Positions 1-64,000 of a stretch of 64,000 nucleotides of DNA are shown here, piece by piece. How positions within the stretch are numbered: position 1 is the stretch's first letter; every line of letters starts with the position of its first letter. Under the pieces are notes generated by a model. That model did no database searches, was not told the DNA's origin, and worked only from the letters and a program-made list of their open reading frames with translations. Source of the stretch: Histomonas meleagridis (taxonomy: Eukaryota > Parabasalia > Tritrichomonadida > Dientamoebidae); the NCBI GenBank assembly GCA_020186115.1, contig WSYJ01000013.1, positions 496,001 through 560,000 of the forward strand, given 5' to 3'. The translations under genes were made by a program, and so were the position numbers.

Positions 1-1818
1 TATTGATTCCTTTTTTCTCGAATAATTTAATAATTTTTTTATATCCAAATCTATACGCAATCATAACTGCTGTAAAATATAATTTGAATAAATTCCAAAA
101 AATATTTTGAGATATAAAATTATTAAAATAAATACAAAACTAAACTAATAAATATTTTTAGAATTGATATCTATCCCTTTTTGTTCAAGAAGTAATTTAA
201 CTATTTTAGTACTACTATTTTCTGTTGCAATCATTAAAGGTGTATAAAATATTAAGAGTAATTGTCAAATAATCAAATAAAATTTGAAATAATTGAAATA
301 ATTTTCAAGCAAATTAAAAAAATATCTTTTATATTAATATCAATACCTTCTTGTTTAAGAAGTAACTCCGCTATTTCTGTGAAACCACCTGTAGATACAT
401 ATACAAGTGCTGTATCAAATAATTTAAATGATTTCCAAATATTATTTTGAAATATTAAATTATCATAATAAAATTTAAATATTACAAATAGATATCTTGA
501 GCATTAATATCAATTCCTTCTTGTTCGAGAAGCAATTTAACAATTTCCGTGTGGCCATTATTAGCTGCATAAATAAGAGCTGTACGAAATTATTTGAATA
601 ATTTCTAAATATTTTTTTTAAATTTTGAATTATCAAAACAAACATTAATTTAAACAAATAAACATCTTTAGCATTAAAATTAATTCCTTTATGTTTAAGA
701 AGTAATTTGACTATTTCAGTATTACCATTTTCAGATGCAAACATAAGTGCTGTCCTAAATGATTTTAATAATCTCCAAATATTATTTTGAAATTTTATGT
801 TGCAAAAATAAATAAAATTTACAGCATTTACATCAATTTCTTCTTTAGCAAGAAGCATTTTAACGATTTTTATAGAACCATTCCATGATGATCTCATAAG
901 TGGCGAATGAAATGATTGAATTATTCTCCGAAATTTATATTGAAATTTCAATTTATAAAAAGATATTTTGAACATAAAAAATAAACATCTTGTAAATTAA
1001 TATCAACTCCTTTTTTTTCGAGAAGTAATTGAACAATTTTTTATTACCTTTAAAACTTGCCATTAATAGTAATGTTTGAAGTTAGTTAAACAATCTCCAA
1101 ATATTATTTTGAAATAAAAAATTATCAAAACCAATACTAAAACAAACAAATAAATATCTTTAGCATTAATATCAATCCTTTCTTGTTCAATAAGGAATTT
1201 AACTATTTCATTACGATGATGATTATATGCAATTGGAAGAACTGTTTCAAACCATTTGAAAAAATTCCATGTAATTTAATATAAAATTAAATTATTGGAA
1301 TAAATATTATCTTTAGAATTGATATCAATCCCTTCTTGTTCAATAAGTAATTTAGCTATTTCTAAATGACCATTTGCAGCTGCTTGTACAAATGCTGTCC
1401 AAAATAATTTAATAAGTTTCCAAATTACATTTTGAAATATTATTATATAAAAACAATCAAAAAATAAAACAATTTAATATCTTTAGCATTAATATCAATT
1501 TCTTTTTGTTCAAGAAGTAATTTAACTATTTCTATATTACCTTTTTCAGCTGCGATGATAAATGGTGTTTTAAATATTTTAAATATTCTTCAAAAATTAT
1601 TTTGAAATTTCAAATAAAAGAAATAAATATTAAATTCAATTAAAAAAAGTTTTTTTCATTTATATCAATATCTTTTTGTTTAAGAAGAAATTTAACTATT
1701 TCTATATTATTATTTAAAATTGCAGAAATAAAAGCCGTTCTAAATAATTTAAATGATTTCCAAATAATATATTAAAATATTAAATTATTAAAACATATTT
1801 TAAATAAAACAAATGTAT
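1..1818 (-). repeat. Array of ankyrin cassettes split by 80/63-bp spacers
   Basis: Read on the minus strand, this region holds ankyrin blocks at 1649-1738, 1479-1568, 1309-1398, 1156-1245, 987-1075, 817-906, 664-753, 494-583, 324-413, 154-243 and 73 to the edge. The complete blocks are 90 bp (30 codons) running from a Thr-Ala/Pro-Leu turn to an IDINAKD-like end; the exception is 987-1075, which is 89 bp. Between them lie spacers of exactly 80 bp (nine) or 63 bp (two: 1246-1308 and 754-816). The spacers share an AT-rich core around TTTCAAAATAATATTTGG. Eighty is not a multiple of three, so each spacer changes frame, and most carry an in-frame stop. The array continues directly from the DUF3447/ankyrin gene that ends at 1780. 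It is either a decayed gene or a gene whose spacers are removed; no GTATGT / ACTAACACACAG splice signals are visible. Confidence 0.85.
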
Positions 1819-3108
1819 GTCTTTAGCGTTTACATCAATTTTTTCTTGTTCAAGAATATATTTAACAAGTTCTACATTTCCTGATAATGAAGAACTAATT
1901 AAAATATTTTGTGGTATTTGACATTTTTCAAAATAATGTTTAACAAGGAATATATTCCCTTGAATTGCTGCCTTATTAATGAAATTATCTCTGATTTCTT
2001 TTTTATCATTTTCCAAAAATGATAACAATTCAAAATTACCACTGGATATACAAATGAAATTTAAATCATTGATATTACTTTTAAACATTTTCATAAATCT
2101 AGTTTTATAATAATCACTATCATCACTATCAGGATCAGAATCAGAATCATCATTCTTTGATGAACCGTTTATATTTTGCTCTACTAATTTATTTTCATAA
2201 AGATATTTAAAGATATCATTTCGATGAAACCGAATTGCTGTTTCATATGCACCAAAAAATGATGAATGATTTTGTTCACATAAATGAATGATTTCCATAT
2301 TTCCACCAGCAATTGCATATATGCCTGTATTATCTAGTTTAGAACCATTTAATAATAAATATTTAAAAATTTTACTTGATCCAAAAAACGCAGCATAATC
2401 AATTAATGTAACATATGTATTAGTAGTTGTATATCTTTCATATAGTGATGGTTTAATATATTGATTAAAATCAAACTCTTTTTGTGATGCCATTTCTTGA
2501 AGTTTTCCTATTTCATCATTTCGTATTATTTCTGTTATTTCACTTCGATTAACACCTTCTCTAATATATTTTTTATGAAGTTCCCAATTATTATTTGAAA
2601 GTTCGTTAATGTCTTTTAAAAAATGATAGTGATCAGAATTGAATGAAAAAAATCCATTAATTTCATCTTTTGTTTTATAATGTATAAAATATAATGAATG
2701 AATGTTTTTTGTAATACTTGAATCAATTAAATTTTGATCAATCAATTTCTCAATTAAATAATATGATTCTTGGGTATTGGCATTAGATATGCAATTACTA
2801 AAAATTTTAATAATGTCTGCTGTAATGTTCATTTTTTCTTCTTTTGTTTTAATTAACAGTAAATAATTTAAAAATATATCACCGTTGCCTTTTTGAGAAC
2901 AAAATGCAAAATAAACCAAATTGCATATTATAAGGTTAAATGAATATGGATAATTCGAATCGAATAATTCCATTGTATGTTGAACTGTTGACTCTAGATT
3001 TTCTTCATTTAAATTAAATACTACTTTCTGGACGGAAATAAGAAATTCCATATAAACAGATTTATTAAATTGATCTTTAGTGGTACTAAGAAGATTGCTC
3101 TCAGACAT
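1780..3108 (-). CDS. DUF3447/ankyrin-repeat protein (5' portion of the array gene)
   Basis: The longest uninterrupted frame of this locus is 442 residues from an ATG at 3108. Residues ~1-230 are an alpha-helical N-terminal region with no repeats I can name. Residues ~230-310 (DYAAFFGSSKIFKYLLLNGS and following) are the DUF3447 ankyrin-like segment typical of trichomonad ankyrin families. An acidic SDSDPDSDDSD stretch follows, then degenerate ankyrin repeats, ending in GNVELVKYILEQEKIDVNAK. The frame then enters the first 80-bp spacer and stops at 1780, while ankyrin coding resumes in another frame at 1738. Such proteins are usually cytoplasmic protein-binding scaffolds; no specific partner can be inferred. 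An AACGTT motif at 3135-3140 sits just upstream of the ATG. The stop at 1780 may not be the real C terminus. Confidence 0.8.
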   Translation of the reverse strand: MSESNLLSTTKDQFNKSVYMEFLISVQKVVFNLNEENLESTVQHTMELFDSNYPYSFNLIICNLVYFAFCSQKGNGDIFLNYLLLIKTKEEKMNITADIIKIFSNCISNANTQESYYLIEKLIDQNLIDSSITKNIHSLYFIHYKTKDEINGFFSFNSDHYHFLKDINELSNNNWELHKKYIREGVNRSEITEIIRNDEIGKLQEMASQKEFDFNQYIKPSLYERYTTTNTYVTLIDYAAFFGSSKIFKYLLLNGSKLDNTGIYAIAGGNMEIIHLCEQNHSSFFGAYETAIRFHRNDIFKYLYENKLVEQNINGSSKNDDSDSDPDSDDSDYYKTRFMKMFKSNINDLNFICISSGNFELLSFLENDKKEIRDNFINKAAIQGNIFLVKHYFEKCQIPQNILISSSLSGNVELVKYILEQEKIDVNAKDIHLFYLKYVLII

Positions 3109-3132
3109 TCAAGTTGATGAAATAATATTTAA

Positions 3133-3216
3133 AAAACGTTAATTTATTTAAATTTTATGATGTTTATTGTTGACGATCGGAGCACTTCATGTAAACCTTT
3201 GAAATAGTAACGATCA
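3133..3216. promoter_or_regulatory. Divergent promoter motifs (AACGTT, GACGATC, AACGATC)
   Basis: The short gap between the divergent ankyrin gene (ATG 3108) and DnaJ gene (ATG 3244) holds AACGTT at 3135-3140, GACGATC at 3172-3178 and TAACGATC at 3208-3215. The last resembles the TAACGATA Myb-recognition sequence known from trichomonad promoters. The function is inferred from position and recurrence elsewhere in the window. Confidence 0.45.
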
Positions 3217-3243
3217 GTTTTTGAATGCAGGCAGTTACTCCAA

Positions 3244-4305
3244 ATGGCTTTGACAAGCATTGGGGCCGCAACAAATTTTTTCTTTTCAAGATTATTTGCA
3301 AAACCAAAAATTAATTGGAAAGCAGATGATTACTATGAAAGGCTTGGACTTAAGAAAACTGCAACACACGATGAAATTAAAAAAAGATATTATGAAATAG
3401 CAAAGGCATACCATCCTGATGTCCTTCATACTCCAAAAGAAAAAGAAGAAGGTGAAAAAATCATGTCTGCTGTAAATTCAGCTTATGATGTACTAAAGGA
3501 TGAGAAAACAAGAAGTGAATATGATCATAGATCTTCATCTTCATCATTTCCATTTGTACGTACAACTCGTGAGCACTCACCAATGGTATTCAGAAAAGCT
3601 GTTACTCTTAATTTCATGGAAAGTGTATTTGGTTGCAGTAGGGAAATAACATTGCCAACCACTGAGCCATGTAGTAAATGTAATGGCCAAGGTACTAGTG
3701 ATGGTAAACCACCAATTTTATGTCAGTATTGCCATGGTTCAGGAATTGTTGCAGAAGGCTTTTTCCCATTTCCTTGTCCAGCATGTAGTGGGAAAGGCTA
3801 CACTATTGAAAAGCCATGTCATAATTGTAAAGGCACAGGACAAACTCCAAAACCAACAAAAATCAAAATTAACGTTCCCCCAGGAGTTGAAAACGGTTCC
3901 ATTATAAACTTCTCAACTCCAAACGGTCAACTTATTGTTGCTTGTAATGTGAAAGATGACTCAATCTTTGAAAGAAATGGAAATGACCTGCATATTACAG
4001 TTCCAATATCAATGAAAACTGCTGCGTTAGGTGGAATAGTACAGATTCCAACATTGAAGGGAATTGTTAATAAAAAGGTTAGACCTGGAACACAACCTCT
4101 CGATGTTGAAAAGATGAATGGAGCTGGAATTGGAGGTCGAGGATCATTATATATACACTACAAGGTAATCATTCCTCGTTCATTATCTTTCAAGGAAAAG
4201 AAAGCAATCAAATCACTGAGTGACAAATCAATGAAGAGTACAAATGATATGTACACTTCAACATTAAATCAATTCGAAAATAACTTGAAGAAATATAGAA
4301 AATAA
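3244..4305 (+). CDS. Type I DnaJ (Hsp40) co-chaperone, probably hydrogenosomal
   Basis: Hsp40 co-chaperone that stimulates the ATPase of Hsp70. The J domain (residues ~28-95) has the HPD motif in KAYHPDV. A Gly/Phe-poor linker follows, then four zinc-binding repeats at ~143-200 (CSKCNGQG, CQYCHGSG, CPACSGKG, CHNCKGTG), then the C-terminal substrate-binding beta domains. This full type I layout matches Mdj1/Tid1-class mitochondrial proteins. The first ~25 residues (MALTSIGAATNFFFSRLFAK) are rich in Ser/Phe/Ala with basic residues and no acidic ones, which would suit a presequence. Trichomonads have hydrogenosomes instead of mitochondria, so hydrogenosomal import is the natural inference; localisation is not shown by sequence alone. 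The stop TAA runs into TAAATAAA. Confidence 0.9.
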   Translation: MALTSIGAATNFFFSRLFAKPKINWKADDYYERLGLKKTATHDEIKKRYYEIAKAYHPDVLHTPKEKEEGEKIMSAVNSAYDVLKDEKTRSEYDHRSSSSSFPFVRTTREHSPMVFRKAVTLNFMESVFGCSREITLPTTEPCSKCNGQGTSDGKPPILCQYCHGSGIVAEGFFPFPCPACSGKGYTIEKPCHNCKGTGQTPKPTKIKINVPPGVENGSIINFSTPNGQLIVACNVKDDSIFERNGNDLHITVPISMKTAALGGIVQIPTLKGIVNKKVRPGTQPLDVEKMNGAGIGGRGSLYIHYKVIIPRSLSFKEKKAIKSLSDKSMKSTNDMYTSTLNQFENNLKKYRK

Positions 4306-4329
4306 ATAAAACTGTTTGAATGTATTTTA

Positions 4330-4360
4330 AACGTTCGTTGTCATTGAATGGTTTACGTTA
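4330..4360 (+). promoter_or_regulatory. AACGTT / ACGTTA motifs before the CYTH gene
   Basis: AACGTTCGTT lies at 4330-4339 and TTACGTTA at 4353-4360, 25-55 bp before the ATG at 4385 and within the 79-bp gap after the DnaJ stop. They match the motif seen before many other genes in this window. Confidence 0.4.
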
Positions 4361-4384
4361 TTATCGGCATTAAAATTTTGCAAA

Positions 4385-5023
4385 ATGACTGAAATAGAAG
4401 TTAAAATCTTGGTCAGTGAGGAAGGATATCATAAATTTCTTGGTTTATTCAACGGAGAGTATGAAAGAAATGAACTTTGGAATATATTCTTAAATACAAA
4501 AGATGGAAAATTGTCAACATTAGGAAAAGTTTTACGACTTCGTCGTATAACATCAAACGGAATTAAAAGATATGTAGTAACTCTAAAAGGTAAAGGAAAT
4601 TTGGTAAATGGCATTGCAAACCATCCAGAAATGGAAACCGATATTCCAAATGAAACAGCAGAATTAGTTATCAAATCACCACAAATTTTATTTCAGTCAT
4701 TGCCCGAGATAATTAAAGATCAAATTAAAGAATGCGAAAATAGCGAATTTTACATTTATGGTGATTTCCATGATATAAGAAATATTGTTTCTTATAAAGG
4801 ACTTACAGTGGAAGCCGACGAAATGACACTTCCTAATGGCAAAAAATTTTTTGAATTAGAGATTGAAAATGATAATCCAGCTAAAGCAAAAAAGAAGATC
4901 GTAAAATTTCTAACTGAAAACAACATCGTATATATTGATTCTTCGAGAGGAAAATTTTCGAGGCTTAAAAGGTTACCAGAGTCAGAGCGATTTTCAGATG
5001 AAATGAAAATGCTTTGTAACTGA
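4385..5023 (+). CDS. CYTH-domain triphosphate tunnel metalloenzyme
   Basis: 212 residues, essentially a single CYTH domain. The family signature ExExK is at the N terminus (EIEVKIL). It is followed by the alternating charged strands that line the tunnel: LRLRRI, VVTLKGKG, METDI, VEADEMTLPNGKKFFELEIE and a late SRGKFSRL segment. CYTH enzymes bind triphosphorylated substrates with divalent metals and act as tripolyphosphatases, thiamine-triphosphatases or class IV adenylate cyclases. The sequence does not settle which; a cytosolic inorganic (tri)polyphosphatase role is the conservative guess. Length is normal for the family. The ATG follows the promoter-like motifs at 4330-4360, supporting the start. 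Confidence 0.85.
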   Translation: MTEIEVKILVSEEGYHKFLGLFNGEYERNELWNIFLNTKDGKLSTLGKVLRLRRITSNGIKRYVVTLKGKGNLVNGIANHPEMETDIPNETAELVIKSPQILFQSLPEIIKDQIKECENSEFYIYGDFHDIRNIVSYKGLTVEADEMTLPNGKKFFELEIENDNPAKAKKKIVKFLTENNIVYIDSSRGKFSRLKRLPESERFSDEMKMLCN

Positions 5024-5419
5024 ATTTTATCCAAAGCGATCCCTTTAATAAATACATATGAATTTCATTTCTCCAAAATTAGTAATTTCATATCCTACAT
5101 AATATATATCCTTTTTAATGCATTCGTTCACTTTAACTCAGTCATTATCTTTAACACTTTCGATTACATTTTATAGTAAATATATAAATACATTTTCATT
5201 GTTAACGTTTGAATCCACTTATAGTTATATATCGACAAATGTCATTTATTATGATTACACTGTGATATATTATTTGTCTTATTACTGTTATTATTCTGAC
5301 TTTTATACATTAATTGTAACTAATGTTACACCAAAAGATAATTCGAATTCGGGAAAATATTTTCCTGTTTTTGTTAAACATTTAACAATTGTTTATTATA
5401 ACTTATGTCAGTTGGTGAT

Positions 5420-5700
5420 TCATAACCTGTAAAATAAACAAATGTGAAATTATTACAACCAGAAAATGGTAAAGTTTCAATTGTTTTTGCATTTTCTACA
5501 ATGATAATTGTTGTTAATTTAGAACAATAATAAAATGCATAATCTCCAATTGTTGTTATATTTTCACCAATGTTAACAGATTGTAATCATGAACATGAAT
5601 AAAATGCATAACTTACAATTGTAGTAACTGAATATGGTATTGGATATATAATTTTTAATAAATTTTCAAAAGACAACAACAAAAATAAAGAAAGACATTG
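5420..5700 (-). pseudogene. Relic of a BspA-like leucine-rich-repeat gene
   Basis: Reading the minus strand from about 5660 down to 5430 gives fragments such as IPYSVTTIVSYAFYSCS, an in-frame TGA, then NIGENITTIGDYAFYYCSKL and VENAKTIETLPFSGCNN. These are 23-residue TpLRR/BspA units, as in the intact gene at 22738-25971. Stops and a frame change separate the pieces and no complete protein can be made. Nothing convincing was seen in the remaining gap (5024-5420). Confidence 0.75.
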
Positions 5701-5702
5701 AT

Positions 5703-7244
5703 TTATTCATAATAATCTGAATGTTTATATTCTATTTTTTTGTATGCATCCTTTTTAGTTTTATTCACATAGCAAACCGGCACATAATCTGCTTTTTCTA
5801 TAAAGTGACTGTAAATTCGGTTCATCAGATCGCCCTCTTTGTTTTCAGGGAGTTTGTTTAGTTTCCTATCTCTTGACTGCTTGTTCCAATCGTATTGATA
5901 TGTCTTATATTTGAATTGCTTCGACTTGACCGTTATGTTGCAAATCAATTTCGAAGCCAAACTTAAAGTTATGTCTTCTCCTTGAGCCAATGTATACGGC
6001 CTTAATCGTGCCGTAAGTTTTCCATGCATCGGTCTATACATTAAAGGCACTGCGAACGTATCTCTTTCGCTACAATTATCCTTCGCTATCATGCCAAAAA
6101 GTTTTGGTGACTTGGAGTTATAACTCGAACCACCCATTCCGATTATGGAATTATCATTTTTTATTTCGTCGACAAAACTTTGATGAACATTATTATCGAT
6201 TGGACTTTGGTCATCATCCCATCGCATAACGAAATCCACCGGAAACAACGAAGAGATGAAAATAGGAAACAAAAATAATGGGCTCCAATTATAGCCCCAA
6301 ATATGATACACAGGTCGTGATGACTTAGAACGTATTCGTGCTAAGTCTAATGTAATCCGATTTTCACATTGCACGATGCAATAAAATTCGGGTAATAATG
6401 TTTGCTTTTCATAATCAGTGATAAAGTTATAAATATATTTGCGCTTAAATTGGGGTAATAATAAGCCAAGTGTTGGATTGGTTGAATCATTAATGTTAGG
6501 ACACATTTGTGATCGTGGAATTTGTGGATTTATTATGTGATCATAATTTTGTTCGGGTTTAATACCATCGAAAAGATGATAAATGCTTTTGATATGCGGG
6601 TTTTTGGCAATAAGTAATGAAATGGATAAAAGAGGTGGTATGGAATTATATGTGGAATTGGTGTGGTAAAGAAGTTCACGGACTAATGGAGAACGAATAA
6701 TCGCTAAACCAATTCCTACATCATTGTTTTGATAAACTGTCTTGCCACCAAATATAACATCGTAGTCACCTTCGCAAAACTTAGAAACTGCTTCTTCAAG
6801 CCAGAGAGTGGATGGCATATAATTGACATTAGAAGTGTTGATGTAGAAAATGTAATCTGGCATGTTAAGGGAATAAAGCGATGCAATTAGTGGAATATAA
6901 CCAGTGTCTGGAAAATCAGAATAAATGACATTTTGAGTGAAACTAGATTTAGGAACTGATGAGTTATGAATTGACACAAAGTTTTGGCCAACACCACAAA
7001 CATTTTGGTCAAAGTCTTCATATGTCTCAACTTTAATAGGTGATACCATATCAACTGAAATGGATATGGTACAATCTATATTCTTTTCAGTGCAATAGAA
7101 CAATTTTGTACTTCTGATTTTTAACAAAAAATCTTTAGATTCTGGGAACTGCAAATAAAAAGAATATATGATAGGAAAAGAAACAAAAAAAAATGAAACA
7201 ACAATCTGAGTTATACGGAAACATGCTCTCGGTTTGTTTTCCAT
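5703..7244 (-). CDS. Type II membrane glycosyltransferase-like protein
   Basis: 513 residues from an ATG at 7244. A short basic N terminus is followed by one membrane segment at ~12-32 (TQIVVSFFFVSFPIIYSFYL), then a long lumenal domain with many N-glycosylation sequons. A candidate metal-binding DxD-type motif is RWDDDQ near residue 340, in a context (PVDFVMRWDDD) like that of GT-A glycosyltransferases; HIWGYNWSPLF and AQGEDITLS resemble acceptor-side elements. This topology is typical of Golgi glycosyltransferases, and trichomonads carry lipophosphoglycan-like surface glycans. I do not recognise an exact family, so donor and acceptor are unknown. A second frame with its own signal sequence overlaps the start (7211-7429). 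The stop is followed by A (TAAA). Confidence 0.55.
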   Translation of the reverse strand: MENKPRACFRITQIVVSFFFVSFPIIYSFYLQFPESKDFLLKIRSTKLFYCTEKNIDCTISISVDMVSPIKVETYEDFDQNVCGVGQNFVSIHNSSVPKSSFTQNVIYSDFPDTGYIPLIASLYSLNMPDYIFYINTSNVNYMPSTLWLEEAVSKFCEGDYDVIFGGKTVYQNNDVGIGLAIIRSPLVRELLYHTNSTYNSIPPLLSISLLIAKNPHIKSIYHLFDGIKPEQNYDHIINPQIPRSQMCPNINDSTNPTLGLLLPQFKRKYIYNFITDYEKQTLLPEFYCIVQCENRITLDLARIRSKSSRPVYHIWGYNWSPLFLFPIFISSLFPVDFVMRWDDDQSPIDNNVHQSFVDEIKNDNSIIGMGGSSYNSKSPKLFGMIAKDNCSERDTFAVPLMYRPMHGKLTARLRPYTLAQGEDITLSLASKLICNITVKSKQFKYKTYQYDWNKQSRDRKLNKLPENKEGDLMNRIYSHFIEKADYVPVCYVNKTKKDAYKKIEYKHSDYYE

Positions 7245-7429
7245 GCCTTTGGTGGAGCTCTGACAGTAAGTTTGTGGCTCAATTTATACCAATCCAATTC
7301 AAAAGGTTCTTTATATAGTTTATATGATCGGGTACCCCAACCAGGCAAAAATACTTTTTCTCCGTCAGACAGACCTAGTGAAAAAAAAAAATTTGATATT
7401 AATATACCAATGGTAAATATGTTCCTCAT
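7211..7429 (-). CDS. Small secreted-type ORF overlapping the glycosyltransferase start
   Basis: 72 residues from an ATG at 7429. It begins with a clear hydrophobic leader (MRNIFTIGILISNFFFSLG) encoded partly by a run of ten T, then continues with LPGWGTRSYKLYKEPFELDW before stopping inside the next gene. The last 34 bp overlap the 5703-7244 frame in a different register. It could be a separate small gene, a fragment of a related gene, or the original 5' end of the neighbour cut off by a frameshift. The neighbour has its own membrane anchor and ATG, so it does not need this segment. Function unknown. Confidence 0.35.
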   Translation of the reverse strand: MRNIFTIGILISNFFFSLGLSDGEKVFLPGWGTRSYKLYKEPFELDWYKLSHKLTVRAPPKAWKTNREHVSV

Positions 7430-7615
7430 GAAGATTTAATGTTTAATGTTTTTTTTGGAATTTACATAAAACAGGTTTTTAACTTGACTCTATATAGTTT
7501 CTAAATAACCCAAAAATTCAAACACCACGACAAATTGAAGAATTTTAATTTCCAATAAAAAAGTATTTTTCAAAGTTTAGTTTATTAATTTGTTTAAGTT
7601 CATATACATTTCACA

Positions 7616-8293
7616 TTATTGAGTTACATTCAATTGGATATCAAGTAATGATCTCCTCGAATCTGGTGTTTTTTCTTTCACAAAAGCCTTAGCGTTTTGC
7701 AAAGTTGACAATGGCAGCTTTGTAAGTGCAATTTCATTTTCTGCGTTCCCAAGCATTTCTGCTAATTGGTCTCGATCGTTCTGATTTGGAAGAGTTTTTA
7801 ATGCATTAAAAACATATATATAATCATTTGGCATAAATGGCTGCAAATTATTATGGCGAGTCATTTCAATGGGAACAGAGTCTTTGAGAGAAGATGGAGG
7901 TGATTCAATTAAATCATTAAGTTGAACTTTTAGTTCATGAACTCGATTCATCCAGCCAGCAAGAGTAGTGCTTGACATTATCTTCAGCTCTTTATTAAAA
8001 ACTGATTCAAGATGTTTTGCAAGCAAAGTGGTATAACTATCTGAACCAGTAAAAATTGAAGCATTAGTCCAAATTGTTCCAATATCTCTTTTCCATTCTC
8101 TGACAGATCTGTAGTGTTTTTTCTTTAATCTTTTTTCAATTGTTGTTAAATCTTGAGGATCATCAATATATTGGTAATAATTTTCAAGCCCTGGTTTCGT
8201 AACATCAACAGGATAACGGAATGGTGCTGAAGCAGGGTGCTTGATTAGTTTCTGTGTAATTTCTATGCACCGAAATCTTTGAACTTTATTCAA
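7616..8293 (-). CDS. Bromodomain protein with C-terminal helical (NET-like) region
   Basis: Residues ~15-100 form a bromodomain, an acetyl-lysine reader: the ZA loop is HPASAPFRYPVDVTKPGLEN..YIDDPQDLTTIEKRLKKKHY and the acetyl-lysine-binding Asn lies in WTNASIF. A helical segment follows, then ~155-215 (LPNQNDRDQLAEMLGN...LPLSTLQNAKAFV), which resembles the extraterminal NET module of BET/Bdf proteins; that part is tentative. It probably acts in the nucleus on acetylated histones. The start is odd: the frame opens after a TAG at 8297-8299 and has no ATG before the bromodomain, so the first usable codon is a TTG at 8293. Divergent from the La-motif gene with only 68 bp between them, sharing AACGTT motifs. 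Confidence 0.8.
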   Translation of the reverse strand: MNKVQRFRCIEITQKLIKHPASAPFRYPVDVTKPGLENYYQYIDDPQDLTTIEKRLKKKHYRSVREWKRDIGTIWTNASIFTGSDSYTTLLAKHLESVFNKELKIMSSTTLAGWMNRVHELKVQLNDLIESPPSSLKDSVPIEMTRHNNLQPFMPNDYIYVFNALKTLPNQNDRDQLAEMLGNAENEIALTKLPLSTLQNAKAFVKEKTPDSRRSLLDIQLNVTQ

Positions 8294-8307
8294 AGCCTAA
8301 TATAGAG

Positions 8308-8328
8308 AACGTTATAAGCGAACGTTTA
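8308..8328. promoter_or_regulatory. Bidirectional AACGTT pair
   Basis: AACGTT at 8308-8313 and AACGTTTA at 8321-8328 lie in the 68-bp gap between the divergent bromodomain (start 8293) and La-motif (ATG 8362) genes. AACGTT is palindromic, so one element could serve both. Regulatory role inferred from recurrence. Confidence 0.45.
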
Positions 8329-8361
8329 CAATGGCGCTAAAAAAGTGCCAAATCCAACTTC

Positions 8362-9051
8362 ATGAAGGCAGTGCTTGACTTTTTTGCAAAAATACTTGGC
8401 TTTGAAAAGGATCCAGATGATTATACTGCCAGTGAATCTGAAGATAGAGATTTTCCTGATCCACATCCCAATCGTACATTAAGGATGGAACAACTTCAAT
8501 ATTACTTTAGTGGTAACAATTTAGAAAATGACCAAATATTTAGAAACGAAATCATCAAAAATCCAGAGGGATATGTATCTTATGATTTCTTATTAAAATG
8601 TAATCGTCTTCGCCAACTAAAATCAACTCCAAAGAAATTATTCAAAGCAGGATGTGCATCACCATACTTAGATGCTGATGAACAGAAAGGAATCAAATCA
8701 AAGAAACCATTTGCTTCGGATCCACGTAGAGCTTATCGAACCATACGAGTTTCTGGTTTTCGTCCATATGTACCTCTTAGTGAACAAGAAGAATTTTTCA
8801 CAAGCATACCTGACTTTGCTGGTCTCATAGAGTATATAGGACTTGAACGAAGATATGATAAAGATTTAGATAAATTAATTTACACAGGAACAACTACAAT
8901 TGAGTTCAAAGAAGAAGGAATTGCACAGAGTGTTCTTGAAAGGGGAATTCAGTACAATTCTAAAGACGGTTTAAAGATTGAACTTTTATCAGATTTTATG
9001 AATAGAACAAAAAAAAATTTCAACAAACAGAAATCTCCAAGGCGAAAATAA
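8362..9051 (+). CDS. La-motif RNA-binding protein
   Basis: 229 residues. The La motif lies at ~42-92 (MEQLQYYFSGNNLENDQIFRNEI ... YVSYDFLLKCNRLRQL), with the aromatic and Asp/Phe residues that hold RNA 3'-UUU ends. An RRM-like segment follows at ~125-205 (YRTIRVSGFRP is the RNP-2-like strand). The C terminus is basic (RTKKNFNKQKSPRRK) and would suit nuclear RNA binding. Genuine La protects nascent RNA polymerase III transcripts; LARP7 relatives bind 7SK or telomerase RNA. The arrangement fits either class and the protein is short for both. Upstream motifs AACGTT and AACGTTTA support the start. Confidence 0.85.
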   Translation: MKAVLDFFAKILGFEKDPDDYTASESEDRDFPDPHPNRTLRMEQLQYYFSGNNLENDQIFRNEIIKNPEGYVSYDFLLKCNRLRQLKSTPKKLFKAGCASPYLDADEQKGIKSKKPFASDPRRAYRTIRVSGFRPYVPLSEQEEFFTSIPDFAGLIEYIGLERRYDKDLDKLIYTGTTTIEFKEEGIAQSVLERGIQYNSKDGLKIELLSDFMNRTKKNFNKQKSPRRK

Positions 9052-9093
9052 AAACAATCATTATTAGGATTTTTTATCGTGTTTAAACATTTA

Positions 9094-9708
9094 CTAAAAT
9101 ATGTTTCCGAAAGAAATATTTCCCTTCGTAGCAACTGCAAGTAGTGTTCCATATGAGTTTGTTAATTGTTTTGGTTCGTTTCCCATTACATGCCAAACAA
9201 GATTTTTAACAACATTTTGTGCTTGTTCAGAACTTCCTTTTGATATTTGAATTACATCATCGAAACCTTTCCCAAGAATGAGAGAATTTGATGTTACTTT
9301 TTCTTGCATCTTTTGGTTATCTTGCTTTTGGATAATGAAAAAAGTTGAAACATTATGATTTGTTGCTCTTGATTTTATTTCCTTCATCCATCTCTCTAAT
9401 ATCTGTAAGCTATCAATAGAAGGAGATGATGTAATAAATAATGCTGCATCTGCTTTTTCATATGCCGAAGTTGCTGCAAATGATAAACGTGCTGCCGATG
9501 GAACAATAGTGAGATTGACGCATAGTACTTCTTGACCCCATTGTAATGCAACAGTACTCATTAACAAGAATGAAGTATCACGAAGATTTGATTCATTGGG
9601 TTTTTCTTTAGATAAGAAAGATTCAAGGAAAAGAGCCGAATCATTGTTTTCTACACCAAGAATTAGAAAGTTTAATATTCGCCCTGGGATAATTTGTGAA
9701 TCTTCCAT
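9094..9708 (-). CDS. Possible GTPase-fold protein without a P-loop
   Basis: 204 residues. The overall pattern resembles a Ras-like fold: an opening hydrophobic strand (ILNFLILGVENND), a later ALFITSSPSIDSLQILERWMKEI helix/strand pair where Ras proteins have the G3-G4 region, then TFFIIQKQDN and a C-terminal helix. The P-loop GxxxxGKS is replaced by GVENNDSALF, no DxxG is seen, and NKxD is at best QKQDN, so GTP binding is unlikely. It may be a pseudo-GTPase adaptor. This is inference from pattern only and I do not recognise a family. A TTTTACGATA motif (minus-strand reading) lies upstream near 9724-9733. Confidence 0.4.
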   Translation of the reverse strand: MEDSQIIPGRILNFLILGVENNDSALFLESFLSKEKPNESNLRDTSFLLMSTVALQWGQEVLCVNLTIVPSAARLSFAATSAYEKADAALFITSSPSIDSLQILERWMKEIKSRATNHNVSTFFIIQKQDNQKMQEKVTSNSLILGKGFDDVIQISKGSSEQAQNVVKNLVWHVMGNEPKQLTNSYGTLLAVATKGNISFGNIF

Positions 9709-9864
9709 TTCTTGGCTGTAGATGTATCGTAAAACAAACCTAGTGAATATCGCAATTATGGAAATTCCACTTTAACTTGGATTATAAAGTTTTGGTCTTA
9801 ACGCAAGAAATAAAATAAATAACATGAACATTTTATTATATAATATTACAAACAATTTTATATT

Positions 9865-10350
9865 TCATCCCATTCGATAAATCAAATGCAAACCTAATGG
9901 TGTTTCAATTACTTCTGAAACATCCCCAATCTCGAGCTTCCAAACTGCTTCTGCAAAAGATTCAGGAACTTGTTTTTTATTTACCCATCCCATGCATCCA
10001 CCAGAGTCATCACCATCCACAGCATCTGAAACATCATTTGCCATATCCATAAACGATAATGGAAGTGAAGCTATATCAGAAACCAACTGATTCCGAAATT
10101 CTGTGATTAATTCAAGTGCTTCTTCTTTTGTTCGCAAAACTTCTCCATCTTTTGTATATGGGCAAATGCTGTCTTTATGCTTTAAAAGTATTTGAAAAAT
10201 ATAAACATATTCAGGTATTGTATTTGGTTTATTCCAAGTAGATTTATTATAAAGTTCTGAGTAATAATAACATCTACCTGGGTAGTCTTTACACTCACGA
10301 ATTTTCCAATGCTCTGGTGGCTCAATAGGAGTTATCTTTGGACTTTCCAT
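9865..10350 (-). CDS. Pin1-like parvulin prolyl isomerase (WW + PPIase), altered active site
   Basis: 161 residues, the size of Pin1. The WW domain at ~10-42 keeps both Trp and the terminal Pro (EHWKIRECKDYPGRCYYY, STWNKP). The parvulin domain at ~48-160 keeps its frame: FQILLKH, the GCMGWVNKKQVPESFAEAVW segment and ETPLGLHLIYR. Against Pin1 by eye, catalytic His59 is Gln53, Cys113 is Ala110, Ser154 is Leu152 and the phosphate-clamp Arg68-Arg69 is Ile62-Cys63; only His155 (Pin1 His157) remains. Pin1 isomerises pSer/Thr-Pro bonds; this copy may have weak, altered or only binding activity. A TTAACGTC motif at 10371-10378 lies just upstream of the ATG. Confidence 0.85.
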   Translation of the reverse strand: MESPKITPIEPPEHWKIRECKDYPGRCYYYSELYNKSTWNKPNTIPEYVYIFQILLKHKDSICPYTKDGEVLRTKEEALELITEFRNQLVSDIASLPLSFMDMANDVSDAVDGDDSGGCMGWVNKKQVPESFAEAVWKLEIGDVSEVIETPLGLHLIYRMG

Positions 10351-10670
10351 GAAATGAGAAAAGTGGCATTTTAACGTCTTTTCATAATCTTTTTCTTCAA
10401 AATAAACTACACAAAAATCTGATCGGCCATTGTCATCATCTCTATATTTTTATTCACCATAGAACGTGTAAAAAGAATCTATGGAAGGAACACATTTCAT
10501 AACACATTATGGATTAAAATGGTTTTGAAGTAATTAAAATGTTTGATACGCATAAAACGATAACGAATTTCAATGCAACAACGATAATTTTGTATTGAAT
10601 TTTGTATCGTTCATTCAAAATCATTAAGTAAAAAAATGTATTTAAAATCTCTATATTTATTCTAAACGCC

Positions 10671-12083
10671 TTATTTTGATAACATAATTATATCTTCGTC
10701 TTTTGAGTTTCCGAAATATTTCTTAAATAGTTCTGTATTATCCACAGTACTCTTTGCCAAGAAAAATCTTATGTTTGATACCTCATCATTACAAAGCATT
10801 TGGAATTCCTTATCCAACGAAGTCGGAAAACCACATTTTACGATTAACTTTGCAAGTACGAGTCTTGTTTGCCAATTATCATTCATTAATTTCTTTGCTT
10901 CGAAAACATTAATTTCATTATCATCAATAAGTGTTTTCCATAATTCGATAGATTCATTCCTAATAACAGCAACGGGATCATTAGAATACATTTCTGCTAT
11001 TGGGCAAAGCTTTGAATGCAATGTTCCAACAAATTGTATCGTCTGATCGATAAGCGACTTTTTGATTCGCCAGTTTGGGGCGCCCCGTGGATTCAAAAAG
11101 TTCAAAAAGAAATCTTTTTCCTTAAAAACAAGAGAGAACTTGTACAAGTGCTGGATAAAGATTGGTGAAAACTTTACATCAAGGCAACAGTTAAGAAGAA
11201 GCTCTTGTTCGGATTCATCAATGATTCTTGATAAGTTTATCAAAGCTGCTGCAGAAGATTCGATTTCATATTTCATGCCTTCACGGAAATCAGGTAAAAC
11301 TGTTTTGAACCCATTGGCTTTAACAATTGGCTTGATGTTTCGAAATGCTGATTTTGCTGTATCTTTATCATGGAAAAGAATTTGATAAAGATCATAGCAA
11401 TTTGGGCATAATTTAGCAATAATTGGCGCTGTTTCTCTTCGAACTTTTGGGTTTCGATCTTTGATAGTGTTACGAATAACATATTGGATAAACTCGTAAT
11501 CAAAATTAGAGTTCGGAAGAGCTTTGAGAAGATCAACTTTTACCTGTGGAACACGATCAAGAAGTAATGCACGAATATAGCTGATGATTTTATCTGAATC
11601 AAGAACATATTGTGATAAAGTTGCGGCAAGTGAACGAAATTGAGCTTCGTTACTGGATGAGTCCTTGGCAATAATGTCTGTTAAAACTTTATCACGATGA
11701 CTTGGTGGAATAGAACATACAGTATTTGAGATTAGATTTGTTAATTTCTTAATAGCGAATGCTGAATTGTTTAAATGAAATGCCTCATGAAGGGCAGGTA
11801 AAATTTCATTGGTAACAAGATTTAATCCGTCTTCACCTAAGTTATCAATAAATATACGAATTAATACTGGCAGTCCTTCAATAGCGTCAAAATTCAGTTG
11901 CGCTATTTGTTGCTTTATGTGCGGTATTAAATTATTAATAACAACAGATAATGATAATGATGTTATTTTTTCATTATTTTCGGTAAAAGGTTGGCATGAT
12001 TGAGGAAAGAAATCTGCGTCTTTTCTTTGTTTTAATAATATTGCAGGAGGAGACATTTTAGAACTGTTTGGGACTTCAAGCAT
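10671..12083 (-). CDS. HEAT-repeat scaffold similar to PP2A regulatory subunit A
   Basis: About 470 residues of tandem HEAT helices with regularly spaced Asp-Arg/Pro turns (RDKVLTDII, DRVPQVKVDLLKALP, DRNPKVRRETAPIIAKLCP, DPVAVIRNESIELWK). The segment NWRIKKSLIDQTIQFVGTL matches the WR(V/I)...GxL repeat pattern of PP2A PR65/A, which scaffolds the catalytic C and variable B subunits. It is shorter and more divergent than canonical PR65 (about 590 residues), so it may be a paralogue with another partner. The frame extends upstream to a TTG at 12101; the ATG at 12083 is chosen, with ATG 12056 (MSPPAILL) as an alternative. A PP2A/4/6-type catalytic subunit is encoded at 61859. Confidence 0.65.
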   Translation of the reverse strand: MLEVPNSSKMSPPAILLKQRKDADFFPQSCQPFTENNEKITSLSLSVVINNLIPHIKQQIAQLNFDAIEGLPVLIRIFIDNLGEDGLNLVTNEILPALHEAFHLNNSAFAIKKLTNLISNTVCSIPPSHRDKVLTDIIAKDSSSNEAQFRSLAATLSQYVLDSDKIISYIRALLLDRVPQVKVDLLKALPNSNFDYEFIQYVIRNTIKDRNPKVRRETAPIIAKLCPNCYDLYQILFHDKDTAKSAFRNIKPIVKANGFKTVLPDFREGMKYEIESSAAALINLSRIIDESEQELLLNCCLDVKFSPIFIQHLYKFSLVFKEKDFFLNFLNPRGAPNWRIKKSLIDQTIQFVGTLHSKLCPIAEMYSNDPVAVIRNESIELWKTLIDDNEINVFEAKKLMNDNWQTRLVLAKLIVKCGFPTSLDKEFQMLCNDEVSNIRFFLAKSTVDNTELFKKYFGNSKDEDIIMLSK

Positions 12084-12101
12084 CAAAAAGAATGATGACA
12101 A

Positions 12102-12669
12102 TAATTGAATGGTCTGAACACTAATTTCTGAAAGCTTTGGTTATCTATTGAAATTTATGGTGGGGATTCAATTTTTGTGTGTGGGAAGATCGCCACCGGC
12201 ACCAAATGATTGTGAGGTTAACGTACATCCGGAGATTCAAATTTTTGTTTTCGGATTTTTAAATAAAAACTATAAAAACCAAAAAACCAATCACCAAAAC
12301 ACTAGAAACGATATAAAATTCATAAAATCGTTAAAAAATGGAAATTTAAAAAAATGAAAACTGATGTGAGCAAACAACAAAAGATTAAGTCTATTGGCAT
12401 GCTCTCTATCGTACGCACAAAAAGTCCATAAAAGTGACTGACTGTCCAGCCATAAAATTTGTTCACTTTTTGAAAGTTTTGTCAGTTCTCAAAATTGAGT
12501 GAAACCCACAAAACAAGTGGTCACCGATGTGGAATTCAATGGTTAAAAAATCGTTTTTAACAGAAAATATTTATCGTTATTTCTAGAAATTTTTTAATTA
12601 ATTAATTGAAAAGTGACGCAGTGATTTTCACCAAAATCTTGATGTCGAATCTTATAGCATTACAATAAT
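12102..12669. other. Gap without a recognised gene
   Basis: About 570 bp with pockets of higher GC (CGCCACCGGCACC near 12191) and a TATCGTACGCAC element near 12407-12418 that resembles a reverse Myb-type site. The frame at 12148-12357 has no recognisable protein features. The stretch 12360-12560 has no long frame and could hold a small RNA transcribed from the TATCGT element, but I cannot identify one. Confidence 0.3.
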
Positions 12670-14046
12670 CTAGCTTAAATATCTTTCAAGGTCAAACATA
12701 TTTCCATTTTCTTCAAGGCATTGTTCGATCAACCACTTTCCATTAATTTCTTCTAATTGCTGCATCACAAATTCAATTCCATTTTTATTTTCTAGTGAAT
12801 TTAGCAACAAAGCGATTGCGTGTATGTACACCTCATGAATTGAATCAAAATCCATGTGTGCCAAAGTGATATCGAAAAGATTTTCCATAATTCCAAGATC
12901 AAACATTTGTATTCTTAAGTCATCTGTACCATATATAATGATTTTTGCCAAACAAATCGCAATTTCAGTTTTCACTTGACAAATCCCCGAATTAAATTCC
13001 GCCACGAAAAAATCGAGAATTCCTTTCGAAATGAACACGTCAATAGTTTGAGGTACAGATTCGAACAAATTCCCAATTAAATATAAAGTTGAAGTTCGAA
13101 TATTTTGCGGATTGTTTTCATTACAAAGAGCAATGAAAAGATCATAGTCTAGCGCAATGTCATCTCTGTGGGATTTACAATAGTATTCACTTAGGATAAC
13201 GATAAGATGTAAATAAAAATTTTCATTGATATTTAGTTGCTGAATATTATGAGTTAATACAGCAATTAATTTGTTTGGTATTTCGTACTTATCCATTAAT
13301 TCAATGAATCCGTTTAATTCTGTGAATTTTGCAATTGTAATAAATATTTTGCAAAATAAATGGATAAAATCAATTGGAAATTGGGAAATAATCACTGATG
13401 TGCCTTCAAATATAATTGGAATTCTTTTTATATGTATATATGTGATGCTGATTTTATGGATATATTCAGAATATGTTCGTAAATTATCTTGAATAAATTG
13501 ATCACCACAATTGGGAAGACAACCTAAAATAAGGGAAAAAACATTTTGCAATGAAACTTTTTGAATAATGAAATTATGGACTTCAACAGATAAGTGACAT
13601 ATATTTGAAAAAATCTTTAAAACTAATGGCAGTAGATTAGGTTCATCTAAAATGTCGGAGAGCATGCCAAGAAGATTACTTCCAATGAACAAATGAATGA
13701 AATTCCTATTGGAAGAGATGGCAAAATTATTGATTATATTTAATGACATTATCCTATATGGTAGTTGATTCATTTTTTCTGTTAAGTGTAGCAAAATTGT
13801 ATGTATTGAATGATTCTTAAATAAATCAAAGTTTGGAAAGTTATGATTTTGAGTCATATCCAATAGGAATTCCATGCACTTTAAAAGTACGCCTTCGTCA
13901 AAACATACAAAACTTTTTTTAAATGTTTTAAAAAAATATTCTGGATTTTCACCTCCATCATTTAAATCAATAACATTCTCATCCGTACAGAGTAATTGTC
14001 TTGGGCGCTTCCAATATCGTTTGCTATTGCTTTTATAAGTGATCAA
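12670..14046 (-). CDS. Armadillo-like alpha-solenoid protein
   Basis: About 458 residues made of repeated helix pairs (MSLNIINNFAISSNRNFIHLF, LPLVLKIFSNICHLSVEVHNFI, TSTLYLIGNLFESVPQTIDVFI, EVYIHAIALLLNSLENKNGIEF), the pattern of armadillo repeats as in importin-alpha-related proteins. No importin-beta-binding arginine cluster is obvious beyond KRYWKRPR at the N terminus. It resembles the protein at 29833-31275, which shares the overall length and a C-terminal SL/GSxxGxEF/M pattern, so they are probably members of one trichomonad family. Role: protein-protein scaffold, unspecified. The coding frame has no ATG at its 5' end: it opens after a TAA and the first plausible codon is a TTG at 14046; the first in-frame ATG is near residue 58. 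Confidence 0.6.
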   Translation of the reverse strand: MITYKSNSKRYWKRPRQLLCTDENVIDLNDGGENPEYFFKTFKKSFVCFDEGVLLKCMEFLLDMTQNHNFPNFDLFKNHSIHTILLHLTEKMNQLPYRIMSLNIINNFAISSNRNFIHLFIGSNLLGMLSDILDEPNLLPLVLKIFSNICHLSVEVHNFIIQKVSLQNVFSLILGCLPNCGDQFIQDNLRTYSEYIHKISITYIHIKRIPIIFEGTSVIISQFPIDFIHLFCKIFITIAKFTELNGFIELMDKYEIPNKLIAVLTHNIQQLNINENFYLHLIVILSEYYCKSHRDDIALDYDLFIALCNENNPQNIRTSTLYLIGNLFESVPQTIDVFISKGILDFFVAEFNSGICQVKTEIAICLAKIIIYGTDDLRIQMFDLGIMENLFDITLAHMDFDSIHEVYIHAIALLLNSLENKNGIEFVMQQLEEINGKWLIEQCLEENGNMFDLERYLS

Positions 14047-14094
14047 GTTGCAAACTGATTTTGGTTTGATGTGTTTTTAATTTTGATGAGAGAA

Positions 14095-14113
14095 AACGTT
14101 AATAAACGGTCGC
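14095..14113 (-). promoter_or_regulatory. AACGTT + AACGGTCGC motif pair
   Basis: AACGTT at 14095-14100 and AACGGTCGC at 14105-14113 lie 50-65 bp upstream of the armadillo gene start. Reading on the minus strand they are GCGACCGTT and AACGTT. Nothing else was recognised between 14047 and 14369. Confidence 0.45.
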
Positions 14114-14369
14114 TTCAAAAATCATGAAAAAAATAATTTTATTGAAGTCTGAATCTGTTTAATAATTTTGATTTATAAAATCCTTAAACCTGATAGCTTC
14201 ATCTATAGACATTGCTTTATATATTAAAGTAAGCGTTTACAAATATAGATTTGAGTTCTGGATTAAAGTCACTTTAACTTCTTGTTTATATTCAACCAAA
14301 GCTCATTTGATGATAATTAAAAAAAATTTATATATAAAAACAAATTTATTCAAAACAAAAGAAATACTG

Positions 14370-15497
14370 TTAATATAGAATTGATAATGACCTTAATGAA
14401 CTATAATTTGTTGTATTTCTTTTCTGCATTTCCATCGATGATTTGTTTTCTTCAGATATTCTGCTTATTTCAAGCTCCATTGAAGTGATGCTGTTTCTTT
14501 GTTTCTCTATTTCTTTCCTTAGTTGTTGTGTTTTAATTATTTGTTTCTTAACATTTTCCTGTGATTGCGCTTCGGATTTTTTGGACTCTTCGAGCATTTT
14601 CTTTAGCCTTTCGATATCTTTCATTATCATTTGTAATTGAATATTGCCCTTTTGTGATATTGATTGATAAATAGCTTGTAAACTTTCCATCTTCTTATTA
14701 AAAAATTCTGCTTCATTTGTTTCTTGTTCTTTTTCCTTTGAAACAATTTGGTTAATTGAGTTAATATGAATTTGATTACTTTTTTCCCGATTGACAATCT
14801 CTTTCTTCATTTGTTCGACTAATACATTATGATTATGTTCACGAGTATTGATTGAGTCTATAAGACCTTTGATGTTGCTCCGAATTTCGCGTATCCAATT
14901 TCGATGTTCTGATTGAATCATTAAAATTTCGTCTTCTAGTTGATGCATTTTGCGTTCAGAGTTATAATTTTCTTTGGACTTTGTAAGTTGCTTTTGGATT
15001 TTTGCATTTTTGGCAATTAATTTTGATTGTATTAATTTGGCTTGTTCAACTTCTAGCTCCATTTCAATCTCTGTAATGGAGTTCTTTTCTCCTATAATTG
15101 ACAAATCTCTTTGATTTTGCTCAATGATTTGATCTGGAGGAGAATTTTGATTGAAATCAGAAATAATTTTTTTAATTTCATTTGAAAGCTGTTCCTTAAG
15201 GGCTTGGATTCCTTTTGTGTGTTCTTTCTTTTGTTTTAATATTTCTTGGTTGGCAAAATCTTTTGCTTCGCTTAGTTCTTTTTCAAGTTCTTGAATTTGC
15301 TTTACATACCTTTGTTTTCTTTCATCTTTTAAACGTTGTGTACTTTGAATGAGGTCTTCTGTATTGGAAATTTGAGTTTGAAGATCTCTAATTTTTTCAT
15401 CAAGATCTTCCGTGTCATAATTTTGATTTGTTAGACTGTATGTTTTACTTAAAGACAAGTCTTGGCTGAATAAAGAGCGACTGTTTCCATCAATCAT
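14370..15497 (-). CDS. Long coiled-coil protein
   Basis: 375 residues from an ATG at 15497. After a short Ser-rich leader (MIDGNSRSLFSQDLSLSKTY) almost the whole protein is heptad-type coiled coil rich in Glu, Lys, Gln and Ile (LDEKIRDLQTQISNTEDLIQ ... KKMLEESKKSEAQSQENVKK), with a short polar tail. There is no motor, kinase or membrane segment. Such proteins are usually cytoskeletal or structural rods; similarity searches with coiled coils are unreliable, so no family is claimed. The upstream palindrome TACGTTAACGTA (15513-15524) contains the common promoter motif. Confidence 0.75.
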   Translation of the reverse strand: MIDGNSRSLFSQDLSLSKTYSLTNQNYDTEDLDEKIRDLQTQISNTEDLIQSTQRLKDERKQRYVKQIQELEKELSEAKDFANQEILKQKKEHTKGIQALKEQLSNEIKKIISDFNQNSPPDQIIEQNQRDLSIIGEKNSITEIEMELEVEQAKLIQSKLIAKNAKIQKQLTKSKENYNSERKMHQLEDEILMIQSEHRNWIREIRSNIKGLIDSINTREHNHNVLVEQMKKEIVNREKSNQIHINSINQIVSKEKEQETNEAEFFNKKMESLQAIYQSISQKGNIQLQMIMKDIERLKKMLEESKKSEAQSQENVKKQIIKTQQLRKEIEKQRNSITSMELEISRISEENKSSMEMQKRNTTNYSSLRSLSILY

Positions 15498-15512
15498 TAA
15501 TTTTTTTTCTCA

Positions 15513-15524
15513 TACGTTAACGTA
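15513..15524. promoter_or_regulatory. Perfect palindrome TACGTTAACGTA
   Basis: A 12-bp perfect palindrome made of two back-to-back AACGTA/TACGTT half-sites, 16 bp upstream of the coiled-coil gene ATG at 15497. It is a clear form of the AACG-type motif that recurs before genes in this window. Confidence 0.5.
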
Positions 15525-16917
15525 TTTATTAGCTTGCAAAAAAACAAAATTCAAAAATTTATTTCTGAAGTTTGCAAAAAATAGCTCAATATCCATATCA
15601 AAAGAAAAAATTTATTAAAAATCTGGAATACTCCAAAAACAGGATATTTAGTGAACTTACATTCATAAATTTGATGGCTTAACTTGCTTCCTTGATAATA
15701 TTTTAATTTGAAGGTACAAAAAATCTTTAAGCATGACTTTAATTGAAGAAGCACTTGTTGGTATTTAACAAAAAATTCTTTGTTCATTGCTTCCTTCAAT
15801 TCATCCAATTTGAAGCTTCTTTTATCAATTCACTTTTAACCTTTCCACATAAGCACTCATTTATAATTGAAATCACAAATAATTGTTCACTAATGAATGA
15901 TGAACAAACGAAAGCTCTTTAAACATAATAATAAAATTGGAGGTGAATGAGTTATACCAAAGTTAAATCATCTTCAAACATTGCTTATCAAGGATTAATT
16001 TATTACACCTAAATTTGGATGGCAATCCACAATCAATATGATAATGGGTTACATTATGCGCTGAATGTGGTTGAAATACCTATTCACGTTATATCTTGTG
16101 CAATATACACAACATTAGATAGAGAATAATAAGCAACAACTTGTAAGAAGAAAGAGACTTTTACATGGGATACACAGCTTTGTTGAATAAGATACACAAA
16201 GAAGTATTCAACGAGACATGTTCGGACAGTTGGTAGAGAAATATATTAAGAACTGTTCAAGATTAGCTACAGAAATTTAAATCAAATATTAAATATTGAA
16301 TAAAAAATATTGAAATCAGATTTCACTATAACTGTTATTGCGTTGTTTTTATTTGTTATACTCAAGTCTCCCAAATAGGTTTAACATAGTTCAGCGTGCT
16401 TAACGCATTTGGAAATTTTTGCCTTCGGTTGAACTCGTTTCTGATTGAAGGTATGAGATGATACAAGGAATTTCTTTTACCTTATAATAACTCTTTTTTC
16501 TTAAAAGTGGATATATAAGAAAAGTGATGTCTTTAGAAACTCTTTTCTATATATAAGGAAAACAACAGCTTATGCTTGCATTTATTATCTGAATAAAATG
16601 ATTCTCGATTTTATGTGAATTTGTATAAAAAGTTTGTCGCACTTAACGTAAAACATTATTTTATTGATAGATCTCTCGAAATCATTGGAATCCAATGTCT
16701 TGAATCTCATCGAAAAAAATTTCAAAACATCAGTCCAATCAACAATTAATTTATTCGTTGATAGACCGCCATATACATATAACATCCCAATTTGTATAAA
16801 TGCAGACACAATTAACTTTGCTTATAAATTCATGAATTGAACGCCAATAATTAATGCAACGTTTCCTGAAAGATGCTGCAAATAATTTGGAATATTACAT
16901 AAATGGATAATGTTTAT
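15525..16917. other. Gene-poor stretch with decayed coding scraps
   Basis: About 1.4 kb without a convincing gene. An 85-residue frame (15551-15808, minus) starts MDELKEAMNKEFFVKYQQVLLQLK but ends in low-complexity Phe/Leu/Ile; a 74-residue frame (16585-16809, minus) reads MSAFIQIGMLYVYGGLSTNK. On the plus strand around 16040-16140 and 16165-16260 there are short stop-interrupted stretches with natural-looking composition (NGLHYALNVVEIPIHVISC; GYTALLNKIHKEVFNETCSD). These may be remnants of a mobile element or dead gene; I cannot name it. Confidence 0.35.
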
Positions 16918-19900
16918 TCATAGCTCGATCATTAACATTTCTTCTATATTATTATTATTAATATATTCCAACAATTTCTTATTTTTAATTTTATCATCGA
17001 AAGTATTCAACATATCTTTCCATGTATCTTTATTTTCTTGACTTTCATTTTTCTCGACCAATTTACCGAACATCTTCAATATGACCAAAACATTTTTTGT
17101 TTCATCTGCATTTAAGAATTTTTCTCGAGAGAAAACCAACATCATTTGTGTCATTGACACGTTTTCGAAGATAAGCTTTGTATTTAACACCACGTCTTTT
17201 AGGTATCTTCCACAATTTACAGTTGCATTCAACAATTCATTAATAATCTCCGTGTAAACAGTCTCCTCGGAATTTGCGCTAAACATTGTGCACAAATCCA
17301 TTGAATCCATATTAAACAATTTCTTTGCTATTTCATAAGACGATACGTTTGGATTTGACAGAGTTTGTTTGGTTCTCGAGATTACACCTTGTGAATTTGA
17401 GTTTATGTAAATATAACTGTCGAATTTGATTGAAAATAACGGGTCCCAAAGATTCAATGGTATCTTATTGAAATCTTTGAAAAGTAATTCAAAGAAAACT
17501 TTCTTTGGGTTCGGAATTAACTTTGTCAAATCTTTTGCTTCAATGTTCTCAGGCCAATATGGGGAAACGAAATATTGGACTAATTCACGTGTGTATGAAG
17601 GAGGGTTTGCGTCACTATATTGAAATCCTACAACTATATTTCCAACACCAGATATATCATTAATTATGGAATAAAGATAATATATATTACCTCTGAAGTT
17701 ATTTTTTGCGATTTCGATTATTTTATTGAACTGTTCATTAGTTAAGTTCAAATGGAACAAAACATTAAATAATATTTGATCATATGATCGATTATTATCG
17801 AATATATTTAATAACTTATCAATAATATTTGTGTTGTCTAAAGTAATTTGTTGGAATGGTAACAATTGTATTAGCGCTGGAAGTTTATCATTCATTAATT
17901 CGATGTTTGGAGGGAAATCAAATTGTTCAATCAAAGGATTTGTTAAAGTTGGAAACATATTTTTAGATATTAAATATTGGAACTCATATAATGGAATTTG
18001 GAATTCATTAACTTCTTCAAACAGTTTAAGAATTTCATCGATTTTCTCGAAAAATTCCGTTTTATCAATGAACAAATATTTAATTAATGGATAATTCTCT
18101 ACATCGAAATGTTTTGTATCAATTGCCAAAATTGCTTCAATTAAAATACGAATTTTATTATTCATTGTATTACATAATAAGTTAATTAAATTTGGTGCCG
18201 AAAAATCATTAATTCCAAGTTCTAATAATGACTCTTCGATTAAATCAATTTCTTCTTTAGTTAATTCTTCCCATTTCTTATGAACATGTTTAAACAAAAA
18301 TGAAAATGAATAAATAGAATATAAATCATTACGTTTCACATGTATCTTTTTAACCCATTTATCAACATGAATATTTAATGAATGACGTAATGAATAACCT
18401 AAAAATGCTAAGTCGAATTTAGAATCATTTAATACTGATAATGAATATTCTTCAATTTGTTCCCAATCATTAGTTTTACGATTAGAATACCATAGGAAAG
18501 TAAACAAAAGTGTTTTAGAAAATTCATAATTTTTATATTGTGAATTTGGTAATGTTTTAGATTCATATTGATATGTTTCGATTTCAATATCTTTATCTTC
18601 TTCATTAATAAATTCTCCAATTTTAATATCATTTGATATATTAAAATGAATTCTTTCTTTTGTTAATGAGTTTTCATCTTTTTCGATAATGAATGAATTT
18701 GGATATTTTTTAATTACATTTTTATGAACTTTATCTAAAACTTCATAATTATTAACTTTAATATTCTTTAATGTTGAAATATATTCATAATCTTCTTCAA
18801 TTATATCCCATTTATAGAACGGTATCTTTTGGATACAATCTTCAATATAACTTCTTTTTGTTGGATCATTTTTGAAATATAAAAATGTATTATGTGGATG
18901 AATTAAGTTATTAATTTTCGCAATAATTCGTCGATCATAATCAGAAGCGATTGTTAAATAATCGCTAATGATATATAATGATTGAGGATTTAAACATTTA
19001 ATTGCTGTTAATGATACAATTAATGAATATTTATATTGGAAAGATTGCTTAAAGAACATGTTCATTGAATTCCGAACTTTTTCATCGTCTTTGTTTTCAA
19101 TTTTTTCGTTTAAGTTCGTAATGAATTTACATGTGTTATTTGTAAAAGCAGTTGCGAATATACTTGCCAACGATATCAATGATAAAATTTGTGTGTTATT
19201 TAAGTCAATATATTTAACTGTTGATGATAATAATAAAATACATGAGTTAACAATCTTACCAAAAGTAGTTTTAGGTAAATTATCATTAATGATCGAAAAG
19301 ATTTTTAATAATTGATCACATAAAAATGACCATTTCTTATTAATGAATTCTTTTAAGTTCTTTTTTTCATCGAAGTTTAATCCTATTTTCTTAAGTGCGC
19401 AAAAAATCACATAAATTGCACGTGAGAATAATTCTTTTGATATTTCTTGATTATAATCATTAATATTATTAATTATTAATTTAATTGCAGAGTCAAATGA
19501 AGCTGGTGGTAATAAATCATTATCTAATATCTCTAATATTAATAATGGATCACATTTCTTGATGAATTTGATATAATATGATGAATTTTCAAACCAATTT
19601 AATTTAGAAAGTGGTATATTAACATTAATGATTTTAAGTAATTCTTTTAGTTCTGGAATTACTAAGTAATGCGGCTTTTCTAATAAGTTCATTATGATTT
19701 CCATAATATTTGTCTTTAAATCATTAAGACGAAATGCTTCCCAATTAATGTTCTTAAATAATTTGATTAATGATATTTGCTCAACAAAATATCGTGGAAA
19801 TGGATTAATACATAAATCAAAGATTTTCGAGGCGCTGACTGGCGCTATTTGATAAAGATCATTAAAACAGTCACTTAATGATCGAAGAAGATTGTCAAAT

Positions 19901-20976
19901 GGAATCGGATCTCTTTCGATTGCAATTTTTGTGATGAAATCAAGAAATCCTTTTGGAATAAGTTTTTTCTTTGTAATGTATAATGAAGAAACACGGATAA
20001 CTGGAACAATAAACGAGTTAGGAAGGGATGAATCATAACAAATAAAGTTTTGAAGTGATTCAAGAGTTATAATATTACATTTCTCGGCTGAAATAAAAAG
20101 ATCAATGATCGCCGACTTTTGTGATGGCGTGGAATTATTTTGCCAAACATTCTCTACATCAGTGAATATTTTGTTCCATTTGGTGTTGGTGGGTGGTTTG
20201 GTTGAATTTGTGAATAATAATTGTATTATTTCAATTGCACCAGAAATGTCTGAGGAATTGCTGGAAGTAAGAAATGTATCAAGACGATCTAATAAAATGT
20301 CAGAATTGATAAGATATGCGATTGGAATGTATGGAATAATTTCTTTGAAAAATTGAGTCGTACTTTGCTCAGCAACAATTGGTATTAATTTTTTCGGATC
20401 TTTGCAAGCAAACATTGCAACTGTTTGTGCTAAAGGTGTGTTTATTAGGTATTGAACAATTGATTGATATGCAGGTGAAAAGAAATCAGAGAGCATTTCC
20501 CAATCTGATGTTGAAATCTTGGTAAGCATGTCAGCCCTACTACTTAAAAGTAATGAATGACATGTGCCAAAATAATCAATTCTTTTATTTGGATTGACAT
20601 ATCGTAAAGAATATGTTAAAAATGAAAAAAGAGAAGCCTGTGCTGCTGGCTGTAGTGAAGTAGTGTCTATTTGTTGAAAAACTTGAAGGAGATTTTGTGG
20701 TGAAAAAGAAGAAATTAATGAATACCAATGAATTAAAAAATGTTCCGATTGTTGTCTAAGGTTAACATTTTCGTGTGATGTAAGTGGTAAAACTAATTTT
20801 ATTATTCTGTATAAAAAATTATCTTTTGTGGCTTTAAAATTTGATATAATTAAACCAATCGGAAGTGTAGACAACTCCAAGATTTTTGATTCCATTTTAC
20901 TAACATTGTTAGATGAAATTGCTGATTCAAGGAGTTTAATGTTTCCTGAAAGAATTAATGAATTTGCCCTCAACAT
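16918..20976 (-). CDS. Very large alpha-solenoid protein of unknown family
   Basis: 1352 residues in one uninterrupted frame from an ATG at 20976. It is almost entirely predicted helix, in HEAT/ARM-like pairs (NLLQVFQQIDTTSLQPAAQA, IPELKELLKIINVNIPLSKL, TQILSLISLASIFATAFTNN). I see no signal peptide, membrane segment, kinase, protease or RING motif. Asn and Ile are strongly enriched towards the C-terminal half, matching the local AT bias. Long solenoids of this kind include karyopherins, Ral-GAP/tuberin-type and ubiquitin-ligase scaffolds; nothing seen favours one. An AACGGTTT motif at 20990-20997 is only 14 bp upstream of the ATG. Confidence 0.7.
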   Translation of the reverse strand: MLRANSLILSGNIKLLESAISSNNVSKMESKILELSTLPIGLIISNFKATKDNFLYRIIKLVLPLTSHENVNLRQQSEHFLIHWYSLISSFSPQNLLQVFQQIDTTSLQPAAQASLFSFLTYSLRYVNPNKRIDYFGTCHSLLLSSRADMLTKISTSDWEMLSDFFSPAYQSIVQYLINTPLAQTVAMFACKDPKKLIPIVAEQSTTQFFKEIIPYIPIAYLINSDILLDRLDTFLTSSNSSDISGAIEIIQLLFTNSTKPPTNTKWNKIFTDVENVWQNNSTPSQKSAIIDLFISAEKCNIITLESLQNFICYDSSLPNSFIVPVIRVSSLYITKKKLIPKGFLDFITKIAIERDPIPFDNLLRSLSDCFNDLYQIAPVSASKIFDLCINPFPRYFVEQISLIKLFKNINWEAFRLNDLKTNIMEIIMNLLEKPHYLVIPELKELLKIINVNIPLSKLNWFENSSYYIKFIKKCDPLLILEILDNDLLPPASFDSAIKLIINNINDYNQEISKELFSRAIYVIFCALKKIGLNFDEKKNLKEFINKKWSFLCDQLLKIFSIINDNLPKTTFGKIVNSCILLLSSTVKYIDLNNTQILSLISLASIFATAFTNNTCKFITNLNEKIENKDDEKVRNSMNMFFKQSFQYKYSLIVSLTAIKCLNPQSLYIISDYLTIASDYDRRIIAKINNLIHPHNTFLYFKNDPTKRSYIEDCIQKIPFYKWDIIEEDYEYISTLKNIKVNNYEVLDKVHKNVIKKYPNSFIIEKDENSLTKERIHFNISNDIKIGEFINEEDKDIEIETYQYESKTLPNSQYKNYEFSKTLLFTFLWYSNRKTNDWEQIEEYSLSVLNDSKFDLAFLGYSLRHSLNIHVDKWVKKIHVKRNDLYSIYSFSFLFKHVHKKWEELTKEEIDLIEESLLELGINDFSAPNLINLLCNTMNNKIRILIEAILAIDTKHFDVENYPLIKYLFIDKTEFFEKIDEILKLFEEVNEFQIPLYEFQYLISKNMFPTLTNPLIEQFDFPPNIELMNDKLPALIQLLPFQQITLDNTNIIDKLLNIFDNNRSYDQILFNVLFHLNLTNEQFNKIIEIAKNNFRGNIYYLYSIINDISGVGNIVVGFQYSDANPPSYTRELVQYFVSPYWPENIEAKDLTKLIPNPKKVFFELLFKDFNKIPLNLWDPLFSIKFDSYIYINSNSQGVISRTKQTLSNPNVSSYEIAKKLFNMDSMDLCTMFSANSEETVYTEIINELLNATVNCGRYLKDVVLNTKLIFENVSMTQMMLVFSREKFLNADETKNVLVILKMFGKLVEKNESQENKDTWKDMLNTFDDKIKNKKLLEYINNNNIEEMLMIEL

Positions 20977-20989
20977 GATAACTCTGAAT

Positions 20990-20997
20990 AACGGTTT
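20990..20997 (-). promoter_or_regulatory. AACGGTTT motif
   Basis: On the minus strand this reads AAACCGTT and is followed by TTCAGAGTTATC and the start codon of the 1352-residue solenoid gene. This spacing would leave a 5' untranslated region of a dozen or so bases, typical of trichomonads. Confidence 0.45.
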
Positions 20998-21244
20998 CTT
21001 GCGTTTTTTGAATTGACCGCATCACATGACATTTTGTTTGGTGTAAAGGAATAAACGTGTTCGCTGAACGATACGTATTTGATGAAAAACTTAATGTTTT
21101 TGGATGATGGAATAAATGATTATCAATGATACTCAACAACAACATAGCATTCTACATGTATAATTATTGTAAAAGTGACAAATAAGAATTTTTGGTGTTA
21201 ATAAATACATTGGGAGAATTCATTTATCAACTTACTGGCATCCG

Positions 21245-21252
21245 AACGTTTA
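21245..21252 (+). promoter_or_regulatory. AACGTTTA motif before the PKA regulatory gene
   Basis: Located 69 bp upstream of the ATG at 21321. Its position argues that the open frame upstream of 21321 is untranslated. The rest of 20998-21320 has no recognised gene. Confidence 0.4.
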
Positions 21253-21320
21253 GATTTTTCATATCAGGTGTACCGATCAGAATAAACACAATTCCTAAAA
21301 GCTGTTTAAAAAAAAAAGAG

Positions 21321-22460
21321 ATGGAAAGTTATTTATCAGGTTTAACACCTGAAGAATATTTAAAAAGACAAAATGTAAACCAAATCATTAGTATGATCAT
21401 TTTTTCTCTCCTTGAAAACAGACCAGTAAATGTAAAAGAACACATAATCAATTTTTTGTCAGATGAAACAAATCTTATCGAGGAATTTCCACCATTAGTT
21501 TTAGACTCAAATAAGAACCACGAAAAAAACACAAAATTCGAGAAATCAGAAAAATCAGAAATCTCACCTGAAATTTTATACAAGACACGAAAAGATTCAA
21601 GGCGTAAAGCAATGTCCAGTAGCTTTAAAGATTCTGATCGGATTAAAAACAAAGTCATTACTAAAGACAAAGAAACAATATTATCACTTGTTAATAATAC
21701 TAAAAAAGTTCCTTTACTTTCATTTCTTCAAGACGATCAAAGAGAGCTTCTTGTATCCTCTATGGGTCTTAAACAATTTTCCAATAACGAAGTAATTTGT
21801 CAGGAAGGATCTCGTCCAGATAACTTTTATATTATAAGCAAAGGGCAATGCAAAGTGATGAAAAGACGCAACGACAAAGATTTCCAAATTGGCCTAAAAA
21901 AATGCAACGAATGTTTTGGCGAGCTTACTTTAATCAGTGAATCTGTGAGTTCAGCATCATTTGTTGCAGATGGGCCTGTCACATGTTGGGCAATAAACCA
22001 AGATGAATACCTTTCAATTCTCAAAGCGTACCGCGAAGAAAAGAGGAAAAGATTAAGAAATGTCTTAAAAAAAATTCCTCTATTTTCTTTGCTAAAAGAA
22101 CACGAATTATTATTAGTCATCGATGCTGTACAAGTTTGGGAGCCTGGAAGCGATGAAGTTATTGTAAAAGAAGGCGATGATGCAGATGAATTTTTTGTGA
22201 TATTTGAAGGCGAATGTAAAGTATCAAAGAAAGACAAAATTAGCGGAAGTAAAGAACTTGGCGTTTTGAGGGAAGGTTCTTACTTTGGAGAGCTTGCTCT
22301 GATGAAAAATATTCCAAGATCTATTACAGTGAAATCTGGAAAAGGATGTAAACTTGGAAAACTTGACAGAAAATCATTTTGTAGACTATTGGATTACAAG
22401 TCGTGCAATGATATGCTGACTAATCCTAAGACAAATTTACATAAAAATTATCGTGAGTAG
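21321..22460 (+). CDS. cAMP-dependent protein kinase regulatory subunit-like, two cyclic-nucleotide domains
   Basis: 379 residues. An RII-alpha-type dimerisation/docking helix pair (LTPEEYLKRQNVNQIISMII) is followed by a linker with SRRKAMSSS, whose RRKAM resembles a type I pseudosubstrate inhibitor site. Two cyclic-nucleotide-binding domains follow. Site B keeps the phosphate-binding cassette FGELALMKNIPRSITV. Site A has FGELTLISESVSSASF, in which the phosphate-binding Arg is replaced by Ser although the Glu is kept. Such proteins hold the PKA catalytic subunit inactive until a ligand binds. The frame runs further upstream to a TTG at 21192, but the AACGTTTA promoter motif at 21245-21252 lies inside that extension, so the ATG at 21321 is preferred. 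Confidence 0.85.
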   Translation: MESYLSGLTPEEYLKRQNVNQIISMIIFSLLENRPVNVKEHIINFLSDETNLIEEFPPLVLDSNKNHEKNTKFEKSEKSEISPEILYKTRKDSRRKAMSSSFKDSDRIKNKVITKDKETILSLVNNTKKVPLLSFLQDDQRELLVSSMGLKQFSNNEVICQEGSRPDNFYIISKGQCKVMKRRNDKDFQIGLKKCNECFGELTLISESVSSASFVADGPVTCWAINQDEYLSILKAYREEKRKRLRNVLKKIPLFSLLKEHELLLVIDAVQVWEPGSDEVIVKEGDDADEFFVIFEGECKVSKKDKISGSKELGVLREGSYFGELALMKNIPRSITVKSGKGCKLGKLDRKSFCRLLDYKSCNDMLTNPKTNLHKNYRE

Positions 22461-22737
22461 AATTGAACTTGTTACACGCCCCTGAATTTATAAACGATGT
22501 AAAAAATTAAACTGCATCGTTCGCAGTTTTTGCAAACAATTCTATTAAAGCCGATCAAACTTCACCTTCTTCGAATGGATTTTCTTGGTCGTCAAAAACA
22601 GAATAACTGTCAGAAAAAGTTCGATTTACAACGTATTCAACCTTATTTCGCTTTCAATAAATTCAACCTTCTACATTGGAATTTGAGTCGAGAAGATTGT
22701 CCAAACACATTTTTCATAGATTAACCAAATCACTTAA

Positions 22738-25700
22738 ATGTTTTGCTTGTTTCTTGTTAAGGCTTTGACAACATCAACATACGCAGACGGCGTCCTTACT
22801 ATTGATGACGATACGAATACAAATCTTGACATAGCTGTTCTAACTTCCGTCTTGGATCAATATATGGCAACGATTGAAAATGTTCGTGAATTATATATTA
22901 AAGGTATTGTAACTAAAATTGCAGAAGGGCTATTTGCAAATCAAAACACATTAGAAAAGATAGATATTACAAACAATGTCTTCGAACAAATCGGTAATAA
23001 CGCATTTAATAATTGTCCTAATCTTAAAACTATCATAATATCCAGTGTCAAAACAATCGGTAGTGCTGCTTTCAAAAAATCTGGAAAACAAGCAAATCTT
23101 ATTTCTTTAGTATTACCTGAAGGTCTTAGTTCTGTTGGTGAAAATTGCTTTGATGAATTGAAGTTAGGTTCTGTTACATTACCATCAACGCTTAAAACTT
23201 TACCAAATTACTGCTTTTATAATACTTACGATTTAACATCAATTGATTTACAATATGTTACATCAATCGGAGAATATTGTTTTTATAATTCTAAACTCAA
23301 TACTTTAACTGTTCCTTCTGGCTGCCAAGTTTTATATGAAGCTTTTGGTAATACTTTTGCACTTACTTCAGTAATATATAGAGGCAACAACATACCAACT
23401 AAATGTTTTGATATTTCAGTAATGAAATCAATTACCATTGAAGGTACAACAACTATTGAAGACAATGCATTTACTGGCGTTAAAGAATTAGCAGGAACAC
23501 TTGTAGTTCCAAGAAGTGTTACCTCAGTTGGAATTTATTCTTTCCAAAATGCAAAATTTGATACTGTAATTTGGAATGCATCTGTTGATATTTCAGATGG
23601 TTCATTTTTCCAAATTCAGGAACTCAAAAATGTAACAATTATTGGAAACGTTCAAAAAATTGGATATAGGGCATTTTTCGAATGTAAAGGATTAACTACT
23701 GTACACCTACCAGCAAATCTTACCACAATTGACAATGAAGCATTTCACACTACATCAGCACTCGAATCAATTAATTTTGAAGATACACAAATTGCTTCAA
23801 TTGGAACATATACATTTTGTGCTTCAACTTCATTGACAAGCTTAACATTTCCACCTACAATTAATCAATTTTTGGAAGGTTCATTTTATGGCTGCACATC
23901 TTTAACAAGTGTCATATTCGATGAGAAAACATTACCAATTGATTTCGGTACGAAAGTCTTTGCAGCATGTTCAAGTCTCCATAATATTTCTATTCCAAAT
24001 GGTTCAATATATGACGCAGAAACATTTCCAGCAGAATGTAATGTTACACTCTTTACAGTCACATCTGTTGCTGAAATTGAACTTCCACCAGGAAATTGTT
24101 TTATTAATGGATCATTACAAATTGATGATGATACATTAATTATCGATGAAACAATAATTAATTCAATATTAAATGGTTCAAGTATATCCGAAGTAACAAA
24201 TCTTTATATTAGAGGAAGTTCAGCATATCAAATTTCTGCTAATTTATTCACAAATTGCACAAATCTTTCACTGATTGAAATCTCTAGTTCGAATTTCCGT
24301 ACAATTGGAGAAGGCGCATTTAGTGGTTGCTCAGGACTTCTTGTAATTAGACTTCAATATGTGCGTATTATCCAACAAAGTGCATTCCAAAATGCAGGTA
24401 GTCCGAGTATAGAACTTATTATACCATCAAGTATAGAACAAATTGGTGAACATGCATTTAATGGATTTCGATGCAAAGAAGTTCAATTACCATCAACATT
24501 AACCAAACTCTCAAGTCACTGTTTTTGTGGCAGTTCATTAAGGTCAATTAATTTGGATCATGTTACACTAATAGACGATAATTGCTTTGATGGTTCAAAT
24601 ATCGAAAATGTTGTACTTACTTCAGATATGACTGTTCATCAATATGCATTTGCAAACACAAAACGTCTTAATCATGTTGAATGTTATTTAACTGAATTAG
24701 TTAATGATGTTTTCCATTACAGTTCTATTAAATCAATTAATCTTACATCAGTTACAAGCATTGGGAATAATTGCTTTAGTGAATCAAGCATCGAATCGAT
24801 TGTATTACCTGAAACATTAGGTTCGAATTGGACTGGTATTTATACATTTGAAAAGACACCAAATCTTAAGACAGCAATAGTTAAAAGCCATGTACTTCCT
24901 GAAGGTACATTTTTCGAAGCGACCAGTCTACAAACTATTGAATTACCTGACTATATCGAAACAATCGGAAATTTTGCATTCCGATACAGTTCTATTAAAT
25001 CAATTAATCTTAAATCAGTTACAAGCATTGGGAATAATTGCTTTGGTGAATCAAGCATCGAATCGATTGTATTACCTGAAACATTAGGTTCGAATTGGAT
25101 TGGCACTTATACATTTGAAAAGACACCAAATCTTAAGACGGCAATAGTTAAAAGCCATGTACTTCCTAAAGGTACATTTTTCAAAGCGACCAGTCTACAA
25201 ACTATTGAATTACCTGACTATATCGAAACAATCGGAGATTTTGCATTCCAATATACAATCATAACAGGTAATTTAACAATACCAAGCAGTGTAACTTCAA
25301 TTGGTTCTTATACATTTGAAGGCGCATCTATTGAATATTGCTTTTATAAGGGAAGTGCGCCAATACCAACAGGATTTTTGTTTTCAATATCAACATTAAA
25401 GGGAATTGAAATCACAGGAACTACGGAATCAATAGGCGAAAATGCTTTCTATCACACATCTATCTCACCAATATTAAATCTTTCACATACACATATTACT
25501 TCAATTGGAGTGAGTGCATTTGAAGGATGCCCAATTGTAACATTAGTTTTACCTGTAAGTTTGACATATATTAATACAAAAGCATTTTATTATTGCACTT
25601 CACTTGAAGAAATATTATTCGAAGACTTAAATAACTCGAAGCCAATTACGTTTGGATCAGAATCATTTGCTGCTTGTAATATGCTTCCAGATTCAATAAA

Positions 25701-25971
25701 ACTTCCATATGGTTCTCACCCAGCTGATTCAACTGGTTGGGGATCTGCATTTCCAACAGATATAGAAATTGATACACCAACACTTCCGTCTTCTGGAGGT
25801 GGCAGAACAACTTATGGCGATGATAATTCAGGCTCTGGTTTGTCAGATGGAGCTTTGATTGCGATTATTGTTGTGGCTATTGTTGTAGTTGCTGCTGTTA
25901 TTATAGGCGTTGTGTTTTATGTAGTGAAAAGAAAGAGAAAATCAGATTCTGGTGAATCAGTAACAATATAG
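22738..25971 (+). CDS. BspA-like leucine-rich-repeat surface protein
   Basis: 1077 residues. A short hydrophobic leader (MFCLFLVKALTTSTYADG) precedes a long run of 23-residue TpLRR units with the BspA core (IxxIGxxAFxxCxxLxxIxLPxx). At the C terminus a Gly/Ser linker (SSGGGRTTYGDDNSGSG) leads to a transmembrane helix (ALIAIIVVAIVVVAAVIIGV) and a short basic/Ser tail, so it should be a type I surface protein. Two homologous halves are visible, each opening with a xLxIDDDT segment (residues ~20 and ~465). The second half also contains an 89-residue (267-bp) near-identical tandem duplication starting at 24719 and 24986. BspA proteins are a large trichomonad surface family linked to host or bacterial adhesion; adhesion here is inference. 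Confidence 0.9.
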   Translation: MFCLFLVKALTTSTYADGVLTIDDDTNTNLDIAVLTSVLDQYMATIENVRELYIKGIVTKIAEGLFANQNTLEKIDITNNVFEQIGNNAFNNCPNLKTIIISSVKTIGSAAFKKSGKQANLISLVLPEGLSSVGENCFDELKLGSVTLPSTLKTLPNYCFYNTYDLTSIDLQYVTSIGEYCFYNSKLNTLTVPSGCQVLYEAFGNTFALTSVIYRGNNIPTKCFDISVMKSITIEGTTTIEDNAFTGVKELAGTLVVPRSVTSVGIYSFQNAKFDTVIWNASVDISDGSFFQIQELKNVTIIGNVQKIGYRAFFECKGLTTVHLPANLTTIDNEAFHTTSALESINFEDTQIASIGTYTFCASTSLTSLTFPPTINQFLEGSFYGCTSLTSVIFDEKTLPIDFGTKVFAACSSLHNISIPNGSIYDAETFPAECNVTLFTVTSVAEIELPPGNCFINGSLQIDDDTLIIDETIINSILNGSSISEVTNLYIRGSSAYQISANLFTNCTNLSLIEISSSNFRTIGEGAFSGCSGLLVIRLQYVRIIQQSAFQNAGSPSIELIIPSSIEQIGEHAFNGFRCKEVQLPSTLTKLSSHCFCGSSLRSINLDHVTLIDDNCFDGSNIENVVLTSDMTVHQYAFANTKRLNHVECYLTELVNDVFHYSSIKSINLTSVTSIGNNCFSESSIESIVLPETLGSNWTGIYTFEKTPNLKTAIVKSHVLPEGTFFEATSLQTIELPDYIETIGNFAFRYSSIKSINLKSVTSIGNNCFGESSIESIVLPETLGSNWIGTYTFEKTPNLKTAIVKSHVLPKGTFFKATSLQTIELPDYIETIGDFAFQYTIITGNLTIPSSVTSIGSYTFEGASIEYCFYKGSAPIPTGFLFSISTLKGIEITGTTESIGENAFYHTSISPILNLSHTHITSIGVSAFEGCPIVTLVLPVSLTYINTKAFYYCTSLEEILFEDLNNSKPITFGSESFAACNMLPDSIKLPYGSHPADSTGWGSAFPTDIEIDTPTLPSSGGGRTTYGDDNSGSGLSDGALIAIIVVAIVVVAAVIIGVVFYVVKRKRKSDSGESVTI
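24719..25252 (+). repeat. 267-bp tandem duplication inside the BspA-like gene
   Basis: The segment starting ACAGTTCTATTAAATCAATT at 24719 recurs at 24986, an offset of 267 bp (89 codons). The copies differ at few positions (for example SESS/GESS, NWTGIYT/NWIGTYT, LPEGTFFEAT/LPKGTFFKAT). The frame is preserved, so the duplication added about four LRR units. The low divergence suggests recent unequal exchange. Confidence 0.9.
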
Positions 25972-26214
25972 TTCAAATAAAAAATCGAAAGAAAAAATTT
26001 ATATTTTGGTGTAATTTGTGTATAATAATTAATCCTCATTCAGACAATGAACTCAAAATGTGTGTTAAATGATGAAGAAGTACTATTAAATTTGTGCTGA
26101 TGGAAAAAATATATATTAAAGATGAAAATTTTATAAACAAGGAAACGCATATTATGTTGTTGTAAAAATACATTTTGAAGCACTTTTTGTTCCAAGATTT
26201 TGCTGTCACTTTTT

Positions 26215-26224
26215 AACGGTCGTT
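26215..26224 (+). promoter_or_regulatory. AACGGTCGTT motif abutting the ATG
   Basis: The motif ends two bases before the ATG at 26227, the tightest spacing in the window. If transcription starts downstream of such motifs, the 5' untranslated region would be close to zero or the start would be a later ATG. Confidence 0.4.
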
Positions 26225-26226
26225 CA

Positions 26227-26682
26227 ATGAATCTCGGATTTTCGCTCCTGACAAAACTTGGATTATCACAGGAAGAAGCAGACCAACATAAAAACGACAA
26301 GCCTTCAGATGCTATCACTGTTTATGCGAAGGATCAAACAGGAATTGGATATGCTGAAAATAAATTCGATTTTGTCTTAGAAACAGATGCTACATTTGCA
26401 AAATTGCAAGCATCTCGCGTGGGTGTTGAGGAAATAAATAGCACGCAAAAAATGGAAGTCAAACCTCCCCAACAGAGATTTTTCATTCCAACTAGACTAA
26501 AGAAAAAACCTCTTCATTCTTTATCTACTGAGGACCTTGCTGTAATTTTGGCTAAACCAGAACCAGTAGCAGTACCTGTAGAAACAATAATTAATGAAGA
26601 TAGCAAGCCACACAAAAAGAGGAGAAAGCACCACAGAAAAGAGCAGGCTGAAGGTAAGGAAGAAGAAAACAAAGCAGATTGA
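26227..26682 (+). CDS. G-patch-like nucleolar/RNA-processing protein
   Basis: 151 residues from the ATG at 26227; the open frame begins earlier at a TTG but the motif AACGGTCGTT (26215-26224) lies in that part. Residues 1-45 (GFSLLTKLGLSQEEADQH ... AITVYAKDQTGIGYAE) follow the G-patch layout of the GPATCH4/PINX1 type, although the canonical GKGLG segment is weak. The rest is linker, ending in a very basic and then acidic tail (KPHKKRRKHHRKEQAEGK), typical of nucleolar proteins. G-patch proteins bind and activate DEAH helicases; the partner here is unknown. Confidence 0.6.
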   Translation: MNLGFSLLTKLGLSQEEADQHKNDKPSDAITVYAKDQTGIGYAENKFDFVLETDATFAKLQASRVGVEEINSTQKMEVKPPQQRFFIPTRLKKKPLHSLSTEDLAVILAKPEPVAVPVETIINEDSKPHKKRRKHHRKEQAEGKEEENKAD

Positions 26683-27271
26683 ACAATTTTTTTTAATATG
26701 ATTTATTCAAATATGTTTTCGATCACCATTATAAAATTAATCATTAAGTCATGTAATATAGAAAGGGAAAAGAGTACCCCCTACTGTTCTCGTTAATTCT
26801 ACATAATATCTTGATTTCGTTAATTTTATCCATTTGGGCAAGTTTTGAATATTTTTCTTTTTATATTATCAAGATAATTGGTATAAATAATAAAAATTAT
26901 TTCGCTGTATTTCTTATATTTTTGATCTTTCAATACTATTTTTACTCCAATAACATATGTTATTTATTACTTAAGGTATAAAAAATGTATTAAGTTTTTG
27001 CTTTGTATTTTCTGTGCTGTGACTGTTTCAGTTCCTATGTATATCATTTAACCATATTATCTTTAATTTAACAAGATAGTCTTGATATATCAATTCAACA
27101 AACAATGAAATTATTTAAAACAAATAATTTTTCTTTTAATACAGCACTTATGATTGCATATAAACAATAATATTTCAAAAAACATTGCGCGTTATATACT
27201 ATTTTAATTTTCTTGATAAATTATTTAGATGACAGTCATTTTATTAATCTATAGAAGTAAATTTACTTCAC
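26683..27271. other. Gap with duplicated downstream sequence and an ankyrin scrap
   Basis: No gene. The segment 27053-27120 (TTATCTTTAATTTAACAAGA ... CAACAAACAATGAAATTATT) recurs with small differences at 31455-31520. At 27142-27171 the plus strand reads ACAGCACTTATGATTGCATA..., which translates as TALMIAYKQ and stop, a lone ankyrin fragment. Confidence 0.5.
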
Positions 27272-29242
27272 TTAAATGTGCATCCAACTTCTCATTGCCG
27301 CAATGATCTGTGAATCTCTGTGTACTCTTGTGTAATCACTTCCTGCGTAAGCTTGTGCATCAGCGACATAAGCCTTCGCATAAGCTCTTGATCTACATGA
27401 TTCGCATGTCGTTACGCACTTCCTGCAATCGGATTTACCATCAGGAATCGACTTCACACCATCCTTGAAGTAATACGAAGACAACAACATTCTAATTGGG
27501 TAATCGTTATCATTATCAGCGCCGCCATAAGGATCAGTGAACAATTTGATTTCATGCATTCTATGTGTGTTTGGATCGCATCCTTTAACGAGTACGCATC
27601 CTTTGTCATGCATATCGCGTGATGATGACCCATCGTTTTGTTGATCGTGATCATCATTTTGGATAACTTTCCGAATGCGCGATAACCTTCCGCCATCATT
27701 ATCTGGTTCATTAGGATAACCACTCCACCAAATCTTAATTTGATTGATTTCGGTGTCTGTTAATCCTTGTGACTTAAGTTGGTTAGTGAAATATGTTGTG
27801 TATGAATAATCAGAATCGCCGACTAAAAGTTGTGATTCACCGCCAGTGATAACTTCGAGCCACGTGAAGAAGTCGACTGGATATGAGCCGCCTAACCTTT
27901 CCTTGAACTTAGCGAAGATTGCTGCTAAGTCAATTGGATGAATATGTTTAGCTGCATCAACTCTGAAGCCAGAGAATCCAATGGACAAAAGATCAACAAA
28001 ATAATCGGCAATACGTGTGCGAACGAATTCTTTGCTTGTGTCAAGATCTGTTAAACCTGTGAGCCAACCAGTGTTCATTATGTTTGGATCAGTCCATGAA
28101 TTTAATGATTTGTCGCAATGGAAGTCCATTGGTCCATATGGTACTGCTGGATATTCAAGTACATTAGATGGTTCGCCCCATGAGTTATATTTGTAAGTAT
28201 AACCTGGCGTGTAATATGGTGATTGGTTTTCTTCATCAGATGATTGCTTGCCGGGCCAATATGTACAGCCTGCACCTGGATTACGATGATCTTGTGCATC
28301 ATTACCGGAGCCTGACATATGATTAACAACTGCATCAGCATAAACACGTAATCCATATGAACGACACTTCTTAATCATGTTGCGAAGTTGTGTACGTGTT
28401 CCTGCACGTCCTTGTAAACGATATGAAACTGGCTGATACATGAAGTACCATGGATTAAGTTCGTTCTCCATTGGTTGTGTGGACATAACTTGTTCTTGGT
28501 GTGGGAAAAGTTTAACGCCAAGATAGCCAGCTTCAGCAATGACTTTGCATTCTTCAGCAATATCATCATCTGGCCAACCAAACATTTCGACAATTGCACC
28601 TTTTTGTCCGTTACGATAATCGCCATTTCTTTCTTTAAGTGGTTCAACATTCCAAATGAAATCAATTTCATCAAGTTCAAGTGTTTCACCAGTTGCAGCA
28701 ACAATTTTGACCTTAAGAAGTCCTGTATAAGATGAATCAAATGTCTTAGATGGGCTTGATTGTGGAACACCATCGAAATAATATGTAAGAGAAAGATCAT
28801 GATGTGTCTTTGTATAAATTGTCACTGTACAGGATGTGCGATCTGAGTTATATTGAAGTTGTGCATAACCAACAAGTGTGCTCATATCTTGATAACCTTT
28901 CTTCCAACCTTCTGTTCCACGTTTTGGTGTATTCCAAAGATGAGTAGCCCATTTGCTGTCCATTTCACCAGAACTACTTTGGCAAGATGGAACTTCAAAA
29001 GTTGAGCAGTCACTATTTGATGCATTTAAATAATAATTACCTATACTATATGTTGCACTTTGATATGTTGTTGTTTTATTTGAACGTGTTCCACCAAATG
29101 CAACGTATCCAATTAAAACGCCTGAGACAACGCCGACTGCAAGACAAATTCCAAGAATAACTTTCTTGATAATTGGGTGATTGTCCTTTGTTTCTTCTCT
29201 TTCAACGTTTGAAAGTAATGGTTCGTTTTGCAACTCTTCCAT
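27272..29242 (-). CDS. Membrane-anchored alpha-amylase (GH13)
   Basis: 656 residues. A cytosolic N terminus is followed by a membrane segment at ~27-50 (VILGICLAVGVVSGVLIGYVA), giving a type II protein with its catalytic part outside the cell or in a lumen. A ~130-residue beta-rich segment precedes the GH13 barrel, which begins near VEMFGWPDDDIAEECKVIAE. GH13 region I is VYADAVVNHM, the nucleophile Asp is in GFRVDAAKH, the acid/base Glu is in FTWLEVITGG and the transition-state Asp is in QNDDHDQQ, so all three catalytic acids are present. It would hydrolyse alpha-1,4-glucans such as glycogen or starch. The C-terminal part is Cys-rich (CRKCVTTCESCRS). An AAACGGTTA motif at 29366-29374 lies ~125 bp upstream. 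A partial copy lies at 31.65-31.76 kb. Confidence 0.93.
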   Translation of the reverse strand: MEELQNEPLLSNVEREETKDNHPIIKKVILGICLAVGVVSGVLIGYVAFGGTRSNKTTTYQSATYSIGNYYLNASNSDCSTFEVPSCQSSSGEMDSKWATHLWNTPKRGTEGWKKGYQDMSTLVGYAQLQYNSDRTSCTVTIYTKTHHDLSLTYYFDGVPQSSPSKTFDSSYTGLLKVKIVAATGETLELDEIDFIWNVEPLKERNGDYRNGQKGAIVEMFGWPDDDIAEECKVIAEAGYLGVKLFPHQEQVMSTQPMENELNPWYFMYQPVSYRLQGRAGTRTQLRNMIKKCRSYGLRVYADAVVNHMSGSGNDAQDHRNPGAGCTYWPGKQSSDEENQSPYYTPGYTYKYNSWGEPSNVLEYPAVPYGPMDFHCDKSLNSWTDPNIMNTGWLTGLTDLDTSKEFVRTRIADYFVDLLSIGFSGFRVDAAKHIHPIDLAAIFAKFKERLGGSYPVDFFTWLEVITGGESQLLVGDSDYSYTTYFTNQLKSQGLTDTEINQIKIWWSGYPNEPDNDGGRLSRIRKVIQNDDHDQQNDGSSSRDMHDKGCVLVKGCDPNTHRMHEIKLFTDPYGGADNDNDYPIRMLLSSYYFKDGVKSIPDGKSDCRKCVTTCESCRSRAYAKAYVADAQAYAGSDYTRVHRDSQIIAAMRSWMHI

Positions 29243-29832
29243 TAAAGAAAATGATTTGATATCATCAGGTTGGGTTTCTGTTCGATTTCTACCTTCCTGT
29301 TTGAATACTTTATATAACCTGTTTCATCTGAAAATTCAATGATTTCAGTTTCTTCGACCAAAATTAAACGGTTATAATTCTGTTTTTGCAAATGAAAATT
29401 GTAAAAACCCCAAATTGTAATAACAACATAAGATTAAATTAATGTAATAATTTTCCTCATTTAATTGCATGTACATTCATTTGTTTGTGTAAAAAAGGCT
29501 TAAAGCAGCTTAGATTAAAAGTCAACTTTTAGAAAATTTCCACATTTTTAATTAGATCTTCAAATTGAAGAAATAGGGGAAATAAAAGAAATTTCTTTTA
29601 TTTGTTTGCCCAGTAATCGAAATTACACTTTTAATAATTGTATCAACTTCTTCGCAAAGATATTCTTTGGTATCTGTTTTTATTTCTTTTAATTATTTGG
29701 CCAATGTATGGGCTATTGTTTTCTGTAAGACGTTGATGTAATGCGTCGATTTTCCAATATAAATTTCAGATAAAGTCATCACAAAGATTTTTCTAATTTC
29801 AATAAAAAAAAAAATTAATTAAATTAAAGTTT
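29243..29832. other. Gap, amylase upstream region
   Basis: No gene recognised. It contains the AAACGGTTA motif at 29366-29374, on the amylase side, and otherwise AT-rich sequence. Confidence 0.4.
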
Positions 29833-31275
29833 TTAGTTTTCTACATTTATACCATAAAATTGGCAAATTTGCAAAAATCGATCTTCTTCATCAATTCCAC
29901 TGATTGCTTCCGCTCCATCGCATCTGTTAAACTCAGCTACCATTATTTCCATTCCTTCAACAGATCCTACTTTATTGCACAACATGTCGAAAGTATCGCA
30001 TAAAACTTTCGACAATTCGGCTTCATTTAATTCGATCAAATCGAACAAAACTCGAAGAAAAGAGCTCTTAACAAGTTCCAAACATTGGATTCCTGACGCC
30101 TTATGGACAACGTTGTTCAATAATTTGAAACATTCAGTACGAAGTGAAAATTGGAAATCATTAAATTTGTCAATAATTCCTTCAAATATGCCTAATAAGA
30201 AGCCAATAGTTCCTTCATTAACAGCGAAGGAATTAAGTAACTGTAAAAAGTTTTCTTTCCAAGGAGCACTATCACAAAACATTGTTAATAATTTATCCCA
30301 TGGAATAACAGAACATATTTTTTCAAACAGTGGTAAGTTTGATATGTCGCCATTGAGGGCACTTGCTATTGTGATAAAAAGAATTAGAGTTGAGTTGATG
30401 ACTTCATCATCAGAAGAATTGAGTGCTCTGACAAAGGTCATTATAGTGTCTTCTTGACAGAAAAAACCTAAAGCAATTTGCGGGTAGTTTCCGCAAAGAT
30501 TTTCATATATCTGTAAGAGGACACTCCTTTGAGATGGATGAGAACTAGCAAAACAACCGAACAGAGTCTGTGAAAATGAAATAACGGTTTTATCATCAGG
30601 GTTAACAAGTGGGTGATTAATGAAGTTAAAAAGGAAGTAAAAAATAGATAACTTTAAGCGTTCGTTCTTGAAATAAAGTGGATCATCAAGAGTTTTGAAG
30701 GCAAAATCGGCAATGCCAGATTGTAAAAGGGCATTGAAAACAGGAGGGGGAGCATGTGTAATGATCTCAATTAAAAGATAAAAGACAAAGGCTTGCGCAA
30801 CAGGGGTATAGTAATTGAAAAGTTTTTTGAAATGAATAAAAAAATTCATTTTTAAAAGATCTTCACAAAAAAACATGTTTTGCGCAAATAGAAAAAGGGT
30901 CCTAAACGAAAGATCAACTATATGACTTTCAATAATTAATGAATTGCAATCAATACCATCAGAATCTGGATTTATTCTTATGAGATCGAAAAGAATTTTG
31001 GCTGTTTCTTTTTCACATAAGAGTTCATGAATTTTTTGCTGATCTTTTTCATTTTCAACAAAATAAATTTGAATATTGCTTAAAGCCTCATTAACTTTTG
31101 GTGGGTCATTGCTTATATATCCATCTTGAAGCATAGAAGTAAATGCAAATAATTGTTCGAAATATTCTTCGAATGACATGTTTTTTATTGGCTTTTTCAA
31201 ACTATTTGGATCAAACACGTCACCGCTGAAAAGATCTTCTAAGCTAAAGTTCTTAAGTCCTTTTTTGTATTCCAT
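29833..31275 (-). CDS. Armadillo-like alpha-solenoid protein, paralogue of 12670-14046
   Basis: 480 residues from an ATG at 31275. An acidic N-terminal lead (LKNFSLEDLFSGDVFDPNSL) is followed by repeated helix pairs (SFRTLFLFAQNMFFCEDLLK, AQAFVFYLLIEIITHAPPPV, STLILFITIASALNGDISNL, RTECFKLLNNVVHKASGIQC). No enzyme motif or membrane segment. Length, helix rhythm and the C-terminal pattern (GSVEGMEIMVAEFNRCDGAE) recall the protein at 12670-14046, so both probably belong to one expanded trichomonad scaffold family. Motifs AAACGC (31348-31353) and AAACGTG (31358-31364) lie 75-90 bp upstream. Confidence 0.6.
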   Translation of the reverse strand: MEYKKGLKNFSLEDLFSGDVFDPNSLKKPIKNMSFEEYFEQLFAFTSMLQDGYISNDPPKVNEALSNIQIYFVENEKDQQKIHELLCEKETAKILFDLIRINPDSDGIDCNSLIIESHIVDLSFRTLFLFAQNMFFCEDLLKMNFFIHFKKLFNYYTPVAQAFVFYLLIEIITHAPPPVFNALLQSGIADFAFKTLDDPLYFKNERLKLSIFYFLFNFINHPLVNPDDKTVISFSQTLFGCFASSHPSQRSVLLQIYENLCGNYPQIALGFFCQEDTIMTFVRALNSSDDEVINSTLILFITIASALNGDISNLPLFEKICSVIPWDKLLTMFCDSAPWKENFLQLLNSFAVNEGTIGFLLGIFEGIIDKFNDFQFSLRTECFKLLNNVVHKASGIQCLELVKSSFLRVLFDLIELNEAELSKVLCDTFDMLCNKVGSVEGMEIMVAEFNRCDGAEAISGIDEEDRFLQICQFYGINVEN

Positions 31276-31439
31276 GAAAGTTGAGAAAAATGTTGCCCGC
31301 TACATTTGACATGTGACATAAAAAAAGCATGCCGCCGTACAAAAAATAAACGCTTTTAAACGTGCTTTTTATAAGGAAAAAAGTGGTTTCTATCGTTGAT
31401 TGAACCATTGAGTATTCAATTTTTTGATTTATGGAATTG

Positions 31440-31760
31440 CTAAATCACTTGAAATTATCTTTAATTTAACAAAAGAAAATCTTGATACATCAATTCACCA
31501 AACATGAAATTATTTAAATAACCTTTTATCAAAATATTTTGATAATCAATTTCATTTTAATCTCGTTTACAATTGCAAAACAAAAAATTTGATTGATATT
31601 CATGTTAAATGCTTAGAAGTAATTCAAATTAAAGAAGAAATATATAACCATTCCACCAAATCTTAATCTTAATTTGATTAATTTCAGTGTCTGTTAAATC
31701 TTGTACCTTAAGTTTGTTAGCGAAATATTGCTGTATATGAATAATCGGAGTCACCAACAC
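31440..31760 (-). pseudogene. Relic of a second alpha-amylase locus
   Basis: The segment 31645-31757 closely matches the inside of the amylase gene around 27715-27828 (CCACCAAATCTTAA...TTTGATT..TTTC.GTGTCTGTTAA.TCTTG). Upstream, 31455-31520 matches the sequence downstream of the amylase stop (27053-27120). Order and strand are kept but most of the gene between them is gone. It looks like an old duplicate that lost nearly all coding sequence. Nothing else was recognised in 31276-32090 apart from the promoter motifs near 32050. Confidence 0.7.
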
Positions 31761-32046
31761 TTGACTTGTAATATAAATAGAAAAAGAATTAGAATCAAAG
31801 ATTTTATCAAAGAAATGGTTATGATATTTGAAAGTTAGTTTCCATGATTTTAATTTTGAATATAAGTTCAGGATGAAAGAGAAAAATTGAAAATAACATA
31901 TAATTTATCGATTATTAATTATATAAATCATTAAAAAATTATTATAATGTTTTTTGATCTTACCACTCACTCTAAAGCTTTGAGATACTGTGTAAATATG
32001 TAGATGAATATAAAGTTTGTTTTTTATTAAAGATCTTGGAAAGTCG

Positions 32047-32063
32047 ACCGTTAATAACCGTTA
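32047..32063 (+). promoter_or_regulatory. Direct repeat of ACCGTTA
   Basis: ACCGTTA at 32047-32053 and again at 32057-32063, with a 10-bp period, 28-44 bp upstream of the Vta1 ATG at 32091. These are reverse-orientation forms of TAACGGT. The 10-bp spacing places both sites on one face of the helix. Confidence 0.5.
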
Positions 32064-32090
32064 AAACAGCAAGATTTATTCGATATTAAA

Positions 32091-32825
32091 ATGCTTCAAA
32101 ATTTTCATCCAGAACCACTTGGCTGTGTACCATCAGTACTCTCTTTAATTTCAGCTGCAAAGATGCTTGAAGAAGATCAGCCAGATCTTTCTGGGACTTT
32201 TCTATGTTATGCATTTTCCTTATGTAATGATTATTTTTCACAGCATCCATCATCACCAGAGATTGACAAAGTTTTTTTAGAACTCAAAGATCTCACTGCT
32301 CTTGCTACAATATCAACAGAGAAAGAACTTGAACAGTATGGAGATTCATTATATGCAGCAGCAGAAGATTCTGACTATCCTCCTCAAATGTATTCACTTG
32401 CGTATTTATGTTATGCCTCAGTTTCTATACACGGGCCGTTACCCGAACGTACATTTAAAAAAGCCAAACGTGTTGAAGCCAAAGTCAGCAGTTACATTCA
32501 ACCGCAACCACAGCCACAACAAATACAACAAAATAATTATAACAATAACACAACAGACGTGCCAACAGTTTCGTACGGACAAGTTCCGGAAGTTCCCGAA
32601 ATTGTTGTCAATTATCCAAAAGTGCTCGATGCGTCTTTAAGGCAGTCGATGGCCAGCGCAAATGTTACTGCTGCAAAACAAAATCCTGTTGCACAGCGTA
32701 AGAAAGAAGAATCACGTGCTGCAGAACTTGTACATATTGCAAGAGACGCATTTAAACATGGATCGAATTTGATAGCTTACGGAGCACTTGTCGCAGCGAT
32801 TAAAGACCTTGAAAATAATCAATAA
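32091..32825 (+). CDS. VTA1: Vta1/LIP5-like ESCRT-III cofactor
   Basis: 244 residues. The N-terminal ~125 residues are helical with the tandem-MIT character of Vta1 (AKMLEEDQPDLSGTFLCYAF, SLYAAAEDSDYPPQMYSLAY). A Gln/Pro/Asn-rich linker follows (QPQPQPQQIQQNNYNNN), then the C-terminal Vta1 dimerisation module (AAELVHIARDAFKHGSNLIA YG..AIKDLENNQ). Vta1 binds and stimulates the Vps4 ATPase that disassembles ESCRT-III on endosomes. The arrangement, length and short C-terminal helical hairpin match the family, though the primary sequence is divergent. The gene symbol is given by resemblance only. Confidence 0.7.
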   Translation: MLQNFHPEPLGCVPSVLSLISAAKMLEEDQPDLSGTFLCYAFSLCNDYFSQHPSSPEIDKVFLELKDLTALATISTEKELEQYGDSLYAAAEDSDYPPQMYSLAYLCYASVSIHGPLPERTFKKAKRVEAKVSSYIQPQPQPQQIQQNNYNNNTTDVPTVSYGQVPEVPEIVVNYPKVLDASLRQSMASANVTAAKQNPVAQRKKEESRAAELVHIARDAFKHGSNLIAYGALVAAIKDLENNQ

Positions 32826-33265
32826 ATATCAAATATTGTTAAATGTAAATGTACAAATTAATTAATTCTAATGTAATGTTTTGTAATAAGAAGCATTGCA
32901 TACTTTTCATATAATGTTGTTAATGGTTAAAGTGATTTTGTAATGAAAAGTTTTTAAATAACGAAAATTTGTTTTTGAAATTAAAATAATAGAAGTTCAA
33001 AAGGAAGAAGCTAATTGATAAAAACAACAAAACGAAGAAACGAAAGAACTAGAAGAACAAATACCAAATCCTGAAGAACTTCTTCACAGAATTACCAATT
33101 ATTCTCTTGCTCCAAAGACATTATATCCAAGGACTGCTTTCTATTTGCACATTGAACAAAATCATCAAAATAATGGAACATCTAAATTAAATGCAAATTT
33201 TATATGTTTAAAGCATGCAAGCAAAAATGAAAGAATAGAAGAGAAATTATTTATATTTACATATT
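32826..33265. other. Gap with a possible plus-strand gene fragment
   Basis: Around 33030-33180 the plus strand encodes a stop-free, natural-looking stretch (ELEEQIPNPEELLHRITNYS LAPKTLYPRTAFYLHIEQNH in translation) without an upstream start; a TGA precedes it. It may be the remnant of a gene. No domain is recognised. Confidence 0.3.
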
Positions 33266-33814
33266 TTATGCAATATTTAATGAGGTTTCGAGTTCGTATT
33301 TTGCTTTGTGAACACATTTGTAAAATCTGCCAAAATGGCGATTTTCTCCACATGTATTAACATAATGTGTGAAAAAATGTCTGAACAGAGATATGTTTGA
33401 ATCCGGCTTCGGAGTCATTGTGACAAGAAGACGACAGCCTGGAAAAACAGATAATGCATTTATCAGATTTGCAATTAAAGCTTGTGCTTGAGATGTGTTT
33501 GCAACTTCTAGAATGTCTTCGACTATAACAAGTTCAAGTGGTTGCTCAATATGAAGATGAAGCTGCGATATAGTAAAAAGCAAAGATGCTCGATCTGTAA
33601 TCCACTTGAATAGCATTCGATCAAAAGTTTCATCAAACTCAAGTTTAATTGGCTTCCGTTTTGATTTTGGCTTTTGAGCTAAAATAAGACATACCGATTC
33701 TGGATTTTCTTTTAATATAGCTTCAGCATATTCAAATGAAAACGTGGTTTTCCCTGAATCAGCAAGACCGAAAACTAGACCCCGTGTTGACGGATCTGTT
33801 GGGAGAGTTTCCAT
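33266..33814 (-). CDS. Small RecA-like P-loop ATPase, possibly SWSAP1-like
   Basis: 182 residues. Walker A is GLADSGKTTFSFEYA near residue 16 and a Walker B-like strand is LELVIVEDIL near 95. Between them lies a basic stretch (AQKPKSKRKPIKLEF) and after them GCRLLVTMTPK. This compact core without further RecA loops resembles SWS1-associated protein 1 (SWSAP1) or another short Rad51 paralogue of the Shu complex, which supports homologous recombination. That assignment is tentative; other KaiC/RecA-superfamily ATPases are possible. No promoter motif of the common type was seen near the ATG at 33814. Confidence 0.55.
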   Translation of the reverse strand: METLPTDPSTRGLVFGLADSGKTTFSFEYAEAILKENPESVCLILAQKPKSKRKPIKLEFDETFDRMLFKWITDRASLLFTISQLHLHIEQPLELVIVEDILEVANTSQAQALIANLINALSVFPGCRLLVTMTPKPDSNISLFRHFFTHYVNTCGENRHFGRFYKCVHKAKYELETSLNIA

Positions 33815-34255
33815 AAAAGTGAATTTTCAACTTCACCAAATAAATCAACCAAAGTTAGTGAAATCAAAATACGAATTTTTTCAAAACAAAGAAAGCTTTC
33901 TTCAAAGCTTTGATTTCATTGGTATTAGCTAGTAAAACAATATACCCCAAAGAGTTAATGCTTATATTTATTTGGAAATTAACAGACATAAAATTTAAAA
34001 AAAAATTATCTATATTGTCACCTCAGGTAAACAGCTGCTTCGAGCTCAACAAAAGATTTGTAGCTGCAATGATTTTTAACTCCATGGAACAAATTTAAAT
34101 TTCATGAAATTTAAATTTTTCATGATAAAACAATTCATATTTAAAAAAAAGATCTAACCTTAGAAACAAAACAAAAACTAAATTGAAAGTTAACATATAA
34201 AAAACAATATACATTTAATTCCCTATTAATTATTTCCAATATTTCTGCTATAAAA

Positions 34256-34693
34256 TTATACTTTCCCAAGCAGCTTAGCAGCGTCTTTCCACTGATTAAC
34301 AAGAGCGTTGAAGAACTCAATTTCTGCTCCACGAAGATGTGCAAGCAGAACTCTAAGGTTCATTGCATCATCAAGAACAGCTTCTGTTCCAACATTTGTA
34401 ATGTTTGTTTTCGTTGCATTAAATTTTTTGCGTGCTTCTGTTACTTGATTTCTCAAATTAATTAAATTTTGCAATAAATTTTGTGTTTCTAATGACTCTA
34501 TACATTCGCCAAAAGAGCTTAACTTTTCTACATATTTATCAAGAGATACTGGAAATTCCTGATTGTCATCATTTTCATTTCCTGTTGGTTTGACAGGCCA
34601 ATCTTTAACACTTTCATCAATTGAAGCAAGTGATGAAGCAAGTCCCATCATAGCACTTTTTATTGCTTGTTGTTGCTTAATGATGTTCGCCAT
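34256..34693 (-). CDS. Small helical protein of unknown function
   Basis: 145 residues from an ATG at 34693. It is all-helical by composition with three likely coiled segments (IIKQQQAIKSAMMGLASSLA; KLSSFGECIESLETQNLLQN; LRNQVTEARKKFNATKTNIT) and an acidic linker in the middle. Size and character suit a subunit of a helical complex such as Mediator, dynactin, BLOC or a kinetochore assembly, but no diagnostic motif is present and I do not assign one. AAACGGTTTG at 34744-34753 lies ~50 bp upstream, which supports it being a real gene. Confidence 0.6.
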   Translation of the reverse strand: MANIIKQQQAIKSAMMGLASSLASIDESVKDWPVKPTGNENDDNQEFPVSLDKYVEKLSSFGECIESLETQNLLQNLINLRNQVTEARKKFNATKTNITNVGTEAVLDDAMNLRVLLAHLRGAEIEFFNALVNQWKDAAKLLGKV

Positions 34694-34743
34694 CTATTTT
34701 TTGCTTGCATGTGCACATGAACACATTCAAAAATTCAAAGCAT

Positions 34744-34753
34744 AAACGGTTTG
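34744..34753 (-). promoter_or_regulatory. AAACGGTTTG motif
   Basis: About 50 bp upstream of the 34693 start. The remainder of the gap to 35158 is AT-rich, with ACAACGTC near 34800 and the kinesin motifs near 35114-35140. Confidence 0.4.
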
Positions 34754-35113
34754 CATTTGAGTTTTGGGAAGATTTTAATTAAAAGTTCCATCGGTGTTAC
34801 AACGTCTTTTTCTGTGCAATTTAATCGTAATGTATAAATTTTTCTAAACTTTTTGCAGAATTATCACACCAAATAGTAAAATCAAATTGTCTTATCCAGA
34901 TGTATAACTTTTCATTTATTAATGAGAGGGATTTCATTCTAAACTTAATGTTCGAGCTAATTATGTATTCTTTAAAAATTAGACAATAATAATTATTTTT
35001 TTCGATATTGATTGCTTAAGAATCAAAGCGAAGTTGCTTTGAAGGTTTAAAATATTATGAATTAAATATAAAAATCTTTGAAAAATCGAATTTTTTTGAG
35101 ATTTCGAGCGATG

Positions 35114-35140
35114 GACGTTTATATTTAAAATGACGTTTAT
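35114..35140 (+). promoter_or_regulatory. Direct repeat GACGTTTAT before kinesin 1
   Basis: GACGTTTAT occurs at 35114-35122 and 35132-35140, 18 bp apart and 19-45 bp upstream of the kinesin ATG at 35159. A variant of the common AACGTT motif, in direct orientation. Confidence 0.5.
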
Positions 35141-35158
35141 AATTTCAAAAAATCCAAA

Positions 35159-37039
35159 ATGAACAAGCAGACAGATGATATATTTAAGAAAGTTTTCAAT
35201 GAAATTAGTAGTAAAATAACAAGTTCAGCAAAGTTCCAACATAATGTTGTCGCTTCTCCTTATATGGGAAAAGAAAATAATTCAAATCAAAATGTAATGA
35301 AATCAACTACAAATTATGCTAAAACCCCAATGAAAAACATAACAACTCCAAAGTTTCATCATCAAGTCACAAGGGTACCAGTTACTCCTCAATTACCAAG
35401 AACCCAAATGCGTCAAAAAAATCGAACACCAAATCCTGATGCAGATGTGCGTGTTTATTTAAGAATCAGACCTCTTCTTCCCAATGAAGAACCAGCTGAT
35501 ATTGAAGTAAAAGGAAATGAAGTATTAGCACGTCCACCACCTCGTGCCCAAAATTTCAAGCATTTTGCAGAACGAAGCTTTACATTTAGTGAAGTCTTTA
35601 ATAGCGAAGCAACTCAAAGCGAAATCTTTGATAAAGTTGCAATGCCACTTCTTCGGCGATTTATGCATGATGTTGATGCGTTACTTTTTGCATATGGCAC
35701 AACAAGTGCAGGAAAAACATATACTGTCCAAGGAACACCAAATGAACCCGGACTTATTCCAAGGATTGTTAAGACATTACTTGCAACAGCACCACCCAAA
35801 AACACTGAACGAGGACTTTTAATTTCATGTGTTGAAGTTTATAATGAGAAAATTATAGACTTATTTGGAGATACGACGAAAACACTTCGTATTGGAAAAG
35901 ATGGATTTGGACAAACAACTGTTAAAGGTGCGATTGAAAAAGAATGTAATTCAAATGAAGATTTAATGGAAATGCTTTCAAACATTGAATCTGTTCGCCG
36001 TCAATGTTCTACAAAATATAATGCACAAAGTTCACGTTCACATTGTATATTTATGTTAAAACTTGTTACAATACCAATAATAAATGGTAAAAGAACAAAG
36101 GATTTAACCCAGATTAAATGTACAAGACTTTCTATTGTTGATCTTGCAGGCTCAGAAAGGGTTTCACCATCCGAAACAAATTCACAAGTTGTTACAGAAG
36201 CTTGTAATATTAACAAATCAATGCTTGTTTTAGGAAGATGTATACGAGAAATACGTAAAGCTAACAAAGGAGGTTATGCTCAAATTCCATTTCGTGAATC
36301 AAAATTAACAGAACTATTCCGTGATTTCTTTGAGCCAGGAAACAAAGCTACAATGTCTGCCGTTATAGTTAATATATCACCATCAACAATTCAATTTGAT
36401 GATACTTTATTTTCTTTACAATTTGCTGCAGAAGCAGTTGAATGTAATGTAAGAAATGGTGATGAAGATGATGAATATGATGATGATTTACCTATAGCTG
36501 CAATCAATTTTGATAATGAAGATGAAGATGATAGCAATAAGAAAATTAATGAATTAAAAATTAGAGAAGCAAAAATTAGACAAGAAATTCATGAAGAAAT
36601 GGCAAGCAGAGTTAAAAAGATCCAAGATGATTATCAAGCTCAAATCCAACAAATTAAGGCACAATCGGCTCAACCATATACTTCAAAGTTACAACAAGCT
36701 TTAGCTCAAAAAATGCAAATGGAAAGTAAAACTAAAGAACTTGAAGAATGTATTAAAGAAAGAGATAGAGAAAGACAAAGAGCAAATGAACTTGAAAAGG
36801 AAGTAGAACTAATGCGAGAAAAAATTGAAGAAACTGAACAAATGTTAAATGAAGCAGTAAAGAAAAACACAATGCTTGAAAATAATATTATGAAAATGAT
36901 CGACGCAACAAAAAAGCTGCATGAAAGACATTTACAATCACAGAGTGAATTGGAAGATAAAATTGCTCAAATTGAAAAAATATGGCAACAAAAATTACAA
37001 GTGTTGGTAGAAGAAATTAAGAAGCTAAAGGGAGCATAA
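35159..37039 (+). CDS. Kinesin motor protein (N-terminal motor)
   Basis: 626 residues. An ~90-residue basic N-terminal extension precedes the motor at ~93-440: VRVYLRIRPLLP, the P-loop YGTTSAGKTYT, switch I SSRSH and switch II DLAGSER, then the neck (FDDTLFSLQFAAEAVEC). After an acidic linker (DEDDEYDDDLP) the rest is coiled coil (~455-626), so it should dimerise and be plus-end directed. GKTYTVQGTPNEPGLIPR resembles kinesin-6 (KIF20-type) sequence, but the long kinesin-6 loop insertion is absent, so the subfamily is uncertain. A paralogue lies at 42677-44416. Confidence 0.92.
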   Translation: MNKQTDDIFKKVFNEISSKITSSAKFQHNVVASPYMGKENNSNQNVMKSTTNYAKTPMKNITTPKFHHQVTRVPVTPQLPRTQMRQKNRTPNPDADVRVYLRIRPLLPNEEPADIEVKGNEVLARPPPRAQNFKHFAERSFTFSEVFNSEATQSEIFDKVAMPLLRRFMHDVDALLFAYGTTSAGKTYTVQGTPNEPGLIPRIVKTLLATAPPKNTERGLLISCVEVYNEKIIDLFGDTTKTLRIGKDGFGQTTVKGAIEKECNSNEDLMEMLSNIESVRRQCSTKYNAQSSRSHCIFMLKLVTIPIINGKRTKDLTQIKCTRLSIVDLAGSERVSPSETNSQVVTEACNINKSMLVLGRCIREIRKANKGGYAQIPFRESKLTELFRDFFEPGNKATMSAVIVNISPSTIQFDDTLFSLQFAAEAVECNVRNGDEDDEYDDDLPIAAINFDNEDEDDSNKKINELKIREAKIRQEIHEEMASRVKKIQDDYQAQIQQIKAQSAQPYTSKLQQALAQKMQMESKTKELEECIKERDRERQRANELEKEVELMREKIEETEQMLNEAVKKNTMLENNIMKMIDATKKLHERHLQSQSELEDKIAQIEKIWQQKLQVLVEEIKKLKGA

Positions 37040-37458
37040 ATATGGTGTAATATGTAAACTTATTTGAATTTTCGATTTTAATTATCACAATTTTGCTACA
37101 TATAAAAGACATTGTTTATAAAATTAGATCATTTTATTGTTAATTTGTTTATATTTAAAAGAACATCCAAAATTTGAAATTGATCAAGTATTATACATAG
37201 AAAAACAATTTTACACATCAATCATTGTGTAATTCAAAATAATATAAATGAAAAAGTGCTACGAAATAAACGTTTTCATATTCAAATCCTTAATGAAGGG
37301 AAAATGGAAAAATAAATCATAAATGAATGAGAAGCACTTACTTTTATCAAAAACAAGTTTTTTAGTATCAAATATAATTCTATAACAATTTTGAAAAAAA
37401 GGAAACACTTGAAGAAAGTTGCTTGTTTATTTAAAAAGTGCTTATTATTTGGACAAAA
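37040..37458. other. Gap between kinesin and Kelch genes
   Basis: AT-rich intergenic sequence without recognised genes. It contains AAATAAACGTTTTCA at ~37265-37279, an AACGTT about 185 bp upstream of the Kelch gene ATG. Confidence 0.35.
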
Positions 37459-39615
37459 ATGGAGCACAAGATTGAACAGTATCACATTAAAGAAAAGCCC
37501 CCAGTCCAAAACTACAGCGCTAAGAATCCACAGCTCGAACCTTATTCACACAGAATTTGTTATCATGAAGATTTTATATATTTCATGGCAAATGGAAAAT
37601 TGTATTTTTTAAATTTACAAAATCAACAAAACCAGCAATACAAATGGCAAGTCGATAATGTTGTTCCTTTTTCAATGCGATATGGGCAATCTATGACAGC
37701 GTCCTCTCAAGGAATAGTTTTCTTTGGCGGATACGAAATGCCAGATGTTTATTATAATGACATTTGGATTTTTAATAAGGACACTAAGTTTAAATGGTCA
37801 TATATTGTATGTGATATTCCACCAAGAGCGTTTCATGCAGCTACATCAACTAATTCTGGAACCAATATTGTTATATCTGGTGGGAAACATAAAGACAAAA
37901 TATTTGATGATTTTTATATCTTAAATCTAGAAACGCAATCAGTGCAAAAAGTTGAATTTAGCATCAACTTTCCATTTTACAACCATTCAATGGTACCCGT
38001 TTCAAAAAGTGAAATTTGTTTACTCGGCGGTTTTAACATCTCAGAAAAGTCCAATTTTGAAATCTATCGAATCAACACCGAAACCAAAGCGATCGACTTA
38101 CTTGACACAGAATATCATAACCAATATTTAAATTTTTCCAATTGTTCATATTGTTTTGACCTCTTATTCACGACACCCGGTATTATATCAAAGCAACAAA
38201 ATTCTCAAGATTATAATAATGTAATGATGTTTCACTTTGAACATAAGACTTGGATACCATTAAACTTATCAATGTTTCCAGACTTTAATCCATATTTTGT
38301 ATATCAAAACATTCATCAGCCCAATTATCTCTTTATAATTAATCAACAACTTTCGACTCTTATACGTTATATGATATTTTCGAAACCGAATTTTATATTT
38401 TCTGCTGATCATTTAGATTACACAACATTTTTACGGAACTCATTGATATATGCAAACCATAGATTCTCTCGTGTTAATTCACAATACACAAATCAAATCC
38501 GTGACGAAAAAAGAATCATTGAAGAGACCAAAGGAAAATTAAGTAAATTAGTTATCGACAATGATTTAATTACTTCTGATGAAATCGAGTCAATACACTC
38601 TGATAAGAATAGTCTCGAAGCAGCAAAATCAATTGAAGCTAAATCGCTCGAAATAGCAAAAAAAGTTATTCAAAAAAGTGAAAAAGCAAAAAGTGACGAA
38701 AATATCGAAAACATTGATTTGCACCAAACGATTTCGTCAATGTTAACCAAAAAACAAGAATATAAGGAAACAATTAATAACCTTACAAAAGAGGCTGAAA
38801 TGTTATCCGAAAAGATTGCAAAAATTTCGTTTTTTTCTGCGTCATTCGCAAATCATAAAATTCCTTCAACACAAACAAATCAAACATTTTGCGCTTCACA
38901 ACAAATCGCAAGTAAAATCAAAAATATAAAATCAGAAATAGCAAAATTGGAATCGATATATCAACAAAAAAATAAAGAAAATCAAAACGTGAAAAACAGT
39001 ATATTAAATAATTATGATCAAATTTGGCAAGTACAAAAATTTATTAACAACACAACACATAAAATATGCGATTTAAAGCATAAATATTTTTCTACATTAA
39101 GAAATCTATTCGAATTACGTGTATCTGAACTGAAGACTAAATCAATTGATGATAAAATGAAAGCAATCACACTTGACTCAATCACTATACCCGAAAAAAT
39201 GAAGAAAACTAGCGCTTTAATCCAAGAAAAAATTGGTATTATCAACGAGATTAATGATTCATTAGATGCTTTAATGACCACATCAAAAGGTTGCGACGCA
39301 TTTGCTATCGATCGTGTAAACCGTTCAATTCAGGCGCTAGAAAGTTGGACGGTTTCTTCAATCAAAATTTTGCCATCAAATAATTCACTCAAACCGCTAA
39401 TTTTACGTAGAGTAAAGAAAAGTAGCGGAAGAGGAAGCAGAGCTGAAAGATCAATCCCTCCGCCTGCTCCTGAAACAAGATTTGTTAAAAGAACTCCACC
39501 TTCATCAATTAATATGACTTCGTTAGCGCTAAGTATTGGAAGATTGGATTTGTTGGCAAATGATATAGAAAGAGTTTTAAATAGAATTGACGAGGAATTA
39601 AATGAGAAAAATTAA
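37459..39615 (+). CDS. Kelch-repeat and coiled-coil protein
   Basis: 718 residues from the ATG at 37459; the open frame extends a few codons further to a GTG. Residues ~20-300 contain Kelch-type beta-propeller blades with paired Gly and aromatic residues (GIVFFGGYEMPDVYYNDIWI, NIVISGGKHKDKIFDDFYIL, EICLLGGFNISEKSNFEIYR). Residues ~340-640 are coiled coil (LSKLVIDNDLITSDEIESIH onwards). The C terminus is basic and Pro-rich (LRRVKKSSGRGSRAERSIPPP). This recalls trichomonad and amoebozoan Kelch/coiled-coil proteins tied to the cytoskeleton, but no catalytic domain is present. It sits directly downstream of a kinesin on the same strand. Confidence 0.8.
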   Translation: MEHKIEQYHIKEKPPVQNYSAKNPQLEPYSHRICYHEDFIYFMANGKLYFLNLQNQQNQQYKWQVDNVVPFSMRYGQSMTASSQGIVFFGGYEMPDVYYNDIWIFNKDTKFKWSYIVCDIPPRAFHAATSTNSGTNIVISGGKHKDKIFDDFYILNLETQSVQKVEFSINFPFYNHSMVPVSKSEICLLGGFNISEKSNFEIYRINTETKAIDLLDTEYHNQYLNFSNCSYCFDLLFTTPGIISKQQNSQDYNNVMMFHFEHKTWIPLNLSMFPDFNPYFVYQNIHQPNYLFIINQQLSTLIRYMIFSKPNFIFSADHLDYTTFLRNSLIYANHRFSRVNSQYTNQIRDEKRIIEETKGKLSKLVIDNDLITSDEIESIHSDKNSLEAAKSIEAKSLEIAKKVIQKSEKAKSDENIENIDLHQTISSMLTKKQEYKETINNLTKEAEMLSEKIAKISFFSASFANHKIPSTQTNQTFCASQQIASKIKNIKSEIAKLESIYQQKNKENQNVKNSILNNYDQIWQVQKFINNTTHKICDLKHKYFSTLRNLFELRVSELKTKSIDDKMKAITLDSITIPEKMKKTSALIQEKIGIINEINDSLDALMTTSKGCDAFAIDRVNRSIQALESWTVSSIKILPSNNSLKPLILRRVKKSSGRGSRAERSIPPPAPETRFVKRTPPSSINMTSLALSIGRLDLLANDIERVLNRIDEELNEKN

Positions 39616-39980
39616 AAATGTTCTTACTAAAATATCTTTTAAATTTTTTATTTGTAAATATTATTTGATTTGATTATTTATAAAATGTAATTGAAATTGC
39701 TTTACTGAAAATAAAGAAAATGCTAATCATCATTAAATATTTTATATCTGATGAAGAAAGTTATTAAATGCTCTTAACATGTGCAAAATAATTTTTTTGA
39801 TTCATTCTATTGTTCATTGACATGAAAATTTTTTTGAAATCTTCTTGAAACAGACATAAAATTTATTATAAGTATTCATAAAAAATTGAGTAAATAAACT
39901 TAAAACGAAAAATATCTTCCAGTCAAAGTCAAAACAACGAAAAGAAACATTTATCAAAACTCAAAATTTATATAAAACAT
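39616..39980. other. Gap without a recognised gene
   Basis: AT-rich sequence. The 3' end of the Kelch gene has TAAAAA at the stop. No clear AACGTT/AACGGT motif was seen before the four-TM gene at 39981; AAAACGAAAAA at ~39902-39912 is the nearest. Confidence 0.3.
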
Positions 39981-40637
39981 ATGCCATCTTTGGGAGTCTT
40001 AAAAATCATCATAATAACAATCAATTGTTTTATTTTCTGTCTGATTAATGGATGCATAATTTTTCCTTATTGCGAGCTAAAGAAAGCAAATCTCATTCAT
40101 TTTATAAAATCTGATATATCAGTGTTTATTATATTTTTTATGTATTTTTTACTTATTATAACACTTATATTGGGAATTATTTTAACACATCATCAACAAA
40201 CACCATTAATTTATGGATATATTTCAGTTTTAATTTTCACAATGTTCACATTATTGGCTCTTGGTTTTATGGCTATTTTGTATGAGGAAAATTTACTCAT
40301 AAAATTTGGTGATAAGTGGACAAAAGTAGAAAATTTGATTGTTGTTCTAGGTATAGAAAGAAAATTAAAATGCTCTGACTTTGATTCTTTAACTCCAACT
40401 TATGAAGGACATTTTAGAAATTTCAGACCATTTTGTCGTGATGAAATCAAAGAAAATGTTTTATATCCAATTTTTTATTTTTTATTCCCCTCGTTAATCA
40501 CTATTGTAATTCTTGAAGGCGTTCTAATGTATGTTGCGATTAACTTATTAAATTATTCAAAGGAGAAAAACTCTTATTCTTATAACATTCAAACTGTGAA
40601 GTTCCAAGAAAATCCATCAATTGAACAGTACCAATAA
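39981..40637 (+). CDS. Four-transmembrane tetraspanin-like protein
   Basis: 218 residues with four membrane helices: IIITINCFIFCLINGCIIFP, VFIIFFMYFLLIITLILGII, YISVLIFTMFTLLALGFMAI and FYFLFPSLITIVILEGVLMY. A large loop between helices 3 and 4 contains two Cys (KCSDF, PFCRDE). The short loop 1/large loop 2 topology matches tetraspanins, a family trichomonads carry and which organises membrane microdomains, but the CCG motif of classical tetraspanins is absent. The call is by topology only. The tail after the last helix is short and ends ...PSIEQYQ. Confidence 0.6.
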   Translation: MPSLGVLKIIIITINCFIFCLINGCIIFPYCELKKANLIHFIKSDISVFIIFFMYFLLIITLILGIILTHHQQTPLIYGYISVLIFTMFTLLALGFMAILYEENLLIKFGDKWTKVENLIVVLGIERKLKCSDFDSLTPTYEGHFRNFRPFCRDEIKENVLYPIFYFLFPSLITIVILEGVLMYVAINLLNYSKEKNSYSYNIQTVKFQENPSIEQYQ

Positions 40638-40813
40638 AAAAATTTAAAATTTGATATGTTTTTAGGAAAATTATGTTCTTAAAATGAGAATTCTTAATAT
40701 TATTTTTTGAATTCGTTTTCTTCAAAACAAGTACTCATGTTTTAAATTAAATCATCGCTTAAAACATTAAAAAAAATAACTCAAATACTTTATCATAAAT
40801 TATATATAAGTTA

Positions 40814-40837
40814 AATATATATACCGGTATATATATT
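40814..40837. repeat. 24-bp perfect palindrome centred on CCGG
   Basis: The arms AATATATATACC and GGTATATATATT are exact reverse complements with no spacer, positions 40814-40825 and 40826-40837. It lies just downstream of the ankyrin relic (minus strand) in a gene-free gap and could form a cruciform or act as a dimeric binding site. Confidence 0.6.
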
Positions 40838-40861
40838 GAAATTCAACAAAAAGTTTACTTA

Positions 40862-41220
40862 TTAAAATGTACTGCTAAGTAATTTTACTATTTCAGTATG
40901 TTTATTTAAAGTTACGCATAACTGCTGTTGAATTATTTGAAAGTTTTTCATGTTTTTATATATATTATTACCAAATTTGTAGGGCCTAAACAAAGAAATT
41001 AATGTTTTTTGTTCTTTTTCTGATTTATAATGAATAAAACTTAAATTGTCTGAGTTCATGAAAATTTTTGGATCCAATAAATTATTTAACAAATATATGA
41101 TGATTTTTGAGAAACTTTTTTTTTGAAGATAATGCAAAAATATCTCAAATATTTTGGATTCTATTTTGCTTACAAGCAAGCTTCAAGTTTCTTCAAATTC
41201 ATCAACCTTTTTCAAAATGT
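40862..41220 (-). pseudogene. Truncated DUF3447/ankyrin relic
   Basis: A 105-codon minus-strand frame contains SFIHYKSEKEQKTLISLFRP, closely like the LYFIHYKTKDEINGFFSF part of the intact gene at 1780-3108. It then jumps directly to a single ankyrin end (LNKHTEIVKLLSSTF). The DUF3447 core and most repeats are missing. It looks like a dispersed, internally deleted copy of the ankyrin family. Confidence 0.65.
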
Positions 41221-41286
41221 CCAAATATATGGAAAAATCATTCGGATTTGAAATAAATGAAAAGATACTTTTACTTACTTTCAAAA

Positions 41287-41309
41287 TATCATATGACAGT
41301 CATATGATA
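41287..41309. repeat. Inverted repeat TATCATATGAC-A-GTCATATGATA
   Basis: Eleven-base perfect arms around one central A. It lies ~170 bp upstream of the DHYC gene. A further copy of TGATATGATAAATAATT follows at about 41320-41340. A small open frame of 38 codons (ATG 41352 to TGA 41463-41465) lies between it and the gene; that may be an upstream ORF or a remnant. Confidence 0.55.
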
Positions 41310-41477
41310 AATAATTGATATTGATATGATAAATAATTAAGTTAAAAGAAAATGAATAATTCTTATCACACAAATCAATTATTGATTGAGGTGTTTGAGA
41401 AAGTTCCTGATAATTTAGCCCGAAAATTTTTTGCTACTTTCCGTATAAATCATTCAATTGCCTGAGGTTTTGATGAG

Positions 41478-42470
41478 ATGGATGAAGAAAACCAACCATT
41501 CCTAAAGAAACAATTTGATGATCCTAATATTCCTCCACTTACAAAGTGGAGAAATTACTTACACTTCTTTTGGATAACAATTGATAAACCAACTCCAATT
41601 CGACTGCGTTATTCTGTTTTTGAAATTTGGCCAATATTAACAGAAATATTTATTTACTTACATGTGATTATAACATACCAAATGCATATCAGGTTCCATA
41701 TTGCTGGATTCCAAGGAACTCCATTGTTTGCATTTTTGTATGGTTGTTTTTCTATCACAGGCTTGATATGCCTTCTTATTACATATCAAACAGATCCTGG
41801 GTATCTTCCTTTTTATTACTCGCAAGACAAAAAAAAGCATTATACGTTAGATGAGATAAAATCAGGAACAGCAATTACCCAAGAACAAATTGATTATGCT
41901 AAAAAGCAACCACGTCCAGCTAGGTGTTCATTTATATCTAGTCAAGGTCGCTATGTTTTGCGAGCTGATCATTATTGTAGCTATGTTGGGAATTTTATAG
42001 GGATTTACAATCACAGATTTTTCCAATTAACCATGTTTTATATGGGTTTTTCTGTTCTTTATTTTTTTATTCTGATATGTTATGAAAAATTTATTGGAAC
42101 ATATCCTTTTTCAATATTTGTTTTTATTTTCCAATTTGTTAATAGCTTTTTGTTTTCTTATCTTCTTCTTAATAACCTTCGGTTCCAACTAACATTAGTC
42201 AGTAAGAACATAACATATGTTGAATCATTAAAAGGAAAAAAGCACTCTGAGTATGACAATGGGTGCTTGAGGAATTTCGAAGAAGTTTGTGCTCCTAGAA
42301 AGTATTTACCGCTTTGGATTCTTCCAATACCTCTTCCGCATACTGTTGATGGATTTTCTTTTAGACCGAATGAGGGTGTTGAAGAATCAGATTCGGACGA
42401 CAGAATGGATGAGAATGAGTTGTTGAACAAATTCTTATTCAATGATATTAATAATAGAACAATTTTATAA
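41478..42470 (+). CDS. DHHC-type palmitoyltransferase-like membrane protein (DHYC, zinc site degraded)
   Basis: 330 residues with about four membrane helices (ILTEIFIYLHVIITYQMHI; FAFLYGCFSITGLICLLITY; LTMFYMGFSVLYFFILICY; FSIFVFIFQFVNSFLFSYLL). Between helices 2 and 3 is the segment RADHYCSYVGNFIGIYNHRF, which matches the DHHC-CRD core (xRxDHHCPWVxNCVGxxNxRF) with DHYC in place of DHHC. TDPGYLP upstream matches the family DPG motif. Most zinc-ligand Cys/His of the Cys-rich domain are missing: RPARCSFISSQGRYVLRADH has one Cys. DHYC enzymes are active in yeast, but loss of the zinc scaffold makes activity here uncertain. Family function: S-palmitoylation at Golgi or plasma membrane. Confidence 0.8.
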   Translation: MDEENQPFLKKQFDDPNIPPLTKWRNYLHFFWITIDKPTPIRLRYSVFEIWPILTEIFIYLHVIITYQMHIRFHIAGFQGTPLFAFLYGCFSITGLICLLITYQTDPGYLPFYYSQDKKKHYTLDEIKSGTAITQEQIDYAKKQPRPARCSFISSQGRYVLRADHYCSYVGNFIGIYNHRFFQLTMFYMGFSVLYFFILICYEKFIGTYPFSIFVFIFQFVNSFLFSYLLLNNLRFQLTLVSKNITYVESLKGKKHSEYDNGCLRNFEEVCAPRKYLPLWILPIPLPHTVDGFSFRPNEGVEESDSDDRMDENELLNKFLFNDINNRTIL

Positions 42471-42596
42471 AATTCATAAACATTGTGTTACATTAAAAAT
42501 ATATTCAATGTTTTCATGTGAGATGTACAAATAAATGAGTATTTGGCTTTGCTTTCATTGTAAGTTTAAATTTGATTTTGCAACACGATTTGTTCG

Positions 42597-42640
42597 TTAA
42601 CGGTTTGTTGGTATTGAATCGTTTACATACTGTACGTTTA
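42597..42640 (+). promoter_or_regulatory. TAACGGTTTG and ACGTTTA motifs before kinesin 2
   Basis: TTAACGGTTTG lies at 42597-42607, ATCGTTTAC around 42618-42626 and TACGTTTA at 42633-42640, all in the 80 bp before the ATG at 42677. They lie inside an open frame extending up to 42572, so that extension is unlikely to be translated. Confidence 0.45.
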
Positions 42641-42676
42641 GAGCATACAAATCATACATTCACTCTCCATTACAGA

Positions 42677-44416
42677 ATGTCGCTTAATAACAGTACTATT
42701 GGTCGACCTTCAATTAATAATAATAATAACCAAAACAACAAAGAATTATCTATAATTTCAAAACAAAAAGCGAAAAATCAAAATAATCAAACATTAAATC
42801 TAGGAGAATCAGATGACAGAATCAAAGTATTTTTAAGAATGAGACCATTATTGCCAGGTGAAAAAGCAATGGATTTCCAAATTGAAGATCAAACTATAAC
42901 AATTCGTCCATCACGTGGATCTTCTTATTTCTGTGTAGATAAATCATACTCATTCCGGAAAATTTTGGACAAAGATACATCCCAAGCAAGTGTATTTGAA
43001 GATATCGCACTTCCATTATTATCGGATTTCTTTGAAGGAAATGATGTTCTTATTTTTTGCTATGGATGTACCAATGCAGGGAAAACATTTACAATAACTG
43101 GAACTAATGAAAAGCCTGGTCTTATACAAAGAACAATGAATTTTATTGTACCACAAATTATATCATCTTCTGAAAAACAAAAGCCAAAACTTACATCATC
43201 TTACATCGAAATATATAATGAAAAGATATATGATCTATTAAGTACCGCCAAAAATCCAGAAACATTAAAACTCATGAACGATAAAGATGGAGACATCATT
43301 ATTAAATCAGCAATTGAATTTCCTATTGAATCATTAGAAGATGTTTCAGCTTTACTTGAAAAAGGAGAGAATGGAAGACATCGTGGAGTTACAGACTTTA
43401 ATTGTGATAGTTCACGATCACATACTATTTTTAGGTTAAAGTTAACATGGCAAAAACAAGTTTCTTTCTTATCAATTATTGATCTTGCTGGCTGTGAAAG
43501 GATTTCAGTAGTAAATTCTGCTTCAGGTTCATTTAAGGAGGCATGCAACATTAACAAGTCTATGTTATCACTAGGGAAATGTATTAGACTCCTTAAAGAA
43601 GCAGGAACAAAAAGAACGCCTGTTCCATACCGTGAATCGAAACTAACATATTTATTTAAAACATTTTTCGAGCCAACAAAAAGACCTGCTAAAGCTGCAA
43701 TGATTGTTAATGTTTCACCATCAATAACACAAATCGAAGATACTATTTTTGCATTACAATTTGCTGCTGAAGCTTCACAATGTGCTGTACGTCAAGTATC
43801 ACGACCAGAAACAGATATTGTTCATACAGAACCTAAAAAAGTTCCTGTAAAGAAAGAAATTGAAATCGTAGAAACAGAAGAAGAAATAGAAAACCGGCTT
43901 AGATCAGAACTTAAAAAAGAAATGGAACAATATATTATGGAAAAAGAAGAACAATATAAACGACAAATGGAAACATTTAATTCGATTTGTCAAAGTATAT
44001 TTTTAAGTAGATTTGAATCTTCTTCTTTTATGGATAATTCTATTCCACTTGAAGAATTGTATAATAAAAAAATCAGCGAAAAGAAAGAATACCTAACGAA
44101 AATACAAAAAATTCATCTCGATTCAGAAGAAGAAGAGAAAAAATTAATGGATGAACTAGAAAAAGCAAAAGAAGAACTATATAAAATTAGACAAGAAAAT
44201 GAAAAAATATTAACAGAAAATGAAATGTACAGAAATGAAATAGATGAAATATATCATAGAAATTACAGAGGTTCAAGAAAAAGCTCCATGCAACAATACT
44301 TCAAATCTGTAAAGTTTAGGGTTGCACAAGAAGATCCCCCAAAGGTCTGTCAAAACAATAATGAAAACTTCCTCCAGAATGACATACTTCCGAAATCTAT
44401 TCTCAAGAAAACCTAA
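42677..44416 (+). CDS. Kinesin motor protein, paralogue of 35159-37039
   Basis: 579 residues from the ATG at 42677. An Asn-rich leader (SINNNNNQNNKELS) precedes a compact motor at ~53-385: IKVFLRMRPLLPG, P-loop YGCTNAGKTFT, SSRSH, and DLAGCER in place of DLAGSER. The motor is followed by an acidic hinge, a coiled coil (~415-540) and a tail ending PKSILKKT. Order, the shared RxRPLLPxE start and GKTxTxxGTxExPGLIxR place it with the upstream kinesin as a divergent duplicate. The Ser-to-Cys change in switch II is unusual but conservative. Role: microtubule transport or mitosis; not resolvable further. Confidence 0.92.
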   Translation: MSLNNSTIGRPSINNNNNQNNKELSIISKQKAKNQNNQTLNLGESDDRIKVFLRMRPLLPGEKAMDFQIEDQTITIRPSRGSSYFCVDKSYSFRKILDKDTSQASVFEDIALPLLSDFFEGNDVLIFCYGCTNAGKTFTITGTNEKPGLIQRTMNFIVPQIISSSEKQKPKLTSSYIEIYNEKIYDLLSTAKNPETLKLMNDKDGDIIIKSAIEFPIESLEDVSALLEKGENGRHRGVTDFNCDSSRSHTIFRLKLTWQKQVSFLSIIDLAGCERISVVNSASGSFKEACNINKSMLSLGKCIRLLKEAGTKRTPVPYRESKLTYLFKTFFEPTKRPAKAAMIVNVSPSITQIEDTIFALQFAAEASQCAVRQVSRPETDIVHTEPKKVPVKKEIEIVETEEEIENRLRSELKKEMEQYIMEKEEQYKRQMETFNSICQSIFLSRFESSSFMDNSIPLEELYNKKISEKKEYLTKIQKIHLDSEEEEKKLMDELEKAKEELYKIRQENEKILTENEMYRNEIDEIYHRNYRGSRKSSMQQYFKSVKFRVAQEDPPKVCQNNNENFLQNDILPKSILKKT

Positions 44417-44722
44417 ATCATCACAAACCTTCCATTAATATTCACCTTAATTTTTTTTTAGTAAAGTCAATTATATTAATTTAATACTTTTACAATGATC
44501 ATTTATACAAAGTTCAAATCATAATCCTAAAGTGAATTTTATTATACTCATTCAAAAGAAGTTTAATTTAGTTAAATTTAAATCTTTTTTATATGTTATC
44601 TAATCACATTCGTTAATCCGAAACAAGTTATGAACTGTGTTCAAAACTTTGTAATTTTCCAATTGATTCTGCAAAATGTCAAAAATGTTTTTTATTTTGA
44701 TTGTAAATTCTTTATTTACTCT
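44417..44722. other. Gap between convergent genes
   Basis: The 3' ends of kinesin 2 (plus) and glutaminyl-tRNA synthetase (minus) face each other here. AT-rich, with no recognised feature besides T runs that could act in 3'-end formation. Confidence 0.4.
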
Positions 44723-46987
44723 TTAGAACTTTCCTGACTTTAAGCTCATTGTTCTATTGAATACCTTCTTTTCATCAGTTGAATCCCTATCGACCACGAA
44801 GTATCCCAATCTTTCGAATTGGAACCTGTCGTATTCCTTGGCGTCCTTTAGCATTGGCTCCACCATAGCGTTCTCCTTAATGACTATCGAATCCTTATTC
44901 AAGTCCTTTGTCCAATCGCCTTCGACTGCCATAGGATCCTTTGACATAAATAATTTGTCGTATAGTCTAACTTGTGCTTTGATAGCGCCGTCTGAAACCC
45001 ATTGTATGTAAGCCTTCGCTTTACCTTCGAACTTTTCGGCAATTATTTCGACGACTTGATCATTCTCCTTAACCAAGTCGACAACTTTAATCAAGAAATT
45101 CGCGTACTTCAATCCAACAGGATTCTCTTTCGTCAAGCGCTTGAATCCTTTTTCGCCAATTTCCTGGAAGTCAGAACGATCGATGTATACGACAGATGAT
45201 ATCTTCATTGGACGAACGCCCTTATTTGGATATTTCGGAAACTGTGGCGGTGATAACTCAATAGTTTCGTTCATGTTCTTGATTGTAACTTTAAGTGGAT
45301 CCAATACACAAAACATACGTGGCGCTGTTTCATCAAGTTCTTGACTTTGTACGTATTCTAATTTCTCGTAATCAATCGACGACTTAACGTTACGTGTGTA
45401 GCCTACGCCTTTAACAAATGTGCGGATAGCTGACGCTGTGAAACCTCTACGTCGAAGTCCTGCAACTGTTGGCATACGTGGGTCATCCCAACCATTAACT
45501 AAATGCTGTTGGACTAATGCTTGTAAACGACGTTTCGACATAACTGTGTATGTGATATTCAAACGTGAGAACTCCCATACGAATGGCTTGTAGATACGTA
45601 ATGCATCAAGCACCCAATAATATGAATCTCTTCGACTTTCGAATTCTAATGTGCATAATGAATGTGTAACGTGTTCAATGGAATCAATGACACAATGTGA
45701 ATAATCATATGTCGGATAGATACACCATTCATCTTTGGTGCGCGGATGTGGGCTATAGATAATACGATATGCGACTTGATCACGCATGTTTGGATTAAGG
45801 CTTTGATAATCCATCTTTAAACGTAACGTGGCTTCTGATGGGGTATAGTATCCAATTCGCATAAGCTCAAATTCACGTAATGACTCTTCAACTGGACGAT
45901 CACGCCATGGAGATGGAAGTTTGTTCTGGCGATAATGCTTGATTTCGGCTTTGGTTTGGTGGCAGACATACGCAAGTCCTGCCTTGATGAGTTGGATTGC
46001 AAATTCATAAAGTTGATGGAAATAATCAGATGTATGTGTGATCTTCCACCAGTGGAATCCCATCCATTGGACATCGGATTTGATACCTTCGATGAATTCG
46101 TCCTTTTCTTTGGCTGGATTTGTGTCATCAAGTCTCATGTAACATTTGCCACCTTTAAGTTCAGCAAGACCAAAGTCAAGATACATGGCTTTGGCATGAC
46201 CAATGTGGATCCAGCCATTTGGTTCTGGTGGGAAACGAGTCATATAACTTCCATTTGTAATTTCCATATGTTGTTTTTGAACATCATCAGGATTCTTCAT
46301 TGCGTTGTCGGCTGGAGTGGGGAATTTGGCAACAATACCAGCAAAGTCAATCTCGTTATCTTCATCTTCAGCAGATTCAGCTTTTTCAACTTCTTTTTTA
46401 GGCTCTTCCTTCTTTGGAGCTTCTTTCTTAGGCGCTTGTTTGACTGGTGCTTTGTCTGGAATTGTGCTGAGAACTTTGTTGATCTCGGACATTATCATTC
46501 CACTATTGGCGAATTTCATGTTTTCATAAGATTTAACCTTTTGGAGAATGGATCCAACAGCAGCTTTCTTGCCTTTTTGTTCAATGATGGATTTGATGGA
46601 ATCTTCACCAAAGGCTTTATTGACATTAGAAACGATTTGTTCATTAGTAACTTCAATACCAATTCCTGATTCTGCATCGAACTGTTCATCAGTGTAAGTG
46701 TTGTTCTTCGAAACAAAGTCCATGATGGATGCAAGTTGTTCTTGAGTTTTGATCTTATCTTCACCAATGTAGAGAGCAATCTTACTGAAAGCTGCATTTG
46801 GAAGAACCTTTTGTGATAACTTCTGAAGTAAAACACCTTTTGCTTGTGGACATCCAGATGATGGAATTTTGGCTTCTTGAATAGCTAATAAGAGACGACT
46901 TGTTGATTTTTGATTCTTAAGAAGCTTATTAGCTTCTGTCTCGGAAATTCCAATTGATAGGAACACCTTTTTTGTTTCCTCACTCAT
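44723..46987 (-). CDS. Glutaminyl-tRNA synthetase (cytosolic, eukaryotic type)
   Basis: 754 residues. Residues ~1-180 are the helical N-terminal domain typical of eukaryotic GlnRS (FLSIGISETEANKLLKNQKS). A Lys/Pro/Glu linker (APKKEAPKKEEPKKEVEKAE) connects it to the class I catalytic core. Core landmarks are TRFPPEPNGWIHIGHAKAM (HIGH), RLDDTNPAKE and TVMSKRRL (the KMSKS equivalent), followed by the beta-barrel anticodon domain (PRMFCVLDPLKVTI). It charges tRNA-Gln with glutamine in the cytosol. Its codon choice is visibly more GC-ending than neighbouring genes, consistent with high expression. The start is the ATG at 46987. Confidence 0.97.
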   Translation of the reverse strand: MSEETKKVFLSIGISETEANKLLKNQKSTSRLLLAIQEAKIPSSGCPQAKGVLLQKLSQKVLPNAAFSKIALYIGEDKIKTQEQLASIMDFVSKNNTYTDEQFDAESGIGIEVTNEQIVSNVNKAFGEDSIKSIIEQKGKKAAVGSILQKVKSYENMKFANSGMIMSEINKVLSTIPDKAPVKQAPKKEAPKKEEPKKEVEKAESAEDEDNEIDFAGIVAKFPTPADNAMKNPDDVQKQHMEITNGSYMTRFPPEPNGWIHIGHAKAMYLDFGLAELKGGKCYMRLDDTNPAKEKDEFIEGIKSDVQWMGFHWWKITHTSDYFHQLYEFAIQLIKAGLAYVCHQTKAEIKHYRQNKLPSPWRDRPVEESLREFELMRIGYYTPSEATLRLKMDYQSLNPNMRDQVAYRIIYSPHPRTKDEWCIYPTYDYSHCVIDSIEHVTHSLCTLEFESRRDSYYWVLDALRIYKPFVWEFSRLNITYTVMSKRRLQALVQQHLVNGWDDPRMPTVAGLRRRGFTASAIRTFVKGVGYTRNVKSSIDYEKLEYVQSQELDETAPRMFCVLDPLKVTIKNMNETIELSPPQFPKYPNKGVRPMKISSVVYIDRSDFQEIGEKGFKRLTKENPVGLKYANFLIKVVDLVKENDQVVEIIAEKFEGKAKAYIQWVSDGAIKAQVRLYDKLFMSKDPMAVEGDWTKDLNKDSIVIKENAMVEPMLKDAKEYDRFQFERLGYFVVDRDSTDEKKVFNRTMSLKSGKF

Positions 46988-47412
46988 ACGTGATTGTGGT
47001 CAGTGGCAGTTTTTGTGTGGGATTTCAGCAAGCCAAAACCGCTCATTTTGAATGAAGCTGGCTCGATTTTCACACAAAATAAATATGGGAAAGTCGTTAC
47101 AAAAAATATATATTTTGCATTAATTTAATAATATTGATGATTAATATTAAGACAATGTAATGAAATTAATATATTACTTTTATTCTTTGATTTTTATAAT
47201 ATAATTTTGATATTCAATTGTATTTAATTTTAGATTAATAAAATTAACTTGTTATAACAATATCTAATGGATATATTTTGCAGATTATTGAGATTAAAAT
47301 ATTGTAAAATATTGTAAAGTTTGTGAAAAGCAAAAATTTGGTCACATTAAATTTAAATAATTTCTGCCAAATAAAAATGAATTAAAATAAAATTGTCTTA
47401 AAATTGGTAAAG
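46988..47412. other. Divergent gap without a clear motif
   Basis: 425 bp between the divergent GlnRS and methyltransferase genes. I see AAAACCGC near 47036 and otherwise AT-rich sequence with short direct repeats (ATATTGTAAAATATTGTAAA near 47300). No convincing AACGTT/AACGGT element is near either start. Confidence 0.3.
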
Positions 47413-48450
47413 ATGTGGAGCAAACAAGAAATTTTAGCTTTTTCCGATTTATTATCTGCACTAACAAACTACCGAGCAGTCGCATCAAAAAGCCTTGATG
47501 AAATGGCTCAAAAAGGAGTTCGTACTCCACAGCAAATTACCAATCTTAGAAATGCTGTAAATTCAAATGCTGATCTTTTTGAATATATCATAAAAAAGGC
47601 TCCAGGTGTGTTTGGTGCCAAAAAAGAACAACAAATTCAATTTCCAATTACTAGATCACCTGAAGAATTTGATTCAACTGATCTTTCTCAACTTATGGCC
47701 GCTATTAAATCCGCGGCTCGTGACTGGACCCCACTTGGTGATAATGAACGAAATCAAACTTACACTCCAATCATTGATGCGCTTAATGAATTTCTTCCCA
47801 GAGACTCTACTGTTCTAGTTCCAGGTGCAGGCCTTTGTCGCCTTGCCGTCGAAATCAGTTCTTCAGGTTTTATCTCATTTGCTAATGAGCAAGCTTTCAT
47901 CATGATATTAATGACGCAAATTGCACTTCGACGAAAACATGTATTTCAGATTTTCCCATTTCTTCATCAAGTATCTGGTCTAGATTCATATGATGATGCA
48001 CTTATGGGGTTCACATTTCCTTCAGCACAAATCAAAGATAACTACGATACACGAGGTGGGATCATTGATCCACTAAAGCTGCTTTCTGAGGGAAGGTTAA
48101 ATCTTCTTGCTGGTGGTTTTGAAGCAATAAAATGTGCACGTGAACATCTTTATGATGCTGTGGTAACTTGCTATTTTATCGATGTTGTGGAAAATATTCG
48201 GCAAACAGTCGAATTAATTTATAACCTCCTTCGGCCTGGAGGATATTGGATAAATATGGGACCAATGCTTTTGCATAGATGTGATGATAATTTGTTCTCA
48301 TCAATGACACTAACAGATCTTGTACAAATTACAGAAGAAATGGGATTCCAAATAGTGAAGGATGATAGAGTTTATACAACATATTGCCAAAACCCAAAGT
48401 CACACATCAGATCATCTTATAGGTGTCAGTTTCTAGTTGCACGAAAGTGA
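47413..48450 (+). CDS. Carnosine N-methyltransferase-like (N2227 family) enzyme
   Basis: 345 residues from the ATG at 47413, three codons inside a frame opened by a TTG. The S-adenosylmethionine site is VLVPGAGLCRLAVEIS (family pattern VPGxGLxRL). Later elements match the N2227/CARNMT1 family in order: FPFLHQVSGLDS, LAGGFEAIKCAREHLYDAVV TCYFIDVVENI, and LRPGGYWINMGPMLLH. The family methylates the imidazole of carnosine or histidine-containing substrates; trichomonads are not known to make carnosine, so the substrate may be a histidine dipeptide or a protein. Cytosolic; no targeting signal. Confidence 0.9.
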   Translation: MWSKQEILAFSDLLSALTNYRAVASKSLDEMAQKGVRTPQQITNLRNAVNSNADLFEYIIKKAPGVFGAKKEQQIQFPITRSPEEFDSTDLSQLMAAIKSAARDWTPLGDNERNQTYTPIIDALNEFLPRDSTVLVPGAGLCRLAVEISSSGFISFANEQAFIMILMTQIALRRKHVFQIFPFLHQVSGLDSYDDALMGFTFPSAQIKDNYDTRGGIIDPLKLLSEGRLNLLAGGFEAIKCAREHLYDAVVTCYFIDVVENIRQTVELIYNLLRPGGYWINMGPMLLHRCDDNLFSSMTLTDLVQITEEMGFQIVKDDRVYTTYCQNPKSHIRSSYRCQFLVARK

Positions 48451-48786
48451 TACTCATGATTAAATAAACACATCTTTGATATAAAATATCTATTCTTAAA
48501 TTATGAGCATATTCATGAAAAAAAAAATAATTTTTATTTTTAATAACAAATGAAAGTAAATCAGTAAAGTATTTTAACCAGTGATTTTTGGATTAAGAAA
48601 TGGTATGTTTTTAACAATTTACTGTTTACAAGTTGTTTATCAGCGTTAACCGTTTATATTGACCAAGATTTTGAAAAACCGTCAATTACCGATCAGAGTA
48701 TTCAAATTTGTGAATGAGAATTTGGAAGGAAAAGTCACACCAAGAAAGTTTACTGTAATGCTAAGATTTATCTATTTAATTGTTTT
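48451..48786. other. Convergent gap with a stray AACCGTTTA motif
   Basis: At 48646-48655 GTTAACCGTTTA reads like the promoter motif but no gene follows it on the plus strand. The frame after it (about 48659-48800) is short and runs into the 3' end of the Rab gene. It could mark an unannotated RNA, or be chance. Confidence 0.3.
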
Positions 48787-49425
48787 TCACTTGCAGCATC
48801 CACCTTTCTTCTTTGTGGTTGGCTCATTTAGACTAACTCCCTTTTCTTCATGAGCTGGCTCTATTTTGTTGTCCATAACATAACGAATTAAATCGGTGAC
48901 TGCATTTTCGATATTTGTTGCTTCGCGAGCGCTGGTGGTATAGAAACCAACAAATCCTTTGCTTTTAATATACTCATTCATTTCTTCTTGTGATTTGGTC
49001 CAGTTCCCACCGGTACAAAGATCAATTTTGTTGCCAAGAAGCATACAAGGAATTGGTTTACCTTCTGATGTGAAAACTTTGGAATCAATATCTTTTTTCC
49101 AATCATCAACCATGTCAAAAGTTGGCATCCTAGTGACATCAAATACAACAAATGCTGCACATGCTTCTTGATAATAAACATGAGTCATATTTCCATATCG
49201 TTCTTGACCTGCAATATCCCAAAGTTGGATGTTAATTGTAGTATTTGGGTCCCACTGAATGTCTTTGCTTGCAAAATCGACCCCAATCGTTGTTTTATAA
49301 AATTCGGAAAAGAATCCTTGAACGTACTGACGAATAAGAGAGGTTTTTCCTGTACCCATTTCCCCAACAACAAGAACCTTCATAACCAATTTTATTTGCG
49401 CAGGCGTATCTCCCAAATCAACCAT
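48787..49425 (-). CDS. Rab-family small GTPase, Rab32/38-like
   Basis: 212 residues. All nucleotide-binding motifs are present: P-loop GEMGTGKTS, switch I TTIGVDF, DxxG in WDIAGQERYGNM, GNKIDL and TSAREA. The switch II variant IAGQE (instead of TAGQE), together with MTHVYYQEACAAFVVFDVTR and DWKKDIDSKV, is diagnostic for the Rab32/Rab38 clade, which acts on lysosome-related organelles and organelle contacts. The C terminus ...KKKGGCCK carries the two prenylatable Cys, followed by one Lys. TAACCGTTTC lies ~12 bp upstream of the ATG at 49425. Confidence 0.95.
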   Translation of the reverse strand: MVDLGDTPAQIKLVMKVLVVGEMGTGKTSLIRQYVQGFFSEFYKTTIGVDFASKDIQWDPNTTINIQLWDIAGQERYGNMTHVYYQEACAAFVVFDVTRMPTFDMVDDWKKDIDSKVFTSEGKPIPCMLLGNKIDLCTGGNWTKSQEEMNEYIKSKGFVGFYTTSAREATNIENAVTDLIRYVMDNKIEPAHEEKGVSLNEPTTKKKGGCCK

Positions 49426-50075
49426 TTTCTATATGAAACGGTTAGAAAGTTTGACTATCTTCGTTCGGTTTACTTTTGAATAGTTTATCATGCAGAGTGA
49501 AAAGAAGTTTTTTTCTAAAATTTTATCGTATATTTCATTAAAATAATTATAATAATAGTAATTCTAAAATTTTAATAATTATATTTTTTATTTAATATGG
49601 CAAAAATGTTATGAAATAATATTAATTAAAATGAAAATTTTTTATTTTAGATATTTTTTTTTTGTTATGTACAAAAGCAATGTCAAAAACATGTCATGTG
49701 CAAAAAAATAAGACTGAAACACCAGACAAAAGTATAAAAATAAATTAATCTTTTCATTTAATGTGGATATAAGATCAAGTATATTTTTATTCATGAAAAA
49801 ATAATGAGATTTTTAGGAAAAACAATCGTACTTTTTCCAAACGTATTTTTTTATCAAATTTATTTTTTTCTCACAATTAGAGTTCAATCATACGATGATT
49901 TTTTAAAAGTCAATTAAATCAAGGAAATGACTTTTATCAAAAAGGCAAAAAACATTCAAAAAGAATAAATTTTTGTTGTGTAATATTTCCATGAAGCTTT
50001 TTGATAGCAAATTATTATTTTTCTATGAACTTTCATTCATCAAAATTGTCTTTTCAGTAATTTAGGTAGAAAAGC
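49426..50075. other. Divergent gap between Rab and kinase genes
   Basis: 650 bp, very AT-rich. AAACGGTTA at 49437-49445 belongs to the Rab gene. CAAACGTATTT near 49838-49848 is the nearest similar element on the kinase side. No reading frame of interest. Confidence 0.35.
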
Positions 50076-51446
50076 ATGAGATCGAGCCTAAGGGTTAGAA
50101 ATCCAAAAGTTGTTTGTATACATGATTTTTTAGTTTCAGAGGTTATTGGTGAAGGTTCATTTGCAAAAGTTAGAATTGCGTACCACAAGAGATCAAAAGA
50201 TCTTTTTGCGGTAAAAATAATACCAAAAACAAAAATACAAGAATCTAAGCATGGAAAACGGCTCTTACAAAACGAAACAATTTTAGCACCCTTAATATAC
50301 CATCCATATATCATTCAAGTTATTGAAATTGCAGATTCACATTCACAGATTTTTCAATTCATGAGAATGGCACGAAAAGGCGATGTGTGTCAAATTTTGA
50401 GACGAGAACCAATAGAATACCTAAATATTATTCGAATTATTAATCAACTACTTTCAGCGGTCGAATATTTACATTCATATGGCATTGTACACAGAGATTT
50501 AAAGCTCGACAATATTTTGATAACAGAAAACAATAATGTTAAATTATGTGATTTTGGGTTAGCTTCAATTACGTTTAATGGAAAAGTTCATGGAAATTGT
50601 GGTTCATATGAATATGCAGCACCAGAAGCAATTCATCAACAAGAATTTGATGGATTTAAAGCAGACATGTATAGCGTTGGAGTGATAATTTATGCATTAT
50701 TTTCAAGAAAACTTCCACATTCTAAAGTTAGTAAGGAATATGATTTTAAATCAAATCCAATAGATTATAGTCGTGTCCCACCATTATTTCATCCACTTGT
50801 AATGAATTTATTATCAATGGACCCAAGAGAAAGACCATATGCTTCAGACGCACTTAATTATCCTGCTTTAAAGGCACCATATAAAAACAGAATGAAACCT
50901 TTATCTGCTCTTATCGAACCGGATTTTAATGTACCTTCTGCCTATGTTATTATATCTAAATTAAGTCAAGCACTCCAAACTCCATTGGATAAATTAATAG
51001 AAAAGTTAAACGAAAAAAATCCAACAAGAGAAAAACTTTTTTTTCTTCTTTATCATTATAGATTCATGAAATATGAGATGAAAGGTATTGAATATCCTTT
51101 TCAGATACCATTCGTATCTAATTCAATGCCTGTTAGATTAAACGAAAATACAATGCTTCGTGTTTTTCAAGTTAGAGCATTTGATCTATATGAGAAAATG
51201 CATCAGTATTTGATGAAAAAGAGATGTTGTGCTTCATCACCAATTTCATTAACTAATATAATTGTTCAATATAACGAAACTGTTGATATAAGAATCAAGT
51301 TTCATTGTTGTGATAATGAATCATTTAGTTGTGTGCAATCAACATTAGTTTTGGATCCAAGTGATTCCCCAGGATCTGGAATTGAATTATCAAAAGAAAT
51401 AATGAATTATATGATTCAAATTTTCCCTGAAACACAAGTTGTATAG
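50076..51446 (+). CDS. Serine/threonine protein kinase, CAMK/SNF1-like
   Basis: 456 residues. The kinase domain spans ~14-275: glycine loop VIGEGSFAKVRIAYH, VAIK-type Lys in FAVKIIPK, Glu in LLQNETILAPLIYHPYII, HRDLKLDN, DFGLA, and the APE of YAAPEAIHQ, so it should be active. The activation loop (ASITFNGKVHGNCGSYEYAA) has no Thr at the LKB1-site position. The ~180-residue C-terminal region has a second fold (TREKLFFLLYHYRFMKYEMK ... DIRIKFHCCDNESFSC) that recalls the KA1-bearing tails of MARK/BRSK-type kinases in trichomonads. Substrates unknown. No promoter motif is obvious near the ATG. Confidence 0.9.
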   Translation: MRSSLRVRNPKVVCIHDFLVSEVIGEGSFAKVRIAYHKRSKDLFAVKIIPKTKIQESKHGKRLLQNETILAPLIYHPYIIQVIEIADSHSQIFQFMRMARKGDVCQILRREPIEYLNIIRIINQLLSAVEYLHSYGIVHRDLKLDNILITENNNVKLCDFGLASITFNGKVHGNCGSYEYAAPEAIHQQEFDGFKADMYSVGVIIYALFSRKLPHSKVSKEYDFKSNPIDYSRVPPLFHPLVMNLLSMDPRERPYASDALNYPALKAPYKNRMKPLSALIEPDFNVPSAYVIISKLSQALQTPLDKLIEKLNEKNPTREKLFFLLYHYRFMKYEMKGIEYPFQIPFVSNSMPVRLNENTMLRVFQVRAFDLYEKMHQYLMKKRCCASSPISLTNIIVQYNETVDIRIKFHCCDNESFSCVQSTLVLDPSDSPGSGIELSKEIMNYMIQIFPETQVV

Positions 51447-51847
51447 TGTTTCATAAAGTTGTGTTTATTAAAATTGTATGAATTTTTTCCGTAAATTTTT
51501 TTTTGGAGAAAAATTGTGATATGGAGTCACTCAAAAAGGCATTATTGTATACTTTTTATATTTCGACAAATATAAAATTGATTTATCATTTCAATTTTTG
51601 AAGTCGTTCTATTCATATTCGAACAGAAAATGAAACAAATACATGAATATACGATTGCTTCTTATTGTAATGTAAAATATATTGGTTTATCTTCAACATC
51701 TATTTTATATAACCTATAAATTATTCTTAAAAACTCATTGGAATTTTATTTATTGATATTTTATGTATAACTAATGTCATTATACGCATTGATATTATTT
51801 TCAGCACTAATAAAATATTTATAAATACAATAAAAAATTTTATCTTT
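51447..51847. other. Convergent gap without a recognised gene
   Basis: Between the 3' ends of the kinase (plus) and adenosine kinase (minus). AT-rich, with no repeats or motifs of note. Confidence 0.35.
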
Positions 51848-52882
51848 TTATTGAATCTTAAAATCAGGTTTATAATTTGGAACAGTACATCCTCTGACTT
51901 GAATATTACATGAAGCGCAATAATTCCCTGCATCAATACATGTTTCAAGTGAACAACCTTTAACGTAATAAGCTAAAAAACCACCTGCAAATGAATCTCC
52001 AGCACCATTAGTATCAATTATTTTAGAATTTTCTATTTTAATTGTAGATCTGTTAATTGGTTCATTTCCATTTTGACATCCAATTGTTGGTTGACTTCCC
52101 ATTGTTGTAACAACAATTCTTTTATCACATGGAGTTTCGAAATTAGCAATCTTTTTTGTAAGTTCCATTATATTAACATCTTCTTTCTCTGAAGATAATA
52201 TTTTGAACTTCTTTGCAAAAGAAATTATCTCTGTTTCATTACCAAAAATGATTGTTGCCTTTTTGAATATTTCATAAAATGTTGGAAATTGAACTGATTC
52301 AATAGCAGATGGAGATGAAAGACAAAGAACCAAAGGAATTTTTCTTCTATGACATTCTAAAGCAATAGATAAAGCAATCTTATCAGAAGATCTTATGAAA
52401 AAGGTACTAATCATAACAACGTTTGCTTTCTTAAGTGAATTAATAACTTCAGGTGTTTCCCAATAATTATATTCCATTGCACCTGAAGCACCAAGAGAAG
52501 CAACGATCGATCGATTGTTATTACATAGCAAAATAGCACAACATCCAGTACACATGTTTGGGATTATTTGATAATGATGCTTAACACCACATTTTAATAA
52601 TGTTTCTTCAAGAATCTTTCTGTTTTCATCATCACCAACAGAACCAACGATAATTGTTTCTCCATCTTTCTGCACCATCCATTGATACATTACTAGAGCA
52701 TTTTGACATCCCCCTCCTGCTGTTATAATTGCTTTTTCTTTACGTACTGTTTCATCAATTAAAGGTTGAAAGAATGAGTCAGCAAGAATCGCATCATCAT
52801 TTTTTAAGCCCCATTTCTTCAAGAAAGCTTCATCAACTTGGACGCTAACATCAATAAGGGGATTGCAAAATGCAAGAAGCAT
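51848..52882 (-). CDS. Adenosine kinase (PfkB family)
   Basis: 344 residues if started at the ATG at 52882, whose product begins MLLAFCNPLIDVSVQVD as in other adenosine kinases; the open frame extends to a TTG at 52930. The ribose-binding GG motif is ITAGGGCQNALVMYQWM. The PfkB signature with the catalytic Asp is IDTNGAGDSFAGGFLAYYV. Length and order fit the family. It phosphorylates adenosine to AMP; trichomonads cannot make purines de novo and depend on salvage, so this enzyme is expected to be important. Adenosine specificity versus other nucleosides is inferred from the N-terminal CNPLIDVS pattern. Confidence 0.92.
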   Translation of the reverse strand: MLLAFCNPLIDVSVQVDEAFLKKWGLKNDDAILADSFFQPLIDETVRKEKAIITAGGGCQNALVMYQWMVQKDGETIIVGSVGDDENRKILEETLLKCGVKHHYQIIPNMCTGCCAILLCNNNRSIVASLGASGAMEYNYWETPEVINSLKKANVVMISTFFIRSSDKIALSIALECHRRKIPLVLCLSSPSAIESVQFPTFYEIFKKATIIFGNETEIISFAKKFKILSSEKEDVNIMELTKKIANFETPCDKRIVVTTMGSQPTIGCQNGNEPINRSTIKIENSKIIDTNGAGDSFAGGFLAYYVKGCSLETCIDAGNYCASCNIQVRGCTVPNYKPDFKIQ

Positions 52883-53138
52883 TGTGAAGTGAATTAATAC
52901 CTGGTATCCTGGTACCTCATGTATTTTCAATGTTTGTCACACTTTTTCTGTTGGAATCCATTGAAATTTAGTGGGTCATAAAAGAAATATTCAAAAGTAT
53001 GTTTGGTCTGTATTTCAATAAATATATTTTTTAAAACCTAAAAATTGTGTACAAAACTTTCAACAACGATATGAAGGCCAATGAAAACAAAGAAAAATTT
53101 GTTGAGAAATAAAATCTAAGGAAAACATTTTGTTTAAT

Positions 53139-53792
53139 TTAATTCATTGATATTAAACAGTCATTTGTTTGTGCCTCATCACGTTCGCATGCATCAAATA
53201 CTTGAATAATATAAATTCGATCAAAGTTTCTATGAATAGCCATTAATCTCTCAATTATTTGATTTTCTTCATCTGTAAGGTTTATTACAAAGCTGGAGCT
53301 AAGAAGTTCACTATTTCTCACTCTTGTTCTAATAAAAGTAGAATTTCCACTTCTTTGAATTAAAACTTCACTTGAGATTTCTCCTACATCTTCCTCTTCT
53401 TCTTCTAAACCTTCATTTCCATATGATTCAAAATAATAATTTCTAAAAATGCTCTTTATTGAGTCTAACTTATCAAACATTCCATATTTTTTATTCTCAA
53501 AAAACAAAAAATATTTTGATTTTGGAAAATGATATCTTGAAGGATTACCAGGAAAATTATAATTCGGAAACTCTATTGGATTTAATAACATAAATATGGA
53601 ATAATCTTCATATTCATTAATCCAAATAATACTTTCATTTTGAAGTTGCTTTTTATTATGGAAAAATAAACAATTTTTTGCATTATATTGATGTTCTTGT
53701 ATGATAATATCCTTAATATTTTTCACAGTAGTAGGGATTTGAAGCTTAAGAACTGCTTCAAAGCCAGTTAAATCTTCTACTATAATCCTCAT
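53139..53792 (-). CDS. Ubiquitin-like / UBA protein resembling Rad23
   Basis: 217 residues. Residues 1-70 have the ubiquitin-fold rhythm (MRIIVEDLTGFEAVLKLQIP TTVKNIKDII ... CLFFHNKKQLQNES). The C-terminal ~45 residues (LTDEENQIIERLMAIHRNFD RIYIIQVFDACERDEAQTND) match the second UBA domain of Rad23, including the IERLxA and QxFxACExxE pattern. Between them is an acidic linker (GLEEEEEDVGE), with no first UBA and no XPC-binding domain recognised. Rad23 proteins shuttle ubiquitylated substrates to the proteasome and stabilise XPC. A shuttle role is likely, a repair role less so. AACGGTCA at 53831-53838 lies ~40 bp upstream. Confidence 0.7.
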   Translation of the reverse strand: MRIIVEDLTGFEAVLKLQIPTTVKNIKDIIIQEHQYNAKNCLFFHNKKQLQNESIIWINEYEDYSIFMLLNPIEFPNYNFPGNPSRYHFPKSKYFLFFENKKYGMFDKLDSIKSIFRNYYFESYGNEGLEEEEEDVGEISSEVLIQRSGNSTFIRTRVRNSELLSSSFVINLTDEENQIIERLMAIHRNFDRIYIIQVFDACERDEAQTNDCLISMN

Positions 53793-53920
53793 AAAAATAA
53801 TAAATCCTCATTGTGTGAATAAAATCTTTTAACGGTCAAACCTCAATGTTTTCTGTCTTTTGCCCATTCCAAAATAGTTATTAACCAATTTATTAATAAT
53901 AACAGATAACAAAACTATAT

Positions 53921-53998
53921 TAACGGAGTGTGTTATAAAAAATTTGATTGATATCAATGTGTGTTGCAATTTACAAGTTGTAAAAATTATAAACGTTC
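53921..53998. promoter_or_regulatory. TAACGGAG and AAACGTTC motifs before the Pmp-like gene
   Basis: TAACGGAG at 53921-53928 and AAACGTTC at 53991-53998; the second is ~20 bp upstream of the ATG at 54018, inside a frame extension that starts at a TTG at 53961. The divergent AACGGTCA at 53831-53838 serves the opposite gene. Confidence 0.45.
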
Positions 53999-54017
53999 TT
54001 TATTCATTCGACCAAAA

Positions 54018-56177
54018 ATGCTGATTTTTCTATTTTCTGTTTTATGTCAATTTAAAGAACTTTACTTTAATATCAGCTCACCAGACAATGAAACATGTAA
54101 TAGCATTAATGGGTGCAATTTAAAAACAATTAATTCAACAATCAAAGATAACGATATAATTCATATAACAAATTCTATTTTATCGGATGAATCGGCTCAT
54201 GTTTTTTTAGAATGGATTAATTCAACATCGTTAACAAATATTACGTTAATTGGTAATAATACATTAATTTCAAATCCTGGATTCGAAGATTCTGAATATC
54301 CAGCAATCTTCATTGAAAATGGGTCAATTCAAATCCAAAGCATTATCTTTTCAGGTTTTAGAAATCCAATTCTTAATTCCAACAATTCCTTAATTTCAGT
54401 TAAAGAAACTATATTTTCAAATTCATGTCTTTCAAAATCAGCGCTTCTAGCGTTTGTTAATTCGAATGTTTCCATTGATAATTCACAACTTATCAATAAC
54501 ACAGCTCAATCACAGTCACATCTTGTTGGTGTTAATTGCACAATTACACTTAACTCACTCAAATCCACAATAAATTTTATTGAATCTTTATATATTAAAG
54601 CTTCTTTTCATTTTCTTAATTGTAGTGTTATGGTTGAAAACGGAAACTTTTCTTCAAACACATACAAACTTCCGATGTTTGCGTCATCTAATTCAAGTTC
54701 TCTTACTGTATCACATTCGACATTTGAATATAATGGAGTTCTTTGTTTATTTGCTCTTGAATTTGATTCTATTGTTAATATAACTTCATGTAAATTCTCT
54801 TATAATGTTGGAACAATAATTACAGGCGGCCAAACATCATTTGCATCTTTTACAAGCTGTACAATTGACAATCAGCATAGTGAAGATTTACTTTTCGGGA
54901 TCACTGAATCAAGTATTAACATCACAGATAGTATCTGTACGAACTCAAATATCGCCGGTTTTGCATTGTTAAATTTAATAAACAAAACCCAAAATAAAAT
55001 GAAAATCAAAAATATTACATTAACTTCTATTAAATCGAAAGTTCCTCTTTTTATTGCGGTTGGTGGAAATTTAACATTTAACAAATGTAATATTGAAAAT
55101 GTTGAGTCAGAAGCAGAGATTGTTATTATAAGTCATCAAAATGGCAATTTCATAAATATAAAAGAATCGAATTTCTCGAAACTTATTTCAACAAATGCTG
55201 TTTCAACTGGAATTTCTGGTATTAATTGTAATAATAGTTATATTAATCATATTAATATGTTCGAGAATAATATTTGCGGAGCCCTTTTCGAAAACACAAC
55301 ATTATACTTAAATAATTCGAAATTCATAAAAAATCAATGTTATCCACAAGGTAATTCTTTACCTTTAGCTATTGTTACATCTTCTTTATCGAATACATCG
55401 ATCAAAAATTCCATATTCCATAATAATAGCGCTTTAACTGGTTCTGTTTTCACAATGAATACTACTACTAAACTCAAAAATATCGAATTTGCATCGAATA
55501 AAGCAATTCAAGGAGCCGCAATATTCTCTGCAAACTCAAACATAAAAGTGAAAAATACAAATTTCATTAGTAATTCCGCTATGTCTATAGGAGGAGCAAT
55601 AAGTTTTACATATGGAAATGCTAATTTCACAAATTGTTCATTTATAAAAAATGATTCGCCTGAAGGTTCCGTGTTTTCTATTAAAAATGGTATTAATATT
55701 ACTTTAGATAAATGTATTTCTAAATTAAATAAAGGTGCAAACGCTACTTTTATAAATGCTGAAGGTTTGAATATGAAATTGTTTGTTAACAATTCAGAAG
55801 TCGATGACGAATTTAAAAAAGCTGTTTATGTCGGCGATTTTGAAGTTGCGAATTTTTCAAGTACGAAATTTAACTGTAAAAATAAATGCGCATTTGGAGA
55901 GTTATTAAAGCCGAATTTAAGGAGAAATACGAAAAAGGAAGAAAATAAAACGCCAACACAATCAAAACAAAACATTCAAACAAAAGCGGATGATGATGAA
56001 TTGGAATTCGGTGATGAAGAATTCGAAACTCAAAAATCTTTCAACATTTTATGGGTGGCTTTGCCAGTGACTATATTCATTTTGTTTGTAATATACAAAA
56101 TACTTGGCCCTCGTAAGACAAGAAAAATCTTCAACGCAATTATTAGGTCAAGAGGTAGACGGGATAATTGGTCATAA
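54018..56177 (+). CDS. Pmp-like beta-helix surface protein
   Basis: 719 residues from the ATG at 54018. A signal peptide (MLIFLFSVLCQFKELYFN) leads into a long right-handed beta-helix built from short parallel strands with regularly spaced Asn and Phe (NCSFIKN, NTNFISNSA, NSIFHNNSALTG). It contains GGAI-type repeats (IGGAISF, GAAIFSA), the hallmark shared by chlamydial polymorphic membrane proteins and the trichomonad Pmp family. There are very many N-glycosylation sequons. A juxtamembrane acidic linker precedes one transmembrane helix (ILWVALPVTIFILFVIYKI) and a basic cytosolic tail (RKTRKIFNAIIRSRGRRD). Probably a type I surface protein with an adhesion-like role, by analogy with the family. 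The stop is TAAA. Confidence 0.85.
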   Translation: MLIFLFSVLCQFKELYFNISSPDNETCNSINGCNLKTINSTIKDNDIIHITNSILSDESAHVFLEWINSTSLTNITLIGNNTLISNPGFEDSEYPAIFIENGSIQIQSIIFSGFRNPILNSNNSLISVKETIFSNSCLSKSALLAFVNSNVSIDNSQLINNTAQSQSHLVGVNCTITLNSLKSTINFIESLYIKASFHFLNCSVMVENGNFSSNTYKLPMFASSNSSSLTVSHSTFEYNGVLCLFALEFDSIVNITSCKFSYNVGTIITGGQTSFASFTSCTIDNQHSEDLLFGITESSINITDSICTNSNIAGFALLNLINKTQNKMKIKNITLTSIKSKVPLFIAVGGNLTFNKCNIENVESEAEIVIISHQNGNFINIKESNFSKLISTNAVSTGISGINCNNSYINHINMFENNICGALFENTTLYLNNSKFIKNQCYPQGNSLPLAIVTSSLSNTSIKNSIFHNNSALTGSVFTMNTTTKLKNIEFASNKAIQGAAIFSANSNIKVKNTNFISNSAMSIGGAISFTYGNANFTNCSFIKNDSPEGSVFSIKNGINITLDKCISKLNKGANATFINAEGLNMKLFVNNSEVDDEFKKAVYVGDFEVANFSSTKFNCKNKCAFGELLKPNLRRNTKKEENKTPTQSKQNIQTKADDDELEFGDEEFETQKSFNILWVALPVTIFILFVIYKILGPRKTRKIFNAIIRSRGRRDNWS

Positions 56178-56385
56178 ATTATATTTGTTTCCTAAGAAAT
56201 TGATTTTTTTGTAAATATGAATAAATTCTTTATTCGTTTAATATGTGCATAATTATGAATCAGCTTGTTGATATATATTTTATTATACTCATATATCATT
56301 CTTTATATGAATTTTTACTCACATAATATCTTTGAAAAAGGTATAATATAGTAGATTTTAATATGTATTTATGATTCTTTATAAA

Positions 56386-56745
56386 TTATTTTTCATTCTT
56401 TGCTTTTACAGAAATTATCTCGAAGATTTCTTTGTGTCCTTTTTTAAATGCCCAAATAAGTGCTGTTTTATATAATTTAAATAATACATAAATTTTATTT
56501 TAAAACTTTAAAATAAATATAATATAAAACAAATATATACTTTTAGCATTAATATCAATTACTTCTTGTTCAAGAAGTAATTTAACTATATCTAAATGAC
56601 CTTTATATGATGCACCCATAAGTGCTGTATCAAATGTTTGAAATAATTTCCAAATAATATTTTCAAATTAAAAATTATTAAAATATATATCAGTAATTTC
56701 GTAATCTTAAATTAATTTATATATTTCTATTTAATATGTTCAACA
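56386..56745 (-). pseudogene. Relic of an ankyrin cassette array (3' end)
   Basis: The minus strand has an intact 90-bp ankyrin block at 56539-56628 (TALMGASYKGHLDIVKLLLE...). A 72-bp spacer follows at 56467-56538, then a terminal 26-codon block at 56389-56466 (TALIWAFKKGHKEIFEII...) ending in a TAA at 56386-56388. Upstream is a 60-bp spacer carrying the same TATTTGGAAATTATTT core as in the 0-1.8 kb array, then a decayed ankyrin end with a stop. No start or N-terminal region exists. The rest of 56178-56968 shows no gene. Confidence 0.7.
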
Positions 56746-56968
56746 AAAATTTTTCACAAGAAATTTCACATTTTCACCAAATAATTTTCCTCAATGTCAA
56801 TCACAACACTTTTTCCAATTTTTTCATTTTCTAATGCACAAACGAAATCAAAAACTTCAATTTTTACTTCAATACTTTCATCATATATATCACGATGAAG
56901 TCAAACGCATTTACATGAACGTATTACAATTTCAGATTGTAGACACGTCCACTTTTGATCTCCTGCGC

Positions 56969-58999
56969 CTACACGAGCGCACCGGATGATCCCAAAATTA
57001 TTGCTACGTTCTCTTTGATTTCGTTTTTATTTCTCATCTTATCCAAGAACGAAGTTAATCCGAACGCGAATTGGAACGAGTTATTTTTCATTTGGTCTTT
57101 CTTCATTAGTTCTTCAGTCTTCGCCACGTTTTCCACGACAAACGAAGATCGAGCGATTGCTCTGGAGTATAATTTCCTTTGTAGTTTCAAATCAGCTTTA
57201 ATTCCATCGACAATAATATCGAATTCTTTATCAGTGAATTCGAACCCAGGCTTACGAAACATATAAAAAACTGTTCCATAATTACCATCGCCACTTACAA
57301 ACAATCTTCGGATCTTATCTAAGTCACAATTAAATCCATTCTCTAATAGCTCGAGTCGTATCATCTCAATGAAGATATCAATGTATTGCGGTGTGAATAA
57401 AAAAGCGACGTTAAGGAAGAAGCGAGCGTTCTTAAGGTTAAAGTATGGCGATAATGGATTTAATACTATTCGAACTGCTTCGACCCAAACTTCGCCACTT
57501 TTCGGCGTGTTTTTGATAGCTTCTTTAAGAGTTTCGATTTGCTCATTGCCATCTTCTAATTGGATTCGTAACGCCCATAGCCTTCCAGTGCTTGAATGCT
57601 TCTTAAGACCTTCTTTGACTAACTCTAATGCTTTACGGATTTTATTATGTCGGATTAAATACATGGAATACTCGAGGTAAACACGCCAGTCACTGTTGTA
57701 GTTCTTGTATAAGCGATTATAATATTCTAATGCTAATTTGGCATTTTTGTCATTGTTAATTTCAGCAACTTTGGCACACGCTAATAACACTATGGACGCA
57801 TATTTTTGTGGTGAGATATGAAATGATTGATCTAATAACAGTTTTGACAAGTTTCGGTCACCATAGAACATTTCAATAATTGCCGCATTATAAAACACTC
57901 GCCATCTTTGGTCAGGCGAAACAAGGAGTAAACACTCGCCCATATGGATACGTGATATTGTTAATGAGTTATAGCGAGATGCTAATAATAATGCTGTCGC
58001 TTGGATTAATTTGGATAATGTGTTTTGTGATAGGTTCTCCTTGGCTTTATTGAGGGTGTTGATTATGTCAGCTTCCGAGGTTTGAAGTTGTAAGAGTTGA
58101 TTCCAATTATTTGGCATTGTGATATTTCGTTGGGTTCCTAAACGAGCATAAGATAAGGACAACTCGTTGTAGCCACGGCGATGGAGATACTCGGAAAGCT
58201 CAACAAAGAAGCCAGACTTACTAATTGTCTTTTGATCAATTAATGACAATAAATGAAGTGCATTTTCAACATCGCCATGTCGTACTTCAAATAAAATACC
58301 CTCGGCTACTGACGCCGGAGCACCTTTAGAGTGCATATTAAGGTAAATTTGCCCTAAAATTTGGCGCGCCGATGAAAACCGTTGGCGGCGTTCAAATTGC
58401 TTAAGAAGTTTCACGGTGATTTGATCAGAGAAATGTGTTTGGACAAGACCTTTCTTAAGGACTTCTTCTGCTTCATCTGATTTACCAATTTCATCAAGAA
58501 GTTTGGCATGATCAAGATAACATTGTGGTGCTGTGGGATCAATTGATTCGGCTCTAGTATAAAGATCAAATGCTTCTTTGTTAAGAAATCGTCTTTTGTT
58601 GGAATCAGCTGCTGATCTATAAATTCGATACTTGTCTTTTGCATTCGAACAGTTTTTAATGAGTTCTTTAAGCACTGCACGTGCTTCATTCGGCTTGTGG
58701 GTTTCTATTAATTGATCATATCTTTCAAGTGAGGCTTCTAAATCTGTTTCAATGAGTTTAGCTATGTGATTAGGAAGATATGAATTAAGAGATTGTGACC
58801 TACGATGATTTGCTTTAGCTGGTGGTTCAGTAAAACCATTTTGTCGGAATTTAGGATGTTGTGATGGAAGTGTATAATCATCTCCAAAACTAAAAAAAGA
58901 GTCTTGCTCACTAGGAAGAAGTGTAACTAACCCAGGAATGTCGGTGCTATGATCAGAGCTCATTATGTCGCTTTCGACAAAGGTTTCCCAAGTCGACAT
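56969..58999 (-). CDS. TPR/HAT-repeat protein
   Basis: 676 residues from an ATG at 58999. A ~90-residue acidic and polar leader (ends NHRRSQSLNSYLPNHIAKLI) precedes tandem TPR-like helix pairs (EAFDLYTRAESIDPTAPQCY LDHAKLLDEIGKSDEAEEVL). Later HAT-like repeats follow (DWRVYLEYSMYLIRHNKIRK ALELVKEGLKKHSSTGRLWA; SGEVWVEAVRI). The W-Y/A-E spacing of HAT repeats is found in RNA-processing factors such as Prp6 and CstF77, so a scaffold in RNA metabolism is possible but not proven. Codon use is more GC-rich in the 3' half. Motif GTGACGTTT (minus-strand reading, 59024-59032) lies ~25 bp upstream of the ATG. Confidence 0.65.
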   Translation of the reverse strand: MSTWETFVESDIMSSDHSTDIPGLVTLLPSEQDSFFSFGDDYTLPSQHPKFRQNGFTEPPAKANHRRSQSLNSYLPNHIAKLIETDLEASLERYDQLIETHKPNEARAVLKELIKNCSNAKDKYRIYRSAADSNKRRFLNKEAFDLYTRAESIDPTAPQCYLDHAKLLDEIGKSDEAEEVLKKGLVQTHFSDQITVKLLKQFERRQRFSSARQILGQIYLNMHSKGAPASVAEGILFEVRHGDVENALHLLSLIDQKTISKSGFFVELSEYLHRRGYNELSLSYARLGTQRNITMPNNWNQLLQLQTSEADIINTLNKAKENLSQNTLSKLIQATALLLASRYNSLTISRIHMGECLLLVSPDQRWRVFYNAAIIEMFYGDRNLSKLLLDQSFHISPQKYASIVLLACAKVAEINNDKNAKLALEYYNRLYKNYNSDWRVYLEYSMYLIRHNKIRKALELVKEGLKKHSSTGRLWALRIQLEDGNEQIETLKEAIKNTPKSGEVWVEAVRIVLNPLSPYFNLKNARFFLNVAFLFTPQYIDIFIEMIRLELLENGFNCDLDKIRRLFVSGDGNYGTVFYMFRKPGFEFTDKEFDIIVDGIKADLKLQRKLYSRAIARSSFVVENVAKTEELMKKDQMKNNSFQFAFGLTSFLDKMRNKNEIKENVAIILGSSGALV

Positions 59000-59113
59000 T
59001 AATTCGTTTGCAATTTTTCAAAAAAACGTCACTTTTCGTAAATTTTGTTCGTTTTTTTTTCTCCCTTAAAAAAAGAATAAATAATTTTGCACCGTAATTT
59101 GCTTTTTTTTTAC

Positions 59114-61570
59114 TTAAATACTCGCACTAGCTTTATTTTTTTGATGCCTTTTCCATAATATTGCTCCGGAAATTATTAATGCAACAAAAACTAAAACACC
59201 AATTACAATTCCTGCAATTGCACCATCGGAAATTCCATTGTTATCTTCAAATACATTCTCCTCAATTCGGTTAGACATTGGCTCCAGTACATAGCCATCG
59301 TTCATTGTAAAAGGAACATTACCGAAGTTAACGGTCGACCTGATGCCATTTTTGAAATAAGTTTGTTGAACAGTCCAATCGCTCTTAAGGACTCTATGTG
59401 TCTCCATTTCATCAAACATTGTTTCATGTGCAACAGGTGATGCAATATGATATGATTCATTAAACATTGTTTTATTTGCCGCCCATTGATTCCTATTTAA
59501 TTGATACATAGGCGGGACACCATATAAGGCATTGAAGAGATCGCGCTTACGCCATATGGCTGGCATTTTGTTGTTGAAATCTCCCCAATACCAATATGCA
59601 ATAGCACATTCATGATATACAAGTTCCCATAATGGGAGGCGATACCGTTCTCCAACTTGGTACTTGACAAGATTTTCTGGAAGTTCACCATAAATAATTT
59701 CAGATGTGAAATGACCAGAGTCAGCAATACGGAAACTAGCAAGACTCATCATTCCTTCAAAGTAATCACACTCTGCAACGGCTGCATCAATTCCGGTTTC
59801 TGATCCACAAACCATTCCATAATCATCATGTAGAGCTGCTAAAGTAAGCTTACGAAAATGCTTGGAAAGAGTGCGGTTAGAAGGGTGTATAGAAGAATAG
59901 TCTTCAAACCATGCAGTTGCAGTTACTCCATCAATAAATCGACATGTTCTTTTATCACCATCTTCTATTTCTTTGTCAACCTTTTGGCGAAGATAGTATG
60001 GCCAGAATTGATCTGAAACTGCATCAAGCCAAACAAGTTGGTTATCTTTTGTATATACAGAACACATTTCTTGAAAAGTCCCATCCTTTTTAATGACGAT
60101 TTGATTCCGCTCATAAGATTCATTTATCCAATCTTGATGCCAATTGAGCTGATATGTTGTATTTGGTTCCATAGCATCTTGATATACATCATAACGGCTG
60201 CTAACGATAGAGCGGTTATTGCAAAAGTCAATTACATCACCATATGCATGACTAGAAAGTATGTATTTCATGGAGAAGTTGTCTTGCATTTCAGCATATA
60301 TGTCCTTATTACTTTGGTAAAGCCATATGTTCGCTGCACCTCTCATGTTTTCAAGACTTTCTTTTAATTGAGGATGTTCTTGAATCTTTTGTTTAAAACT
60401 TTTGTAAAAACCAACTTCTTGGGCATACCCACGGTAACGCTTTGCAATTGTAACATGTCCACCATCATCGAAAAAGACATATTTACATCTACGATTATAA
60501 GCGAATAGGCCTTTTTGCGATTGCCACTTAAGGAAAACCCATGGATTGGAATTTTTCTCATTAGCCGGATTCAGGGTTATTGAAGCATCATCAACTGTTT
60601 GAATAATTATCATGTACCCTCCATGTCCAGAAACACTACTATCTGTATTATTACTATAAGAGGCTATCCCAAAGAACCCCATTGAAAGGCCGTGTCCACT
60701 ATAACCAGCCAATTGCATTGATAATGATAAATTATGATTAACAGGAATAATCATACCTTCTCCATGGGGGATAATAAAAGATTCGTCTGGGTTTGTCTCA
60801 AAGGCATAAATTAAAAGATTTCCCAGTTGGAAATCTTCCTCACTAATTTGTATTTCATATTGTATTTCCTCATCGGAAAGCTGGTAACTGATGTACATGA
60901 TATTGCTTGTTCGTTGGTCCATAAAAGATGCGTTAAATCCATTTTCGATTGTTTTGATTTGTAAAACACTTTTTCTAGTTTGCTGAGCAGAAGATGGCTG
61001 AACCCATTGCCTCCCAGTCCTTTTATCAAGTACACTGATAGTAAGATCAGTGATATTAAAAAAGAATCGAATTTTTGAATTTTCAAGTATTTGATCATTA
61101 ACCACAGGATCGAATTCAATGGACCTTACCGCATCAACTGAAACAATTCCATACTTGAAACTTAGGTTCCCGTTTCCGACGAATCGTGGCGAAATTGAGG
61201 TAATATTACGTCCAATGAAAACAGTAACAGTGTATTTTGTTAATGATTCAGAGCGTTCTTCAAATGCATCAGAAACGCTAAAATATTTTTGCACATGACC
61301 TTCTGAATCCAAAACAGTGTATCCGAATGTAACCATACCTGAGCCAGATGCTGACATTTCGCATAAAAAATTATAAAATGTTCCTGCTTCTACATTCATT
61401 TTTTCGGTTGTGGTAACAGAAAAATCAATTGAAGAAGAACCAGAATGAGAAAATATAGAATACTTATCGCTTAATTGAATGGAATAGCATTCGGTGCCTC
61501 CTCTTGACCATCCTTTTGTTAGGTTAAATGTTTCCGAAAAAGATATAACAAAGAAGACATTGATGAGCAT
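59114..61570 (-). CDS. Membrane-anchored glycoside hydrolase-like protein (DUF5696/GH101-GH129-like)
   Basis: 818 residues. A signal peptide (MLINVFFVISFSETFNLTKG) is followed by a beta-sandwich region (~20-350), then a barrel-like region (~380-700) with acidic/aromatic motifs in strand-end positions: DDGGHVTIAKRYRGYAQEVG, LNWHQDWINES, LVWLDAVSDQFWPYY, RLPLWELVYHECAIAYWYWG. A C-terminal transmembrane helix (GAIAGIVIGVLVFVALIISG) and short Lys-rich tail make it a type I surface protein. The layout resembles bacterial DUF5696 and GH101/GH129 alpha-N-acetylgalactosaminidases that act on mucin O-glycans; I infer the family from pattern and cannot confirm catalytic residues. Capture from bacteria is plausible. 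The divergent gap to 61859 is rich in AACGGT/AACGTT motifs. Confidence 0.55.
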   Translation of the reverse strand: MLINVFFVISFSETFNLTKGWSRGGTECYSIQLSDKYSIFSHSGSSSIDFSVTTTEKMNVEAGTFYNFLCEMSASGSGMVTFGYTVLDSEGHVQKYFSVSDAFEERSESLTKYTVTVFIGRNITSISPRFVGNGNLSFKYGIVSVDAVRSIEFDPVVNDQILENSKIRFFFNITDLTISVLDKRTGRQWVQPSSAQQTRKSVLQIKTIENGFNASFMDQRTSNIMYISYQLSDEEIQYEIQISEEDFQLGNLLIYAFETNPDESFIIPHGEGMIIPVNHNLSLSMQLAGYSGHGLSMGFFGIASYSNNTDSSVSGHGGYMIIIQTVDDASITLNPANEKNSNPWVFLKWQSQKGLFAYNRRCKYVFFDDGGHVTIAKRYRGYAQEVGFYKSFKQKIQEHPQLKESLENMRGAANIWLYQSNKDIYAEMQDNFSMKYILSSHAYGDVIDFCNNRSIVSSRYDVYQDAMEPNTTYQLNWHQDWINESYERNQIVIKKDGTFQEMCSVYTKDNQLVWLDAVSDQFWPYYLRQKVDKEIEDGDKRTCRFIDGVTATAWFEDYSSIHPSNRTLSKHFRKLTLAALHDDYGMVCGSETGIDAAVAECDYFEGMMSLASFRIADSGHFTSEIIYGELPENLVKYQVGERYRLPLWELVYHECAIAYWYWGDFNNKMPAIWRKRDLFNALYGVPPMYQLNRNQWAANKTMFNESYHIASPVAHETMFDEMETHRVLKSDWTVQQTYFKNGIRSTVNFGNVPFTMNDGYVLEPMSNRIEENVFEDNNGISDGAIAGIVIGVLVFVALIISGAILWKRHQKNKASASI

Positions 61571-61633
61571 TTTTCTTTGATTTTAAATTTCAGATTTTTT
61601 GAAAGTTTGAATTGAACTGTAACTCAAAACCGC

Positions 61634-61845
61634 ATGAACGATACGTGGAACGTTATAAATTGTGGGGTTCCTACTAAACGGTCGGTTGTTAAAAACGGTT
61701 TCATTCTCTTTTGTTATTTGGTAAACGTGCACCCTTCCTGAAATTGTGAAGAATATTAACGGTTTTTGGTCTGAAAAGTGTTTTTTAATTTTTTTTCTTT
61801 TGAGTTTTGAGTACTTTATATTCGCCACTTTTTTTACGTTTAGCA
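61634..61845. promoter_or_regulatory. Cluster of AACGGT/AACGTT/AACGAT motifs in a divergent gap
   Basis: Between the glycoside-hydrolase-like gene (ATG 61570) and the phosphatase gene (ATG 61859) lie AACGATACGT (61638-61647), GAACGTTATA (61648-61657), AAACGGTCGG (61677-61686), AAACGGTTTC (61693-61702), TTAACGGTTT (61757-61766) and TACGTTTA (61836-61843). This is the densest cluster of the motif family in the window. Confidence 0.55.
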
Positions 61846-61858
61846 ATTTCTAATTTTA

Positions 61859-62770
61859 ATGGATATTGACCAGATACTAGAGAAACTTTGGAAATGTAAT
61901 CTTCCAACATCAGAAGAATTTGATTTTTTAGTGTCTAGGTCTATTGAAATTTTATCTAAAGAGTCAAATGTCCTCCACATTCATTCTCCAATAACAGTTT
62001 GTGGTGATATTCATGGACAATTTTACGATCTTCTTGAATTGTTTTCCATAGGTGGCCAACCTCCAGAGCAAAACTTTATTTTTCTTGGTGATTATGTTGA
62101 TCGCGGTTTTTATGGAGCTGAAACATTTTTACTTCTAATTGCACTCAAAATACGATTTCCTACCAAGATATATCTTCTTAGAGGCAATCATGAGTGCGAG
62201 GAAATCTCAACAGAATATGGTTTTTACGAAGAAATTACCAATAAATTTAAGAACAATGACTCCTATTCCAAATGCCTTAGTGTTTTTAACATGCTTCCAC
62301 TTGCAGCCCTAATTGATGATAAGATATTTTGCGTTCATGGAGGTCTAAGTCCTGAATTACATCAAATTCGAGAGCTTGATGATATTGATAGAAATGCAGA
62401 ACCACCAAAAGAAGGTGCATTTCTTGATATTTTATGGTCAGATCCAGATTTCATAAAAGGATTCACCCAATCACAACGAGGAGCAGGTTATATGTTTGGC
62501 GGAGATGTTACTGAGCAATTCATCCATCAAAATAACCTAAATTATATCCTTAGAGCCCATCAATTTGCTGAAGAAGGGTTTGAAAAATGGTTTAATGGAC
62601 TTCTTTACACAGTTTGGTCTGCTCCAAATTATTGTTATAGAAGTGGAAACAAAGCTTCGATTTATGAAATATCTTCATTGTCGAAAGCAAGATTTAAAAC
62701 ATTTAAAGAAGCGCCGATATATGCAAGGGGAAATATACCGATTTCTAAAATACCCCAATATTTCTCTTAA
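61859..62770 (+). CDS. PPP-family Ser/Thr phosphatase, PP2A/PP4/PP6 type catalytic subunit
   Basis: 303 residues, the normal size. All metal and catalytic motifs are present: GDIHGQ, GDYVDRG, RGNHE, the HGG of FCVHGGLSP, and the RAH of ILRAHQFAEEG, then WSAPNYCYR. The sequence follows the PP2A/PP4/PP6 branch; FLDILWSDPD and RGAGYMFGGDV fit it. The C terminus is IPQYFS instead of the PP2A tail TPDYFL, so the terminal Leu that is carboxymethylated in PP2A is Ser here. PP4 or PP6 is the nearest by eye. An A-subunit-like HEAT protein is encoded at 10671-12083, but no link is shown. Confidence 0.95.
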   Translation: MDIDQILEKLWKCNLPTSEEFDFLVSRSIEILSKESNVLHIHSPITVCGDIHGQFYDLLELFSIGGQPPEQNFIFLGDYVDRGFYGAETFLLLIALKIRFPTKIYLLRGNHECEEISTEYGFYEEITNKFKNNDSYSKCLSVFNMLPLAALIDDKIFCVHGGLSPELHQIRELDDIDRNAEPPKEGAFLDILWSDPDFIKGFTQSQRGAGYMFGGDVTEQFIHQNNLNYILRAHQFAEEGFEKWFNGLLYTVWSAPNYCYRSGNKASIYEISSLSKARFKTFKEAPIYARGNIPISKIPQYFS

Positions 62771-63081
62771 GGGAATGTTAACATTTAGTTCAAAAACTTA
62801 TTCGACTCATTAATAAAATACCAAAATTAAAGTTTCCTGATATTTATAATGTTTTTCATTTTGTGAATGGTGCCCTAACGATAGGGATAGAATAAGTGCC
62901 ACTTTTTGTACTGTTTCCCTGTTGTAAAAATTAGAACATGACAACTATCAAGTTTCATAAAAACCTTCAAAACATAATGTAAAGTAAACAAAATACGTTT
63001 TTCACCACTTTTTGCAACAAAGATATGCATATCGTCGTTGAAAGGATTTTGTGATGCATTCAATTTTGAAAATCTAAGATA
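62771..63081. other. Gap with a TAACGATAG motif
   Basis: TAACGATAG at 62876-62884 matches the Myb-type recognition sequence and lies ~200 bp upstream of the BspA-like gene start. No gene was recognised here. Confidence 0.4.
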
Positions 63082-64000
63082 ATGTTGGCCTTCTTCTGCT
63101 TTCTCGCTAACATTATTTGTGATGACACACTCACAATTGAAAACGTCACAACAATTGATTCAATTACATATTCTGCTTACAAGCCTACAATAAGACATCT
63201 GATTATTGGAATTGGTGTTGAAACCATCGGCCCTAATGCATTTTCACAGTGTCCTTTCCTTGAAGATGTAACAATTGGAGATTCAGTGACTACAATTTCT
63301 TCCAGTGCATTTAAGAAATGTGAAAATCTCATGACTGTTCAATTAGGCGATAGCATCACCAGCGTTGGTGAATATTCATTTTATTATTGTAGTAATTTGC
63401 AAACCATTACAATTCCTGATTCAGTTGAATCCATTGGTAAGCGGGCATTTGATGGTTGTTCTCAACTCGGTAAGGTTACACTCGGGAAAAATTTAACAAC
63501 CATTGCAACTTATGCATTTAATGGTTGTACTAGACTTCTTACAGTAACATTTAATTCAAATTTACAATCAATTGGATCTTATGCATTTTATCAATTGCCA
63601 GTCTTAACAAATGTAATGCTTCCCAACTCGCTAATATATATATATGACTTCGCATTTCAGGGCTGTGATCAAATAAAAGAAATCACAATTCCATCATCAG
63701 TTACAAACCTTGGTAAAAAAGCATTTTTTGAATGCCAGCAACTTGCAACTGTAACAATTGAGTCAACGCTTCCAACCTTTGGCACATATGCTTTTTCAGA
63801 ATGCTCACGTTTGACCAAAGTTAATTTCGTTGGCCAAGTCGTAAAAATAGCCGATTACTCATTTAGTAAATGTTCATCATTAAAAACAGTAACACTTAAT
63901 AATGGATTAACAACAATTAAGCAATATGCATTTAATTTATGCAGCAAATTGGAAAATATTGTTATTCCCGTTACAGTCACAAGCATTGGACAAAGTGCCT
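63082..64000 (+). CDS. BspA-like leucine-rich-repeat protein, cut by the window edge
   Basis: Open from an ATG at 63082 to the edge (306 codons visible) with no stop. A signal peptide (MLAFFCFLANIICDD) is followed by DTLTIENVTTIDSITYSAY and then uninterrupted 23-residue BspA/TpLRR units (VETIGPNAFSQCPFLEDVTI GDSVTTISSSAFKKCENLMT). It belongs to the same family as 22738-25971 but is more regular and has the ...D(D)TLTI opening next to the leader. The C-terminal part, including any membrane anchor, is outside the window. Probably secreted or on the surface. Confidence 0.9.
   Translation, partial: MLAFFCFLANIICDDTLTIENVTTIDSITYSAYKPTIRHLIIGIGVETIGPNAFSQCPFLEDVTIGDSVTTISSSAFKKCENLMTVQLGDSITSVGEYSFYYCSNLQTITIPDSVESIGKRAFDGCSQLGKVTLGKNLTTIATYAFNGCTRLLTVTFNSNLQSIGSYAFYQLPVLTNVMLPNSLIYIYDFAFQGCDQIKEITIPSSVTNLGKKAFFECQQLATVTIESTLPTFGTYAFSECSRLTKVNFVGQVVKIADYSFSKCSSLKTVTLNNGLTTIKQYAFNLCSKLENIVIPVTVTSIGQSA

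Follow-up and report, generated by a model that had tools for sequence, protein, structure and literature searches.

In one-repeat-per-exon genes, which originate from duplication of an exon together with its intron, every repeat of the protein is encoded by a frame-keeping exon and similar introns lie between these exons; in the cases known to us the introns are ordinary GT-AG ones. The vls locus of Borrelia represents the silent cassette array, where a gene is followed by a series of open and mutually similar cassettes. In parabasalids the described interruptions of protein genes are short U2-type introns (types A and B in Trichomonas vaginalis, type A being 56–196 nt long) with GT-AG borders, an extended motif at the 5' border and a branch site that is fused with the 3' end; multiple introns per transcript are reported not to occur in T. 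vaginalis (PMC12316389). For the virulent strain of Histomonas meleagridis, a parasite of poultry, the annotation produced by AUGUSTUS trained with a transcriptome includes 573 introns with a maximum of one per gene (PMC8529796). The nonconventional introns of euglenids possess neither conserved borders nor a U1-complementary 5' end, a stable RNA structure joins their ends, and the mechanism of their removal is reported to be unknown (PMC4770533, PMC6221363).

The locus described here is a minus-strand array of ankyrin blocks and spacers in H. meleagridis, revealed by repeat finders as a period of 170 nt with two units of 153 nt and one of 169 nt, at the beginning of the analyzed window, a stretch of 64,000 nt (C11:496001-560000). 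Its layout is that of one-repeat-per-exon genes, but its host has few introns and its borders are not of the GT-AG type; it also resembles vls in having a gene followed by open, similar cassettes, but no expression-site recipient for the blocks was found with strict flanking words or among the candidates scored. Like parabasalid U2-type introns the spacers are short interruptions of a protein gene, however they lack the GT-AG borders, the extended 5' motif and the fused branch site, and they number 3 to 38 in each fetched array, in contrast to the single introns of T. vaginalis transcripts in the cited account. The absence of conserved borders and of a U1-complementary 5' end is shared with the euglenid introns as far as these are described in the sources above, whereas the spacers have no conserved fold and are near copies of each other at one position of a repeat.

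We regard it as moderately probable that each repeat of these arrays has an exon to itself and that the introns in between, which lack GT-AG borders, are removed precisely. The N-terminal part would lie together with the first repeat on exon 1, and every later block would be an exon encoding a single ankyrin repeat, with 31 codons that are clearly coding and about 33 residues in the mature protein. The stop codon would come from the last block. The spacers (77 or 60 nt; 92% A+T against 72% in the blocks) would be introns cut precisely from RNA by an excision process that relies neither on the usual GT-AG borders nor on the GTATGT / ACTAACACACAG signals of parabasalid introns, and the family would have grown by tandem duplication of exon plus intron. 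Transcription of the array genes, removal of the spacers at the RNA level and the exact junctions are what we infer from the DNA. The preliminary description of the locus had offered three options, namely a non-canonical repeated intron, a silent cassette reservoir and an old array with recent homogenization, and the first of them fits best.

The system is genome-wide in scale. In the genome searched (43,276,120 bases, 121 contigs) the window array gave at least 84 DNA matches with 40 of 1,769 candidates scored, and fixed flanking words from a block end and the next block start were found 60–90 nt apart in 1,629 pairs (control 0). A 27-base core of the spacer has 1,230 exact copies (control 0); 14 extra core sites, picked by eye among 100 core positions listed, were inspected, and each is flanked by an ankyrin block on one or both sides, none of these 14 lying outside ankyrin arrays. 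Four of them (L053, L056, L060, and L062) gave a poor or out-of-register automatic block match on one flank, and the downstream block of L053 has a stop of its own. All 150 genome matches to DUF3447 that were scored, from 1,695 candidates, exceeded the Pfam cut-off. No array relatives were found in viral contigs. The close sample consists of 31 arrays (20 with long flanks and 11 shorter; 331 units, 306 distinct), which were taken from the best matches and so do not form a random sample; a spacerless gene (L036) is outside the array statistics, and the array on contig C72 (L011) is given with and without. The unit length is 170 nt in 241/331 and 153 nt in 39/331 units, the others covering 123–176 nt, and all three classes modulo three are represented. 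The fixed spacer length of 80 nt, presented earlier as striking, is thereby weakened as an argument, the boundary probably lying elsewhere.

The window array forms the 3' portion of a gene belonging to the large DUF3447/ankyrin family of H. meleagridis. The minus-strand array formerly assigned to positions 1..1860 is indeed there, but the gene starts at 3108 and its final block ends outside, at window position -52 (contig C11 495,948). A 442-aa ORF (1780..3108), in which Pfam Ank_2 and DUF3447 both score over the cut-off, contains the N-terminal DUF3447/ankyrin part and, as its last repeat, block 0 (1819..1911, ending in ...DVNAKD), and then enters spacer 1 (1742..1818), where it meets a stop. 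Eleven blocks follow, making 12 with 11 spacers between them: ten in the window, blocks 1 to 10 (1649..1741, 1479..1571, 1309..1401, 1156..1248, 987..1078, 817..909, 664..756, 494..586, 324..416, and 154..246), and the terminal one (1..76), which runs on to its own-frame stop at window -52. Block 5 (987..1078) is one base short, as previously reported, and is the only frameshifted block of this array. The unit-by-unit check bore out the earlier counts of nine spacers of 80 nt and two of 63 nt in the T...D register (90-nt block), of an inherited-frame stop in 8 of 11 spacers, and of GT at spacer bases 9-10 in 6 of 11. Probably the coding block reaches one codon further 5' than this register: that codon (codon 0, the first after the spacer) is hypervariable, with 16 residues, and is a stop in 0/306 units, 44 of its codons beginning with T, so that it is counted into the block and the spacers become 77 and 60 nt. 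In the longer register the 77-nt spacers with an inherited-frame stop are spacer 1 and spacers 2 (1572..1648), 3 (1402..1478), 6 (910..986), 9 (417..493), 10 (247..323), and 11 (77..153); spacer 4 (1249..1308), of the short 60-nt class, also has such a stop, and the other 60-nt spacer, spacer 7 (757..816), is open. Two 77-nt spacers are open in the inherited frame: spacer 5 (1079..1155), which carries the only ACTAAC among the 11 and is outside the 306-unit set, and spacer 8 (587..663), with a TAA two codons ahead of the first codon of block 8 in the block 8 frame. An Rfam scan of the window gave no structured RNA at gathering score.

The boundary between coding and non-coding segments is evident from the distribution of stops. 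Among the 306 detected units stops within codons 0-30 of the block are present in 4, all from L011, while the same frame of the spacer is stopped in 167; outside L011 the counts are 0/275 and 162/275. In each of the 4 units concerned the register of the block start is off by one base. No block stop occurs in 30/31 arrays, and spacer stops occur in 30/31. For the 208 units of 170 nt outside L011 the spacer rate predicts about 70 block stops, or 47 when the polymorphic codon 43 is left out, and 0 were seen; since the units are related by descent, the Poisson value for this deficit is not literal, but the pattern recurs across arrays. These counts apply to detected blocks only, detection having been ungapped with a mild stop penalty, by which stop-bearing blocks are found and frameshifted ones can be missed; long gaps between detected blocks (339 nt in L009w, 317 in L014, 502 in L025, 227 in L011, and 306 in L039) are attributed to frameshifted blocks missed in this way.

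Purifying selection is apparent in the older arrays. For the window array, represented by 10 blocks and 6 full-length spacers, divergence at second positions of the 25 core codons is 0.142 versus 0.323 at spacer sites (p=0.0018), although first and third positions are not conserved relative to the spacers, the first being as diverged as they are, and the same test over all 31 codons gives p=0.09, which counts against the intron reading. Core-codon dN/dS, which the preliminary description had suggested comparing with spacer divergence, is 0.25, 0.47, 0.50, and 0.55 in the four arrays whose spacers have diverged most (L038, L039, the window array, and L047, respectively) and 0.27–1.26 in the remaining ones, with two further values of 2.9 (L044, 4 blocks) and 3.6 (L015, very similar blocks). 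In younger arrays it is often near 1, and it exceeds 1 in L044, L015, L037, and L046, which also speaks against introns. Codons 0, 5, and 8 have a pooled dN/dS of 1.27 versus 0.66 for the core; we take them to correspond to the variable surface positions of ankyrin repeats, and therefore the array system may also generate binding diversity. Selection on the blocks together with disuse of the spacers, as originally suggested, thus has the support of the stops, the codon-position pattern and the genome-wide counts. Recent homogenization is real in many arrays, the young ones being alike among units in blocks and spacers both, but the contrast between blocks and spacers is not explained by it.

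The same data bear on the suggestion that old arrays are pseudogene tails in decay and that the young ones arose by recent amplification, the contrast being left by earlier selection and chance. The frameshifted block of the window array, several single-base insertions in the L011 blocks, dN/dS values around or above 1 for several of the young arrays and abrupt array ends, such as that of L010 inside a spacer, would agree with decay, but the absence of stops from 275 detected blocks against 162 stopped spacers and dN/dS of 0.25–0.55 where spacers are most diverged would not, and this explanation is considered improbable.

The array ends provide additional evidence. In 10/31 arrays (L013, L014, L018, L020, L023, L027, L028, L037, L040, and L044) the final block is closed by an in-frame stop of its own within codons 22-30, shortly after helix 2; in 7 more (the window array, L016, L019, L021, L022, L045, and L046) it continues into a tail that is not spacer-like and then a stop, the tail common to L021 and L022 being KKEGIQDEITDKAND; the other 14 finish at or near KDI, within a spacer or where the fetched sequence stops. 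In A+T-rich DNA an early stop would also be met by an array truncated within a block, and terminal stops are therefore supporting evidence only; it is the clustering of ends after helix 2 that favours true ends over broken-off arrays. Indels found by pairwise alignment (54 in blocks, 108 in spacers) are not usable as evidence, since many of those in blocks are paired gaps in diverged first repeats.

The spacers have neither the borders of parabasalid U2 introns nor their 5' GTATGT and 3' ACTAACACACAG signals. GTATGT and ACTAAC are present in 0/306 spacers and ACACAG in 2/306, and an in-frame GT..AG pair is found in 0/306 units within narrow limits (GT between -12 and +5 nt relative to the block end and AG among the final 12 spacer nucleotides), in 4/306 with AG anywhere in the last 20 nt and in 23/306 under the widest limits. 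The earlier statement that the canonical GTATGT...ACTAACACACAG type is absent is therefore correct for the spacers, but such introns do exist elsewhere in this genome, one of 71 nt in a DHHC gene (L034) and another, 301 nt long, in a gene for a kinase (L035), and across either of them recognisable protein motifs connect in frame; the exact 3' motif has 3 copies in the genome and 2 in the control. If the spacers are taken as introns, the commonest boundary dinucleotides consist of A and T only. Several other borders were tried and rejected: a GT-AG variant with GT at spacer base 9 and an in-frame AG inside codon 0 is available in 19/306 units and keeps codons 32-33 with 20 stops in 306, AT-AC borders are out of frame as reasoned from the consensus, and excision between the TATTT repeats at the spacer ends removes 73 nt and leaves 97 nt without a frame. 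Well conserved among diverged spacers are a 3'-terminal ATTT and a TTTG located some 20 nt ahead of it. No stable fold was found in nine folded sequences (z from +0.73 to -1.25), and no base pair by RNAalifold in 36 diverged spacers. U1 snRNA had no match in the genome, with a model that also matches bacterial controls at the same threshold, which makes this negative uninformative, and a U6 candidate (C36:377228-377335) is just under the cut-off.

In-frame removal is possible for 68, 71, 74, or 77 nt and yields a repeat of 31–34 residues. In the block frame there are no stops at codon 31, 9/306 at codon 32 and 11/306 at codon 33, which argues against retaining IYL in the junction, and stops at codon -2 (4/306) argue against keeping two codons ahead of codon 0. 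According to these stops near the spacer ends a mature repeat of 31–33 residues would be favoured, and it counts against the intron reading that this is shorter than the 34 residues of the spacerless relatives. That such relatives exist, with the repeat recurring at 102 nt, and that one spacerless joint sits within an interrupted array (L036, L039), speaks in favour of introns.

Crossing of the spacers by the ribosome, through read-through, frameshifting or hopping, is the least credible of the explanations and can be given very little weight. The 153-nt unit preserves the frame and 22/35 such units are open, and the consensus spacer is open in two frames, as this explanation would have it; but 71/306 units, distributed over 27/31 arrays, are uncrossable by read-through or one frameshift (28/65 with frame-keeping lengths, and 43/241 of the others even with one frameshift). 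Hopping, moreover, would need repeated success on each mRNA molecule, no hairpin is conserved, and the TATTT copies at the two ends of the consensus spacer, 73 nt apart, do not restore the frame.

It was also proposed that only the N-terminal ORF is translated and ends in or near spacer 1, the remainder being an untranslated tail kept alike by gene conversion as a silent cassette reservoir. This is a rather unlikely alternative, although the ORF does end in or just past the first spacer in about 12 of the 17 arrays where it was traced, young arrays are alike in both blocks and spacers, and the predicted proteins of relatives also end at KDI or enter a spacer. Against it, no recipient was found: 0 directly joined pairs (0–24 nt apart, with identical flanking words) exist in the whole genome versus the 1,629 spaced ones, with words strict enough that joints like those of L036 and L039 escape the count, and among the matches listed only two are contiguous over three repeats, being 60% and 51% identical to the consensus (150 scored of 9,473 candidates). 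The initial repeat in the ORF, where seen, is of its own type (ELVKYIL and like) and not a copy of an array block, and detected blocks are free of stops, of which the spacers of old arrays have many.

The reading of the arrays as one-repeat-per-exon genes has its own difficulties: neither a splice-site consensus nor a conserved RNA fold was found in the spacers, one of the 12 window blocks is frameshifted, five of the nine tails of relatives compared below have little or no resemblance to the spacers, no processed copy of an array was found in the genome with the strict flanking words, and the published annotation, with one intron per gene at most, counts against it (PMC8529796). Three protein searches gave no transcript or spliced protein of the arrays in a database that may lack H. 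meleagridis transcripts, the search with the joined repeat consensus giving general ankyrin proteins (best 120 of 5,362). No description of such spacers was found in the titles and abstract beginnings of the literature on trichomonad and parabasalid introns, on the Histomonas genome, transcriptome and splicing, and on Dientamoeba, subscription papers being mostly outside this coverage. If the spacers are introns, the 1,629 strict-word junctions are nearly 3 times the 573 annotated introns of the published account (PMC8529796), with many per gene; they would be missed by GT-AG gene finders, leaving proteins annotated only to the first spacer, and would constitute a rare non-GT-AG case outside Euglenozoa, whose many near-replicate introns with natural variation offer material for finding signals. 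More tentatively, it is possible that a parabasalid with few ordinary introns hosts no fewer than 1,600 copies of a new class of introns, precisely excised and without GT-AG borders, at one site of one repeat type, removed otherwise than by standard U2 splice-site recognition, where the exon-intron unit can be duplicated and recombined into a repertoire of ankyrin binding surfaces.

Metagenome proteins of a related species were compared with the arrays. The best match of P0001 in this genome is 60% identical, and P0013 is 51% identical to its best-scoring match and up to 57% over part. Seven proteins (P0001, P0002, P0005, P0009, P0010, P0012, and P0018) contain no spacer and end at or beside KDI, while the tails of nine others run into readable spacers. 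In ungapped comparison of these tails with Histomonas spacers, made against shuffled sequences, P0003 matched at 45% of 25 positions (shuffled 9%) and P0013 at 12 of 20 positions of the 153-nt spacers (shuffled 2), P0015 and P0016 at 47% and 37% of 12 positions (shuffled 13% and 11%, respectively), P0004 at 30% of 12 (shuffled 12%; 5% of shuffles reach it), P0011 at 20% of 23 (shuffled 8%; 3% of shuffles reach it), and P0006 at 23% of 12 (shuffled 9%; 8% of shuffles reach it), and P0014 and P0021 were no better than shuffled. By this comparison spacer similarity persists in part of the genes of a relative with about 50% protein identity, clearly so for P0003 and P0013. In the more distant P0022 a hydrophobic insert is located between two repeats, after uninterrupted repeats.

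In P0022 (718 aa), a distant DUF3447/ankyrin protein, a stretch of uninterrupted repeats precedes a point where two repeats are separated by a hydrophobic insert resembling a spacer, and this insert hints that the interruption either may predate Histomonas or may have arisen twice. At least 39 ankyrin blocks were detected in the array L011 of H. meleagridis (C72:126000-135999), where one-base length changes are numerous, the blocks included, and represent either assembly errors or an array in decay.

Judging by sequence, one canonical parabasalid intron each is present in the H. meleagridis genes of a DHHC palmitoyltransferase (71 nt; L034, contig C91 at about 123,554) and a protein kinase (301 nt; L035, contig C103 at about 164,262). 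The same assembly contains a candidate U6 snRNA (L048; G000:C36:377228-377335), whose score of 43.7 bits (E 1.9e-8) is slightly under the Rfam cut-off of 44.

In the Pfam search of the window ORFs six long ones (5703-7244, 10671-12083, 12670-13875, 16918-20976, 29833-31275, and 54018-56177) had no match. The window also includes, at 22738-25971 on the plus strand, a BspA-type leucine-rich-repeat protein gene, within which lies a 267-bp tandem duplication with 95% matches (24712-25253).
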